From Aquabacterium sp. A3 (GTDB lineage Bacteria; Pseudomonadota; Gammaproteobacteria; Burkholderiales; Burkholderiaceae_C), in contig NZ_JBBPEV010000002.1 of the NCBI RefSeq assembly GCF_038069945.1, positions 273,269-337,268 on the forward strand: a stretch of 64,000 nucleotides of DNA, given 5' to 3'. Below the pieces are notes generated by a model. That model made no database searches. It was not told where the DNA came from and was given only the letters and a program-made list of their open reading frames with translations. Positions 1 to 64,000 of this stretch are shown one piece after another. The position numbers were made by a program, and so were the translations under genes. The first letter of the stretch is position 1; the number at the start of each line of letters is the position of its first letter.

Positions 1-632
1 GCACCGATGAGCAGCAGATGTTCATCCACTGGAAGCGCCTGGCCGAAAGCATCCGCGCGCGCAATGCGGGTGGCCAGGCAGACTATGTGGGCGTGTTCGT
101 GGTGGGCATTCGCAACCCCGACGAGGCGCCCCAGGTGTCGCAGGCCATCGATCGCCTGTTTGCCAATTCGCTGGCCGAAACCCGCACCGAAACCGAGAAA
201 GCCTTTCAGCTGGGCTTTGTGGCCATGAGCGAGGCCATCCTGATCGCGGTGCAGGCCGTCAGCCTGATCATCATCCTCATCATCATGGCCGTGATGGCCA
301 ACACCATGACGATGACCGCCCGCGAGCGCCTGGCCGAGTACGCCACGCTCAAGGCCCTGGGCTTTCCGCCGCGCTTTGTGGTGCAGCTGCTGTTTGGCGA
401 GAGCCTGATGATCGCGCTGATTGGCGGCGCCATCGGCATCGCCATCACCTTCCCCTTGGCGCAGGCTTTCGTGTCGGCCGTGGGCACGCTGTTTCCCATC
501 TTCAAGGTGTCCACGCTGACCGTGGCCCTGCAGGTGCTGGCCTGCTTGACGGTGGGGGTGGTGGCCGCCGCCTGGCCGGCCTGGAAGATGTCGCGCATCG
601 ACATCGTGCAGGGGCTGCGGCATGTGGCGTGA
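1..632 (+). CDS. ABC transporter permease, FtsX/MacB type (5' end outside window)
   Basis: The reading frame is open from the first base, so the start lies upstream. What remains is the C-terminal half of an FtsX-like permease: a periplasmic stretch (about residues 1-70 of the visible part), then three hydrophobic segments. The first follows AMSEAILIAVQAVSLIIIL. The cytoplasmic loop TARERLAEYATLKALGFP is the hallmark coupling loop of the family, and the chain ends with the usual basic tail WKMSRIDIVQGLRHV. The gene is followed after 21 bases by a second permease of the same type, so the two probably form a heterodimer with an ATPase encoded upstream. The substrate cannot be read from this fragment. 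Confidence 0.85.
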   Translation, partial: TDEQQMFIHWKRLAESIRARNAGGQADYVGVFVVGIRNPDEAPQVSQAIDRLFANSLAETRTETEKAFQLGFVAMSEAILIAVQAVSLIIILIIMAVMANTMTMTARERLAEYATLKALGFPPRFVVQLLFGESLMIALIGGAIGIAITFPLAQAFVSAVGTLFPIFKVSTLTVALQVLACLTVGVVAAAWPAWKMSRIDIVQGLRHVA

Positions 633-653
633 GTGCACACTGGTGAGACAACG

Positions 654-1829
654 ATGAGCCTGCGCACCGTCCCCCTCAGCTACATCGCCCGCAACCTCTG
701 GGTGCGGCGCGTGACCACGCTGCTGACGGCTGGTGGCATGGCGCTCGTGGTGTATGTGTTTGCCACCGTGCTGATGATGAGCGAAGGCATTCGTGCCACG
801 CTGGTGGCCACCGGCCAGCCTGACAACGTGATCGTGCTGCGCAAGGGTGCGGGGGCCGAGATCAATTCGGGCATTGCGCGCGATCAGGCCGCCGTGATCG
901 CCAGCCTGCCGCAGATCGCCACCGACGGGCAGGGCAGTGCGCTCATCAGCCGCGAGCCGGTGGTGCTCAACACCCTGCCCAAGCGCGACAGCGGGCAGCC
1001 CAGCAACGTGACCGTGCGCGGCACCTCCGAGCTGGGCCTGGCCATGCGGCCGCAGGTGCAGCTGGTGCAGGGGCGCATGTTCCGCCCGGGCACCAGCGAG
1101 ATCATCACGGGCCGTGCGGTGGCGCGGGGCTTTGCTGGTGCGGGCCTGGGCGAGACGTTGCGCTTTGCCGGGCGCGACTGGACGGTGGTGGGCGTGTTCG
1201 ACGCAGGCCGCAGCGGTTTTGATTCCGAGATCTGGGGCGACAGCGAGCAGATGATGCAGGCCTTCCGGCGTCAGGCCTATTCGAGCGTGGTGTTCAGGCT
1301 GACCGATGCCGAGCGCTACGACGAGGTGAAGGCGCGCCTGGAGGGCGATCCGCGCCTGACGCTGGAGGCCAAGCCCGAGGTGCAGTTCTACGCAGAGCAG
1401 TCCGAGGCCCTGGCCACCTTCATCCGCATCCTGGGGCTGGCGCTGTCCATCATCTTCTCCATCGGGGCGGTGGTGGGCGCCATGATCACGATGTTCGCGG
1501 CGGTGGCTTCGCGCATTGGCGAGATCGGCACCTTGCGTGCCTTGGGGTTCAGGCGCTCGGCCGTGCTGTCGGCCTTCCTGGGTGAATCACTGCTGCTGTC
1601 CCTGGTGGGGGGCGTGGTGGGCCTGGGCGGGGCGGCCCTGATGCAGACGGTCAACATCTCCACCGTGAACTTCCAGACGTTTTCAGAGCTGGCGTTTCGG
1701 TTCCAGCTCACGCCCGCCATCGCCCTGCAATCGTTGCTGTTCGCCCTGATCATGGGCGTGCTGGGCGGCTTCATTCCGGCGTGGCGCGCAGCGCGCCTCA
1801 AGATCGTGGATTGCCTGCGCGAAGCGTAG
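654..1829 (+). CDS. ABC transporter permease, FtsX/MacB type
   Basis: A permease of 391 residues. A first transmembrane helix lies near residues 20-45, then a large periplasmic MacB-like domain (about 45-265), then three helices. The coupling loop ASRIGEIGTLRALGFRRS follows the second helix. The ATG at 654 is preferred because the protein then begins MSLRTVPLSYIARNLWVRR, as relatives do. A GTG at 633 directly after the previous stop is the alternative. Together with the upstream permease it would form an export or lipoprotein-type ABC complex in the inner membrane. The FAH-family gene starts 10 bases later and may be co-transcribed. Confidence 0.86.
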   Translation: MSLRTVPLSYIARNLWVRRVTTLLTAGGMALVVYVFATVLMMSEGIRATLVATGQPDNVIVLRKGAGAEINSGIARDQAAVIASLPQIATDGQGSALISREPVVLNTLPKRDSGQPSNVTVRGTSELGLAMRPQVQLVQGRMFRPGTSEIITGRAVARGFAGAGLGETLRFAGRDWTVVGVFDAGRSGFDSEIWGDSEQMMQAFRRQAYSSVVFRLTDAERYDEVKARLEGDPRLTLEAKPEVQFYAEQSEALATFIRILGLALSIIFSIGAVVGAMITMFAAVASRIGEIGTLRALGFRRSAVLSAFLGESLLLSLVGGVVGLGGAALMQTVNISTVNFQTFSELAFRFQLTPAIALQSLLFALIMGVLGGFIPAWRAARLKIVDCLREA

Positions 1830-1839
1830 AAAGGCCAAT

Positions 1840-2733
1840 ATGCAACTGTGTACTTATCGACACCACGATCGCACTGCGGTGGGCCTGGTGCAAGGCGATC
1901 ATGTGATCAACCTGAGTGCGGCGCTGGGCGATGCCCTGTCGGCCCACCAACCCATGATCGACCTGATCGCGCAATGGGCCGTGCTCCAGCCTCGTGTTGA
2001 GGCCATTGCCGCTGCGGTGGGTTCGGCGGATGCCCCCGCCATGCTGCCGCTGGCGGCGGTCGAGCTGCTCGCGCCCATTCCCCGTCCGGGCAAGACCCTG
2101 GCCATCGGCCTGAACTACCTGGAGCATGTGCAAGAGCGCATCGTGGGCGAAAGCCGCAGCGTGCCCGAGCACCAGATCTGGTTTCCGAAGCTGGCCAACG
2201 CCATCCATGCGCCGTTTGCGCCCATCGTGCTGCCGCGCATCTCGCAGATGAGTGATTACGAGGCCGAGATGGTGGCGGTGATCGGCCAGCGCTGTCGTCA
2301 TGTGCCGGCCGAGCAGGCTCACGAGGTGGTGTTTGGTTACGCCGTGGGCAACGACGTGTCGGTGCGCGACATCCAGAAGCGCACCTCGCAATGGACCCTG
2401 GGCAAGAGCTTTGACACCCATGCGCCGTTTGGTCCGTGGATCACCACGGCCGATCAGGTGGGCGACCCGCACACCCTGGACATGCGCGCCTGGGTGAATG
2501 GCGAGCTGCGCCAGCACAGCAACACCCGCCTGATGATGCACAAGGTGTGGGCGCAGATCGCGCAGCTCACGCAGGTGATGACGCTGGAGCCGGGCGACTT
2601 GATCTTCACGGGCACCTGCAGCGGCGTGGGGGCGGCGTTTGATCCGCCCAAATACCTGCGCGCGGGTGACACCGTGCGTATCGAGATTGAGCGCCTGGGG
2701 GCCATCGAGGCCCTGTGCGTGGACGAGGCCTGA
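1840..2733 (+). CDS. Fumarylacetoacetate hydrolase (FAH) family protein
   Basis: A 297-residue protein with an N-terminal cap of about 70 residues and a C-terminal FAH fold. Family signatures seen are IGLNYLEHVQE, DYEAEMVAVIG (acidic metal ligands), GYAVGNDVSVRDIQKR, KSFDTHAPFGPW and EPGDLIFTGTCSGVG. Members are Mg2+-dependent C-C hydrolases, decarboxylases or isomerases in aromatic-compound or sugar-acid catabolism. The exact substrate cannot be told from sequence alone. It starts 10 bases after the permease gene. It faces the TetR gene tail to tail, with a hairpin over its stop codon. Confidence 0.88.
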   Translation: MQLCTYRHHDRTAVGLVQGDHVINLSAALGDALSAHQPMIDLIAQWAVLQPRVEAIAAAVGSADAPAMLPLAAVELLAPIPRPGKTLAIGLNYLEHVQERIVGESRSVPEHQIWFPKLANAIHAPFAPIVLPRISQMSDYEAEMVAVIGQRCRHVPAEQAHEVVFGYAVGNDVSVRDIQKRTSQWTLGKSFDTHAPFGPWITTADQVGDPHTLDMRAWVNGELRQHSNTRLMMHKVWAQIAQLTQVMTLEPGDLIFTGTCSGVGAAFDPPKYLRAGDTVRIEIERLGAIEALCVDEA

Positions 2734-2748
2734 GGATTCAAAGGCCTC
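2725..2748. terminator. Hairpin between convergent FAH and TetR genes
   Basis: A perfect 7-bp stem (GAGGCCT/AGGCCTC) with a 10-base loop overlaps the FAH stop codon and precedes the end of the TetR gene. There is no clear T-run, so its role as a terminator is inferred from position. Confidence 0.4.
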
Positions 2749-2753
2749 GGGTC

Positions 2754-3359
2754 TCAGGTGGTGCTGGGCTCCAGCGATTTCAGCACCGCCTGCACGAACT
2801 CGCTGACGGTCGGGGCCATGTCACTCAGCCGGCTTGCCCGGTCTTCTTCGATGGCTTGAAGGATCAGCTCATTGACCCCACCCACGATGGCCGTGGCCAG
2901 GGCCGGGCTCAGTGAGCGCTTGCCAGGCTCGCGCAGGCGCGCCAGCTCCACCTGCATGATCAGGAACATGGCAAAGCGCTGGCTGATCCGCCGGCGCACC
3001 GCCAGGCCAGCGGCGCCCAACTGCATCAACTCGATGTACAAGGTGCGCACCAGCGTCGGCTGCATTTGCAAGGCCTGCAGGTAAGTGTCGGTCACGCGAT
3101 TGAGTTGCTCTACCCAGTCGGCCATGGGGTCGTAGCCCGCCGCGATGAGGCCCAGGATTTGTTCGCTCAGGCGCTCGCACAAGGCCAGCAGGCACGCATC
3201 CTTGTTTTCGAACTGCTCGTAGAAGGTGCGCCGCGATACCCGTGCACGCGCCACGATGTCGGCGATGGTGACCTCTGAATAGGCGCGGTCGGTCAGCACC
3301 AGGGTGAGGGCGTCCAGCAGGCGGCTGCGGTGATCGGCTGAGGCGGCGGTGTCGTTCAT
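2754..3359 (-). CDS. TetR/AcrR family transcriptional regulator
   Basis: A 201-residue repressor. The N-terminal helix-turn-helix is clear: LLDALTLVLTDRAYSEVTIADIVARARVSRRTFYEQFENKD (about residues 13-55, in two stretches). It is followed by an all-helical ligand-binding domain. The ATG at 3359 is chosen because it gives the normal family length; the open frame continues upstream but that part looks non-coding. The gene is divergent from the secreted alpha/beta hydrolase at 3515. The gap between them holds two GGTAC-N6-GTACC palindromes, which makes it the likely local autoregulator and regulator of that hydrolase. The ligand is unknown. Confidence 0.9.
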   Translation of the reverse strand: MNDTAASADHRSRLLDALTLVLTDRAYSEVTIADIVARARVSRRTFYEQFENKDACLLALCERLSEQILGLIAAGYDPMADWVEQLNRVTDTYLQALQMQPTLVRTLYIELMQLGAAGLAVRRRISQRFAMFLIMQVELARLREPGKRSLSPALATAIVGGVNELILQAIEEDRASRLSDMAPTVSEFVQAVLKSLEPSTT

Positions 3360-3390
3360 GGGCAGGGCTTCACCCCTGGAGTGCGTGAAT

Positions 3391-3406
3391 GGTACTTGAC
3401 AGTACC
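3391..3406. promoter_or_regulatory. Operator-like inverted repeat 1 (TetR site)
   Basis: GGTACTTGACAGTACC is a perfect inverted repeat (GGTACT/AGTACC). It contains the TTGACA -35 hexamer of the promoter read rightwards. A second copy of the GGTAC-N6-GTACC pattern lies at 3434-3449, with centres 43 bp apart, about four helical turns. Confidence 0.7.
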
Positions 3407-3424
3407 ACTTGGCGGTTTTATGGT
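3396..3424 (+). promoter_or_regulatory. Sigma-70 promoter for the alpha/beta hydrolase gene
   Basis: TTGACA (3396-3401), a 17-base spacer and TATGGT (3419-3424) make a good sigma-70 promoter aimed at the gene starting at 3515. The -35 element sits inside operator 1, and operator 2 falls just downstream of the -10. This is the layout expected for repression by the divergent TetR protein. Confidence 0.65.
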
Positions 3425-3433
3425 GCGCGGCGT

Positions 3434-3449
3434 GGTACGAGATGGTACC
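3434..3449. promoter_or_regulatory. Operator-like inverted repeat 2 (TetR site)
   Basis: GGTACGAGATGGTACC repeats the GGTAC-N6-GTACC architecture of the site at 3391-3406. It lies at about +5 to +20 relative to the predicted transcript start. Confidence 0.65.
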
Positions 3450-3514
3450 TAATTTCCACGAACATGCCCGGGCCAACGCCTGTGCGCAACCGTTGTCCAC
3501 GAGGAGAAAATCAC

Positions 3515-4504
3515 ATGAACCGCATCGACGCCCTTCGAGCAAGCATCACCGCCGCAGCCTTGTCGCTGTCGGTGGGCGCCTGGGCGCAGTCCCCCGCCTA
3601 CCAGGTGGTGGATGCCAGTTTCGCTTGCCAGCAAACCACCTGCAGCGCCGAGATGTGGTTGCCCACCCAGACGCCTGCTGGGCAAAAGCCGCCGGTCATC
3701 GTCATGGCCCACGGTTTTGGGGGGCTGAAGCACTGGGGCTTGCCGGCGTTTGCCGAGCGATTCGTGCAGGCCGGCTTCGCTGTGGTGCGTTTTGACTACC
3801 GTGGCTTTGGCCAAAGCGGTGGTCAACCCCGTCGCGTGGTGGATGGCAAAGAGCATGTGAAAGACTGGCTGTCTGCCATCGATGCCATCAGCCAGCGTCC
3901 CGAGGTGGACGGCCAACGCCTGGGCATCTGGGGCACCTCGTACAGTGGCGGACAGGTGCTGGTGGCCGGCGCTGAGCGCCCGCAGGTGGTCAAGGCGGTG
4001 AGCTCGCAAGTGCCGTTTGTCAGCGGCCTGTCCAGCGGATTGAAGTACCCCATCAAGTACCAGCCCATGGCCACCTGGTATGCCCTGCGTGACCTGATGC
4101 GCAGTGACGACGAAGAGCCGGTGTATGTGCCGGTGATCGCCAAGGATGGCGAGTTTGCGGCCCTGATCTGCGCGGAATGCGAGGAAGGCTACAAGAAGCT
4201 GGTGCCGATGGCCGATCAGCAAGATCCGGCCACCAATCGCGTGGCCGCGCGGGTGTTCATGAGCCTGCCGTTCTGGTTTCCTGGCAATCGCGCCAAAGAC
4301 ATCGTGGCACCCACATTGATCGTGGCGGCCGAGAACGATGGCCTCATCCCCGTCGGCAAGGTGCGTGAGGTGGCGCAGACCGTGAAGAACGGCGAGTACG
4401 TGGAGCTCAAGGGGGCCGATCACTTCTCGCCCTACAGTGGTCCGGTGTTCGAAGACGTGGTGGCACGCCAAACGGTGTTTTTCAAGAAAAATCTGATGCC
4501 CTGA
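3515..4504 (+). CDS. Secreted alpha/beta hydrolase
   Basis: A 329-residue protein with a Sec signal peptide ending near VGAWAQS (about residue 26), so it acts in the periplasm or outside. Alpha/beta-hydrolase marks are seen in order: [10 protein letters not shown] (oxyanion region), [20 protein letters not shown] with Ser142 as likely nucleophile (GxSYxG, as in S15/CocE-like enzymes), [11 protein letters not shown] (acid) and [10 protein letters not shown] (catalytic His). The start at 3515 has a GAGGAG ribosome site 8 bases upstream. The frame is open further back but that part crosses the promoter. The substrate is unknown; esterase or peptidase activity is plausible. Probably repressed by the divergent TetR protein. 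Confidence 0.87.
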
Positions 4505-4591
4505 GTGGGCTGGCGCGACGAGGGCAGGTCGGCCCTGGCGCGATCCCTGCAGTCGGACGTATCATGTCCGGTTGACCTTTGATCGCTGCCG

Positions 4592-7480
4592 ATGTCCCGC
4601 CCTGATTCCTTGAATGCCGCTCTTGAGCGCCCCCAGATCCGCATCCGCGGGGCGCGCACCCACAACCTCAAGAACATCGACCTCGATTTGCCCCGCAACG
4701 AGCTGGTGGTCATCACCGGCTTGTCGGGCTCGGGCAAATCCAGCCTGGCGTTCGACACCCTGTACGCCGAAGGTCAGCGCCGCTATGTGGAAAGCCTGAG
4801 CGCCTACGCGCGTCAGTTTCTGCAGTTGATGGACAAGCCCGAGGTCGATGTGATCGAGGGCCTGTCGCCCGCCATCAGCATCGAGCAAAAGGCCACCAGC
4901 CACAACCCGCGCTCGACCGTGGGCACGGTGACCGAGATCCACGATTACCTGCGCCTGCTGTATGCCCGTGCGGGCACACCGTTCTGCCCGGACCACGCCT
5001 TGCCCCTGCAAGCGCAAAGCGTCAGCCAGATGGTGGACGCCACCCTGGCCCTGCCAGAGGACACCAAGCTGATGATCCTGGCGCCGGTGGTGCGCGACCG
5101 CAAAGGTGAGTTCGCCGAGCTGTTTGCCGACATGCAGGCCCAGGGCTATGTGCGCTTTCGCATCAATGGCCAGGTGGTCGAGGTGGCCGACTTGAAACCC
5201 TTGGTGAAGAACGAGAAGCACGACATCGACGTGGTGGTGGACCGCGTCAAGGTGCGCCCCGACATGGCCCAACGCCTGGCCGAGAGCTTCGAGACCGCCC
5301 TGCGCCTGGCCGATGGCCGCGCGCTGGCCGTCGAGATGGACTCGGGCGCCGAGCACCTGTTCTCGGCCAAGTTCGCCTGCCCGGTGTGCAGCTATTCGCT
5401 GTCCGAGCTGGAGCCACGGCTGTTTTCGTTCAACTCGCCCGTGGGCGCCTGCCCGACCTGCGACGGCCTGGGCCACGTGATCGCGTTTGATCCCCAACGG
5501 GTGGTGGCGTTTCCGTCGCTGAGCCTGGGCAGTGGCGCCGTCAAAGGGTGGGACCGCCGCAACCCCTACACCTACAGCCTGATCGAATGCCTGGGCAAGC
5601 ACTACGGGGTGGACATCGAGCAGCCCTTCGAAGAGCTGCCGTCGGACCTTCAGCAGGTCATCCTGTACGGCTCCGGCACCGAAGAGATCGAGTTTGTTTA
5701 CGAGGCCGATGGGCCCTCGGGCAAGAAGCGCAAGGTCAAACGACAGCATCCCTTCGAGGGCATCATTCCCAATTTCGAGCGGCGCTTCAAAGAGACCGAT
5801 TCGGCCGCCGTGCGTGAAGAGCTGGGCCGCTACCAGCAGCCCAAGGCCTGCCCCGATTGCCATGGCACCCGTCTGCGCCGTGAGGCCCGTCACGTCAAGC
5901 TGCATGACGCCATCACGGGCGACACCCGCGCCATCTACGAGATTGGCCACGCCACGCTGGCCGAGGCCCATCGCTACTTCGAGGGCCTGCAGTTGCAGGG
6001 CGCCAAGGCCGAAATCGCGACCAAGGTGGTCAACGAGATCCGCTCGCGGCTGCGCTTTCTGAACGATGTGGGCCTGAACTACCTCAGCCTGGACCGCAGC
6101 GCCGACACCCTGTCGGGCGGCGAGGCGCAGCGCATCCGTCTGGCTTCGCAGATCGGCTCGGGTCTGACCGGCGTGATGTACGTGCTCGATGAGCCCAGCA
6201 TCGGCCTGCACCAGCGCGACAACGACCGCCTGATCGGCACGCTGCAGCACCTGCGCGACCTGGGCAACAGCGTGATCGTGGTCGAGCACGATGAAGACAT
6301 GATCCGCGCCGCCGACCACGTGGTGGACATGGGCCCGGGGGCGGGCGTGCATGGGGGGCGTGTGCTGGCCCAGGGCACGCCCGAGCACGTCGCGGCCCAA
6401 ACCGAGAGCCTGACCGGGCAGTACCTGTCTCGCGTCTTGCGCATCGCGGTTCCCGAGCACCGCCGGGCCTTCACGGCAGAGACACCGCGACTGCGCGTGG
6501 TCAACGCCACTGGCCACAACCTTAAGGGCGTGACCGCCGAGTTCCCCGTGGGCTTACTGACCTGCGTGACCGGTGTGTCGGGCTCGGGCAAGTCCACCCT
6601 GGTCAACGACACCTTGTACGCGGCCGTGGCCAAGAAGCTTTACCAGGCGCACACCGAGCCCGAGCCCCACGACGAGATCGAGGGCCTGGAGCTGTTCGAC
6701 AAGGTCATCAACGTCGACCAGTCACCCATCGGGCGCACGCCACGCAGCAACCCGGCCACCTACACAGGCCTGTTCACACCCATCCGCGAGCTGTTCGCCG
6801 ATGTGCCGGCCGCGCGCGAGCGGGGCTATGGCGCTGGGCGTTTCAGCTTCAACGTGGCCGGTGGGCGGTGCGAGGCCTGCCAGGGCGACGGCATGATCAA
6901 GGTGGAGATGCACTTCCTGCCCGATGTGTACGTGCCGTGCGACGTGTGCCAGGGCAAGCGCTACAACCGCGAGACGCTGGACATCCTCTACAAGGGCAAG
7001 AACATCCACGAGGTGCTGAACCTGACGGTGGAGGACGCCTTGGCCTTCTTCAGCGCGGTGCCCAGCATCGCGCGCAAGCTGCAAACGCTGATGGACGTGG
7101 GCCTGGGCTACATCCGCCTGGGGCAAAGCGCCACCACGCTCTCAGGCGGTGAGGCCCAGCGCGTGAAGCTGGCGCTGGAGCTCTCCAAGCGCGACACCGG
7201 GCGCACGCTCTACATCCTCGATGAACCCACCACCGGCCTGCACTTCCACGACATCGCCCTGCTGCTGAAGGTGCTGCACCAACTGCGCGACGCGGGCAAC
7301 ACCATCGTCATCATCGAGCACAACCTGGACGTGATCAAAACGGCCGACTGGCTGATCGACATGGGGCCTGAGGGGGGCTCAGGTGGTGGGCAGGTGCTGA
7401 TGGCGGGCACGCCCGAGACGCTGGCTGCTTTTGAGGGCAGCCACACCGGGCACTATCTCAAGGCCTTGCTGGCCGGCTGA
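4592..7480 (+). CDS. uvrA: UvrABC system protein A
   Basis: A 962-residue protein of normal UvrA length. It is the damage-recognition ATPase of nucleotide excision repair, working as a dimer with UvrB. Two ABC modules are visible: Walker [10 protein letters not shown] near residue 50 and GVSGSGKST near residue 665. Each is matched by an LSGGEAQR signature and an ILDEP/VLDEP Walker B. Zinc modules follow the patterns CPVC...CPTC, CPDC and CEAC...CDVC. No LexA-like box is seen in the 87 bases upstream. It ends base-to-base against the convergent DUF1501 gene. A second, double-length UvrA lies at 43270-49158. Confidence 0.97.
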
Positions 7481-9091
7481 TCAGGCGCGCATGAACCCCA
7501 GGTCGTGCGCGCTGCTGTTGAAGCGGGTGAGGTTGGGCAAGATGGCGTAGTTGCCACCCTGGGTGAGGTCGTAGGCCGACACCCCCATCCACCGGCCCAG
7601 GGTGTAGGCCAGCTGATCCACCGAGGTGGTAGGCAGCAGCGAACCGTTGTCGATCTGGTCGGGGCTGCCGAACACCCGCTGGGCATTGGCCGTGCTGTAT
7701 TGAGGGAAGGTGCCATAGACCTCGCCCCCGCGCACCGCGCCGCCCATGACCAGGTGATGCGATCCCCAGCCGTGGTCGGTGCCATCGCCGTTGCTGGTGA
7801 AGGTGCGGCCAAAGTCTGAGGCGGTGAAGGTGGTCACGGCATTGCGCATGTCGCCGCCCGGCATGGAGCCCAGCACGTCGTGGAAGTACTTCAAGGCGTG
7901 GTCCAGTTGCGCCATGCGCTCAGCGTGATCGCGGATCTGGTTGTCGTGGGTGTCAAAGCCGCCCAATCCGACCATGAAGAACTGGCGCTGCATGCCCAGG
8001 TTGGCCGTCTGGTTGGTGGCGATCAGCCTGGCCACCATCTGCAACTGGATGGCCAACTGGTTGGCCTGGTATGTTTGCGATGACGGGCTCAGGTACTGCA
8101 GTTTCGGGTCGGCAGACGGGGTGCTCATGCCCGGGGTGCTCCACGGTGCCTGGCCCAAGGTGGGCAGGCTGCTGGCCAGCAAGTCGCTGGCCCGCAACGA
8201 GCGTTGTGCCACTTGCTGGTGGTCAACGGCCAGCATGTCGCTGCGCCCCGTCTCGCTCAAGAACTGCGCCGCCGCCGCCTGCAGGGCGGTGCTGCCGTAA
8301 ATGCGCTGATTGCTGCCCAAGGTCAGCACCCGGGTGGTGCTGCTCTGGTAGGGCAGCACCATGTTGCCCGAAAGCCAGACGGCCGCACTGGAGGGCGTCA
8401 TGCAGGTGAAGAATCGGCGGATCAGGTAGGCGTCGTCACCCTGGCCTTGGCCGTTGCCCCCCATCAGCAGGTCGCCCATGCGCCCAGCCCAGCCGGCCGA
8501 GGTGCCTTCGGGCCCAAACGACTGCCACATGGATTGCTGGTCATTGTGCGAGAACAGCTTGTTGGGCTTGCTCACCAGCGGATTGGCCCAGTCGTCTTTG
8601 GTGGTGGGCGCCAGCAAGGGCCCCACGTTGGCCACCACGGCCACTTGGCCAGATTGGTACAGGCCCTGGGTTTCTGCCAGACAGGGATGCAATGCAAAGG
8701 TGCGCCCTGCATGCACGCTGCGCCCTGCATGGCTGATGGGCAACACGCCACCATGACGGTCTGGCGAGCTGGACGCGGCCGTCCAGTCGGATGGCACGCC
8801 GGCTTCGCGCAGGGCAATGGGCACACTGCCATCGTTCAGGTTGTGAACGCGTGGGTCGCGGTGGTTCAGGTAATGCGCCCAGGAGTCCGGGTCGGTGGCC
8901 AGCACGGTGTTGAAGGCGTCATTGCCGCCATACAAGAAGATGCACACCAGGGCCTGGTAACCGCTGCCACCCGATGACTGGGCTGCCGCCCGCGTCATGA
9001 GGCTCAAGTTCAGGCCCAGCGGTGCGGCCGCGCCCATCGACGAGACAGCGGCCAGATGGCGCAGGAATTGGCGACGTGAGGTGGTGCTCAT
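7481..9091 (-). CDS. DUF1501 family protein, Tat-exported
   Basis: A 536-residue protein starting with a twin-arginine signal (TSRRQFLRHLAAV, residues about 3-15) and then a hydrophobic stretch ending at AAAQS. The body carries DUF1501 features such as LVCIFLYGGNDAFNTV near the start of the mature protein, VGLGGFDTHDNQ, ASDFGRTFTSNGDGTDHGWGSHHLVMGG and a C-terminal YAILP motif. DUF1501 proteins resemble the alkaline phosphatase/sulfatase superfamily but have no settled function. The ATG at 9091 lies 8 bases after the stop of the DUF1800 gene, so the two are one operon. A TTG at 9103 would overlap that stop. Confidence 0.87.
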   Translation of the reverse strand: MSTTSRRQFLRHLAAVSSMGAAAPLGLNLSLMTRAAAQSSGGSGYQALVCIFLYGGNDAFNTVLATDPDSWAHYLNHRDPRVHNLNDGSVPIALREAGVPSDWTAASSSPDRHGGVLPISHAGRSVHAGRTFALHPCLAETQGLYQSGQVAVVANVGPLLAPTTKDDWANPLVSKPNKLFSHNDQQSMWQSFGPEGTSAGWAGRMGDLLMGGNGQGQGDDAYLIRRFFTCMTPSSAAVWLSGNMVLPYQSSTTRVLTLGSNQRIYGSTALQAAAAQFLSETGRSDMLAVDHQQVAQRSLRASDLLASSLPTLGQAPWSTPGMSTPSADPKLQYLSPSSQTYQANQLAIQLQMVARLIATNQTANLGMQRQFFMVGLGGFDTHDNQIRDHAERMAQLDHALKYFHDVLGSMPGGDMRNAVTTFTASDFGRTFTSNGDGTDHGWGSHHLVMGGAVRGGEVYGTFPQYSTANAQRVFGSPDQIDNGSLLPTTSVDQLAYTLGRWMGVSAYDLTQGGNYAILPNLTRFNSSAHDLGFMRA

Positions 9092-9099
9092 GAGGGGCC

Positions 9100-10917
9100 T
9101 CAACGCTGAATGATGAACTCGGGCGACAGGGTGATCAGCAGCGCCGCTGCCCGTACCCTGGCGAGCCGTTGCTCATTGGTGAGCGAGTCGCTGTTTCCGA
9201 TGGACTCCAGCGCCGTGATGGCCTGCTGCTGTCGCTCATCTGGCAAAGACTGGCCCAGCAGGCGCTGCCCCAGTTCGTTGAGCAGGGCCTCGGGCCGGTT
9301 GGCCAGCGACACAAAGCCCGAGTGATCAAACTGCACATCGAGTCGGCTCACGGGGGCGTTGTGCCATTGGCCCCAGCCGTCTTTCAGGATCGAGGCCATG
9401 AAATTGGCATAGCCCAGCACCGAGGTTTCGCTGGTGATCTGCAGTTCTGGCGCCACCAGCCCCTTGCTGGCCGTGACCGATTGGGGGGGCGTGTAGCCCG
9501 GGCGGAAAAAGTTGAACACCGATGGCGACTGCAGGGGGGCTTGCCCCAGGCTGGAGGCTGCGTCATCGGTGGTTCCAGCCAGGTAGTACCCGATTTGCGT
9601 CGGTCCTGTGGTGGCGTTGAAATTCACGCTGTTGTGCGGCAGTGCGCGCAACACATGCGTGAGTCGCAGGATGGGCTCGCGCACCTTGCCGTAGGCGCTC
9701 AGGTCCGCGACGCTGGTGTCAGGTTGCAGTGCCTCGGGGTGCAGCAAGATCGCCTTGACCACGGCCCCCAGGTTGCCATCGGTGTCGCGAAACACCTGGG
9801 TGACGTCGCGCACGTAATTCGGGCTGGGGTTGCTGGTCACGAGCCGCTGGATCAACTGCTTGCTGATGAATGGGGCGGTGTTGGGGTGGCTGGCCAGACG
9901 GTCGAGCGCGATGCGCAGGCTGGTGGCAGGCGCTGGTGTGTCCTGTGCGGGCACCTCCACCCCCAGAAAACGTTTCACCGACACCGAGTGCTCGTTGTCG
10001 TAGAAGCTCATGGGGCGCCAGTACTGTTCTTCCGTCGAGCAGTCGGCCGCGCGCCAGAAGCACCGCCACCATGGCAAGCCCATCTGGCTGTTGCTGCGGT
10101 ACCAACCCAGTCCGGTGAAGACCTTGGCCAGGCCCGAGACGTCGGCCGCCGTGTAGGTTTCGATGTGACGTTCGCCATCGGCCAGCACGCGACCGTCCAG
10201 GTCGATGGCCTGCCCACTGTCATTGATCAGGTGCAGGCCGATCGAGAACAGTTGCATCACCTCACGGGCAAAGTTCTCGTCAGGCACCCGACCATTGGTG
10301 GGGTCTTCCTTGCGGTTGTACAGGTGCGACAGGTAGGTGCCCATGGCGGGGTGCAGGGCCACCGACTCCAGCAGTTCCCGGTAGCTGCCGGTGCCTTTGG
10401 CCGTCAGCATGTCCATGTACGTGGCGAGCAGGCGCGCGTCAACCGACAGACCAGACACGACGAAGATCTCGGACAGCGCGAACGCCACACGATGACGCAG
10501 TTGGGCGCCGTCGCGCACGGCCAGGGTCCACCAGCCATGCTGGAAGTCCAGCCAATAGGGGTCTTGGGTGTTCCGACGAGCCAACTCTCGTTTGACCAGC
10601 GCGTAGTAAGTGCTGCTGGGCTGCATGGCCAGTTGTTCGTCGATCCAGTCGTCGTAGCCCAGGCGGGTCAGTCGTTCGATGTCGGGTGCGGTGGGGCCGA
10701 ACGTCGCCTGAACCAGAAACCGATGCGCCTGTGTGCGGTCTTGGGGCACGACCAGTGCCGAGGAGCGATCGAGCAGGCTGTCGCCCCCGGTGGGCGGCGC
10801 TTCGTCTCCGCCACCGCATGCAGACAACAACATCAGCGCCGCGCACAGCACGGCGGCGGCCGCCCGGCGATGGGGCCGGCGACGCATGGCATCTTGACGG
10901 GTGGATGGAAGGCTCAT
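9100..10917 (-). CDS. DUF1800 family lipoprotein
   Basis: A 605-residue protein. A basic N-terminus (RRRPHRRAAAAVLCAALMLLSACGGG) ends in the lipobox LSAC, predicting a lipid-anchored envelope protein. Mature DUF1800 features include RFLVQATFGPTAPDIERL near the start, LLESVALHPAMGTYLSHL, NFAREVMQLFSIGLHLIN, VSKQLIQRLV-like text (FISKQLIQRLVTSNPSP) and a C-terminal SPSVFNFFRPGY motif. The start at 10917 has a GAGAGA ribosome site. DUF1800 and DUF1501 genes are commonly paired, which suggests the products act together, but the activity is not established. Confidence 0.87.
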   Translation of the reverse strand: MSLPSTRQDAMRRRPHRRAAAAVLCAALMLLSACGGGDEAPPTGGDSLLDRSSALVVPQDRTQAHRFLVQATFGPTAPDIERLTRLGYDDWIDEQLAMQPSSTYYALVKRELARRNTQDPYWLDFQHGWWTLAVRDGAQLRHRVAFALSEIFVVSGLSVDARLLATYMDMLTAKGTGSYRELLESVALHPAMGTYLSHLYNRKEDPTNGRVPDENFAREVMQLFSIGLHLINDSGQAIDLDGRVLADGERHIETYTAADVSGLAKVFTGLGWYRSNSQMGLPWWRCFWRAADCSTEEQYWRPMSFYDNEHSVSVKRFLGVEVPAQDTPAPATSLRIALDRLASHPNTAPFISKQLIQRLVTSNPSPNYVRDVTQVFRDTDGNLGAVVKAILLHPEALQPDTSVADLSAYGKVREPILRLTHVLRALPHNSVNFNATTGPTQIGYYLAGTTDDAASSLGQAPLQSPSVFNFFRPGYTPPQSVTASKGLVAPELQITSETSVLGYANFMASILKDGWGQWHNAPVSRLDVQFDHSGFVSLANRPEALLNELGQRLLGQSLPDERQQQAITALESIGNSDSLTNEQRLARVRAAALLITLSPEFIIQR

Positions 10918-11098
10918 GGCGACACTTTTCTCTCTGGCGGCTGAAGGTTGCCACGCCTGCTCTGCAGCCATGTGATGCCAGTCCACCACAGTTGTAATCA
11001 AACGAAACAAAGGGGCGAATCGCTGCCGCAAAGCGTCATTTCATCACGCAGGCACTCAGGGCTTCCCTGGGGCCGCAGTGATCTCTTGCGCTCCGTGC

Positions 11099-13903
11099 TC
11101 ACAGCAAGGGCGCCAGCGCACGCTCGGCTTCGTCCACGCTCAGGCCGGTGCGACGGGCCCAGTCTTCGACCTGATCACCCCCGATCTTGCCCACATTGAA
11201 GTAGGCCGCCTGGGGGTGCGCCAGGTAGAAGCCACTCACGCTGGCCGCCGGCATCATCGCCAGGCTCTCGGTCAGGTGCATGTGGATCTCGTGGGCGTCC
11301 AGCACTTTGAACATGTCGCGCTTGACGGTGTGGTCGGGGCAGGCCGGGTAGCCCGGGGCCGGGCGGATGCCGCGGTACTGCTCCTTGATGAGCTGGGCGT
11401 TGTCCAGTGACTCGGCCTCGGCGTAGCCCCAGAACTCCTTGCGCACGCGCTCGTGCATGCGCTCGGCGAAGGCCTCGGCCAGTCGGTCGGCCAGGGCCTT
11501 GAGCATGATGGCCGAGTAGTCGTCATGGTGGGCCATGAACTCGGCTTCCTTCTTCTCGATGTTCAGGCCGGCCGTCACGGCAAACATGCCCACGTAATCG
11601 GCCTTGGAGTCTTTGGGGGCCACAAAGTCAGCCAGCGAGCGGTTGGGGCGTTTCACGCCGTCCACCACCGGGCGCTCCGTCTGCATGCGCAGGGGGTGCC
11701 AGCGCATCAGCTCGGTGGTGCGCGACTCATCGGCATACAGCGCGATGGCGTCGTCGTCCACCGTATTGGCGGGGTACAGGCCGATCACGCCGTTGGCCAC
11801 CAACCAGCGGCCTTCGACGATCTTCTTGAGCATGGCCTGCGCGTCAGCGTAGACCTTCCTGGCCTCGTCGCCCACGACCGCGTCGTCCAGGATCGCAGGG
11901 AAGGCGCCGTGCAGGTCCCAGGTCTGGAAGAAGGGCGCCCAGTCGATGTAGGCCGCCAGCTCGCCCAGGTCGTAGTTCTTGAACACGCGCCGGCCGATGA
12001 ACTTGGGCGCATCGGGCGCATGGGTTTCAAAGTCGACGATGGCCTTGTTGGCGCGTGCCTCGGCCAACGACACCATGGGCGTGGCCTTCTTGTTGGCGTG
12101 CAGCAGGCGCACCTTCTCGTAATCGGCGTTGAGCTCGGCGATGTAGTCTGCCTGGCGCTCATCGCTGAGCAGGTCCGAGCACACGCCCACGGCGCGCGAG
12201 GCATCGGGCACATAGACCACCGGGCCGCTGTAGTTGGGCGCGATCTTCACGGCCGTGTGCACGCGCGAGCAGGTGGCGCCGCCGATCAGCAGCGGCGTCT
12301 TGCGCTCACGGAAGTACGGGTCACGCTCCATCTCGGCGGCCACATACTGCATCTCTTCCAGTGAAGGCGTGATCAGGCCTGAGAGGCCAATGATGTCGGC
12401 GCCCACCTCCTTGGCCTTGTCGAGGATGTCCTTGCAGGGCACCATCACGCCCATGTTGACCACCTCGAAGTTGTTGCACTGCAAGACCACGGTCACGATG
12501 TTCTTGCCGATGTCGTGCACATCGCCCTTCACGGTGGCGATCACGATCTTGCCCTTGGCCTTCACATCGCCGCCGGCCAGTTCCAACTGACGCTTTTCTT
12601 CTTCGATGTAGGGCACCAGGTGGGCCACGGCCTGCTTCATCACGCGGGCGCTTTTGACCACCTGCGGCAGGAACATCTTGCCCGCGCCAAACAGGTCGCC
12701 CACCGTGTTCATGCCGGCCATCAGCGGGCCTTCGATCACGTGCAGGGGGCGTCCGCCCTTGGCCTTGATCTGTTGGTAACACTCTTCGGTGTCCACCGTG
12801 ATGAACTCGGTGATGCCATGCACCAGCGCGTGGCTCAAGCGTTGTTCCACTGGCGCGGGGGCCTCAGCGGTGCCGCGCCAGGCCAGCTTGGCCGTATCGT
12901 CCTTGGCGGCGCCCTTGACCTGCTCGGCGATCGCCAGCAGCCGCTCGGTGGGTGTCAGCGAGGTGTCTTCACCGTCCTTGAACACCGGCTGGCGGTTGAG
13001 CACAATGTCTTCCACCAGCTCGCGCAACTGGGGCTCAAGGTCGTCGTACACCCCCACCATGCCGGCGTTGACGATGCCCATGTCCATGCCCGCCTGGATG
13101 GCGTGGTAAAGGAACACCGTGTGGATCGCCTCGCGCACCGGCTCGTTGCCGCGGAAGCTGAACGACACGTTCGACACGCCGCCCGACACCTTGGCGCCCG
13201 GCAGGTTCTGCTTGATCCAGCGGGTGGCGTTGATGAAATCGACGGCGTAGTTGTCGTGCTCTTCGATGCCCGTGGCAATGGCAAAGATGTTCGGGTCGAA
13301 GATGATGTCTTCGGGTGGGAAGCCCACCTCATCCACCAGCATGCGGTAGGCCCGCTCGCAGATCTCGATCTTGCGCTGGTAGGTGTCGGCCTGGCCCACC
13401 TCGTCAAACGCCATCACCACGGTCGCGGCGCCATAGCGCTTGATCAGCGTGGCCTGGCGCTTGAACTCGTCCACGCCTTCTTTCAGCGAGATCGAGTTGA
13501 CGATGCCCTTGCCCTGGATGCACTTCAGCCCGGCCTCGATCACCTCCCACTTGGAGGAGTCGATCATGATGGGCACGCGGGCGATCTCCGGCTCCCCGGC
13601 GATCAGGTTCAGGAAACGCACCATGGCGGCCTTGCTGTCGAGCATGGCCTCGTCCATGTTGATGTCGATGACCTGGGCGCCGTTTTCGACCTGCTGTCGG
13701 GCCACCGACAGGGCATCCTCGAAGCGTCCTTCGAGGATCATGCGCGCGAACGCCTTCGAGCCGGTCACGTTGGTGCGCTCGCCCACGTTGACGAACAGCG
13801 TGCCCTGACCGATCAACACCGGCTCCAGGCCGGACAGGCGCATGGGCGGAACGTGGGGGGCGGTGGTCGTGTCGACGGGCGAAGTGGGGGCAGGGGACGT
13901 CAT
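11099..13903 (-). CDS. metH: Methionine synthase, folate/B12/reactivation part (no homocysteine domain)
   Basis: A 934-residue protein matching cobalamin-dependent methionine synthase from the folate domain onward. It shows pterin-binding [14 protein letters not shown] (about residues 38-51), the B12-binding motif DVHDIGKN with axial His463, and the AdoMet reactivation domain (about 620-934) with [14 protein letters not shown]. coli MetH has an additional N-terminal homocysteine/zinc domain of about 350 residues, absent here. The flanking genes (a YdcH-like gene and DUF1800) do not supply it. Split MetH is known in Burkholderiales, normally with the two halves adjacent. The clean start and proline/threonine-rich leader argue against a recent frameshift. 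Confidence 0.94.
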
Positions 13904-14021
13904 CCCGCCATTTTAAGTGCCCCCCAATGAGGAAGGGCCCGGCGCTTGTGGCGCGGGGCCCCGAGGCGCAGACGCTGTGCCCTGATCAGGGCGTGCGCTG
14001 CAATGCCTTGCTCGGTGTGCG

Positions 14022-14264
14022 TCAGGCGGCTGAGGCCTTCAGCATGGCGTACAACTCGTCCTTCAGGGCCACGCGACGCAGTTTTTTCTGTTCCAGATCG
14101 GCCGATGAGGCGTGCTCGATACCGCTTTCCAGTCGCACGACTTCTTTGTCGATGTCCTCGTACTCGCGCTCCAGTTTGACGAAGTGGGAACTCGTCACCT
14201 TCAGTTCATGGATCTGATCACGGAACTCAGGAAAATCTTTGACCAGCGGGTGATGTGCTTGCAT
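14022..14264 (-). CDS. YdcH family (DUF465) small protein
   Basis: An 80-residue protein, almost all helix: [39 protein letters not shown], then a C-terminal [14 protein letters not shown]. This is the DUF465/YdcH coiled-coil pattern. It is cytoplasmic and of unknown role. The ATG at 14264 follows a GAGGAG ribosome site. It is divergent from recA. Confidence 0.85.
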
Positions 14265-14419
14265 GGGCTCCTCATGGGGTCTCTGTGAATCGACACCCTC
14301 ATCTTGGGTCGAACGCCAGGCGGTGTCCTTGCGACAGATCAAGCCCGCTGGCAGAACGGCGGTACGTCTTGCTCGCCATGCCCCCTGACGGGTGCCCCCA
14401 ACAGTGGGACATGAAAGTA

Positions 14420-14435
14420 CTGTACAAACATCCAG
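14420..14435. promoter_or_regulatory. LexA (SOS) box of recA
   Basis: CTGTACAAACATCCAG fits the CTGT-N8-ACAG LexA consensus with one mismatch in the right half. It overlaps the -35 region of the recA promoter, the usual place for SOS repression. Confidence 0.7.
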
Positions 14436-14448
14436 CTTTTGTCATAAT
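14420..14448 (+). promoter_or_regulatory. recA promoter
   Basis: The -35-like CTGTAC (14420-14425) and -10 CATAAT (14443-14448) are separated by 17 bases. The transcript start would be about 14455, some 45 bases before the recA ATG. Confidence 0.55.
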
Positions 14449-14500
14449 GGCGACCAATGCGAGCCACAGGGGTTCGCCCAGACGACCACCGGAGACCCTC

Positions 14501-15574
14501 ATGGACACCCAAGCCAAATCAGCCCTCAGCACCGAGAAAGCCAAAGCCCTGCAGGCCGCGCTGGCCCAGATTGAAAAGCAGTTTGGCAAGGGCTCCATCA
14601 TGCGACTGGGTGAAGGCGAGGTGGCCGAGGACATCCAGGTGGTGTCCACAGGCTCTTTGGGCCTGGACGTGGCCCTGGGGGTGGGTGGCCTGCCGCGTGG
14701 CCGGGTGATCGAGATCTACGGCCCTGAGTCGTCGGGCAAAACCACGCTCACGCTGCAGGTGGTGGCCGAAATGCAGAAGCTGGCCGGCGTGTGTGCGTTC
14801 ATCGATGCCGAGCACGCGCTGGATGTGCAATACGCCCAGAAGCTGGGCGTCAACCTGCACGACCTCCTGATCTCGCAGCCCGACACGGGTGAGCAGGCCC
14901 TGGAAATCGTCGATGCCCTGGTTCGTTCGGGTTCCGTCGATCTCATCGTGGTGGACTCGGTGGCGGCGCTCACGCCCAAGGCCGAGCTCGAAGGCGAAAT
15001 GGGCGACTCCCTGCCGGGCTTGCAGGCCCGTTTGATGAGCCAGGCCCTGCGCAAGCTCACCGCCACCATCAAGAAAACCAACTGCACCGTCATCTTCATC
15101 AACCAGATCCGCATGAAGATCGGTGTGATGTTCGGCTCGCCCGAAACCACCACCGGCGGTAACGCCCTGAAGTTCTACGCCTCGGTTCGCCTGGACATCC
15201 GTCGCACCGGTTCCATCAAGAAGGGTGACGAAGTCATCGGCAACGAAACCAAGGTCAAGGTGGTCAAGAACAAGGTGTCTCCCCCGTTCAAGACCGCTGA
15301 ATTCGACATCCTGTACGGCGAGGGCATCAGCCGCGAGGGCGAGATCATCGACCTGGGGGTGACTGCCAAGATCGTTGACAAGGCGGGTGCCTGGTACGCC
15401 TACAACGGCGAAAAGATCGGCCAAGGCAAAGACAACGCCCGTGAGTTTCTGCGTGAGAACGCCGACCTGGCCCGGGAAATCGAAAACCGCATCCGCGAAT
15501 CGCTGGGCATCACCCAGATGCCGGGTGCGGCCGCGTCAAGCGCCAGCCCTGCCGGCGACGATCAGGCTGAGTGA
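14501..15574 (+). CDS. recA: Recombinase A
   Basis: A 357-residue protein, the standard RecA length. It shows [13 protein letters not shown], Walker [10 protein letters not shown] (about residues 71-79), Walker [11 protein letters not shown], the L2-region sequence [23 protein letters not shown] (in part) and an acidic C-terminal tail (AGDDQAE). It catalyses strand exchange and LexA co-cleavage. The open frame extends upstream to 14255, but the promoter and LexA box lie there, so the ATG at 14501 is the start. recX overlaps its stop codon. Confidence 0.98.
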
Positions 15575-16050
15575 GGCCTGAGGCGGGTCGGGGGCGCACC
15601 GTGTTGTCGCTCAAGGGCCGGGCCTTGAAGTACCTGGCCGCCCGCGAACACTCCCGGCTCGAGCTGCGCCGAAAGCTGGGGCCCCATGCAGAGTCCGCCG
15701 AGCAGGTCGATGCTGTGCTGGACGAACTGGAGTCGCGCGGCTTTTTGTCCGCTCAACGCTTTGCCGAGTCCGTGGTTCACCGCCGCTCGGTACGGTATGG
15801 GGTGGGGCGCGTCAAGGCCGAGTTGGCGCAGCATGATTTGCCCGACGACATCACCCGTGCGGCGCTGCTGGGGCTGCAGTCCACCGAGTTGGCCCGGGCA
15901 CACGCGGTCTGGCAGCGGCGCTTTGGTGAGCCTCCCGCCACCCCTGAGGAACGGGCCAGGCAGGTGCGGTTCCTGGCTGGGCGCGGCTTCAGTTCAGACA
16001 CCATCCGGCGGGTGATTCGGGGAGACATCCCAGGCGACACGGGGGCGTAG
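15571..16050 (+). CDS. recX: RecA regulator RecX
   Basis: A 159-residue, strongly basic, all-helical protein: [25 protein letters not shown], then [23 protein letters not shown] and a third helical repeat ending [21 protein letters not shown]. This is the RecX three-repeat layout. RecX modulates RecA filaments. The GTG at 15571 overlaps the recA TGA (GTGA), indicating translational coupling. A GTG at 15601 is a possible shorter start. Position directly after recA supports the call. Confidence 0.92.
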
Positions 16051-16069
16051 CGGTGCTATGCTGCATGAC

Positions 16070-16101
16070 GCGTCGCAGCAAGTGACCCTTGCTTCCGACG
16101 C
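16070..16101. other. Imperfect hairpin between recX and sucC
   Basis: GCGTCG and GCAAG pair with CTTGC and CGACGC across a short loop and an internal bulge. There is no T-run after it. It may separate the recA-recX and sucCD transcripts or sit in the sucC leader. Confidence 0.35.
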
Positions 16102-16173
16102 GCCCGGCGTTGCCTGATCGGTGACGCTGAGCTTTGTCATGTTCGATGAGAACACTCACACTGCGAGACCCCA

Positions 16174-17334
<1,161 letters not shown>

Positions 17335-17351
17335 CGCCCAGAGGATTCGTC

Positions 17352-18245
17352 ATGAGCATTTACATCAACAAAGACACCAAGGTCATCACCCAAGGCATCA
17401 CGGGCAAGACCGGTCAGTTTCACACCCTGGGCTGCCAGGCTTACGCCAACGGCAAGAACTGCTTCGTGGCCGGCGTGAACCCCAAGAAGGCGGGCGAAAA
17501 GTTCTCCGACATCCCCATCTACGCTTCGGTCAAAGAGGCCTCGCAGCAAACCGGTGCCACCGTGTCGGTGATCTATGTGCCGCCTGCCGGCGCCGCTGAC
17601 GCCATCTGGGAGGCCGTCGAGGCCGATCTGGACCTGGTGATCGCCATCACCGAGGGCATCCCCGTGCGCGACATGCTGATGGTGCGCAACAAGATGAAGG
17701 CCAAGGAAGCCGCTGGCGGCAAGAAGACCCTGCTGCTGGGCCCCAACTGCCCGGGCCTCATCACCCCTGAAGAAATCAAGATCGGCATCATGCCGGGCCA
17801 CATCCACAAGAAGGGCCGCATTGGGGTGGTCAGCCGCTCCGGTACCCTCACGTACGAAGCCGTGGCGCAGTTGACCGAACTGGGCCTGGGTCAATCCAGC
17901 GCCGTGGGCATCGGTGGTGACCCGATCAACGGCCTGAAGCACATCGACGTCATGAAGGCCTTCAATGATGATCCGGACACCGATGCGGTCATCATGATCG
18001 GTGAAATCGGTGGTCCCGACGAAGCCGAGGCGGCGCAATGGTGCAAGGCCAACATGAAGAAGCCCATCGTGGGCTTCATCGCGGGCGTCACGGCGCCTCC
18101 GGGCAAGCGCATGGGGCATGCCGGCGCCCTCATCAGCGGTGGTGCTGACACGGCCGATGCCAAGCTCGCCATCATGGAAGAGTGCGGTTTCAAGGTGACG
18201 CGCAACCCGTCGGAGATGGGCAAGCTGCTCAAGGCCATGCTCTGA
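17352..18245 (+). CDS. sucD: Succinyl-CoA synthetase, alpha subunit
   Basis: A 297-residue protein. The CoA-binding Rossmann region opens with [28 protein letters not shown] is the conserved middle segment, and [23 protein letters not shown] contains the phosphorylated active-site His (about residue 257). It forms the catalytic complex with SucC. The open frame runs far back into sucC, but the ATG at 17352 has an AGAGGA ribosome site and gives normal length. A strong hairpin follows. Confidence 0.98.
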
Positions 18246-18253
18246 CACCGGCC

Positions 18254-18285
18254 TCCTGCCTGATGGATTTCACCATCAGGCAGGA
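18254..18285 (+). terminator. Strong hairpin after sucD
   Basis: TCCTGCCTGATG pairs perfectly with CATCAGGCAGGA (12 bp, 8-base loop, one further G-C pair possible), starting 9 bases after the sucD stop. The T-tract is weak (GGTCCTTT). Confidence 0.6.
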
Positions 18286-18328
18286 AGTGGTCCTTTATCG
18301 GCGCATTTCCAACAGGCGCCGGGTTCTT

Positions 18329-18350
18329 CAGCCCCTACACTCAGGGGCTG
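18329..18350. other. Hairpin in the leader of the kinase gene
   Basis: CAGCCCC/GGGGCTG forms a 7-bp stem with an 8-base loop just before the kinase start. Its right arm contains the AGGGG that could act as ribosome site for a TTG start at 18357, so folding could hide it. Confidence 0.35.
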
Positions 18351-18356
18351 ATTCAT

Positions 18357-19847
18357 TTGAATTCGGACATGCCTGCTTTTCTGGTCCTGCTGCTCATCGT
18401 CGCGCTGATGGCCGGCGGCCTTTTGTTCTGGCTGCTGCGCCGGCCTGTGCAGACGGGTGCGCGCGCCAGCACGGGTTTTGCGGCGTCCTACAACAGCGAG
18501 CAAGACACCATCCCCATGACCCGCGGGGCCGATGGCGCCTGGCACGGCTGGGAGGACGACGAGGACGACCAGGGGCCTGCGACAGTGCTCTCCTACATGG
18601 ACGTGCCCGACAATCAACGCCCCTCGTCGGCCCCGGCCACACCGCCTGCGGAGGACCCGCCGCCGCTGTCGGGTGATGACCCCGGCTGGCAGCGCATCCG
18701 CAGCGCGCTGGGCACCCTCAGCGATGGCCCGCTGGACCAGGCCTGGGCGGCACTCCAAGGATTTTTGCCTGAGCCTGCCCAGCGCGAAGTGGCCATGGAC
18801 ACCATGGAGCGCATCGCTTTGGCGTACGAGCGCGAACAGCGCTATGACCGCGCCCGGGATGTGTATGAGCACATGGCCGACATCGACCCTCAGTGGCGCC
18901 AGGTCAAGCTGCGTCTGATGCGGGCGCGGGGTCTGGCCCAGGCCGCCACGGTCAACACCTGGGGCACCGTGCCCCCTCGGCCCATGCCCAAGGTCACCAT
19001 GGGGCAGTTGGGCAAGTATGTGCTGGTGCGACAGATCGGGCGGGGTGCCATGGGCGCGGTGTACCTGGGGCACGATCCGGCCATCGACCGTGAAGTGGCC
19101 CTCAAGACCATGGCCCTGGCGCAAGAGTTTTCGGGCGATGACCTGGCCGATGCCCGCGCCCGTTTTTTGCGCGAGGCGGAGATGGCCGGGCGTCTGCAGC
19201 ATCCCGACATCGTCAGCATCCTGGACGCAGGCGAGGTGGACGGCCTGGCCTACATCGCCATGGAAATGGTCGAAGGCACCGACCTGTCTGCACATGCCCG
19301 CCCCGGCAGTTTGCTGCCCTTGGCCCAGTTGCTGCCCGTCGTGGCCCGCGTGGCCGAGGCGCTGGCGTATGCCCACACCCGGGGGGTCACCCACCGCGAC
19401 ATCAAGCCCGCCAACGTCATGGTCGATCTGGCGCACGACACCGTCAAGGTCATGGACTTTGGTGTGGCGCGTGTGGCAGACGCCGCCCGCACCCGCACCG
19501 GGGTGGTGCTGGGCACGCCCACGTTCATGTCGCCCGAACAACTGTCAGGGCAGCCCATCGACGGGCGCAGCGACCTCTACTCACTGGGCGTCACACTCTT
19601 TTTGCTGCTGACGGGGCAACTGCCTTATGCCAGCGACAACATGGCCGCCCTGATGCGCGCCATCGGACAGGACACGCCGCCCAATGTGTGCACCTTGCGG
19701 CCCGAGCTGCCAGCGGCGTTGGGCGACATCGTGGCACTGGCTTTGCAAAAGCACCCAGGAACCCGCTATCAGGATGGCCGGGAGATGGCTGAAGATCTGC
19801 GCCGTGTGGCCCAGGATCTGCCAACCCCAGACATTCCCTTGGCGTGA
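18357..19847 (+). CDS. Membrane-anchored Ser/Thr protein kinase (Hanks type)
   Basis: A 496-residue protein (492 if the ATG at 18369 is used; the TTG at 18357 has the better-spaced AGGGG). One transmembrane helix (PAFLVLLLIVALMAGGLLFWLL) is followed by an acidic linker and a short TPR-like segment (RIALAYEREQRYDRARDVYEHM, about 150-172). The kinase domain (about 215-480) has GRGAMGAVYLG, a VALKTM lysine, HRDIKPANVMV, MDFGVARV and GTPTFMSPEQL, all catalytic elements. Having the anchor at the N-terminus and the kinase at the C-terminus reverses the common PknB order. It is first in an operon with a PP2C phosphatase and an FHA protein. Confidence 0.92.
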   Translation: MNSDMPAFLVLLLIVALMAGGLLFWLLRRPVQTGARASTGFAASYNSEQDTIPMTRGADGAWHGWEDDEDDQGPATVLSYMDVPDNQRPSSAPATPPAEDPPPLSGDDPGWQRIRSALGTLSDGPLDQAWAALQGFLPEPAQREVAMDTMERIALAYEREQRYDRARDVYEHMADIDPQWRQVKLRLMRARGLAQAATVNTWGTVPPRPMPKVTMGQLGKYVLVRQIGRGAMGAVYLGHDPAIDREVALKTMALAQEFSGDDLADARARFLREAEMAGRLQHPDIVSILDAGEVDGLAYIAMEMVEGTDLSAHARPGSLLPLAQLLPVVARVAEALAYAHTRGVTHRDIKPANVMVDLAHDTVKVMDFGVARVADAARTRTGVVLGTPTFMSPEQLSGQPIDGRSDLYSLGVTLFLLLTGQLPYASDNMAALMRAIGQDTPPNVCTLRPELPAALGDIVALALQKHPGTRYQDGREMAEDLRRVAQDLPTPDIPLA

Positions 19848-19898
19848 GGCCTGTCCACTCCGCGTTCGAAGCGTCCAATCCAATAGACAATCTGCCCC

Positions 19899-20696
19899 AT
19901 GGACTTCGAGTTCTACAGTCAGACCGATACCGGTCGCGTGCGCAGCAACAACGAGGACTCCGTGGCCCTGGACGAGGCCCACGGTGTGGCGGTGCTGGCT
20001 GACGGCATGGGGGGCTACGCCGCCGGTGAGGTGGCCAGCGGCATGGCCTGCGATTTCATCCGTGCGGAGCTGGGGCGTTGGCTGGGTGAGGCCTCGGTGG
20101 CCGCCACCGATGGCGATGTGCGCCGTGCCATGGACATCTGCGTGGACAACGCCAACCGGGCCATTTTTGGCGCGGCCAGCTCCAACCCCACCTACGCCGG
20201 CATGGGCACCACCCTGGTGCTGGGTGTGTTTCGCTCGGGCCGTCTGCTGATGGGGCACATCGGTGACTCTCGCGCCTACCGCTGGCGCGACGGCGTGTTG
20301 CAGCAGATCACCAAAGACCATTCGTTACTGCAAGAGCAGATCGATGCTGGCATCCTCACGCCCGAGCAAGCCCAATACTCGGCCAACAAGAACCTGGTCA
20401 CGCGCGCCCTGGGCGTGGAAGATGTCGTGCTGCTGGAAAGCCATCAGCACGACCTCGTGCATGGCGACGTCATCCTCATGTGTTCTGATGGCCTGTCCGA
20501 CATGCTGACCGACCCCGAGATCGCTGGTGTCCTGGCCGCCTACCCCCACAGCCTGCCCGAGATGGGCGAGGCGCTGGTGTCGGCCGCCAATGAGGCCGGC
20601 GGTCGGGATAACATAGCTGTTGTGCTGGTGCGAGCTCAGGGAGACGCCGACCCCGCACCCCGGTCATGGTGGCCCTTCAAGCGCCTGGGCGGCTGA
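19899..20696 (+). CDS. PP2C-type Ser/Thr protein phosphatase
   Basis: A 265-residue cytoplasmic phosphatase. Metal-binding and family motifs are SDTGxVRxxNED-like (TDTGRVRSNNEDS, residues about 9-21), VAVLADGMGGYAAGEVAS, MGTTLVLGVF, GHIGDSRAYRW, DHSLLQEQI, LVTRALGV, CSDGLSDML and GGRDNIAVVLV. It would reverse phosphorylation by the kinase encoded 51 bases upstream. The FHA gene starts 44 bases downstream. Confidence 0.94.
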   Translation: MDFEFYSQTDTGRVRSNNEDSVALDEAHGVAVLADGMGGYAAGEVASGMACDFIRAELGRWLGEASVAATDGDVRRAMDICVDNANRAIFGAASSNPTYAGMGTTLVLGVFRSGRLLMGHIGDSRAYRWRDGVLQQITKDHSLLQEQIDAGILTPEQAQYSANKNLVTRALGVEDVVLLESHQHDLVHGDVILMCSDGLSDMLTDPEIAGVLAAYPHSLPEMGEALVSAANEAGGRDNIAVVLVRAQGDADPAPRSWWPFKRLGG

Positions 20697-20740
20697 ACAA
20701 GAACATCACAAGCATCACCGAGCCAAAAAAGAGGTTCCGC

Positions 20741-21454
20741 ATGGGAAAACTGGTCGTTTCACTCGATGGGGTCGTCATCAAGGAGGTGCAGGTCACCAAA
20801 GACCGCACCTCGCTGGGCCGACGGCCCTACAACGACATCGTGATCGACAACCTGGCGGTCAGCGGTGAGCATGCGGTGCTGCAGATGGTGGGCAGCGATG
20901 TGTTCATCGAAGACCTCAACAGCACCAACGGCACGTACATCAACGGCAAGGCCGTCAAAAAACAACTGCTGGCGCACAACGACACGATCGAAATCGGCAA
21001 GTACAAGATCAAGTACCTGCTTGACGAGGTGCCCGACTATGAAAAGACCATGATCATGCGGCCGGGCAGCATGCCGCCGCCCGTGTCGGCGCCGGCCTCG
21101 GCTGGCAGCCGTCCAGCGGGGGCACCGGCCACGGGCTTTGGCAGCACGCTCACGGGCGGCTTGGGCACGGGCTTTGGTGGCCTGCCCTCCCAGACCTCGG
21201 CGTCCATCAAGGTGCTCAATGGGGCTGCTGCGGGCCGCGAAGTCATGTTGACCAAGGTGGTCACCACCGTGGGCAAGCCTGGTGTGCAGGTGGCCTCCAT
21301 CACCAAACGGCCTGGAGGCTATGTGTTTGCCCACGTGGAAGGCACATCGCGCCCCACCGTGAACGGCCAGTCGGTGGAAGGTGACCCGGTGCAACTCAAG
21401 AGCGGCGACGTCATCGAGTTGGCTGGCACCCAGATGCAGTTCGTGCAGGCTTGA
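20741..21454 (+). CDS. Protein with two FHA-like domains
   Basis: A 237-residue protein. FHA domain 1 (about residues 1-98) has TSLGRRPYNDIVIDNLAVSG, EHAVLQ and LNSTNGTYINGK, the phosphothreonine-binding residues. A Pro/Ala/Gly-rich linker (about 115-160) leads to a second, weaker FHA-like module (SIKVLNGAAAGREVMLTK to LKSGDVIELAGTQMQFV). The ATG at 20741 has GAGG 6 bases upstream. It is the likely phospho-reader for the kinase/phosphatase pair in the same operon. Confidence 0.9.
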   Translation: MGKLVVSLDGVVIKEVQVTKDRTSLGRRPYNDIVIDNLAVSGEHAVLQMVGSDVFIEDLNSTNGTYINGKAVKKQLLAHNDTIEIGKYKIKYLLDEVPDYEKTMIMRPGSMPPPVSAPASAGSRPAGAPATGFGSTLTGGLGTGFGGLPSQTSASIKVLNGAAAGREVMLTKVVTTVGKPGVQVASITKRPGGYVFAHVEGTSRPTVNGQSVEGDPVQLKSGDVIELAGTQMQFVQA

Positions 21455-21473
21455 GCCATTTGCCGGAGCCTCC

Positions 21474-22286
21474 GTGATACGCGTCCTGGGTTGCTCCGGT
21501 TCCATCGCGGCCCGCTGTCACACCACGGCATTTCTGCTGGACGACGACATCCTGATCGACGCCGGCAGCGGTGTGGGCGAACTGCGGCTGGACGAGCTGG
21601 CACGCATCGACCACATCCTGATCACGCACAGCCACCTGGATCACGTGCTGTCCATCCCGCTGCTGGCCGACAGTGTGATCAAGCTGCGCATGGGCGGCGG
21701 TGGGCCCCAGACCCTGCGGCCCATCCACGTGCACGCCTTGCCGGAAACCCTGCAGGCCCTGCGCGACCACCTGTTCAACGGGGTGATCTGGCCAGACTTC
21801 ACCCGCCTGCCCAGTGCCAGCCACCCAGTGTTGGTGCTGCATGAACTGGCGCTGGGGCAGACCCTGCGCTTTCCAGCCCGTGGAGGGCTGGACGAGCGTG
21901 CGGTGCACGTGCTGCCCGCCGCCCACACCGTGCCCGCCGTGGGCTACGCGGTGGACACGCCCCAGGGCTGGTGGGTGTTCACCGGCGACACTGGCCCCAA
22001 CCCGGCCTTGTGGCAGGCCCTGAATGGCCAACGCATTGCCCAGTTGGTGATTGAAACCGCCTTTGGCGACGAAGAAGCCCACCTGGCCATGATCAGCGGC
22101 CACCTGGCCCCGCAGACCCTGGCCCGCGAGCTGGCCCAACTGGACGGCGAAGTCAGCGTCTACATCACCCACCCCAAGCCCGGCGAGGTGCCTGCCGTGC
22201 TCTCGCAGATCCGCGCGCTGGACAGCCGCCACCGCATCGAGCCGCTGCGCGAGGGGCAGCGGTTTCATGTGCCGGCCGAAGGCTGA
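21474..22286 (+). CDS. Metallo-beta-lactamase-fold phosphodiesterase (class II cyclic-nucleotide PDE-like)
   Basis: A 270-residue protein starting at GTG 21474 with GGAG upstream. It shows MIRVLGCSGSIAARCHTTAF, a metal-binding THSHLDHVLSIPLLADS, HVLPAAHTVPAVGYAVDT, WWVFTGDTGPNPALW and a C-terminal SVYITHPKPGE. This is the arrangement of class II 3',5'-cyclic-nucleotide phosphodiesterases rather than of hydrolytic beta-lactamases. It starts 19 bases after the FHA gene, so phosphosignalling and cyclic-nucleotide turnover appear to share an operon. Other MBL-fold activities cannot be excluded. Confidence 0.82.
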   Translation: MIRVLGCSGSIAARCHTTAFLLDDDILIDAGSGVGELRLDELARIDHILITHSHLDHVLSIPLLADSVIKLRMGGGGPQTLRPIHVHALPETLQALRDHLFNGVIWPDFTRLPSASHPVLVLHELALGQTLRFPARGGLDERAVHVLPAAHTVPAVGYAVDTPQGWWVFTGDTGPNPALWQALNGQRIAQLVIETAFGDEEAHLAMISGHLAPQTLARELAQLDGEVSVYITHPKPGEVPAVLSQIRALDSRHRIEPLREGQRFHVPAEG

Positions 22287-22423
22287 CAAGAATTGTCAGC
22301 TGGGGTGGGTGGGTTGACAAAAATGGGCTCACAACCAGACACAAACCTGACGTGGGGCGTCGACTTGGCGCCCTCGACCACAGGAAAACGTGTGCCAGAT
22401 CACGCTTTTTTCTGGCCTTCAGC

Positions 22424-22440
22424 CTGGCACGGCGCCTGCA
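22424..22440 (+). promoter_or_regulatory. Sigma-54 (RpoN) promoter of pilin gene 1
   Basis: CTGGCACGGCGCCTGCA matches the -24/-12 consensus YTGGCACGNNNNTTGCW at all but one base, with exact GG-to-GC spacing. The start would be about 22451, leaving a leader of about 68 bases before the pilin ATG. Type IV major pilin genes are often sigma-54/PilR-controlled. Confidence 0.72.
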
Positions 22441-22518
22441 CCATGTTCATCGCACGGCGGTGACGCATCACCGCCTCCCTGTTCCAGTAGACGGGCCTGG
22501 CGCCCAGAGGAGTTGATG

Positions 22519-23013
22519 ATGAAGCAAGTGCAAAAGGGCTTTACCCTGATCGAACTGATGATCGTCGTGGCGATCATCGGCATTTTGGCGGCTGTGGCGA
22601 TTCCGCAGTATCAGAACTACGTGGCGAAGTCGCAGGTGTCCCGCGTGATGGGCGAAACCGGTTCGCTGAAAACAGCGGTTGAAACCTGCATGCTGGATGG
22701 CCTTGCCGAGGCAGATTGCCAACTGGGCGCCACGGTCAGCAACTTGCTGGGTGAAGGTGGTGGCGGTGACGCCGGTGGTGACGCCGGTGGTGGCGGTGGT
22801 GGCGGTGGCGTGGACACTGGCGTGGCCGGCCTTGTGGTTACCTATGACCTGGACGCAGGCACAGCCAGCATTGAAGCCTCCTTCGGTGGTAATGCCGCCT
22901 CACCGCTGCGTGAGCAGTCCCTGACATGGGCGCGCACTGCTGAAGGCGCCTGGGGTTGTACAACCACCGTAGAAGCCCAGTTCCGTCCGGCTGGCTGTGG
23001 TGCTGTCCAGTAA
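22519..23013 (+). CDS. Type IV pilin (PilA/PilE-like) with glycine-rich insert
   Basis: A 164-residue prepilin. The leader MKQVQKG is cleaved before Phe8 of [16 protein letters not shown]; Glu12 is the conserved Glu5 of the mature protein. The start at 22519 has AGGAG 6 bases upstream; an in-frame ATG lies directly before it. Residues 78-97 are nearly all Gly with Asp and Ala. Four Cys occur in two pairs: [11 protein letters not shown] before the glycine run and WGC...PAGC near the end (likely the D-region disulfide). A sigma-54 promoter precedes it and a strong terminator follows, so it is probably the highly expressed major pilin. Confidence 0.93.
22750..22809 (+). repeat. Glycine-coding GGT/GGC low-complexity tract in pilin 1
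   Basis: About 60 bases made mainly of GGTGGC, GGTGAC and GGTGGT triplet pairs encode the Gly/Asp/Ala run at residues 78-97. All changes by multiples of three would keep frame, so length variation by slippage is possible. Confidence 0.8.
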
Positions 23014-23085
23014 CTTTAGATCGCCAACGTTCTAACGACCCTGCACTCCCGATGATCGTGTGACGCAGATCATCGGGGGCGCGGA

Positions 23086-23115
23086 AAAAAACGCCCCTCT
23101 CCAGGGGCGTTTTTG
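23086..23115. terminator. Strong terminator after pilin 1
   Basis: An A-run, then ACGCCCCT, a CTCC loop, AGGGGCGT and a T-run. It is U-tailed on the + strand and A-flanked, so it may work in both directions. It ends just before the next gene. Confidence 0.88.
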
Positions 23116-23147
23116 TTGAGATGCACCGCCTGTTGTGGAGGCAAGTC

Positions 23148-24350
23148 ATGGCCATCGGCATCAAACGATTCGTCGTCGTTTCGTTGATTGTCTTGCCGGT
23201 GTTGGCGCTGGCGGCCTTGGTGGATGTCTGGGTCAAGGACCAACATGCGGTACTTCGATTCATCTATCCGCTGGAAGCAGCGCTGCTCAAAACACAGGTT
23301 CGTTGTTCGGCACATGCACCGGGCTGGCTGAGGGATATTCCGCCCCTGGCGATGAATGTATTTGGCGCGTTGGCAGGGCAGGTGGCCTATCGTTCGCCGG
23401 ATGGCCAAATTCATCACTGTGAACATGGATGGGCCGGAGGCCTGTTTCGGTCTCCCGCCGTGTCGGCAGAGACCCGGTTTCGCTATGCGAGCCTGACCAA
23501 GTTGCTCACCGCAGATTCTGTGCTGCGTCGAGTGCAGTCCGGGAGTCACCACCTGAGTGATCGTTTGGTTGAGCTTGTGCCCGAATGGCGTTCAACCATT
23601 GATGCCCGTGTGGCCGACATCACGATTGAGCAACTGTTGCGTCATCGCGCGGGCTTTGATCGCATGCGGAGCCTCGATCCGATGACCATTCACAAGACAA
23701 AGCCTTGGTGCCCTGGTGATTTGTCTCGCGCGGGCGATCTTCGCCTGGATTTTGACCCAGGTAGTCGCAGTGCGTACGCGAATCTGGGTTACTGCATGCT
23801 CGGTGTATGGCTGCAGCGCGTCGAGGGGGTGTCTTACCGAGCGCTGATGGAAAGAGATCACGGCCTGCAGGCCCGTGGCATGCGTTTCATCGATGGGCCG
23901 TACTTGGCAGACGAAGTGCGGTACGACTTTCGCAACAGTTCTTTTTACGCAGAGAACTACCACCGGTATTTTGATTTTCAGGCCTTGTCTTCATCGGCAG
24001 GGCTGTCTGGATCTGCGGTGGCCATGGCGGGGCTTCTGGCTGATCTGATCCATCGGCAGCCACTGAACATCTTGTCGAAGGATGACGCACAGTGCAACGC
24101 CCACGAGATATTGTCCTGCCGGTCACTTGGCGCGATGGTGTCGCGCTGGTCAGGCAGCCCTTGGGTCATCCACAGCCACGGCGGTACCTTGTATGGGGCG
24201 TCGGCCCAGGCCCTGATGGACAACGATGGCGGTGTATTGGTGATGCTTGGAAATGGCATGCCGTCTGATTGGAATCAGGCCAGTCATGAGTTTCTTTCGA
24301 GTGTTCACGAGTTGTATCGATGGCATCGAAAGCCGCCGAAAAGCTCATGA
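23148..24350 (+). CDS. Serine hydrolase, beta-lactamase/penicillin-binding-protein family
   Basis: A 400-residue protein with an N-terminal hydrophobic signal or anchor (FVVVSLIVLPVLALAALVDVWV). The class C/esterase-type active site is complete: SLTK with Ser115 and Lys118, YANLGY with Tyr210, and HGGTLYGAS near the end in place of KTG. The ATG at 23148 has GGAGG 6 bases upstream; an earlier ATG at 23121 abuts the terminator and is unlikely. It lies between two pilin genes and directly before an acyltransferase gene. The codon choice looks less GC-rich than in the flanking core genes. Possible roles are de-acylation or peptide or ester cleavage at the envelope; the substrate is unknown. Confidence 0.86.
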   Translation: MAIGIKRFVVVSLIVLPVLALAALVDVWVKDQHAVLRFIYPLEAALLKTQVRCSAHAPGWLRDIPPLAMNVFGALAGQVAYRSPDGQIHHCEHGWAGGLFRSPAVSAETRFRYASLTKLLTADSVLRRVQSGSHHLSDRLVELVPEWRSTIDARVADITIEQLLRHRAGFDRMRSLDPMTIHKTKPWCPGDLSRAGDLRLDFDPGSRSAYANLGYCMLGVWLQRVEGVSYRALMERDHGLQARGMRFIDGPYLADEVRYDFRNSSFYAENYHRYFDFQALSSSAGLSGSAVAMAGLLADLIHRQPLNILSKDDAQCNAHEILSCRSLGAMVSRWSGSPWVIHSHGGTLYGASAQALMDNDGGVLVMLGNGMPSDWNQASHEFLSSVHELYRWHRKPPKSS

Positions 24351-24359
24351 GGCCCTGAC

Positions 24360-25358
24360 ATGTCCATGCCCTACAACCCTGCTCTGGATGGGATTCGCGC
24401 GCTGGCCGCCATCACGGTGGCGGCGATACATGCGCGTGCGCCTGGCCTGACCGCAGGCTTCTTTGGCGTCGATGTGTTTTTTGTGCTCTCCGGTTACCTG
24501 ATCACGCGGCTGTTGTGGCTGGAGCATCAAGCCACCCATACCGTGGATTGGCGATCGTTCATGCGTCGTCGATGGGCACGTCTGTGGCCGGCATTGGTTG
24601 TTTTTCTTTTGGTCTATTTGGCCGTGGCCCCTTGGTTGTGGCCTTCGATTCCGTTGGCCAAGCACATGCAGGATGCGGGGCTCACTGCGGTGTATGTCGT
24701 GAACTGGTCTCCCTCATGGGGTGGTGGCGTTTCTGTGCTGGGACATGTCTGGAGCCTGGCGGTGGAGATGCAGTTTTATGCGGTCTGGCCCCTGCTTTTC
24801 GTTCTATTGATGAAGCTGCCCAGACGTACGCTGCTGCCATCGCTGCTGGTGTTGTACGTCGCATCCACGGCGTGGCGGTGGTGGGGGGCCGAGCATCTGC
24901 CGCGTTTGTGGGATGTTTACGTCAGAACCGACATGCATTGCAGTGGCTTGCTGTTGGGTTGCATGTTGGGTGTTTGGAATCGACGACTGCCACAAGCGTG
25001 GGCATGGCCTGGTTTGGTGATTCTGGGGCTTGCCATGACGTTCTTCAGCTCAGCGTGGTTGCCAACAGTGCAATACGGTTTCACTGTCGCTGAGCTTGGG
25101 GCGGCCATGCTGTTGATGGCCCGACCCCCTTGGCTTGGGGTGCCGTGGCTGGCTTGGGTGGGACGTATGTCTTATGGCTTGTATTTGTGGCACTACCTCA
25201 TCATGGTGAATCTTCGCGACAAGCAGGATGCCGATTGGCGAATCACCCTGCTCATTGGTTTGGCGGGTGGTCTGGTCGCGGCGACCATCAGCCATCACTT
25301 GATCGAGCGCAGGTTTCATCGCTCGGCATTTGAAAGAGCCGCCCCTGTGATGGGGTGA
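24360..25358 (+). CDS. Membrane acyltransferase (acyltransferase 3 / OafA family)
   Basis: A 332-residue integral membrane protein, with about ten hydrophobic segments. The acyltransferase-3 N-terminus is clear: [17 protein letters not shown] with the catalytic His near residue 22, then [20 protein letters not shown]. The motif [16 protein letters not shown] is also typical, as is [13 protein letters not shown] near the end. Such enzymes O-acetylate surface sugars or peptidoglycan. The gene starts 9 bases after the serine hydrolase stop and is followed by a second pilin gene. That position suggests modification of pilin-linked or surface glycans. The soluble SGNH domain found in some relatives is absent. 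Confidence 0.9.
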
Positions 25359-25395
25359 TATCAAGCGATGTTTTTCAGGCAGTAAGGAGCATCAA

Positions 25396-25830
25396 ATGTC
25401 TCAACGTGGCTTTACCTTGATTGAGTTGATGATTGTTGTGGCGATCATCGGCATCCTTGCGGCAGCAGCCATTCCGGCCTACCAGGGGTACATCGCCCGG
25501 GCCCAGGTCGCCGCTGCGTTCTCTGATGTGAGTGCAGGACGAACCCTCTATGAAAGTGCTGTCAGCGAAGGCCGCGAGACGGCGTACTACACCAATGCGA
25601 ACATGGGGGTCGTCGCCAGTTCTGCTCATTGCTCGGCCATCACGGTGAATGCGCCGTCTGACGATGATCCGATGGTGGCGTTGAGGTGCACGCTCAACGG
25701 AAGTGGGCCGGTGCGCGGCGCTCAGGTCAATTTGAACCGGTCGGCCGTGGGCGGCTGGTCATGCACGGTCAGCAACCGTCCTGCCAGTTGGTCGTCTAGC
25801 TACCTGCCCAAAGGATGCAGCGAAGGCTAA
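25396..25830 (+). CDS. Second type IV pilin / pilin-like protein
   Basis: A 144-residue prepilin with the very short leader MSQRG before [22 protein letters not shown]. Glu at mature position 5 is present. Cys pairs are at SAHC...LRC and WSC...PKGC, the last bounding a D-region loop. An AAGGAG-type ribosome site precedes the start. It differs from pilin 1 in lacking the glycine insert and shares only the N-terminal helix closely, so it may be an alternative major pilin or a minor pilin. Confidence 0.92.
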
Positions 25831-25929
25831 GTGCGTCGCTGTGTTTTCAAGTGTGGCATTGACGTCCGAGGCATCGTCGTTCAGCTGAGTTGCCTTTTTC
25901 CGGGCATTTGAGGCGCACTAAACCGGGCT

Positions 25930-25960
25930 TTGATGGCGGAGCCCGTGCCCACGCTAAAAT
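25930..25960 (+). promoter_or_regulatory. Candidate tkt promoter
   Basis: TTGATG (25930-25935) and TAAAAT (25955-25960) are 19 bases apart, longer than ideal, about 30 bases before the tkt ATG. The -10 is good and the overall match modest. Confidence 0.4.
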
Positions 25961-25991
25961 CAGCGGTTTCCCTCAGCCGCCTGCCCGCACC

Positions 25992-28037
25992 ATGTCCCAC
26001 CCCACCAAGAACATCACTGCCATGGCCAACGCCATCCGTGCGCTGGCCATGGACGCCGTCCAGCAAGCCAATTCCGGTCACCCCGGGGCGCCGATGGGCA
26101 TGGCCGACATGGCAGTGGCCCTGTGGAGCCGTCATCTGCGCCACCACCCCGCGCAGCCGCAATGGTTCGACCGCGACCGCTTCGTGCTGTCCAACGGTCA
26201 CGCCTCGATGCTGATCTACGCGCTGCTGCACCTGACGGGCTATGAGCTGTCCATCGACGACCTGAAGGCCTTCCGCCAGATGCACAGCAAGACGCCGGGC
26301 CACCCTGAGGTGGGCATCACCCCCGGTGTGGAGACGACCACGGGCCCGCTGGGGCAGGGCATCACCAACGCGGTGGGCTTTGCGCTGGCCGAGAAGATGC
26401 TGGCCACCGAGTTCAATCGCCCTGGCCACGACATCGTCAACCACCACACGTACGTGTTCATGGGCGATGGCTGCCTGATGGAAGGCATCAGCCACGAGGC
26501 CGTGGCCCTGGCCGGTGCCTGGAAGCTGAACAAGCTCATCGCGCTGTACGACGACAACGGCATCTCGATCGATGGTCAGGTCACCCCCTGGTTCATCGAC
26601 AACACGGCGCAGCGTTTCGAGGCCTGTGGCTGGAACGTGATCGGCCCGGTGGATGGCCATGATGTGGACGCCGTGGACGGCGCCATCGTCAAGGCCAAGC
26701 TGTCTTCTGACAAGCCCACGCTGATCATCTGCAAGACCGCCATCGGAAAGGGCTCGCCCAACCGCGCCAACACGGCCAAGGCCCACGGCGAGCCGCTGGG
26801 TGGCGACGAGATCAAGCTCACGCGCGAGGCCATTGGCTGGGCGCATGAGCCCTTCGTGATCCCCGAAGAGGTCTATGGCGACTGGAACGCCAAGGCCGAT
26901 GGCGAGCAACTGGTGGCCGACTGGAACCAGCGCTTCGAGGCCTACAAGGCCTTGTTCCCCGCTGAAGCCGCCGAGTTCGAGCGCCGCATGAAGGGCGACC
27001 TGCCCGCCAACTTCGCCGAGATCGCCGTGCAGGCCGTGGCCACTGCGCACGAAAAGGCCGAGACCGTGGCCAGCCGCAAGGCCAGCCAGATCGCGCTGGA
27101 GTTCTTCACCGCCGCCATCCCTGAAATGCTGGGCGGCTCGGCCGACCTGACCGGCTCGAACCTGACCAACACCAAGAGCACCCCCGCTTTCCGCGTGGGC
27201 GACGATGGCAAGGTCGTGACCACCGACGGCAAGCCTGGCCGCCACATCAACTACGGTGTGCGCGAGTTCGGCATGGCCGCCATCATGAACGGCGTGGCCC
27301 TGCACGGTGGCTACATCCCTTACGCCGGCACCTTCCTCACGTTCAGCGACTACAGCCGCAACGCCATCCGCATGGCCGCGCTGATGAAGCAACGCGTGAT
27401 CCATGTGTTCACCCACGACTCCATCGGCTTGGGCGAAGACGGCCCCACGCACCAGTCGGTCGAACACGCCGCCAGCCTGCGTCTGATCCCGGGTCTGGAT
27501 GTCTGGCGCCCGGCCGACACGGCCGAAACCGCCGTGGCCTGGACCATGGCCCTGGCCAACAAGCACCGCCCCTCGGCACTGCTGCTGTCGCGTCAGAACC
27601 TGCCTTACGCGCCCAAGACCGACGCCGATGTGATGACGCAAGGCGCCTACGTGCTGGCCGAGCCCGCCGAGGTGGGCCTGAAGAAGAAGGCCGTGGCCGT
27701 GATCATCGCCACCGGCTCTGAAGTGCAATTGGCCCTGCATGCGCAAGCCGAGTTGGCCAAGCGTGGTGTGCCCGTGCGCGTGGTCTCCATGCCCTCGACC
27801 ACCGTGTTCGACCGCCAGGACGTGGCCTACAAGAAGGCCGTGCTGCCGCCCAAGCTGCCCCGCGTGGCCGTGGAGGCTGGTGTGACCGACTTCTGGTGGA
27901 AGTACGGCGTGGATGCCGTGGTCGGCATCGACACCTACGGCGAGTCGGCCCCGGCTGGCGTGCTGTTCAAGCACTTTGGCTTCACCCCCGAGAACGTGGT
28001 GGCCACGGTGCTGAAGGTGCTCAAGAACCGCGGCTGA
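25992..28037 (+). CDS. tkt: Transketolase
   Basis: A 681-residue protein, the normal length. It shows [44 protein letters not shown], the thiamine-diphosphate motif [24 protein letters not shown], and the pyrimidine-domain sequences [11 protein letters not shown] and [19 protein letters not shown]. It moves two-carbon units in the pentose phosphate or Calvin pathways. The ATG at 25992 fits family starts; the frame is open 100 bases further upstream over the promoter. gap follows. Confidence 0.97.
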
Positions 28038-29152
<1,115 letters not shown>

Positions 29153-29160
29153 CAATCATC

Positions 29161-29196
29161 GATCGGCGGCTGAATTCAGCCAGCCCCTGGCCGATC
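29161..29196. repeat. Nested palindromes in the 3' region of gap
   Basis: GATCGGC pairs with GCCGATC, enclosing the perfect 14-bp palindrome GGCTGAATTCAGCC. The transcript could fold into a stem that protects its 3' end. Confidence 0.5.
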
Positions 29197-29221
29197 AGGG
29201 CTTACCCTGGTCGCACCACAG

Positions 29222-29244
29222 AGCCCCCTTCCGGGGGCTTTTTT
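29222..29244 (+). terminator. Rho-independent terminator of gap
   Basis: AGCCCCC, TTCC loop, GGGGGCT and a run of six T. A textbook intrinsic terminator. Confidence 0.92.
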
Positions 29245-29402
29245 CATGGTGGAATCGGGTGCGCCGCGCCACCTGATGACGCGGTGTGTCTTGGCCGCAT
29301 GGGTGTGACATTGGCAACAAGATGTCGCCTGGCGGGTGAACTCAAGGGCGGGTCATTCGCCCGTCAACCGATACACCCACCATAATGCGACCGTGAAAAA
29401 AC

Positions 29403-31181
29403 ATGACAAGGTGCTTGAGGATGCTGAGTCGTAGCCTGTGGTCAGTGGCCATGGTGGGAATGTTGTGCAGTGGCCTGGCCCAGGCAGCAGGTGATCAGCC
29501 CATGGCCCGAGGCTGGATCGTCAAGCTCAAAGATGCCCAGCCTCAGCCTGTGGTGCGCCTGGCCGCCGCGGCCGTGCCCTCTGACGGCCCCACCAGCCAG
29601 CGCAATCGCCTGTGGCAGGCGGCGCAGCGGCAGCGGGTGAGCATCGTGGCGCATCGGCCTTCTGCGTTCGGAGCGCAGGTCATCAGGGCGGCTTCGACCA
29701 TGACACTGGCCCAGGCTGAAGCCGAGGCCGACCGGCTGCGCGGCGATCCTGATGTGGAGTGGGTGGTGGTCAACGCCGTTGAGCGACGGGCGGCCACCGC
29801 CAATGTATTGCCGGTCACTGATCCAGCTTACGGAAGCCAGACCTGGTTGGCCCCTCGTGTGAGCGGCCTGGCAGGTGTTGGCAATTTTCCTGCTGCGTGG
29901 CAGGCTGTGGCTGTGCCCCGGGCGACCTCGCAGGTGGCGGTGGCCGTTCTGGACACCGGTATCCTGAGCGAGCCTGATGAACTGGATGGTCGAATCCTTC
30001 AAGGCTACGATTTCATCTCGGAGTCGGTTTATGCCCGGGATGGCAACGGTCGCGATGCTGATCCGTCGGACGAAGGCGACTGGATGGACGATGCCACTCG
30101 TCAGAGCAACCCCTTGCTTTATGCCGACAACTGCGAGAACGAAGACAGTTCGTGGCACGGCACGGCGATCGCTGCCATGCTGGTGGCGAGTGTCAATAAC
30201 GGCCAGTACGGCACAGGCATGTTGGCCGCCTTTCCTGACGTGAAAGTACTTCCGGTTCGCGTTGGTGGTGTTTGCGGCGCCGATCGTGCCGACATTCTGG
30301 ATGCCATGCTCTGGGCCGCCGGGATTCCTTTTTCTGGCAGTCCCCCCGTGAACCAGAATCCAGCCAAGGTGATTTCCTTGAGCTTTGGCGGCGGCGACAC
30401 TTGCTCTGTGAACACGGGCTACCCAAGGGTGATCGAGCAGTTGCGCAACGCTGGCGTTTTGCTGGTCGCCTCTGCAGGCAATGGTGACGACTCCGGGCGT
30501 GGTCTGAGCACGCCCACAGTGCCTGCCAATTGTCAGGGCGTCATGGCGGTGACGGCGTTGAATCAGCGCGGCTCCAAGGCCACATATGCCAACCTGGTTC
30601 GCACAGGTGACGGCCTGTGGGGCATCGGGGTCGCTGGTGGGGATGTCAACACCAGTAGTTTTGCCACCGACGACGGTGTGCAAACCTTGGTTGACACGGG
30701 CAGCCGGGAGCCCAGCGGTACGTTCGCCATGTCACCCATTGCAGGCACCAGTTTTGCCACGCCACAGGTGGCCGGCGTGGCGGCCATGCTCTGGTCGCTG
30801 GACAGTTCTCTGAGCCTGAACCAGGTGATGTCCATTTTGGTGAACTCGGCCAGACCGTGGGCTCAAGTCAACGCCGAGTTGTCGTCGTTGTTCTTGCCGC
30901 TGTGCTCAACCAGTCAGCGTGGCGCGTGCCGATGCACCGACAGCACTTGTGGCTCGGGGGTACTTGATGCCGCTGCAGCGGTCGGAGCGGTGCTGGACGA
31001 GTCTTCCCTGTTCCGCCAAGAGCTCAGTAACGATCCTGACCCTGTGACCAATGAATCTGGCGGCGGCGGTGGCGGTGGCCACATCGGCTGGCCCTGGGGC
31101 CTTGCGCTTTACGCTCTCTTGCTGAGCGGCTGGTGGTCGCAGCGACGCCGCGCTCAGAACCTGCAGGCCGTGAAAGTCTGA
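29403..31181 (+). CDS. Secreted subtilisin-like serine protease (S8) with GlyGly-CTERM tail
   Basis: A 592-residue preproprotein: Sec signal (about residues 1-28, ending GLAQAAG), an inhibitor-like propeptide (about 30-120), then the S8 domain. The triad is VAVLDTGIL (Asp184), SSWHGTAIA (His252) and AGTSFATPQVAG (Ser450). After the catalytic domain comes a seven-residue glycine run, then a tryptophan-rich transmembrane helix and an RRR cluster. This is the GlyGly-CTERM pattern recognised by rhombosortases. Starts at GTG 29411 (other frame) are excluded; ATG 29421 with AAGGTG upstream is an alternative. Its 3' end overlaps the convergent SPOR gene by 28 bases. Confidence 0.92.
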   Translation: MTRCLRMLSRSLWSVAMVGMLCSGLAQAAGDQPMARGWIVKLKDAQPQPVVRLAAAAVPSDGPTSQRNRLWQAAQRQRVSIVAHRPSAFGAQVIRAASTMTLAQAEAEADRLRGDPDVEWVVVNAVERRAATANVLPVTDPAYGSQTWLAPRVSGLAGVGNFPAAWQAVAVPRATSQVAVAVLDTGILSEPDELDGRILQGYDFISESVYARDGNGRDADPSDEGDWMDDATRQSNPLLYADNCENEDSSWHGTAIAAMLVASVNNGQYGTGMLAAFPDVKVLPVRVGGVCGADRADILDAMLWAAGIPFSGSPPVNQNPAKVISLSFGGGDTCSVNTGYPRVIEQLRNAGVLLVASAGNGDDSGRGLSTPTVPANCQGVMAVTALNQRGSKATYANLVRTGDGLWGIGVAGGDVNTSSFATDDGVQTLVDTGSREPSGTFAMSPIAGTSFATPQVAGVAAMLWSLDSSLSLNQVMSILVNSARPWAQVNAELSSLFLPLCSTSQRGACRCTDSTCGSGVLDAAAAVGAVLDESSLFRQELSNDPDPVTNESGGGGGGGHIGWPWGLALYALLLSGWWSQRRRAQNLQAVKV

Positions 31182-31909
31182 CCTCGGGGCAGGACGAGGC
31201 CCGACAAGGCGATCTGCGTGTCGCTGTCGGCTTCGTTGACGCGCAGCACCTGCCGCTCGATGGCGCGGCGCAGGCGAATGACGCGGGCAGTACGCACCCC
31301 TGTGTCCTTGAGCGATGCCAGCGCCTGTTGAGCCGCTTCCTGGGTGTCGTGGCGTCCCAGGCTGATGCCGGGCGCCAGGCTGGCAGGCACCCGCAGCACT
31401 TCATAGCGCAGACCAGGGATGCGGTCGAGCTCGGTTTGCTTGCGCTCCAGGGCGGCCTCGGTGTCGAACGGACCCATGTAAATCGACCATTGCTCGGGGC
31501 TGGCGCGTTTGATGGTGTCCCAGGTCAATTGGGGCAGCACACGGCGCACGGCGCTGCTCACCTGCTCGAACTCGGGGTCATTGAAGGGGCCGGCTTCAAT
31601 GCACAGGCTGTTGCCCTGGCGGTTGACGCTGGCCAGGCCGGCGCCTGAGGCCGTGGCGGGCCGCAGGGAAGCCCCTGGCGTGTCCGTCGTGCCGGGCGCC
31701 ATGGCGGCGTCACCAGGTGTCTCGGGCGGGGCCACCAGCGACAAGGGGTGCCGCTCCAGCACGCCCACCCGCTGTGCCTGGATTTCGGGGCGGGTTTCGG
31801 TGGTGGCACGGGCGGCCGACGACCACAGATCGGCAGGCAGCCAGCCCTGGCTCCAGGCAAACACGGCCGCATTGGCCAGCAGCAGGATCAGAAACAGAAA
31901 GCGCAACAT
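31154..31909 (-). CDS. SPOR-domain membrane protein
   Basis: A 251-residue protein with one N-terminal transmembrane helix (MLRFLFLILLLANAAVFAW), a proline/alanine-rich linker and a C-terminal region with two SPOR-like stretches: YMGPFDTEAALERKQTELDRI and a segment SLGRHDTQEAAQQALASLKD. SPOR domains bind denuded peptidoglycan at the septum. It follows birA on the same strand with 18 bases between them. Confidence 0.82.
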   Translation of the reverse strand: MLRFLFLILLLANAAVFAWSQGWLPADLWSSAARATTETRPEIQAQRVGVLERHPLSLVAPPETPGDAAMAPGTTDTPGASLRPATASGAGLASVNRQGNSLCIEAGPFNDPEFEQVSSAVRRVLPQLTWDTIKRASPEQWSIYMGPFDTEAALERKQTELDRIPGLRYEVLRVPASLAPGISLGRHDTQEAAQQALASLKDTGVRTARVIRLRRAIERQVLRVNEADSDTQIALSGLVLPRGQTFTACRF

Positions 31910-31927
31910 CAGGCGGTCATCATGGCA

Positions 31928-32821
31928 TCACGGGGAGGGGCGCACGCTCACGTCGCCGCTGGTCCAGCGCTGCAGGCCGTGGGCGGTGTGCACGAGCAGG
32001 GCGCCATCGGCGTCCACACCCAGGCATTGTCCTTCATCGTCGGCAGCGTCGCGGCCGGGCTGGGCCTCGTGGCCCCACAGTTGTACCGCGCGGCCCATCA
32101 GCACATCGCGCTGGGCAAACCGGGGCTGCAGGGGCGCGAAGCCACTCAAGGCAAAGCGCGCCATGCCTTGCAGCAAGGCGGGCACCACCTGCGCAAACAC
32201 CTGCGCCACGGCCAGGTCGGGGGCGTCGGCGGCGGGCCACAGGCTGATGGCGTCGGCGCTGGGCGGCTGGCCTCGCACATTCAGCCCCACCCCCACCACC
32301 ACCCAGCGCATGGGCTCGGGCAGTCCGGGGGCCGGGGTCACCTCGATGAGGATGCCGCCCAGCTTGCGCGGGCCCACCCACAGATCGTTGGGCCATTTGA
32401 GCCCCACTGGCGCGCGCAGGGCGCCCAGGCCGTCCAGGGCCTCGGCCAGGGCCAGGCCCACGGCCAGCGACAGGGTGTGGCCTCCACCGGGCACGTGGTC
32501 AAGGGCCAGGGGCACGCCCACCGAGAACGTGAGGGTGTCGCCCGCCTGGGCGTGCCAGGATCGGCCCCGCCGGCCGCGGCCAGCGGTTTGAGACAGGGCC
32601 AGCAGCACGGTGGGCTGGCACTGGCCCTGGCGCCCCTGGGCCATCAGCCGCGTGTTGGTCGAGTCCAGTTCGGGGTGCACTTCCAGGCTCAGACCGGGCC
32701 AGTCGGCCTGGCACGCCATCCAGATGTCTTCGGCGGCGGCGTTCACGGCCGACAACAACGATGGCGGCAAGGCCGGTGCCGTGGTGGGCGCAGAGGGGGC
32801 GGCAGCGGTGTCACTGGGCAT
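31928..32821 (-). CDS. birA: Biotin-[acetyl-CoA-carboxylase] ligase, catalytic form without HTH
   Basis: A 297-residue enzyme that attaches biotin to the carrier protein of acetyl-CoA carboxylase. Seen are LDSTNTRLMAQG, the biotinyl-AMP loop GRGRRGRSWHAQAGDTLTFS, LKWPNDLWVGPRKLGGILIE and VVGVGLNV. There is no N-terminal winged-helix domain, so it is not a biotin-operon repressor of the E. coli kind. The ATG at 32821 is preferred; the frame is open into the SET gene upstream. It starts 11 bases after that gene's stop. Confidence 0.92.
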   Translation of the reverse strand: MPSDTAAAPSAPTTAPALPPSLLSAVNAAAEDIWMACQADWPGLSLEVHPELDSTNTRLMAQGRQGQCQPTVLLALSQTAGRGRRGRSWHAQAGDTLTFSVGVPLALDHVPGGGHTLSLAVGLALAEALDGLGALRAPVGLKWPNDLWVGPRKLGGILIEVTPAPGLPEPMRWVVVGVGLNVRGQPPSADAISLWPAADAPDLAVAQVFAQVVPALLQGMARFALSGFAPLQPRFAQRDVLMGRAVQLWGHEAQPGRDAADDEGQCLGVDADGALLVHTAHGLQRWTSGDVSVRPSP

Positions 32822-32832
32822 GCCGGCCCACC

Positions 32833-33354
32833 TCAGCGGCGTCGCCGCGTGGCCAGCATGGTGCCGCGGCAGCTGGGCGTGCCGCACCAGCAGGCGTATT
32901 CCTTCTTGAGCGTGGGCGTGATGCGCTCGTCGATCACCAGGCCGTAGTCGAAGAACAGCTCTTCGCCGGGGGCGATGTCCCTCAGTGCGCGCAAATACAC
33001 CCTGAAGCCTTCCTGCTCGGCTTCGAGGTTGGGTTCGCAGCAGTGATTGATCCACTTGGCCGAGTTGCCCTGGTACTTGCCGTCGATGACATGACCGTCG
33101 TCCAGGTGAAAGTAAAACGTGTGGTTGGGCTGCTCGGGGTCGTGGGGGTGGCGATCAAGGGCCTCCTCCCAGGTGATGATCTCGCCCTTGTATTCCAGCA
33201 CCACCTCGCCGACGGCAATGGGCTGGATGGCGAACACGCCCTTGCCGTGCACCCCGGATCGGCGCACCTGCGTGCGGCGGCCGGCCGACGCGGCCGGCAC
33301 GCGCGCGCTGGCCGTGCGGGCCGCCGGGTGGTTTTTTTTCGTGGCTTGCGTCAT
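32833..33354 (-). CDS. SET-domain protein-lysine methyltransferase
   Basis: A 173-residue protein. After a basic leader (TKKNHPAARTASARVPAAS) the SET domain has GVHGKGVFAIQPIAVGEVVLEY, the catalytic core WINHCCEPNLEA (NHxCxPN), GEELFFDYGL and a post-SET cysteine cluster CWCGTPSC. All the elements for AdoMet-dependent lysine methylation are present. Bacterial SET proteins modify chromosomal or ribosomal proteins in some species, but the target here is unknown. A run of eight A lies in codons 6-8 of the coding strand. The open frame continues upstream over topB on the opposite strand, which I treat as non-coding. It is divergent from topB. Confidence 0.9.
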   Translation of the reverse strand: MTQATKKNHPAARTASARVPAASAGRRTQVRRSGVHGKGVFAIQPIAVGEVVLEYKGEIITWEEALDRHPHDPEQPNHTFYFHLDDGHVIDGKYQGNSAKWINHCCEPNLEAEQEGFRVYLRALRDIAPGEELFFDYGLVIDERITPTLKKEYACWCGTPSCRGTMLATRRRR

Positions 33355-33383
33355 CGGCCGGATTCGGTAAATTGAAAGTGTGG

Positions 33384-33424
33384 GCGCGCGCGCGTGTGCA
33401 CACCCGTGCGTGCGTGCGCGCGCG
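33384..33424. repeat. Alternating purine-pyrimidine (Z-DNA-prone) tract
   Basis: Two perfect 20-bp alternating tracts (33384-33403 and 33405-33424) built of CG, GT and CA steps are separated only by a single out-of-phase C. This lies between the divergent SET and topB starts. Such tracts flip to left-handed DNA under negative supercoiling. Confidence 0.8.
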
Positions 33425-33498
33425 AGAAGCCCGATTGTATGAACGGATTTCATGCGTCTCTCGCGGAGACGTGTCCTCAACCAGAAAAAAATCAGCTC

Positions 33499-36144
33499 AT
33501 GAGCAAAGCCCTGGTCATCGCCGAAAAGCCCTCTGTGGCCCAAGACATCGTCCGCGCCCTGACGCCGGTCGACGGCAAGTTCGAGAAGCACGACGAGTAT
33601 TTCGAGTCCGAGCACTATGTGGTGAGCTCGGCGGTGGGTCACCTGGTCGAGATCAAGGCCCCGGATGAATTTGACGTGAAGCGCGGCAAGTGGAGCTTCG
33701 CCAACCTGCCGGTCATCCCGCCGCACTTCGACCTCAACCCGATCGACAAGAGCAAGGGGCGCCTGAACGCGCTGGTCAAGCTCATCAAGCGCAAGGACGT
33801 CACCACCCTGATCAACGCGTGTGACGCGGGACGCGAGGGTGAGCTGATCTTCCGCCTGATCGTGCAGTACGCCGCCGACAGCACGGCCACGACGCGCGCC
33901 AAGGGCCTGGGCAAGGATGTGAAGCGCCTGTGGTTGCAGAGCATGACGCCGGCGGCCATCCGCGATGGCTTCGAGGCCCTGCGCACCGATGAGCAGATGA
34001 TGCCGCTGGCCAGTGCCGCGCGTTGCCGCTCCGAGGCCGACTGGCTGGTGGGCATCAACGGCACGCGCGCCATGACGGCGTTCAACTCGCGCGATGGCGG
34101 GTTCTTTTTGACCACCGTGGGCCGGGTGCAGACGCCCACGCTGTCCATCGTGGTGGAGCGCGAAGAAAAGATCCGCAAGCACGTCTTCCGTGACTACTGG
34201 GAGGTGCGTGGCACCTTTGGCGCGCAGGCCGGCAGCTACGACGGCAAGTGGTTCGACCCGGACTTCAAGAAGGACAAGAGCGCCACTGAAGGCTCGGCCG
34301 AGGCCGAGTTCAAGGCCGACCGCGTCTGGAGTGCGGCCGAGGCGCAGGCCATCGCCGATGCGGTGCGTGGCCAGCAAGGCACCGTCACCGAAGAATCGAA
34401 GCCCAGCACGCAGGCCAGCCCGCTGTTGTACGACCTGACCACCTTGCAGCGCGAGGCCAACTCGCGCTTTGGCTTTTCTGCCAAGACCACGCTGGGCCTG
34501 GCGCAGGCCCTGTACGAAAAGCACAAGGTGCTGACCTATCCGCGTACCGATTCGCGCGCGCTGCCCGAGGACTACATCCCCGTGGTCAAGCAAACGATGG
34601 GCATGATCGCCGACGAGGACATGCCTGGCCCGCTGAAGGACCTGGCCATGCACGCCCGCAAGGCGGTCAACGACGGCTACGTCAAGCCCACCAAGCGCGT
34701 GTTCGACAACGCCAAGGTGTCGGATCACTTCGCCATCATCCCCACGCTGCAGGCGCCCAAGGCCCTGACCGAGGCCGAGGCCAAGCTCTACGACATGGTG
34801 GTCAAGCGCTTCATCGCGGTGTTCTACCCCTCGGCCGAGTTCCAGGTCACCACGCGCATCACCAAGGTGGCCGCCGCCGGCAAGACGCACCACTTCCAGA
34901 CCAACGGCAAGGTGCTCGTCAAGCCGGGCTGGCTGGCGGTGTACGGCAAGGAAGCGGCCGAGGAGGGCGATGACGCCCACCTGGTGCCGGTGCAGGCCGG
35001 TGAGGCCGTGGCCAACGAAGACATCGTGGTCTCGGCGCACAAGACCAAGCCGCCCGCCCGCTACACCGAAGCCACGCTGCTGAGCGCCATGGAAGGCGCG
35101 GGCAAGCTCATCGACGACGAAGAGCTCAAGGCCGCGATGCAGGAAAAGGGGCTGGGCACGCCCGCCACGCGCGCGGCCATCATCGAAGGCCTGCTGACCG
35201 AGAAGTACATGCTGCGCGAAGGCCGCGAGCTGATCCCCACGGCCAAGGCCTTCCAGTTGATGACGCTGCTGCGCGGCCTGGGTGTGGTCGAGCTCACCAA
35301 GCCTGAGCTGACCGGCAACTGGGAGCACCAGCTCTCCGAGATGGAGAAGGGGCGTTTGAGCCGCGAGGCCTTCATGGCCGAAATCGCCGCGATGACGCAA
35401 CGCGTGGTGCAAAAAGCCAAGGAGTACGACCGCGACACCATCCCGGGCGACTACGCCACACTGAAGGCGCCGTGCCCCAACTGCGGTGGCGTGGTCAAAG
35501 AGAACTACCGCCGCTACACCTGCACCGGGGCCGATGGCCAGGGCGAGGGCTGTGGCTTCAGCATGGGCAAGATCCCGGCGGGCCGCAGCTTCGAGCTGCA
35601 CGAGGTGGAGCAGCTGATGACCGAGCACAAGCTGGGCCCGTTGGAGGGCTTCCGCTCGAAGGCGGGCTGGCCCTTCACGGCCGAGCTCAAGCTGGTGAAG
35701 GACGAGGAGACGAACAACTGGAAGATGGAGTTCGACTTTGGCGAAGACGCCAAGAAGGAAGAGGAGTCTGGCGAGCCGGTGGACTTCAGCAACGCCACCA
35801 CGCTGGGTGCCTGCCCCAAGTGCGGCGGCAGCGTGTACGAGCACGGCACCAACTACGTGTGCGAGCACACGCTGGGCTCGGGCAAGGCCAAGTGCGACTT
35901 CAAGAGCGGCAAGGTCATCCTGCAGCAGCCGATCGCGCCTGAGCAGATGGGCAAGCTGCTGGAAACGGGCAAGACCGACCTGCTGGAGAACTTCGTGTCC
36001 AACAAGACACGGCGCAAGTTCAAGGCCTTCCTGAGCTGGGATGCCAAGGCGGGCAAGGTGGGCTTCGAGTTCGAGCCCCGCGCGCCCAAGGCCCCGGCGG
36101 CCAAGAAGGCGGCGCGCAAGGTGGCGGCCAAGAACTCGGCTTGA
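33499..36144 (+). CDS. topB: DNA topoisomerase III
   Basis: An 881-residue type IA topoisomerase. The TOPRIM domain opens SKALVIAEKPSVAQDI and has INACDAGREGELIFRLI. The active-site Tyr347 is in LTYPRTDSRAL. After residue 650 come zinc-ribbon elements (CPNCGG and CPKCGGSVYEHG with later Cys) and a repeated C-terminal domain. It ends in a Lys/Ala tail (KAPAAKKAARKVAAKN). It decatenates and relaxes DNA. The ATG at 33499 fits family starts, but there is only an A-rich stretch and no clear Shine-Dalgarno. Confidence 0.96.
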   Translation: MSKALVIAEKPSVAQDIVRALTPVDGKFEKHDEYFESEHYVVSSAVGHLVEIKAPDEFDVKRGKWSFANLPVIPPHFDLNPIDKSKGRLNALVKLIKRKDVTTLINACDAGREGELIFRLIVQYAADSTATTRAKGLGKDVKRLWLQSMTPAAIRDGFEALRTDEQMMPLASAARCRSEADWLVGINGTRAMTAFNSRDGGFFLTTVGRVQTPTLSIVVEREEKIRKHVFRDYWEVRGTFGAQAGSYDGKWFDPDFKKDKSATEGSAEAEFKADRVWSAAEAQAIADAVRGQQGTVTEESKPSTQASPLLYDLTTLQREANSRFGFSAKTTLGLAQALYEKHKVLTYPRTDSRALPEDYIPVVKQTMGMIADEDMPGPLKDLAMHARKAVNDGYVKPTKRVFDNAKVSDHFAIIPTLQAPKALTEAEAKLYDMVVKRFIAVFYPSAEFQVTTRITKVAAAGKTHHFQTNGKVLVKPGWLAVYGKEAAEEGDDAHLVPVQAGEAVANEDIVVSAHKTKPPARYTEATLLSAMEGAGKLIDDEELKAAMQEKGLGTPATRAAIIEGLLTEKYMLREGRELIPTAKAFQLMTLLRGLGVVELTKPELTGNWEHQLSEMEKGRLSREAFMAEIAAMTQRVVQKAKEYDRDTIPGDYATLKAPCPNCGGVVKENYRRYTCTGADGQGEGCGFSMGKIPAGRSFELHEVEQLMTEHKLGPLEGFRSKAGWPFTAELKLVKDEETNNWKMEFDFGEDAKKEEESGEPVDFSNATTLGACPKCGGSVYEHGTNYVCEHTLGSGKAKCDFKSGKVILQQPIAPEQMGKLLETGKTDLLENFVSNKTRRKFKAFLSWDAKAGKVGFEFEPRAPKAPAAKKAARKVAAKNSA

Positions 36145-36267
36145 CGCTGGTGCTGAGGGGCCCGTGGTGGAACCTTGTCAGGATTGGCCGCTCAGACACG
36201 ACGAGGGGGCACAGGGCCCCATAAGGGCCCCACGGCCCCTCGTCCCGCTGGCCTTCAAGGAGTTTCC

Positions 36268-37296
36268 ATGAGCTTTGTTCGCACCTCGCATCACCTGCTG
36301 CACCCCGACAGTGGCTGCACCCTGCCTGAGCACGAGGTCACCCCGCAGGCGGTGTACCTTCGGCGTCGCCAGCTGTTGCAAGGCCTGGCGGGCGCAGGGG
36401 CGCTGGCCGGTGCGGGCGGCCTGATCGGCGCCCCGGCATGGGCCCAGGGACAGGCCGCCGTGGTCAAGGGGCCGGGCAAGCTGCCGGCCCTGGCCGCCCA
36501 GCGCACGGCCGTGGCGGGTGGCGTCGTGATGGACAAGCTCACGCCCTACGACGACGTCACCACCTACAACAACTTCTATGAGTTCGGCACCGACAAGTCC
36601 GATCCGGCGCGCAACGCCCACACGCTGAAGACCCGCCCCTGGATGGTGCGCATCGAGGGCGAGGTGCTCAAACCCCTCACGCTGGACATCGACCAGTTGC
36701 TCAAGCTGGCGCCCATGGAAGAACGCATCTACCGCCTGCGTTGTGTGGAAGGCTGGTCCATGGTGATTCCGTGGGTGGGTTATTCGCTGGCCAGCCTGTT
36801 GAAGCAGGTGCAGCCCACCTCGAAGGCGAAGTACGTGGAGTTCTACACCCTGGCCGACGCCAAGCAGATGCCCGGCCTGCGCAGCAGCGTGCTGGACTGG
36901 CCCTATGTGGAGGGCCTGCGCATGGACGAGGCCATGCACCCCCTGACGCTGATGGCCTTTGGCCTGTATGGCGAGGTGATGCCCAAGCAAAACGGCGCCC
37001 CCATGCGGCTGGTGGTGCCCTGGAAGTACGGCTTCAAGAGCGCGAAGAGCATTGTCAGGATCAGGCTGGTCGAGCGCGAGCCCGTGTCGTCCTGGACGGC
37101 TGCCATTCCGCGCGAATATGGGTTTTACTCCAACGTCAACCCGAAGGTGGACCACCCGCGCTGGAGCCAGGCCACCGAGCGGCGCATTGGTGAGGGCGGG
37201 CTGTTCACGCCCCGCCGCCCCACCTTGATGTTCAATGGCTATGAGGCCCAGGTGGGCCAGTTGTACGCCGGCATGGACCTGCGCAAATACTACTGA
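36268..37296 (+). CDS. msrP: Protein-methionine-sulfoxide reductase, molybdopterin subunit
   Basis: A 342-residue periplasmic oxidoreductase. The Tat signal [19 protein letters not shown] lies at about residues 30-48 and ends at PAWAQG. The molybdopterin-ligating Cys159 is in [14 protein letters not shown]. The family ending [15 protein letters not shown] is present. MsrP repairs oxidised methionine in envelope proteins, taking electrons from the quinone pool via MsrQ. The ATG at 36268 has AAGGAG 5 bases upstream. msrQ begins 13 bases after the stop. Confidence 0.96.
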
Positions 37297-37309
37297 CGAT
37301 GGATGACGG

Positions 37310-37933
37310 ATGGATGTGAATCGCGTGTTGCTGGCCCCCTGGGCCAAGCCGGTGTGTTGGGCCTTGTGTGCGGTGCCTGCGCTGGCCTTGCTGGGTGCAG
37401 GATTGGCCGATGCGCTGGGCGCCAATCCGGCCGAGCGACTGATCCGTGAGACCGGTGAATGGGCGCTGCGGTTTTTGTGGCTGACGCTGCTGATCTCGCC
37501 CCTGCGTGATGTGGCGGGGTGGCCGGGCCTGCTGCGATTCAGGCGGGCGCTGGGCGTGACGGCCTTCGTGTACGCGGCGCTGCACTTTCTGGCCTATGCC
37601 TGGCTGGACAAGTCGCTGCTGGTGGCCGACATCGTGGCCGATGTGTTCAAGCGCAACTTCATCCTGGTGGGCATGGTGGCCTTGTTGTTGATGCTGCCCC
37701 TGGCGCTGACCTCGTTCAACGCCGCCATCAGGGCCCTGGGCGGACGCCGTTGGCAAATGCTGCACAAGCTGACCTACGTGGTCGCGTTGCTGGGCTTGCT
37801 GCACTTCTACTGGAAGATGTCGGCCAAGAACGACGTGGCCGAGGTCATGGTGTATGCCGTGCTGCTGGCGGTGCTGCTGGGCTGGCGCGTGATGCGCCGT
37901 GGCGGCATCCTGGCGATGTGGCGCCCCCGCTGA
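37310..37933 (+). CDS. msrQ: MsrQ, haem-binding membrane subunit for MsrP
   Basis: A 207-residue protein with six predicted helices of the ferric-reductase-like type. Haem-ligand histidines are in AALHFLAYAWL, MLHKLTYVV and LLHFYWK. FRRALGVTAFVYAALHF and SFNAAIRALGGRRWQMLHKL are family signatures. It passes electrons from quinones to MsrP. It lies directly behind msrP. Confidence 0.95.
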   Translation: MDVNRVLLAPWAKPVCWALCAVPALALLGAGLADALGANPAERLIRETGEWALRFLWLTLLISPLRDVAGWPGLLRFRRALGVTAFVYAALHFLAYAWLDKSLLVADIVADVFKRNFILVGMVALLLMLPLALTSFNAAIRALGGRRWQMLHKLTYVVALLGLLHFYWKMSAKNDVAEVMVYAVLLAVLLGWRVMRRGGILAMWRPR

Positions 37934-38134
37934 CCAGCCCCAGGGGCGATTCCCTGAATGCCTGGTGTTATCCCGGGTTCGCATCCCACATCGCGGGGGG
38001 CGGACTTACCCGGGCTTGGGTTGATGTGGCCAATGCTTGGCCGACTCGGTCAACGCCGGGGGGCTGTGTGGCCCGGGGCAGGTGACTAGCATCGAGTCCA
38101 TCGAATGCATCACGCAACCTGTCTGGAGTCCTCC

Positions 38135-39445
38135 ATGTCCTTCAAACCTCTCTTGAGCGCGGTGGCCCTGGCCGCCCTGGTGCCCCTGGCGTCGCATGCC
38201 GGTTACTACCAATGGGAGGCGGTCGAACTGGCGGCCAACACCGGCGCCGCGTGTGGCGACGGATCGCCCTACCGGTTTTTCGTCAACCGCACCCCCTTCA
38301 GCAGCAAGACCGTGGTGATTTTTGAAGGCGGCGGCGCCTGCTGGGATCAGAACTCGTGCGCAGGCAAGGGCGATGGCGCCCTGGGCATCTCCATCCTGTC
38401 GGCGTCCAACCCCAACGGCATCCCGGCCGATTACATGACCAACGTGTTCAACGTGTTGAACGGTGGCATGTCGGGCCTGGCCTTGGGTGGTCTGATCACG
38501 CCGTTCTCGATGCGCATGCATCCGCTGCAGCGGGTGCAGACCCAGAGCTGGAACATCGTCTACGCGCCGTACTGCACGGGCGACGTGCACACCGGCAACA
38601 AGGTCACCACCTACACCGACGCCGATGCGGCCAACCCGCGTGTGCAGTACCACCGTGGCAGCGCCAATGGCCTGGCCATGGCCAACTGGCTGGCCGCCAA
38701 TTTCAAGCGTCCAGATCAGCTGCTGGTGACGGGCTTCTCGGCCGGTGGTGCGGGCTCAACCGCCAACTACGGCTGGTTGCGTCTGGCCATGAACCCGAAA
38801 AAATCGGCCCTGCTGGCCGACTCGGGCCCGTTGTTCCAGGTCAACCGCACCGACAGCCCCGAGGTGTCGCCCTCGGTCAAGCTGCACAACAAGATCCGTG
38901 ACGTGTGGGGCCTGGATGGCGCCAATGGCCTGGTCACCAAGCTGTTGACCATGTACCCCGACGCCGGCACCGCCGAGAACCTGGGCTCGCTGACCACCGG
39001 TCTGGCCAGGATCTTCCCGCAAGATCGCCTGAACTTCAGCGTGTTCCAGCAAGATGCCATCTATTCGGCCTTCTCGTACACGCCGTTCTATCCTGAGATT
39101 GCCGCGGCCGAGTCTGGCGTGCCACGCGACACCCTGATCAATCAGAAGTGGGCGCCCGAGGTGCGCAAGTGGGTCGACGCCATGAAGCCCTATCCCAATG
39201 TGGGCTACTACGTGCCGTACTACCGCGACTTCCTGAAGTCGCACACGCTGACGACGCTGACCTTCTCGGGCACGGCCATCAAGGAGGCCAACATCGACGG
39301 CCTCAATGTGGTGGTGGATGACCTGATCGATGGCAAGGGCACGCCGATCCGCGCGTTTGAGACCCAGCGCAATCTGCAAAACACCAAGGTGCCCGGCACG
39401 CTGGACGCCTTGCTGCAGCCCATCTACAAGGCCATCGGGCTCTGA
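38135..39445 (+). CDS. Secreted pectin-acetylesterase-family hydrolase
   Basis: A 436-residue protein with a signal peptide ending LASHA (residue 19). It has the family's oxyanion motif FEGGGACWD, the catalytic-Ser motif VTGFSAGGAGS, and Asp and His candidates further on (DAGTAEN, KSHTLTTL). It belongs to the pectin acetylesterase/notum-like alpha/beta hydrolases. In bacteria the real ester substrate is often unknown, so pectin is not implied. The start has TGGAG 7 bases upstream. A near-perfect terminator follows. Confidence 0.85.
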   Translation: MSFKPLLSAVALAALVPLASHAGYYQWEAVELAANTGAACGDGSPYRFFVNRTPFSSKTVVIFEGGGACWDQNSCAGKGDGALGISILSASNPNGIPADYMTNVFNVLNGGMSGLALGGLITPFSMRMHPLQRVQTQSWNIVYAPYCTGDVHTGNKVTTYTDADAANPRVQYHRGSANGLAMANWLAANFKRPDQLLVTGFSAGGAGSTANYGWLRLAMNPKKSALLADSGPLFQVNRTDSPEVSPSVKLHNKIRDVWGLDGANGLVTKLLTMYPDAGTAENLGSLTTGLARIFPQDRLNFSVFQQDAIYSAFSYTPFYPEIAAAESGVPRDTLINQKWAPEVRKWVDAMKPYPNVGYYVPYYRDFLKSHTLTTLTFSGTAIKEANIDGLNVVVDDLIDGKGTPIRAFETQRNLQNTKVPGTLDALLQPIYKAIGL

Positions 39446-39480
39446 GCCGGCGCCAAGCCTTTCGCTTTCTCCTCGCTTGA

Positions 39481-39512
39481 GCGCCATGCCTTCGGGCATG
39501 GCGCGCTTTTTT
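39481..39512 (+). terminator. Terminator after the pectin-acetylesterase-family gene
   Basis: A 10-bp stem (GCGCCATGCC/GGCATGGCGC) closed by a TTCG tetraloop, followed by GC and six T. Strong intrinsic terminator. Confidence 0.92.
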
Positions 39513-39587
39513 GTGTGGGGGAAACTCAGCGCCTGCCAGCCCCCGCCAAGCCGCTATGCTTGCGCTGCGTTACATCCAAGCTGTTCC

Positions 39588-40601
39588 ATGGGCCAAAGAA
39601 TCTCGCCGGTGCACCTGAAGATCCTGGCTTACACCCTGGAGGTGGAAGGCCATGGTGCGCAACCGGTTCTGCAACGTTGTGGCTACGCCTCGATCGATGA
39701 CATCGACGAGGACGGGGATTGGCTGCCCGCCAGTCGCCTGGATCACATGATGATGGCCGCGATGGCGCACACGGGTGATCCGGCCTTTGCCCTTGTGGCG
39801 GGCAAGAGCCTGGCGCTCATGCGCTACGGGCACATGGTGCCCCTGGTGCTGTCGGCGCCCCACCTGCGCGCGGTCATGGCCGACCTGGAGCGCTACGCGG
39901 CGCTGGTGCAGACGACCTGCGAATTGCTGCTCGACGAACAGCCTCCTGGCGGGGCCCGCGTCCGCATCGACCCTTTGGTGACGCAAGGCGAAGGGGGGCG
40001 GTTTCGCACCGAGTTCGCCGTCACCAGCGCCCTGCAGATGTTGCGCTTTGCCTCGGCCGGCCCGCAAGACGTCTGGCGCATCGATTTTCCTTATGCCGAG
40101 CCGCCCGGGCTCCGGGCCCGGTATGAAGCGGCCTTTGGCAACTGCCTGCACTTTTCGCAGCCCGGTTGTGGTGTCAGCTTCCAGCCCAGCCTGCTGGACC
40201 GGCCTTTGCCCTCACACGACCCTGTGGCCTACACGGCAGCACGCACCCGTGCCGAATCGGCCCTGCAGGCGCTGCAGCGGCGCTCGGATGTGGCCGAGCG
40301 CGTGCACCAATGGTTGCTGGGGCAAGCCGCGGTGGCGCCGTCCATTGGCGACGCCGCCCAGCACCTGGGGCTGTCGGAGCGCACCCTCCGGCGTCAGTTG
40401 GCCGCCCTGGGCACCTCGTACGTGGACCTGGTGCAGCAAACACAGCGCCTCATGGCCGAGCGTCTGCTGGCCGAGCGCCACCTGTCCATCAAGCAGGTGG
40501 CCGATCAACTGGGCTTTTCGTCGGTCAGCACCTTCCATCGGGCGTTCAGGCGCTGGACAGGCCAGACCCCGACGGCCTGGCAGGACGCGCGTCGCACGTG
40601 A
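39588..40601 (+). CDS. AraC-family regulator with Arabinose_bd-like N-terminal domain
   Basis: A 337-residue regulator. The N-terminal half resembles the PF12625-type ligand domain (ISPVHLKILAYTLEVEGHGAQPVLQ, in part, at the start). The C-terminal double HTH reads IGDAAQHLGLSERTLRRQLAALG and LSIKQVADQLGFSSVSTFHRAFRRWTGQTP. The ATG at 39588 gives normal length. Its TGA overlaps a GTG that opens the frame of the AEC transporter, so the transporter is a likely partner or target. Confidence 0.9.
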   Translation: MGQRISPVHLKILAYTLEVEGHGAQPVLQRCGYASIDDIDEDGDWLPASRLDHMMMAAMAHTGDPAFALVAGKSLALMRYGHMVPLVLSAPHLRAVMADLERYAALVQTTCELLLDEQPPGGARVRIDPLVTQGEGGRFRTEFAVTSALQMLRFASAGPQDVWRIDFPYAEPPGLRARYEAAFGNCLHFSQPGCGVSFQPSLLDRPLPSHDPVAYTAARTRAESALQALQRRSDVAERVHQWLLGQAAVAPSIGDAAQHLGLSERTLRRQLAALGTSYVDLVQQTQRLMAERLLAERHLSIKQVADQLGFSSVSTFHRAFRRWTGQTPTAWQDARRT

Positions 40602-40615
40602 CCGAGAATGCCCGC

Positions 40616-41554
40616 ATGGGGGGCCTGCTGCTTCAGTTTTTGCCGTTTTTTGTGCTGGTGGCCCTGGGCTGGGGTGCCACGCGTCGGGGTTGGCTGCCGC
40701 TGGCGGGCATTCCGGCGCTGAACGTCTTTGTGCTGTACTTCGGGCTGCCGGCCCTGTTGTTTCGCCTGGGGGCCAGTGGTGCGCTGTGGCAGCCCGGGCT
40801 GGGCGGGCTGGCGCTGGTGTACGGCGTGGTGGGGCTGACCATCACGGCGGGCGCCATGGCCTGGGCCTGGCGGGGCGGTCTGTCACGCCTGGATGGCGGG
40901 CTGGCCGCGCTGGCCACCACCTTCCCCAACACAGGATTTTTGGGGCTACCGCTGCTGACCGGGCTGCTGGGGCCGCAGGCGGCGGGGCCGGTCGCGGTCA
41001 CCATCGTGGTCGATGTGCTCTTGTTCAGCTCACTGTGCCTGGCGTGGGCCGGTGTGGGGGCGGGGCCCTTGCGCAGCGCGGCCCGAAATCCCTTGTTGTG
41101 GTCCATGGCGGCCGGTCTGGTGTGCTGGGCGCTGGGGTGTTCGTGGCCCTCGCCGGTCGATCAGACCTTGGGCCTGCTCGCCCAATCGGCCACGCCCACG
41201 GCCCTGTTCACCCTGGGCGCCATCCTGGCGCGCGCGCAGATGAACGCCGCCAGTGCGCCAGAGGCTGCTTCAGGGCGTGCGCCGCTGTGGGTGCCCACGC
41301 TGCTGAAGCTGCTGTTGCACCCGGCCTTGGTGTGGCTGGCAGGGCAGGGCGCCTGGGCCCTGGGGGTGCCCGTCACCTCCGAGGGGCTCGTGGCCCTGAC
41401 CTTGGCCGCGGCCCTGCCGGCGGCCAGCAATGTGTCGATGCTGGCCGAGCGGCTGGGCGGGGGCAGCGCGGTGGTGGCGCGCATCATCTGGTGGACCACC
41501 GTGCTGGCGCTGCCCACGCTGGGCTGGTGGGCGCAGGCGCTCACGACGCCTTGA
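40616..41554 (+). CDS. AEC family (auxin efflux carrier-like) transporter
   Basis: A 312-residue membrane protein with about ten helices. The family pattern includes [21 protein letters not shown] at the start, [34 protein letters not shown] in the middle (broken-helix motif) and [15 protein letters not shown] near the end. Members export or import organic acids. ATG 40616 is used; GTG 40598, overlapping the AraC stop as GTGA, would add six residues and allow translational coupling. The 3' end overlaps the convergent chemoreceptor by 14 bases. Confidence 0.9.
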
Positions 41555-43091
41555 ACACCCCGATGGCGTCGGCCAGCCGGCCGGTGCGCTGCTGCAGGCT
41601 GCCCGCCGCTTCGGTCGACTGCTGCACCAGGGCGGCATTCTGCTGCGTCACGTCGTCCAGATGCCCCACGGCGGCGTTGACCTGATCGATGCCCGCTGCC
41701 TGCTCTTTCGAGGCGTGGCTGATCTGCTCGATCAGGTGGCTCACTTCGCTCACCTTGGCCACGATGGCCTCCATGGCCTGACCGGCGTTGTTCACCAGTT
41801 CGCTGCCCGCCTCCACCCGCTCCACGCTGGCCTGGATCAGGCCCTTGATCTCTTTGGCGGCCTCGGCCGAGCGCTGGGCCAGCGAGCGCACCTCGCCGGC
41901 CACCACCGCAAAGCCGCGACCTTGCTCACCCGCCCGGGCGGCTTCCACTGCGGCGTTCAGCGCCAGGATGTTGGTCTGAAAGGCGATGCCATCGATCACG
42001 CTGATGATGTCGGCGATCTTGCGCGAGCTGTCGGTGATGTCTCGCATGGTGTGCACCACCTTGCCCACCACCTCGCCACCGTGGCGTGCGGCGCCGGACG
42101 CCTCGCCTGCAAAGTTGTTGGCGTCCAGCGCCGTCTGGGTGTTGGCCCGCACGGTGGACGTCATCTGCGTCATCGAGGCGGCGGTTTGCTGAAGTTGGGC
42201 GGCGGTGGCGTCGGTGCGCCCGTGCAGATCCTGGTTGCCTTGGGCGATGTCCTGGGCGGCATCGCGCAGGCCGTGCACCTGGCTGCTCACGTCGTCCACC
42301 AGCGAGCGCAGGTTCAGCCCCGACTGGTTGACCGCTCGAAGGATCATGCCGATGGTGTCCACCCGGTTGAGGTTCAGGTTCTCGCCCGGCTGACCCGAGG
42401 CCACCGACGCGGCCTGTTTGTGGATCTGCTCCAGCGGCCGCGCGATCTGCGCATTCAGCCACCACATGCCCAGCCCCGCCGCCACGACGTCGGCGGCCAC
42501 CAGCCACGCCAGTTGGGCGTGGTTCAGGCCGGCCAGCAAGCCGCAGGCGATGCTGAAGGCTGTGATCAGCAGCGGCCCCATGGCCAGGCGCCAGCGCAGG
42601 CTCATCAGCTGAAACACCGAGCGCCAGCGGCCCAGGCCCTGGTGCACCACCAGGCCTTTGTGAAAGGCCAGGCTGCCCGCGCGCCCTTCTCTGAAGCGCT
42701 GGTACAGCTGCTCGGCGCTTTGCACCTCCTCGCGCGAGGGCCGGGTGCGCACCGACATGTAGCCCTGCACCTGCCCACCCCGCACCACCGGGGTGGCGTT
42801 GGCGCGCACCCAATAGTGATCGCCGTTTTTGCAGCGGTTTTTGACCAGGGCCGTCCACGACTCGCCCTGTTTCAGCGTGGCCCACATGTCCGCAAAGGCC
42901 TCGCGCGGCATGTCGGGGTGTCGCACCATGTTGTGCGGCTGGCCCATGAGTTCTTCGCGGGTGAAGCCACTCACCTGGATGAACGCTTCGTTCGCGTAGA
43001 GGATGCGGCTGTGGGTGTCCGTGCTGGACATCAGGGTGGCGTCGGCGGGGTAATCAAACTCCCGCTGGGTGACCGGCAAGTTGGTGCGCAT
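41541..43091 (-). CDS. Aer-like methyl-accepting chemotaxis protein with PAS domain
   Basis: A 516-residue receptor. The N-terminal PAS domain (about residues 8-125) is of the aerotaxis type: [43 protein letters not shown], then [19 protein letters not shown]. Hydrophobic segments near 165-210 anchor it without a large periplasmic domain. The MCP signalling tip has [20 protein letters not shown] and [19 protein letters not shown]. It probably senses redox or energy state through FAD. Confidence 0.93.
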
Positions 43092-43203
43092 GACTGCCTC
43101 GTGTGTTTGAGAACGACCAAGTAAGACAGTCGGCTATACGGACGGCTCACGGCAGACTGAAGGCGTTTTTTTCACTTTGCCGACGCTGTTGAGACATCGT
43201 CAC

Positions 43204-43232
43204 GCAAGCCCCGAAGGGCATCAGGGGCTTGC
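43204..43232. terminator. Hairpin between uvrA paralogue end and the Aer-like gene
   Basis: GCAAGCCCC/GGGGCTTGC (9 bp) with an 11-base loop. Its T-rich flank is on the + strand, whereas both neighbours are read from the - strand, so terminator function is uncertain. Confidence 0.4.
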
Positions 43233-43269
43233 TTTGATTTGTCCAGGGTTTGATCAAGTCGGCGGTTTT

Positions 43270-49158
<5,889 letters not shown>

Positions 49159-49340
49159 GGTCAGCCTTGTGGGACAGATGTGGAGCAGGTGTGGGGGTGG
49201 TGACCCCGGAGCCCGAACATTCTAGGGACGCCCGCATGACCTTGTGGTGTCGGCGCCTGTTCTTGCAGGGGCGCACGTGTGACAAGGCCAATTCATGTCA
49301 GGATTCACGGTGTTCAGCAACCAAGGCCCTGTTTTCCACC

Positions 49341-49802
49341 ATGAAACGACTGATCACCTTCCTTCTGGTCCCCCTCGTGCTGGTGGCGCTCTTGGCCGGC
49401 TACCTCACCCTGGCCTGGAACTGGAGCTATTCCAGTGGCGAGCGGGCGGGCTGGGTGCAAAAGTTGTCCAAGAAGGGCTGGTTCTGCAAGACCTGGGAGG
49501 GCGAGCTGGCCCTGGTGTCCATGCCGGGGGCGCCGCTGGAGAAATTCACCTTCACCGTGGTGGACGAGCAGGTGGCCGAATCCATCAACCGCGTCATCGG
49601 GCGCCGGGTGGCCCTGCATTACGAGCAGAAGGTGGGCCTGCCCAGCACCTGTTTTGGCGACACCCGCTACTACATCACCCGCGTGACCCTGGCCGACGAC
49701 ATTTCGCTGTCGCCGGGGGTGGTGGTGCGCCCTCAGCAGCCCGACGCCTTGCCCGCCCCCACGGCGCCGACCACCACCGCACCGGCGGCCAGCGCGCCCT
49801 GA
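49341..49802 (+). CDS. Small single-pass membrane or exported protein of unknown function
   Basis: A 153-residue protein. One N-terminal helix (LITFLLVPLVLVALLAGYLTLA) is followed by a compact domain with GERAGWVQKLSKKGWFCKTWEGELAL, a second Cys in STCFGDTRYY, and a Pro/Thr/Ala-rich tail. I recognise no enzyme motif. ATG 49341 gives a good N-terminus; the frame is open upstream across the divergent promoter region. The two cysteines may form a disulfide if the domain is exported. It is divergent from the double uvrA. Confidence 0.75.
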   Translation: MKRLITFLLVPLVLVALLAGYLTLAWNWSYSSGERAGWVQKLSKKGWFCKTWEGELALVSMPGAPLEKFTFTVVDEQVAESINRVIGRRVALHYEQKVGLPSTCFGDTRYYITRVTLADDISLSPGVVVRPQQPDALPAPTAPTTTAPAASAP

Positions 49803-49987
49803 CGCACGGGGCATCGCCCCACCTCGGGTTGGCACTCAAGTTCGGCACCTTGGTGCCGATAGCACACAGGCGGCAGCACTGACACCACAGCCTGACGCGC
49901 ATCTGGCGCCCGGTGCTGAAGGGAGGGCGTTTCAGGCCACGCGGAGCGGCCTGACGCAGAGCTTCGCCCCCTCTTCGAGTGTGTCTC

Positions 49988-51919
49988 ATGTCTGCCTGGA
50001 TTGCCAACCTGCCCTTGCGCCGCAAGCTGCTGCTGCTGTGCCTTTTTGGTTTGATGATGATGGCCGCGCCCGCCACCATGGTGTTGCGCAGCAGCGTGCA
50101 AGAGTTGCGGGCCATTCAGTCCGAGCGGACTGGCATGCCACCATCGCGCGCCCTGCTGGAGGTGGTGCGCCTGATGCAGGAGCACCGGGGGCTGTCCAAC
50201 GCCTTCTTGAGCGGCGATGCCACCCGCCTGCCCGTGATGAAAGAGCGGCAGGGCCTGCTGGATGCGGCGCTGGGCCAGGCCCAGACCACCGTGGACGAAC
50301 TCGGCGATGCCGCCACCTCGGACATGGTGAAAGACATCCGCACAGCCTGGGCCGCGCTGTACCCGCCAGTGCACCAGCAGGCCGTGGCGGCGGCCGACAG
50401 CGTGCAACGCCACACGGCCCTGGTGCTGCAGGCCATGCATGCCCTGGAAGAGGTGGCCGCCGTCAGCGGCCTGGCGCTGGACCCGCACGCCGAAAGCTAT
50501 TTCCTGATCCAGGCCTTGTTGCGCGATCAACCCCGTTTGACCGAGCAGCTCGGACTGGCCCGCGCGCGTGGCGCCGCGATGCTGGTCAAGGGTGACACGA
50601 CCGACACCTCGCGCCAGGCCCTGACCGGCCTGTCTCGCCTGGCCCAGACCCATGCTGGCGATGCCCGGCGCAACCTGCAGCGTGCCGAACACGCACGCCC
50701 CCGCCATGAGCAGGCGGAGGCGCTGAATCAGGCCCTGGTGCAGGCCACCGAGGCCATGACCCGTGGCGTGGCCCTGATCGATCGCCTGGTCAAACAGCAC
50801 GACGTGGCCGAGCTCACGGCCACCGGCTACTTTGCGGCCACCACCGATGTCATCCTGGCCCAGTTCAAGCTGGGTGAGGTGGCCATGCAACGGCTGGAGG
50901 CCTTGCTGGCCCAGCGCGAGCGCCACCTGCAGATGCAATTGGCCGGCATGGTCGCTGTGGTGTTGCTGGCCGTGGCCATGGGGGGGTATGTGGCGTGGGC
51001 CGTGATGCGCACCACCACCGCCGCCGTGGCCCAAGGCATGCAGCTGGCGCAGGCCCTGGCCCGTGGCGACCTGACCGTGCAGTTGCAACACGTGGCCCAC
51101 GATGAAATCGGCCAGATGGTCAAGGCGCTGGGCGAAGCCACGGCCACGTTGCGCCACACCTTGCATGGCGTGCGCGCCGCCAGTGAATCGGTGGCCACGG
51201 CCGCCAGCCAGATCGCCCAGGGCAACCAGGATCTCAGTGCCCGCACCGAGCACCAGGCCTCGTCGCTGGAGGAGACCGCCTCGTCCATGGAAGAGATGTC
51301 CGGCACGGTGCAGCACAACGCCGCCACGGCCACCCAGGCCAGCCAGCTGGCCCACAGTGCCTCGCAAGAGGCGCAGCACAGCGGGCAGGTGTTTGCACAG
51401 GTGGTGGGCAAGATGGGCGAAATCCGCCAGACCAGCGCCCGCATCGCCGAGATCAACAGCGTGATCGATGGCATCGCCTTCCAGACCAACATCCTGGCCC
51501 TGAATGCGGCTGTGGAAGCCGCCCGCGCTGGTGAGCAAGGGCGCGGGTTCGCCGTGGTCGCGGGCGAGGTGCGCACCCTGGCGCAGCGCAGCGCCCAGGC
51601 CGCACGCGAGATCAAGTCGCTGATCAGCAGCAGCGTGGACAGCGTGGAGCAGGGCTACGAGCTGGCCAGTCGCAGCGGCGAGTCGGTCGATCGCCTCATC
51701 CAGCAGGTGCAGCAGGTCAACGTGCTGATGAGCGAGATCGCGTCGGCCAGCGAGCAGCAGAACCTGGGCATCCAGCAGGTCAACCAGGCGGTCTCGACCC
51801 TGGACGAAACCACGCAGCAAAACGCTGCCCTGGTGGAACAGTCCAGCGCGGCCGCCACCAGCCTCAACGACCAGGCGATCCGCCTGCAGCAGTCGGTGGC
51901 TGGTTTCAGGCTGGCCTGA
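49988..51919 (+). CDS. Methyl-accepting chemotaxis protein with periplasmic helical sensor
   Basis: A 643-residue receptor. TM1 ([21 protein letters not shown]) is followed by a large all-helical region (about 35-310). Its [16 protein letters not shown] resembles the nitrate/nitrite-sensing (NIT) domain. TM2 ([23 protein letters not shown]) is followed by HAMP and the MCP domain with [21 protein letters not shown] and [18 protein letters not shown]. The signalling domain is similar to that of the receptor at 41541. ATG 49988 is used; GTG 49979 is an in-frame alternative. The ligand is not known. Confidence 0.92.
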
Positions 51920-51934
51920 CGGGGTGGGGGTGCC

Positions 51935-52357
51935 TCAGCGCACCAGCATCACGGGCGCCTTGCAGCGCGCCAGCACCTGGTTGGCCACCGAGCCCATCAC
52001 CAGGTTCATGAAGTTGCCGTGCCCGTGCGAGCCCATGATCACCAGGTCGAACTTGCCCTTGTCGGCCATCTTGGCGATCACCTCGGCGGGGGTGCCGGTC
52101 TTGCCCACATAGCTGGTGGCCATGTCGTGCTTGGCGGTGAACTTGCGAATGGGCTTGAACACCGCCTCGGCCGTGTCCTCGTAATAGCTCTTGAGCTGAT
52201 CGGCCGGGAACATGGCGGCCGCGTGCGGCGGGATCAGGGGCACCACGGTCAACACGGTGAAGTGGTGATCGCCTGCCGTCCACTCGTCGTGGGTGGCCAG
52301 CCAGGCCAGCATGCGCTTGGTGTACGTGCTTCCGTCTACAGGCAACAGGATCTTCAT
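51935..52357 (-). CDS. Universal stress protein, UspA family
   Basis: A 140-residue single-domain protein. MKILLPVDGS opens the fold, and the ATP-binding motif GSHGHGNFMNLVMGSVANQ (G-x2-G-x9-G-S) is intact near residues 109-127. It therefore belongs to the ATP-binding type. It ends an apparent minus-strand operon after the metallophosphoesterase gene (29-base gap) and the YecA-like gene. Confidence 0.93.
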   Translation of the reverse strand: MKILLPVDGSTYTKRMLAWLATHDEWTAGDHHFTVLTVVPLIPPHAAAMFPADQLKSYYEDTAEAVFKPIRKFTAKHDMATSYVGKTGTPAEVIAKMADKGKFDLVIMGSHGHGNFMNLVMGSVANQVLARCKAPVMLVR

Positions 52358-52386
52358 GGGGTGTCCTCCAGGGGTGATGACGCGGG

Positions 52387-53253
52387 TCAGTAGTAGCGTT
52401 CAGGGCGGCGGGGCACATCCACCACCATGCGCTCGCAAAAGCTGTCTTGCTCGCCCTTGACGGCGTAGCCACGCGGGTTCGAAACGATGCGGCACTCCCA
52501 GGGAATGGCGCTCTCGATGCCACGCACCGTGTGGTCGTTGGGGCAGTGCAGGTGGCCGTGCACCCACAGGTCCACGTGGAAGAGCAGGTCGTCCAGGTGG
52601 TTGCAAAAGCCGGCCGTGCCCGGGTTCAGGCCGTAACGCGGGTCGTTGCTGTGCAAGGTGGGCGCGAAGTGGGTGACCACCACGGTGGGGCCGTCGTGCG
52701 GCTTGATCAGCGCCTCGCGCAACCAGCGCTGGCAGTCACGGCCCATGGGCTGGATGTCTTCGGCCAGCAGGTGCTGCCCGCCGCGCAGCGTGCTGTTCTT
52801 GCTGAGGTAGAAGTTGGCCGCGCGCAGCGATTTCTTCAGCATCTCCTGCTGACGCACCGGGCTGGCTTCGCGGTGCGCCAGCGATTCGAAGTCGCTCCAC
52901 AGCGTGGTGCCCACAAAGCGCACATCGTCGATCAGCACCACCTCGCGGTCCAGCCAGATCAGGCCCAGGCGCTCGCACACCTCACGCAATCGCGGCCCCG
53001 CCTCGTCGTATTCCAGGCCGTCGTACTCGTGGTTGCCGGGCACGAAGATCACGCGCTTCCAGGGGGCGTCGGCCCTCAGGGGTGAAAACCGCCCCAGGCC
53101 AAAATCCTGATCCCCCCGCTGCGCCAGCAACGAGCCGCGCTGGTACGAGCCGATGTCGCCCGCCAGGATGAGCACGTCGGCCTCCGGGGCGGGCTCGGGC
53201 GTGTAGTCCGGGTAACGCTCCAGGTGCAGATCAGAGACCAGTTGCAGCTTCAT
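52387..53253 (-). CDS. Calcineurin-like metallophosphoesterase
   Basis: A 288-residue protein with the five family blocks: QLVSDLHLE, LILAGDIGSY, VPGNHEYDG, VVVTHFAPT and HGHLHCPND. All metal ligands are present. The substrate is unknown. ATG 53253 puts the first metal motif at residue 6-10, as usual; the frame is open upstream. It is followed by uspA. Confidence 0.93.
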   Translation of the reverse strand: MKLQLVSDLHLERYPDYTPEPAPEADVLILAGDIGSYQRGSLLAQRGDQDFGLGRFSPLRADAPWKRVIFVPGNHEYDGLEYDEAGPRLREVCERLGLIWLDREVVLIDDVRFVGTTLWSDFESLAHREASPVRQQEMLKKSLRAANFYLSKNSTLRGGQHLLAEDIQPMGRDCQRWLREALIKPHDGPTVVVTHFAPTLHSNDPRYGLNPGTAGFCNHLDDLLFHVDLWVHGHLHCPNDHTVRGIESAIPWECRIVSNPRGYAVKGEQDSFCERMVVDVPRRPERYY

Positions 53254-53275
53254 GGCACCACGTTGACGTGGGGGC

Positions 53276-53995
53276 TCAGTTGGCCCCGTGGCACTGCTTG
53301 TACTTGCGCCCACTGCCGCAGGGGCAGGGGTCGTTGCGGCCCACCTTGGGCTGGTCACGCACCACGGTCTCCACCTTCAGGCGCTCGGCCATGCCGATCT
53401 CGGTCAGGTCCACCACGTCGAACACCAGGGCCTCGATGGCCTCGTCCAGGCCCTTGAGCGGATGGTCTTCGTTCAGCGCCTTGGTGATGGCCTGTTGCGT
53501 CTCGTCCTGCTCGGGCAGGTGGCGCCAGATCGAATCCAGCAGGTCGGGCACGCCCGCCAGTCCGGCTTCTTCCAGGTGCGGGAAGTTGGCCATCGCCCAC
53601 TCGAAACCCGCGGCCCAGTAGCCCAGGCCCTGCAGGGCCTCTTCGCCCTCGACGGCCTGGCCATCATCGTCTTCGATCATGGGGATGATGGGGTCGAACC
53701 AGCCATCCTCCAGGATGTCGCGCTGCATTTCGGCCTTGCGCCGGAAGATCAACTCCAGCAGGCGGTCGTGCTGGGCCTGCGTCCAGCCAGGGATGTCGGG
53801 TTCGGGGGCACCTTCGGTGCCGAAGATCGGGCCAATCCAGTCTTCGGGCGGGATGTCCACGGGCTGCACGATGATGCCGGCCAGGTAACCATCCAGAATG
53901 ACCGCGTCCACGGTTTCAAACGGGGCCGGCACGGCGGCCAGCAGCATGTCGATCTCGTGAATGTCTTCGTCGCTGAGGGCGGTCTTGGCGTTCAT
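53276..53995 (-). CDS. YecA/UPF0149 family protein with SEC-C zinc motif
   Basis: A 239-residue protein. The YecA-like body has [22 protein letters not shown] and [13 protein letters not shown]. The last 20 residues carry the SEC-C motif [19 protein letters not shown], which binds zinc and, in SecA, contacts SecB or ribosomes. YecA-type proteins have been linked to ribosome or nascent-chain binding. ATG 53995 gives the normal start. Confidence 0.92.
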
Positions 53996-54106
53996 GGCAG
54001 TGGGGCGGGCATCAAAAGCCCCATTGTGCCGGTGAATGCCGGTGAAATCAGTGCTGGTGCACCGCCGCCTGCACAGGCGCACACCCCTGGTGCATGGCGC
54101 CCGGCC

Positions 54107-54889
54107 TCAGAACTCCACATCCAGCTCGTCAATGTCGTTGGGCTCGGCCTTGGCGGCCTTGATCCACTCCTTCATTTCGGGCTGTCCCAGCATCAGGTCG
54201 CTGTAGGCCCGGCAGACCGGGTCCAGCTTCACGTCGTAGGTGGCAAAGCGCGTGCACACCGGGGCGTACATGGCATCGGCCATGGTGCGCTGGGCGCCGA
54301 ACAGGTAGGGGCCACCATAGGTGTCGAGGCACTCGCGCCAGATCGCCGTGATGCGGTCGATGTCGGCCTGCGCACGCGACCACACCTTGAATTTCGGAAA
54401 GTGCGAGCGCAGGTTCATGGGCAGGGCCGAGCGCAGCGCAGAAAACCCCGAGTGCATCTCGCCGCAGATGGCGCGGCAGTGGGCGCGTGCCTTCATGTCG
54501 GCGGGCAGCAAGCCGGCCTGCGGGAAGGCTTCGTGCAGGTATTCGCCAATGGCCAGCGTGTCCCACACGCGGATGCCGTTGTGCACCAGACAGGGCACCA
54601 GGATGGACGAGGACAACAGCAGGATTTCCGCGCGTGTGGACGGGTCATCGGGCGGCAGCACGTCTTCTTCGAAGGGCAGGCCCGCAAAACGCGCCAGCAA
54701 CCACCCCCGCAAAGACCACGAGGAGTAATTCTTGCTGGTGATCGTCAGCGTGGCGGTGCTGGCCAGCATGGGCGCCTGGGTGGGCGCCTTGGTGGAGGCC
54801 TTGGCAGGCATCTTGGTGGGCGCCTTTTTGGCGGCCTTGGCGGGCGCTGTGGTGGGCGCCTTGCCCGGTGCCTTGGCAGTGACAGCCAT
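54107..54889 (-). CDS. Glutathione S-transferase with Lys/Ala/Pro/Thr-rich N-terminal tail
   Basis: A 260-residue protein. From about residue 47 it is a GST: LTITSKNYSSWSLRGWLLAR (glutathione-site Ser), PFEEDVLPPDD, LVHNGIRVWDTLAIGEYL, then an all-helical C-terminal domain. The first 46 residues are a low-complexity tail of KAP, KKAPTK and PAKAS units, like a histone H1 tail. A GAGGAG ribosome site right before the ATG at 54889 supports translation of the tail. The role of the tail is unknown; it could bind nucleic acid or be an artefact of repeat expansion. Confidence 0.86.
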   Translation of the reverse strand: MAVTAKAPGKAPTTAPAKAAKKAPTKMPAKASTKAPTQAPMLASTATLTITSKNYSSWSLRGWLLARFAGLPFEEDVLPPDDPSTRAEILLLSSSILVPCLVHNGIRVWDTLAIGEYLHEAFPQAGLLPADMKARAHCRAICGEMHSGFSALRSALPMNLRSHFPKFKVWSRAQADIDRITAIWRECLDTYGGPYLFGAQRTMADAMYAPVCTRFATYDVKLDPVCRAYSDLMLGQPEMKEWIKAAKAEPNDIDELDVEF

Positions 54890-54976
54890 GGGTGTCTCCT
54901 CGGTGGCTTGTGGCGGTGTGGTGCACTGCAGGGTGCAGCAAGCGCCATGCCATGTCGGGGTGGCTCGCAACTTGCT

Positions 54977-54990
54977 CTGATCCAGATCAG
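54977..54990. promoter_or_regulatory. FNR/ANR-like palindrome before phaZ
   Basis: CTGATCCAGATCAG is a perfect palindrome apart from its central two bases. It matches the FNR consensus TTGAT-N4-ATCAA at all but the outermost pair. It lies 30 bases before the phaZ ATG, between divergent GST and phaZ genes. Confidence 0.5.
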
Positions 54991-55020
54991 GCACTTCCGT
55001 GCTCATCACAAGGACCGCGC

Positions 55021-56271
55021 ATGCTGTACTCGAGCTTCCAGGCACAACAAACCTTGCTGGATCCCTGGCGTGATCTGGCCCAGGGGGTGGCCGATGGCTT
55101 GCACCGGCTGCTGCCCGAGGGGCCAGCCCAGTCCAGCCTGAATGAACTGCTGGCAGGCGGCGCACTGGCACGTTCGTGGGCGGCGGCCAACGAGGTGTTT
55201 GCCCGTCTGCGCACCACCCATCACCGTCCCGAGTACGGCATCGACGAGGTCGTGAGCCTGGGGCAGACCTACCCCGTTCATGAAGAGGCGGTGATGCGCA
55301 CCCCCTTTGGCACCCTGCTGCGTTTCAAGAAAGAAGGCGCGCCCGAGCAGCCCCGCGTGCTGCTGGTGGCGCCCATGTCAGGCCACTTTGCCACGCTGCT
55401 GCGCGACACCGTGCGCACCTTGCTGCAAGACCACGATGTCTACATCACCGACTGGCACAACGCCCGTGACGTGCCCCTCAAGCATGGCCCGTTCGGGCTG
55501 GACGACTACATCGAGCACCTGATCCGCTTCCTTGACCGCATGGGGCCCGGCGCCCACCTCATGGCCATCTGTCAGCCCTGTGTGCCGTCGCTGGCCGCCG
55601 TGGCCCTGATGGCCCAGGATGGCCACCCTGCGCAGCCCCGGTCCCTGACGCTGATGGCCGGCCCCATCGACTGCCGTGTCAACCCCACACGGGTCAATGA
55701 GCTGGCCACCGAGCGCCCCCTGAGCTGGTTTGAGGGCAACATGATCCACACCGTGCCCTGGCCCCAGAAGGGCGCAGGCCGCAAGGTCTACCCAGGCTTT
55801 GTGCAGCTCACGGCCTTCATGAGCATGAACCGCGAGCGGCATGAGCAGGCCTTCATGGACATGTACCAGGCCATCGCGGCCGGTGAGCCCGACAAGGTGG
55901 CCCATGCCAAGGCCTTTTACGAAGAGTACTTTGCCGTGGCCGATCTGCCGGGCGAGTTCTACCTGGAGACCGTGCACAAGGTGTTTCAGCGCTACGACCT
56001 GGCGCGCGGCGAGCTGATGTGGCGGGGCACCCGCGTGGACCCGTCTGCCATCCGGCGCACGGCCTTGTTCACGGTGGAGGGCGAGCGCGACGACATCTGC
56101 GCCATCGGGCAGACGGTGGCGGCGCAAGACCTGTGCACGGCCGTGCGTCCGTATTGGCGCCAGCACCATGTGCAGACCGGTGTGGGCCATTACGGCGTGT
56201 TCAGCGGCCGGCGCTGGCAAAACGAGATCTACCCCCGCGTGCGTGACCTGATCCACCAGACCAGCACCTGA
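55021..56271 (+). CDS. phaZ: Intracellular polyhydroxybutyrate depolymerase
   Basis: A 416-residue protein of the PhaZ1 type. It begins MLYSSFQAQQTLLDPWRDLA. The nucleophile is a cysteine rather than serine: LMAICQPCVPS with Cys184, near Cys183 of the Ralstonia enzyme. VLLVAPMSGHFATLLRDTVR and DVYITDWHNARDVPL precede it, and TVEGERDDICA (Asp) and GVGHYGVFSGRRW (His) follow. No signal peptide, as expected for mobilising intracellular PHB granules. The cell therefore probably stores PHB. Confidence 0.95.
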   Translation: MLYSSFQAQQTLLDPWRDLAQGVADGLHRLLPEGPAQSSLNELLAGGALARSWAAANEVFARLRTTHHRPEYGIDEVVSLGQTYPVHEEAVMRTPFGTLLRFKKEGAPEQPRVLLVAPMSGHFATLLRDTVRTLLQDHDVYITDWHNARDVPLKHGPFGLDDYIEHLIRFLDRMGPGAHLMAICQPCVPSLAAVALMAQDGHPAQPRSLTLMAGPIDCRVNPTRVNELATERPLSWFEGNMIHTVPWPQKGAGRKVYPGFVQLTAFMSMNRERHEQAFMDMYQAIAAGEPDKVAHAKAFYEEYFAVADLPGEFYLETVHKVFQRYDLARGELMWRGTRVDPSAIRRTALFTVEGERDDICAIGQTVAAQDLCTAVRPYWRQHHVQTGVGHYGVFSGRRWQNEIYPRVRDLIHQTST

Positions 56272-56282
56272 TCGCGCCAGCC

Positions 56283-58181
<1,899 letters not shown>

Positions 58182-58246
58182 GTGAGACTCCCATCAGCCG
58201 GTGCGTGCAGGCTGGTTTTGTATGGGTCCCATATTAAAAGCGGGCG

Positions 58247-58267
58247 TCCCCCCTTGGACAGGGGGGA
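58247..58267 (-). terminator. Hairpin downstream of the small membrane protein gene
   Basis: TCCCCCC/GGGGGGA forms a 7-bp stem with a 7-base loop. Read on the minus strand it is followed, after GC-rich bases, by CTTTTAATAT, so it may end the lpxC transcript and also precede a -10-like TAATAT for prpE. Confidence 0.4.
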
Positions 58268-58329
58268 ACCCCGGGAATGTCAGGTGGCCGACAGTGTGCC
58301 GCGTGGATGGAAGCGAATGTGTCGCTGAA

Positions 58330-58512
58330 TCAGAACAGGGCGGCGCGCCGCAGCACCCACACCGCCGCGAAGGCCATCAACCCCACCACGCCCCACTTGA
58401 CGGGCACCATCGCGCGCTCACGCCACACGGGGTTGCCGGTCAGCTTGTGCAACACCATGCACACCAGAAAGCCCAGAACGATCAGCAAGCCAATGGTGCG
58501 CAACAGCAGCAT
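58330..58512 (-). CDS. Small two-helix membrane protein
   Basis: A 60-residue protein with two transmembrane helices (LLLRTIGLLIVLGFLVCMVLH and KWGVVGLMAFAAVWVLRRA) joined by a charged NPVWRERAMVPV loop. It starts 9 bases after the lpxC stop on the same strand, so it is probably co-transcribed. Its function is not recognised. The compact operon position and clean start support it as a real gene. Confidence 0.7.
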   Translation of the reverse strand: MLLLRTIGLLIVLGFLVCMVLHKLTGNPVWRERAMVPVKWGVVGLMAFAAVWVLRRAALF

Positions 58513-58521
58513 GGTGGGGTC

Positions 58522-59457
58522 TTACCAGGCAGGGGCCAGCTCGGCCAGGCCGCGTGGGGCCTGGCGCTCGTCGGCAAAGGTGGCGATCTCGTAGGCGTCG
58601 GGCTGGGCCAGCAGGGCGCGCAACAACTGGTTGTTGAGCGCGTGGCCCGATTTGTAGGCCGTGTACGAGGCCAGCAGCGGGTGGCCCGCCACGTACAGGT
58701 CGCCGATGGCGTCCAGGATCTTGTGCTTCACGAACTCGTCGTCATAGCGCAGGCCGTCGGCGTTCAGCACGCGGTGGTCGTCCACCACGATGGCGTTGTC
58801 CATGCTGGCCCCCAGGCCCAGGCCGCGCGAGCGCATCATCTCCACGTCCTTGGTGAAGCCAAAGGTGCGGGCCCGGGCGATGTCGCGCTTGTACTGGCCG
58901 CTGGCAAAGTCAAATTCGACGCGCTGGCCGGTCATGTCCACCGCCGGGTGGTCAAAGTCGATCTCGAAGGCCAGCTTGTAGCCATGGTGGGGCTCCAGCC
59001 GGGCCCACTTCAGGTGGCGGCCCTCGCCCTCGCGCACTTCCACGGGCTTCTTCACGCGCAAGAACTTCTTGGGCGCCTTTTGCAACTCGATGCCGGCGCT
59101 TTGCAGCAGGTACACAAACGCCGCCGACGAGCCGTCCAGGATGGGCACCTCTTCGGCCGTGATGTCCACGTACAGGTTGTCCAGGCCCAGGCCGGCGCAG
59201 GCCGACATCAGGTGCTCGATGGTGTTGACCTTGGGTGCCCCCGGGTCGCCGCCGGGCGAAATCGTGGTGGCCATGCGCGTGTCGCACACCGAATCCGGCC
59301 GCACGGGGATGTCGGCCGGCTGGGCCAGGTCCACCCGCCGAAAGACGATGCCGGTGTCGGGCGGCGCAGGGCGCAGCGTCAGCTCGACGCGCTGGCCGCT
59401 GTGCAGGCCCACGCCCACGGCACGGGTCAGGGATTTGAGGGTGCGTTGTTGCAGCAT
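58522..59457 (-). CDS. lpxC: UDP-3-O-acyl-N-acetylglucosamine deacetylase
   Basis: A 311-residue zinc enzyme, the committed step of lipid A synthesis. It starts [21 protein letters not shown]. Zinc and catalytic residues are in [26 protein letters not shown] and the C-terminal [14 protein letters not shown] (catalytic His). The frame is open further upstream, but ATG 59457 fits family starts. In many relatives lpxC closes the cell-division cluster behind ftsZ; here a PEP-CTERM gene lies upstream instead. Confidence 0.97.
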
Positions 59458-59643
59458 CTGGCGATTATCGCGGGTATGCCCGCAAGCTGCACGCCAAGGC
59501 CCGCATACCAGGCAGCTCACCCACAACATCGGGCGCTTGAACGCGGGGGGCAGCTCACAGAATTGCGATGAATCCTCTCGGGTCGGCGTTCCTACACTCC
59601 AGCGCAGTCAATTGTCTGTTTGATTTTTTTGGAGTACCCCGAC

Positions 59644-60327
59644 ATGCATGCATCCGCATCCTTGCCCTTCAACCTGCGCGCCATGGCCGCCGCCGTGGTG
59701 ATGACCTCTGCCGCACTGGCGCCTCAAGCCCAAGCCGCCGTGGTGTCCAGTGCCAACAACCCACTCGACATTGACGGGCTCTCGATCATGGAGCTGACGG
59801 TCACTAACGCCTGGACATACGACATGTGGTTCGGTGGTTACGCTGGGTTTTCTGCGCTGACCCGCTCGCCGGAGAGAACGAGCCCCACGCTGCTGACTTG
59901 GGGCACGGTGGTCCCCGGCACCATCATTGACGCGGCCACCTTTGCGCCGCCCAAATGGAGCGTATCGAGCGTGTCGTTCTATGACACCTACTACTCCGGT
60001 GATCAGACCTATGCGGTGCAGTTTCAAAAGAGCTATCCCTTGGCGTTTTCTGCCGGCTACGACGGTACGCGGGTGACCGGTGAGCCTTACACCTATTACG
60101 GCTGGGTCACCGTCAACCTGGACGGAGGTCGTGTCGGCCGGGCGGGCAATGAGTTTCTGCAGGTCAAGTCATGGGGCTTCGAGGATTCGGGCCGCTCGAT
60201 TGCAGCGGGTGCCCTGAGTACTCCTGTGGCTGTGACGCCGGTGCCAGAGCCCTCGGCCTATGCCTTGGTGTTGGCCGGCCTGGGCGTGACCGCCTGGGCG
60301 GCTCGTCGCCGTCGCGTGCAGGCCTGA
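59644..60327 (+). CDS. PEP-CTERM sorting-domain protein
   Basis: A 227-residue exported protein. The signal peptide ends at PQAQA (about residue 31). The body has no recognised fold; it is rich in Ser, Thr, Tyr and Gly. The C-terminus is a complete PEP-CTERM: VPEPSAYALVLAGLGVTAWAARRRR, read as PEP motif, helix, then arginines. Such proteins are cleaved by an exosortase and sent to the cell surface or matrix. ATG 59644 has GGAG about 9 bases upstream. No exosortase gene is in the window. Confidence 0.93.
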   Translation: MHASASLPFNLRAMAAAVVMTSAALAPQAQAAVVSSANNPLDIDGLSIMELTVTNAWTYDMWFGGYAGFSALTRSPERTSPTLLTWGTVVPGTIIDAATFAPPKWSVSSVSFYDTYYSGDQTYAVQFQKSYPLAFSAGYDGTRVTGEPYTYYGWVTVNLDGGRVGRAGNEFLQVKSWGFEDSGRSIAAGALSTPVAVTPVPEPSAYALVLAGLGVTAWAARRRRVQA

Positions 60328-60337
60328 CATCGTTCAG

Positions 60338-60368
60338 GTGCCCGGGTGAGCGGTGCTGGCCCGGGCAC
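60338..60368. terminator. Hairpin between convergent PEP-CTERM and tpsB genes
   Basis: GTGCCCGGG/CCCGGGCAC (9 bp) with a 13-base loop and a short T-run (GTTTACG) on the + strand. Confidence 0.6.
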
Positions 60369-60400
60369 GTTTACGCAGATTGCCAAAGCATTGAGGGCGG

Positions 60401-62140
60401 TCAGAACTGAAACACCGCACTGACCCACAGCACACCCGTGCGAGCGCCCTGCATGGCCGGGTCGCGGCGCCCGGTGGTGGGGGTGGCCAGGCTGAGGGCG
60501 ACAGCGCTGTTGCGCCCCGTCCAACTCAAGCCCACGCCCAGGCCGGCGATGGTCACGTCATGGCCACCGGTGACCGCAGCCCAGCGCTTGTGGTTGAAGC
60601 GCACATGGCCCAAGTCATAGAACACGCTGGCCGTGATGGGGCCGTGAAAGGCCCCCACCTGACGGCGCCATTCGGCCGTGGCCGTGTAGCCACTGTCGCC
60701 AGAGGCCACGCTGTTGTCAAAGGCGCGCACACTGCCGGGGCCGCCGATCACCCACTTCTGTGAGCTGTCCAGGTTCTTGCTGGCTTGCTGACCGGTGATG
60801 GACAGCAGCAGCTCGTCAACGGGGCTGAACGCCTGTCGGTGGCTCACGGCCCACTCCAGCTTGGAGAAGCTGCCCTTGGTTTGCGCCGTGGCAGCATCCG
60901 ATGCCTGGGCCAAATCATCGTTGAACGACACCTGCCCGTGGGTGATCTGAACCGAGCCGCTGGTTTGGCCCGCCCCACCCAGCAGACCACGGCGGTCTGC
61001 GTTGATGCTGACATTGGCCCGTGTGATGGTGCGCGCATTGCGCACAGATGCGCTGTCAACCAGATCCTTCAGGCTCAGGTGCTCCGCCCCGGCCTGCACA
61101 AAGACGCTGCCTCGCTGCGTGCGCTGCAGAGGGTAGCGCAGCCACAGGCCTGCCGTGTCGGCCTTGCCATTGGCCTCCAAGGCGCTCAGCTCCTCGCCCA
61201 GCCGGTAGTTCAGGTGGGAGGCTTGCACGCCGCCGATCAAGCCCGAGCCCGTCAACCAGCGCTCGTAGGCGCCGCGTGCATACGCCAGGCCACCGCCCGA
61301 GGTGATGACGTCCAGGCTGGCTTTATCGCCCACCGGGCTGAAGTTCAACCAGGTCAGGGCCAGCCCGGCGCGAGCGCGAGAGATGTTGCGGTTGCCGTGG
61401 TTGTCCAGTGTGGCGCGGGCATTGAACAAGGGCAGGGTGGTGTGGGTCACCACCAAATCGGACGTGCCCGTCTCGGTCCCAGGCTGGATGGTGGCCTGCA
61501 CCTGCGCGCCGGGCAGGTCAGACATCAGCAGCAAGGTGCGGTCCAGGCTGTCTTGGGTGATGTCCGCACCGGGCTGCATGGCGCCGCCCAACTGGGCCAG
61601 GGTGGCGTCGCCGATGCGGCCTTGGTTGTTGATTTGCAGCTTGCCCAGGCGGGCCTCGACGGCCTGAAGGGTCAGGCTGCCATCGGTCACGTCCTGCTGG
61701 GGCACCACCACACGGCTGAAGGGGTAGCCTTGGCTGCGGTACAGGGCCGTCAGGCTGGCGGCCATCTGGCGCACCTGGCCCATGCTCACGGTGCTGCCCT
61801 CCAGTGTGCCAAACGTGGCCTGGAGGTGGGCTTGCAACTGCGCTGTGCTCAGGGCCTGATTGCCGGTGAACACCAGGCGCTTGAGCAAGAAGCGGGCGCC
61901 CTGCTGGGCACTGTCGGCGCCGTCAGCGGCGGTCGCATCGGGCGTGAGGATGCGTGGCGTGGCCGCTGGTGCAGCCGGTTGCACGGGGCGGACCTCATTG
62001 AGCAGGCTGCCGGCGTTGGGTGTGGGCGCTTCGGCGGCCTGGACGGCCCAGGCCTGCAGGGCCAGGCTGATCAGGCAGGCTTGAGCCACCAGGGTGGCGC
62101 TGGCAATGCGGGGGCGCAAAGAGTGGTGCGAGTTGGTCAT
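60401..62140 (-). CDS. Two-partner secretion outer-membrane transporter (TpsB; ShlB/FhaC/HecB family)
   Basis: A 579-residue protein. A signal sequence ends near LQAWAVQAAEA. The POTRA region has FLLKRLVFTGNQALSTAQLQAHL, then SQGYPFSRVVVPQQDVTDG. The beta-barrel has alternating strands, the secretion motif VIGGPGSVRAFDNS (VRGF-like), and a final aromatic residue (VFQF). It transports the adjacent TpsA protein. The ATG at 62140 follows TpsA on the same strand by 50 bases. Confidence 0.92.
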   Translation of the reverse strand: MTNSHHSLRPRIASATLVAQACLISLALQAWAVQAAEAPTPNAGSLLNEVRPVQPAAPAATPRILTPDATAADGADSAQQGARFLLKRLVFTGNQALSTAQLQAHLQATFGTLEGSTVSMGQVRQMAASLTALYRSQGYPFSRVVVPQQDVTDGSLTLQAVEARLGKLQINNQGRIGDATLAQLGGAMQPGADITQDSLDRTLLLMSDLPGAQVQATIQPGTETGTSDLVVTHTTLPLFNARATLDNHGNRNISRARAGLALTWLNFSPVGDKASLDVITSGGGLAYARGAYERWLTGSGLIGGVQASHLNYRLGEELSALEANGKADTAGLWLRYPLQRTQRGSVFVQAGAEHLSLKDLVDSASVRNARTITRANVSINADRRGLLGGAGQTSGSVQITHGQVSFNDDLAQASDAATAQTKGSFSKLEWAVSHRQAFSPVDELLLSITGQQASKNLDSSQKWVIGGPGSVRAFDNSVASGDSGYTATAEWRRQVGAFHGPITASVFYDLGHVRFNHKRWAAVTGGHDVTIAGLGVGLSWTGRNSAVALSLATPTTGRRDPAMQGARTGVLWVSAVFQF

Positions 62141-62190
62141 GGCTGAAGATGGTGCTTGGGGGGGGTGGTGGAGCGAGTGGCCTGCGGGCC

Positions 62191-64000
62191 TCAATTGATC
62201 AAGGCGGGCGGCAAGCGCACGCCCTCGTTCACCACACTCAAGGTGCCTTGCCCGAAAGGCTGGGTGCTGGTGTTGACAGCCACGCCGGGTGTGGCGCTGC
62301 CATCCGTGCTGCCATTGCCGCTTTGGCCCCGACCGTCCGCGTTGAAGGTGCTCTGACCCAGGCGGTTGTTGCTTGACAGCGTGCTGCCCGCCAGCGGGCC
62401 ATCTTGCACGATGCCCGCTGCAGCATTGCTCACCACCACGGGCGGAGATCCAGGCTTGAGCACCAAGGCCTGGGCATTGCCCGCCGCCTGGGTGAACACA
62501 TAGTTTTGTGCTGTCAAACCGCTGCCCTGCACGGCCAGCGTGCCGGGTGCCTGGGTGTTGCCCTGGGCCAGCCATTGTGCGGTGCCGCTGGTGTCGCTGG
62601 CCTGGGTGTCATCGCCCTTCCAGCCCGTGACCTCACCGCTCAGGGTGTAGGGCTGCCCCAGGATCACCGACACCGGCGTGGCCACGTAGGTCAAGGTGGC
62701 GGGGGTGATGTCCGCTGTCGTGGTCACGGCTGCTTCGGCCAGACTGTAGTTGGCGGCTTCTGCACCGCTCAGGCCGGTGCCGTTCAAGGTCACGGTCTTG
62801 GCTGTGCCGACGTTTTTGTCAGCAAAGGTCGCGCCGGTGTTGTCCAAGGTCACCTTGGTGGCATCGGCTTGCACCACACCCACCAAGCTGCCGGCGTTGG
62901 TGATGGTGGCGGCTGTGGTGCCGTCGTAGGTTTTGCCGCTGGCGGCAAAGCCGCTCACGGTCAATGCCTTCTGGGCAATGTCGGCCTTGAGCGTTTGGGC
63001 CGCCAGGCTGTAGTTGCTGGCCTTGGCGCCGGGCAGCACCAAGGGCGCGCTGCCGATGATGTTGCCGCTGCCGTCAAAGATCGGTGCACCTGCCGTGATA
63101 CTGGCCGCACCATCGGTGAGTGTGTAGGTCACCGACACGTCTTTGTTGGCACCGGCATTTTTGTCGGCAAAGGCACCGGTGGCGCTGGTGGCGCCCAGGG
63201 TTTCACCTTCCACCAAACCGCTCAGGGTGCCCACGGTCACACTGGCCGTGGTGCTGCCGTCGTAGGTTTTGTTGGCCACGCTGCTGCCGCTGATGGTCAA
63301 GGCCTTGGGCGTGATGTTGGCCGTGGTGCTGGCTTGCCCGGTGATGGCGTAGTTGTTCAGGTCGGTGTCGGGCCCGGCGCTGTAGCCGCCGATGAACGTC
63401 ACCGTTTTGCCGGTGCCGACGTTCTTGTCGGCAAAGGTGCCCATGAACTCGCCCAGGGTGATGCGCTCGTCGCCCACCAGGCCAGTGGCGATCATGCCGC
63501 TGCCGTCCACCACAGCGGCGGTGTTGCCGTCGTAGACCTTGTTGGCGGCTGTGATGCCGCTGATGGTCACGGCCTTGGGGGTGATGTCAGCCGTGGTGGT
63601 GGTTTGCTCCGCCACGGTGTAGTTGGCCAAGCTGGTGTTGGCGCCTGCGCTGGTGGTGGCCGTGAGGTTCACGGTTTTACCGGTGCCTGCGTTCTTGTCC
63701 GCAAACACGCCTGTGGCCGTGGTGGTCAAGGCTTCGCCTTCAACCAAGCCTGCGTAGACCACATTGGCGGTGCTCACGGTGGCGCTGGTGGTGCCATCGT
63801 AAGCCTTGCCCGCAGCGGTGATGCCGCTCACCGTCACGGCCTTCTTGGCAATGTCAGCCGTGGTGGTGGCTTGCTCCGTCACGGTGTAGTTGGCCAAGCT
63901 GGTGTTGGCGCCTGCGCTGGTGGTGGCCGTGAGGTTCACGGTTTTACCGGTGCCTGCGTTCTTGTCCGCAAACACGCCTGTGGCCGTGGTGGTCAAGGCT
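62191..64000 (-). CDS. TpsA adhesin with YDG/MBG repeats (5' end outside window)
   Basis: The C-terminal 602 residues of a large secreted protein; the frame is open to base 64000, so the start is beyond it. It has five YDG/MBG-type units of about 85-100 residues, the first one incomplete. The core reads SGITAAGKxYDGTT ... FADKNAGTGKTV ... NYTV ... TTTADI. An MBG-like domain and a Gly/Ser-rich tail follow. This is the architecture of filamentous-haemagglutinin-like adhesins, with the TpsB transporter right behind it. A 267-bp period gives near-identical DNA copies. Confidence 0.9.
   Translation of the reverse strand, partial: ALTTTATGVFADKNAGTGKTVNLTATTSAGANTSLANYTVTEQATTTADIAKKAVTVSGITAAGKAYDGTTSATVSTANVVYAGLVEGEALTTTATGVFADKNAGTGKTVNLTATTSAGANTSLANYTVAEQTTTTADITPKAVTISGITAANKVYDGNTAAVVDGSGMIATGLVGDERITLGEFMGTFADKNVGTGKTVTFIGGYSAGPDTDLNNYAITGQASTTANITPKALTISGSSVANKTYDGSTTASVTVGTLSGLVEGETLGATSATGAFADKNAGANKDVSVTYTLTDGAASITAGAPIFDGSGNIIGSAPLVLPGAKASNYSLAAQTLKADIAQKALTVSGFAASGKTYDGTTAATITNAGSLVGVVQADATKVTLDNTGATFADKNVGTAKTVTLNGTGLSGAEAANYSLAEAAVTTTADITPATLTYVATPVSVILGQPYTLSGEVTGWKGDDTQASDTSGTAQWLAQGNTQAPGTLAVQGSGLTAQNYVFTQAAGNAQALVLKPGSPPVVVSNAAAGIVQDGPLAGSTLSSNNRLGQSTFNADGRGQSGNGSTDGSATPGVAVNTSTQPFGQGTLSVVNEGVRLPPALIN
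63584..63733. repeat. 267-bp-period repeat, copy A
   Basis: This stretch matches 63851-64000 over about 150 bases with only two or three differences at an offset of exactly 267 bases (89 codons). It encodes the TTTADI...ANTSLANYTV...NAGTGKTVN part of one YDG unit. Confidence 0.85.
63851..64000. repeat. 267-bp-period repeat, copy B (runs to window edge)
   Basis: Near-identical to 63584-63733. The window ends inside it, so the full extent and copy number are unknown. In-frame gain or loss of units would change protein length. Confidence 0.85.

What the first reader, a model, noticed from the sequence alone, without database searches (positions are those of the whole stretch)
22424..25830. Type IV pilin island: pilin, serine hydrolase, acyltransferase, pilin
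A sigma-54-driven pilin and a second pilin flank a beta-lactamase-fold serine hydrolase (SLTK/YAN intact) and an OafA-type acyltransferase, 9 bases apart. Both inner genes look less GC-rich than their surroundings. Known pilin-linked modifiers are usually glycosyl- or oligosaccharyl-transferases. A writer/eraser pair for acylation of pilin glycans or the local envelope is possible and I know of no described example. Function is inference.
Basis: partly seen in the sequence, partly recalled or inferred. Interest (0 to 1): 0.72.

Follow-up and report, generated by a model that had tools for sequence, protein, structure and literature searches.

The report
Pilin cassette with dedicated serine hydrolase
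This is a swappable cassette of genes built around a bacterial surface-fibre protein, and it carries a probably periplasmic enzyme, for which I found no description, that travels with such fibre genes in many bacteria and may modify the fibre protein chemically.

Summary
In detail: two type IV pilins flank an SxxK serine hydrolase (HYD) and an AT3 acyltransferase (AT), 9 nt apart, low in GC, behind a good sigma-54 site. It is a pilin-accessory cassette. In 33 congener loci examined the slot (MBL gene, pilA, variable cargo) is kept, the cargo differs, and none has HYD or AT. But the pair is not the unit; HYD is the core. All 42 relatives kept from a named-genome scan (17 distant ones dropped) have a pilin gene in the locus, 41 upstream on the same strand. 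AT is seen in 6 of these 42 plus the window, roughly one clade, and its close form was seen only beside HYD. HYD-linked pilins form a subfamily that includes the window's pilin 1 but no congener pilin, so pilin, HYD and AT probably arrived together. Most likely HYD is a membrane-anchored periplasmic acyl-hydrolase or transferase acting on the pilin or a group on it, with AT supplying acyl groups in one clade (works like DltE in the dlt operon). The chemistry is inferred; structure prediction could not be run.

The parts
22425..22440 (+). sigma-54-type -24/-12 element TGGCACGGCGCCTGCA before pilin 1
   Evidence: read; same pattern before pilA in 24 of 34 loci of the genus, window included
22519..23013 (+). 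type IV pilin (164 aa) of the subfamily that goes with HYD; Gly-rich insert in the middle
   Evidence: PF00114/PF07963; groups with 34 other HYD-linked pilins and 7 downstream pilins, SH-aLRT 98
23089..23115 (+). intrinsic terminator between pilin and hydrolase (AAACGCCCCTCTCCAGGGGCGTTT then T)
   Evidence: such a hairpin lies within 150 nt after the pilin in 33 of 34 loci, against 29 of 340 random stretches
23148..24350 (+). HYD: SxxK serine hydrolase, 400 aa, one N-terminal hydrophobic segment, catalytic domain probably periplasmic (mechanical ORF starts at 23121)
   Evidence: PF00144; hydrophobic segment residues 9-27; S, K, Y, N invariant in 39 of 39; six cysteines invariant
24360..25358 (+). 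AT: AT3-only (OafA-type) membrane acyltransferase, 332 aa, no fused SGNH domain found
   Evidence: PF01757, the only Pfam match; alignment A2
25396..25830 (+). second pilin (144 aa), of another subfamily
   Evidence: PF00114; outside the HYD-linked pilin group
21432..22286 (+). left boundary: MBL-fold hydrolase gene, fixed flank of the slot (start uncertain)
   Evidence: PF12706; match at E 0.001 in 40 of 42 genomes of the genus, own included, one of them (G015) too weak to count as the same gene
25890..28037 (+). right boundary: transketolase, fixed flank (the ORF is longer than the likely gene)
   Evidence: seen in 25 of 33 congener stretches

Best explanation
A horizontally exchanged pilin-accessory cassette. 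The sigma-54 promoter drives pilin 1; the terminator behind it keeps HYD and AT at a lower level. HYD sits in the inner membrane by one N-terminal helix, as the pilin does, with its Ser-Lys/Tyr-Asn catalytic domain in the periplasm, and acts on the pilin or on a group carried by it (ester or amide hydrolysis, or acyl transfer). In one clade an AT3 protein has been added that brings an acyl group across the membrane, so that HYD trims or places that acyl group: it works like DltE, an SxxK D-Ala esterase in an operon with an acylation machine. Shown: gene order, conservation, association with a pilin subfamily, catalytic residues, the AT-HYD linkage. Inferred: promoter and terminator function, periplasmic side, that the pilin is the substrate, the acyl chemistry, the role of AT.
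For: A pilin gene lies in 42 of 42 kept HYD loci, 41 with a same-strand pilin upstream (9-4544 nt; 23 within 200 nt), often beside pilB/pilC/pilD. The four other PF00144 matches of the window's genome show no pilin motif within 1.5 kb. The slot is variable in the genus. HYD-linked pilins form their own group. Among 298 Pseudomonadaceae genomes the five best-scoring pilins of the subfamily are followed directly by HYD, the next 25 loci returned are not. AT at 48% identity or more: 5 of 5 genomes and 4 of 4 have it beside HYD (three genomes are in both sets). HYD and AT diverge together (r 0.79, 22 pairs, 0 of 2000 permutations as high). DltE precedent.
Against: No biochemistry; no structure could be predicted. 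HYD and pilin distances correlate (r 0.30, 34 loci, 0 of 2000 permutations as high), but once PilB distance is removed only weakly (r 0.17, 165 of 2000 as high, 16 loci); HYD mostly follows its host (r 0.81 with PilB), so fine co-adaptation is not shown. The third motif of S12 enzymes is not kept: Q 21, H 15, R 2, K 1, then x-G, of 39. All 42 loci come from one scan with HYD's own patterns. Four of the five top pilins were part of the query alignment. The pilin motifs were chosen after looking at the sequences.
Confidence: 0.5

Rival explanations
1. HYD is the acyl transferase, not an eraser: AT exports the acyl group and HYD, through its Ser acyl-enzyme, puts it on the pilin or pilin glycan, the part played by the fused SGNH domain in AT3-SGNH proteins.
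For: AT is AT3-only with no SGNH domain found; AT lies directly behind HYD in every close case read, overlapping it by 4 nt in several; the review describes AT3 with fused SGNH domains; transesterases of this fold are among the solved relatives (3hlc and others).
Against: No AT in 36 of 42 HYD loci, so HYD must do something alone; AT3-only proteins are thought to work without a partner (IcaC is given as one such).
Confidence: 0.2
2. HYD is a peptidase or transpeptidase that trims or links the pilin chain (for example its C-terminal tail), and AT is an unrelated passenger for the envelope.
For: Best solved relatives by profile are an alkaline D-peptidase and DD-carboxypeptidases; in a sister subfamily 7 of 10 pilins near an ICMT-like gene end in Gly-Gly.
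Against: Tails of pilins in the window's subfamily vary freely in length and letters; AT of the close form was seen only next to HYD.
Confidence: 0.15
3. HYD is an assembly helper like TfpY/TfpZ, with catalysis incidental.
For: TfpZ sits in the same slot in congener L180, and probably L167 just under the cut-off; 7 HYD loci also hold a gene of cluster C10, whose one tested member is TfpZ.
Against: S, K, Y, N invariant in 39 of 39 relatives down to about 34% identity.
Confidence: 0.1
4. Ordinary cell-wall or lipid housekeeping enzymes that happen to lie by a pilin.
For: PF00144 and PF01757 are broad families; distant AT3 proteins are common in the genus (36 of 61 genomes), and the 9 such loci whose neighbours I looked at show no pilin within 1.5 kb.
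Against: Pilin in 42 of 42 kept loci across many genera; HYD and AT absent from 33 of 33 congener stretches at the same slot.
Confidence: 0.05

Closest known systems
Pilin-accessory cassettes of Pseudomonas aeruginosa (TfpO, TfpW, TfpX/Y/Z)
   Same: Accessory genes directly behind the major pilin, terminator between them, cargo differs between groups (PMC11841053, passages; here).
   Different: The known accessories are glycosyltransferases or TfpY-like proteins; the words hydrolase, acyltransferase, acetyl and lactamase do not occur in that paper's text.
DltE (Lactiplantibacillus plantarum) in the dlt operon
   Same: SxxK beta-lactamase-fold enzyme with an extracellular catalytic domain and altered further motifs, in an operon with an acylation machine; an esterase whose loss lowers net D-alanylation by about 70% (PMC10241514, passages).
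   Different: Acts on lipoteichoic acid; partner DltB is an MBOAT protein (recalled), not AT3; no pilin.
PglI (Neisseria)
   Same: AT3 protein that O-acetylates a pilin-linked glycan (PMC9558356, passages).
   Different: AT3 fused to SGNH; no SxxK hydrolase partner is mentioned in the passages seen; here AT is AT3-only and sits in the pilin cassette.
S12 / class C beta-lactamases and DD-carboxypeptidases
   Same: PF00144 match, SxxK and YxN.
   Different: Third motif lost, six family-wide cysteines, best NCBIfam score 37 bits against a cut-off of 266.

Membership tests
Pilin-accessory cassette | accessory gene behind a pilin on the same strand | tested here: met
   window; 41 of 42 HYD relatives
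Pilin-accessory cassette | Rho-independent terminator between pilin and accessory gene | tested here: met
   by sequence: 23089-23115; 33 of 34 loci of the genus
Pilin-accessory cassette | cargo varies between relatives at a fixed site | tested here: met
   33 congener stretches, 25 showing tkt, 5 with no cargo ORF
Pilin-accessory cassette | accessory changes pilin modification or piliation | not testable with these tools
   needs mutants
PF00144 (SxxK hydrolase) family | Pfam match over cut-off, SxxK and YxN | tested here: met
   77.9 bits, cut-off 27; 39 of 39
S12 DD-carboxypeptidase / class C beta-lactamase | third motif (K/H)(S/T)G | tested here: not met
   HGG in the window; Q 21, H 15, R 2, K 1 at the first place of 39
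S12 DD-carboxypeptidase / class C beta-lactamase | binds or cleaves beta-lactams or D-Ala-D-Ala | not testable with these tools
   needs purified protein
AT3 (OafA/YrhL) acyltransferase | PF01757 over cut-off | tested here: met
   121.5 bits, cut-off 31
PglI-type pilin-glycan O-acetyltransferase | AT3 fused to SGNH domain | tested here: not met
   332 aa, only PF01757 found
Dlt system (DltE-like) | operon with the other dlt genes | tested here: not met
   neighbours are pilin, AT3, pilin, tkt
TfpX/TfpZ | NF041437 match | tested here: not met
   no match for HYD or AT at E 0.001

The most novel reading that the evidence does not exclude
A whole superfamily of pilin-dedicated SxxK enzymes exists (HYD1 with the AKSQVSR-type pilins; HYD2 with an ICMT-like membrane methyltransferase and mostly Gly-Gly-tailed pilins; and an unrelated PF00144 hydrolase directly behind a Gly-Gly-tailed pilin in a congener): type IV pilins would be remodelled by acyl or C-terminal chemistry, not only by glycans, with an AT3 acyl supplier added in one clade.
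Probability: 0.3. Interest if true: 0.82.

Novelty: new variant of a known kind. Interest (0 to 1): 0.62.

Why it matters
The known P. aeruginosa pilin accessories either glycosylate the pilin, which helps evade pilus-binding phages, or help it assemble (PMC11841053, passages). A serine hydrolase kept next to pilins across Marinobacter, Pseudomonas, Psychrobacter, Acinetobacter, Thauera and others points to a further kind of pilin chemistry that is directly testable by intact-pilin mass spectrometry. The genus of the window also gives a natural set of different pilin cassettes at one genomic slot.

Tried and rejected
Structure prediction of HYD (alignment A1) was asked for 16 times; the machine was full each time, so no fold search was run. 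Beta-lactamase or DD-carboxypeptidase as function: set aside because the third motif is lost and scores lie far below cut-offs. Mobile element origin: no match to HYD in plasmids (E 1e-20) or phages (E 1e-10). Sample of the class (369 genomes): 32, the window's genome included, match A1 at E 1e-15, most over a part of the model. Of the 31 others I looked at the neighbours of the six with loci L188-L193, three of them over a wider stretch: only G340 has a pilin (sister subfamily); the other 25 genomes were not examined. So the family looks rare, but the class sample is no full test of the pilin link for distant relatives. Pilin-HYD co-divergence beyond host descent: not shown.

Literature: six searches aimed at a pilin-linked serine hydrolase, acyltransferase or accessory gene showed, by title and start of abstract, no paper on a pilin-linked serine hydrolase; on acyltransferases they led only to PglI (PMC1976384, PMC9558356). 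Most listed papers were not opened. One more search (two-pilin locus of P. stutzeri) did not help; one search was for DltE. The library is open-access papers only. Opened, passages only: PMC11841053, PMC9558356, PMC10241514. All others: search listing only.

Rows dropped: of the 59 loci I kept L075-L116 (42) and dropped L117-L133 (17; Verrucomicrobia, Planctomycetes, Dehalococcoidia, Kibdelosporangium, Mucilaginibacter; mostly short matches). 8 of those 17 also hold a prepilin-type motif somewhere in the locus, which I take as background without having tested it.
Full report
Observation. Pilin 1 is 22519-23013, the hydrolase (HYD) 23148-24350 (its mechanical ORF starts at 23121), the AT3 acyltransferase (AT) 24360-25358 and pilin 2 25396-25830, all on the + strand. 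The region is poorer in GC than the window (HYD+AT 0.579 against 0.653) and at third positions (0.63-0.69 against 0.81-0.91 in six neighbours; the S8 protease gene downstream is 0.71). The sigma-54 site is a good match, and its pattern stands before pilA in 24 of 34 loci of the genus. A terminator stands between pilin 1 and HYD.

The slot. The window lies on contig 2 of a 3.83 Mb genome. In the genus HYD and AT have no close relative: HYD matches 13 of 61 genomes (own included; 37 of the 61 are of the genus), the best other being partial at 27-33% identity; AT matches 36 of 61, best other 36-37%. The left neighbour MBL matches in 40 of 42 genomes of the genus (one match, G015, is too weak to count). 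From 33 congeners I took the stretch beyond MBL (the rest had short contigs, broken or no matches, or were left out). A pilin motif follows in 33 of 33; tkt is seen in 25 and not within the stretch in 8. Between pilin and tkt there is no ORF of 80 aa in 5, otherwise genes of very different kinds. I ran 20 of those ORFs through Pfam and 8 of the 20 also through NCBIfam: O-antigen ligase or PglL type (L154, L170), sulfatase fold (L172), glycosyltransferases (L175, L177), TfpZ (L180 over the cut-off, L167 just under it), a nucleotidyltransferase (L156), an unrelated PF00144 hydrolase (L158); several had no match. HYD and AT are found in none of the 33 (tblastn). This is the pilin-accessory cassette known from P. 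aeruginosa (PMC11841053, passages) at a fixed site, with the window carrying a different cargo.

HYD is a pilin-linked family. 195 proteins match HYD at E 0.001 among the 8000 candidates scored. One scan of named genomes gave 59 loci; I kept 42 and dropped 17 distant ones (see Tried and rejected). In all 42 a pilin gene lies in the locus, in 41 upstream on the same strand, 23 of them within 200 nt of the HYD ORF; the exception, L076, has a pilin downstream. Many are the major pilin locus, with pilB, pilC and pilD (clusters of 21, 19 and 19 members; one representative of each checked). Record titles name Pseudomonas, Halopseudomonas, Marinobacter, Psychrobacter, Acinetobacter, Alcanivorax, Microbulbifer, Cellvibrio, Rheinheimera, Thauera, Snodgrassella and others. 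The four other PF00144 matches of the window's own genome show no pilin motif within 1.5 kb.

Pilin subfamily. The pilins before HYD in the window and 34 relatives (the 7 Gly-Gly-type loci left out) are of one kind. Two motifs that I chose after looking at them: [KR][ASTG]Q[ACITV][STNG]R after the stem in 33 of 35, against 0 of 33 congener pilins, 0 of 7 of the sister subfamily and 11 of 26 downstream pilins; W-x-R...W-x-C in 35 of 35, against 3 of 33 congeners and 7 of 26 downstream. In a tree of 93 pilins they form one group with 7 downstream pilins (SH-aLRT 98); the window's pilin 1 is nearest to those of Halopseudomonas and P. songnenensis, not to its congeners (128 columns, quick method). 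So pilin and HYD probably came into this genome together. In 298 Pseudomonadaceae genomes, 44 have a pilin with E up to 1e-30 to this subfamily; of the 30 loci returned, the top 5 (243-249 bits) are followed directly by HYD and the other 25 (211 bits or less) are not (the two longest downstream ORFs tested). Four of those five were in the query alignment; the fifth (L082) was not, and scored 243.

AT. In this family AT is the add-on. It is seen in 6 of 42 loci and the window, which lie close together on the HYD tree (2 changes, against 6.7 in shuffles; one origin not excluded). In 17 HYD genomes searched whole, 5 have AT at E 2.3e-47 or better, each at the HYD locus; of the 12 others, 10 have no match at E 1e-20 and two have matches no better than 2.6e-32 (34-38% identity). 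In 298 Pseudomonadaceae genomes 9 have AT at E 1e-45: the 4 at 48-58% identity lie next to HYD and a pilin, the 5 at 40-42% show neither within 1.5 kb. Three genomes are in both sets. HYD and AT hits of the protein search share 19 contig lengths; I compared 52 HYD and 43 AT lengths, partly picked because they matched, and equal length suggests but does not prove the same contig. L082 has an AT with an internal deletion beside a whole HYD.

What HYD is. One hydrophobic segment at residues 9-27, then a domain with six invariant cysteines, which suggests the periplasm. The catalytic Ser, Lys, Tyr and Asn are invariant in 39 of 39, while the third motif is mostly Q/H-x-G. Nearest solved structures by profile are S12-type peptidases and esterases. 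The closest working model is DltE: an SxxK enzyme with an extracellular domain that is an esterase, not a carboxypeptidase, sits in the dlt operon, and whose loss lowers net D-alanylation by about 70% (PMC10241514, passages). Hence 'eraser' and 'writer helper' need not exclude each other.

Other cargo with HYD. HYD loci also hold TfpZ-type genes (7 in cluster C10), LtaS-like sulfatase-fold genes (7, C11), O-antigen-ligase-like genes (5 in C17 and some singletons) and ICMT-like genes (8, C9) (families checked on one representative per cluster and two singletons). In other loci HYD stands with pilins and no recognised modifier. What the loci share is the pilin, which is why I take the pilin, or something on it, as the likely substrate.

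Limits. All function is inferred from sequence. No structure could be made. HYD follows host descent (r 0.81 with PilB over 16 loci); HYD and pilin distances correlate at 0.30 over 34 loci, and beyond PilB at 0.17 (165 of 2000 permutations as high). The genome has O-antigen-ligase-family genes elsewhere (7 matches), so a glycan on the pilin is possible. Promoter and terminator are called from sequence only.

Noticed in passing
L108, L109, L111-L115, L270: Sister subfamily: pilin, then an ICMT-like membrane protein (PF04140: 24.9 bits, cut-off 24, in L270; just under it in L111), then an SxxK hydrolase. Of 10 pilins near this ICMT-like gene (also L116, and L250, where another pilin-like ORF lies between), 7 end in Gly-Gly after a G/A/T/S-rich tail; of the 35 pilins of the window's subfamily only L106 does, of 33 congener pilins only L158. 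Extra methylation of the pilin N-terminus or C-terminal tail chemistry are both possible.
   Followed up: partly
L158 1089-3107 (a congener): Pilin ending in a long GGTT repeat and Gly-Gly, followed directly by an unrelated PF00144 SxxK hydrolase (P0241) that none of the other 32 congener stretches has: possibly independent recruitment.
   Followed up: partly
L087, L091, L096, L097, L103, L105, L106; also L245, L251, L254, L261: LtaS-like sulfatase-fold genes in pilin cassettes, the last four without HYD (family tested on L106 only): candidate phosphoglycerol transferases for pilins.
   Followed up: no
L082 (Halopseudomonas pertucinogena): AT is shortened by an internal deletion while HYD and pilin are whole.
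   Followed up: no
window 22750-22815: Gly-rich stretch ([16 protein letters not shown]) inside pilin 1, the longest such insert among the 17 pilins aligned, perhaps a slippage-prone repeat.
   Followed up: no
window 18357-21454: Three genes before MBL look like a Ser/Thr kinase, a PP2C phosphatase and an FHA protein (read from sequence, no family search); the FHA gene is also next to MBL in L174.
   Followed up: no
L228, L229, L231, L232: AT3 proteins 40-42% identical to AT stand in a different, repeated gene order beside an ABC-transporter-like ORF (by eye), with no pilin within 1.5 kb.
   Followed up: no
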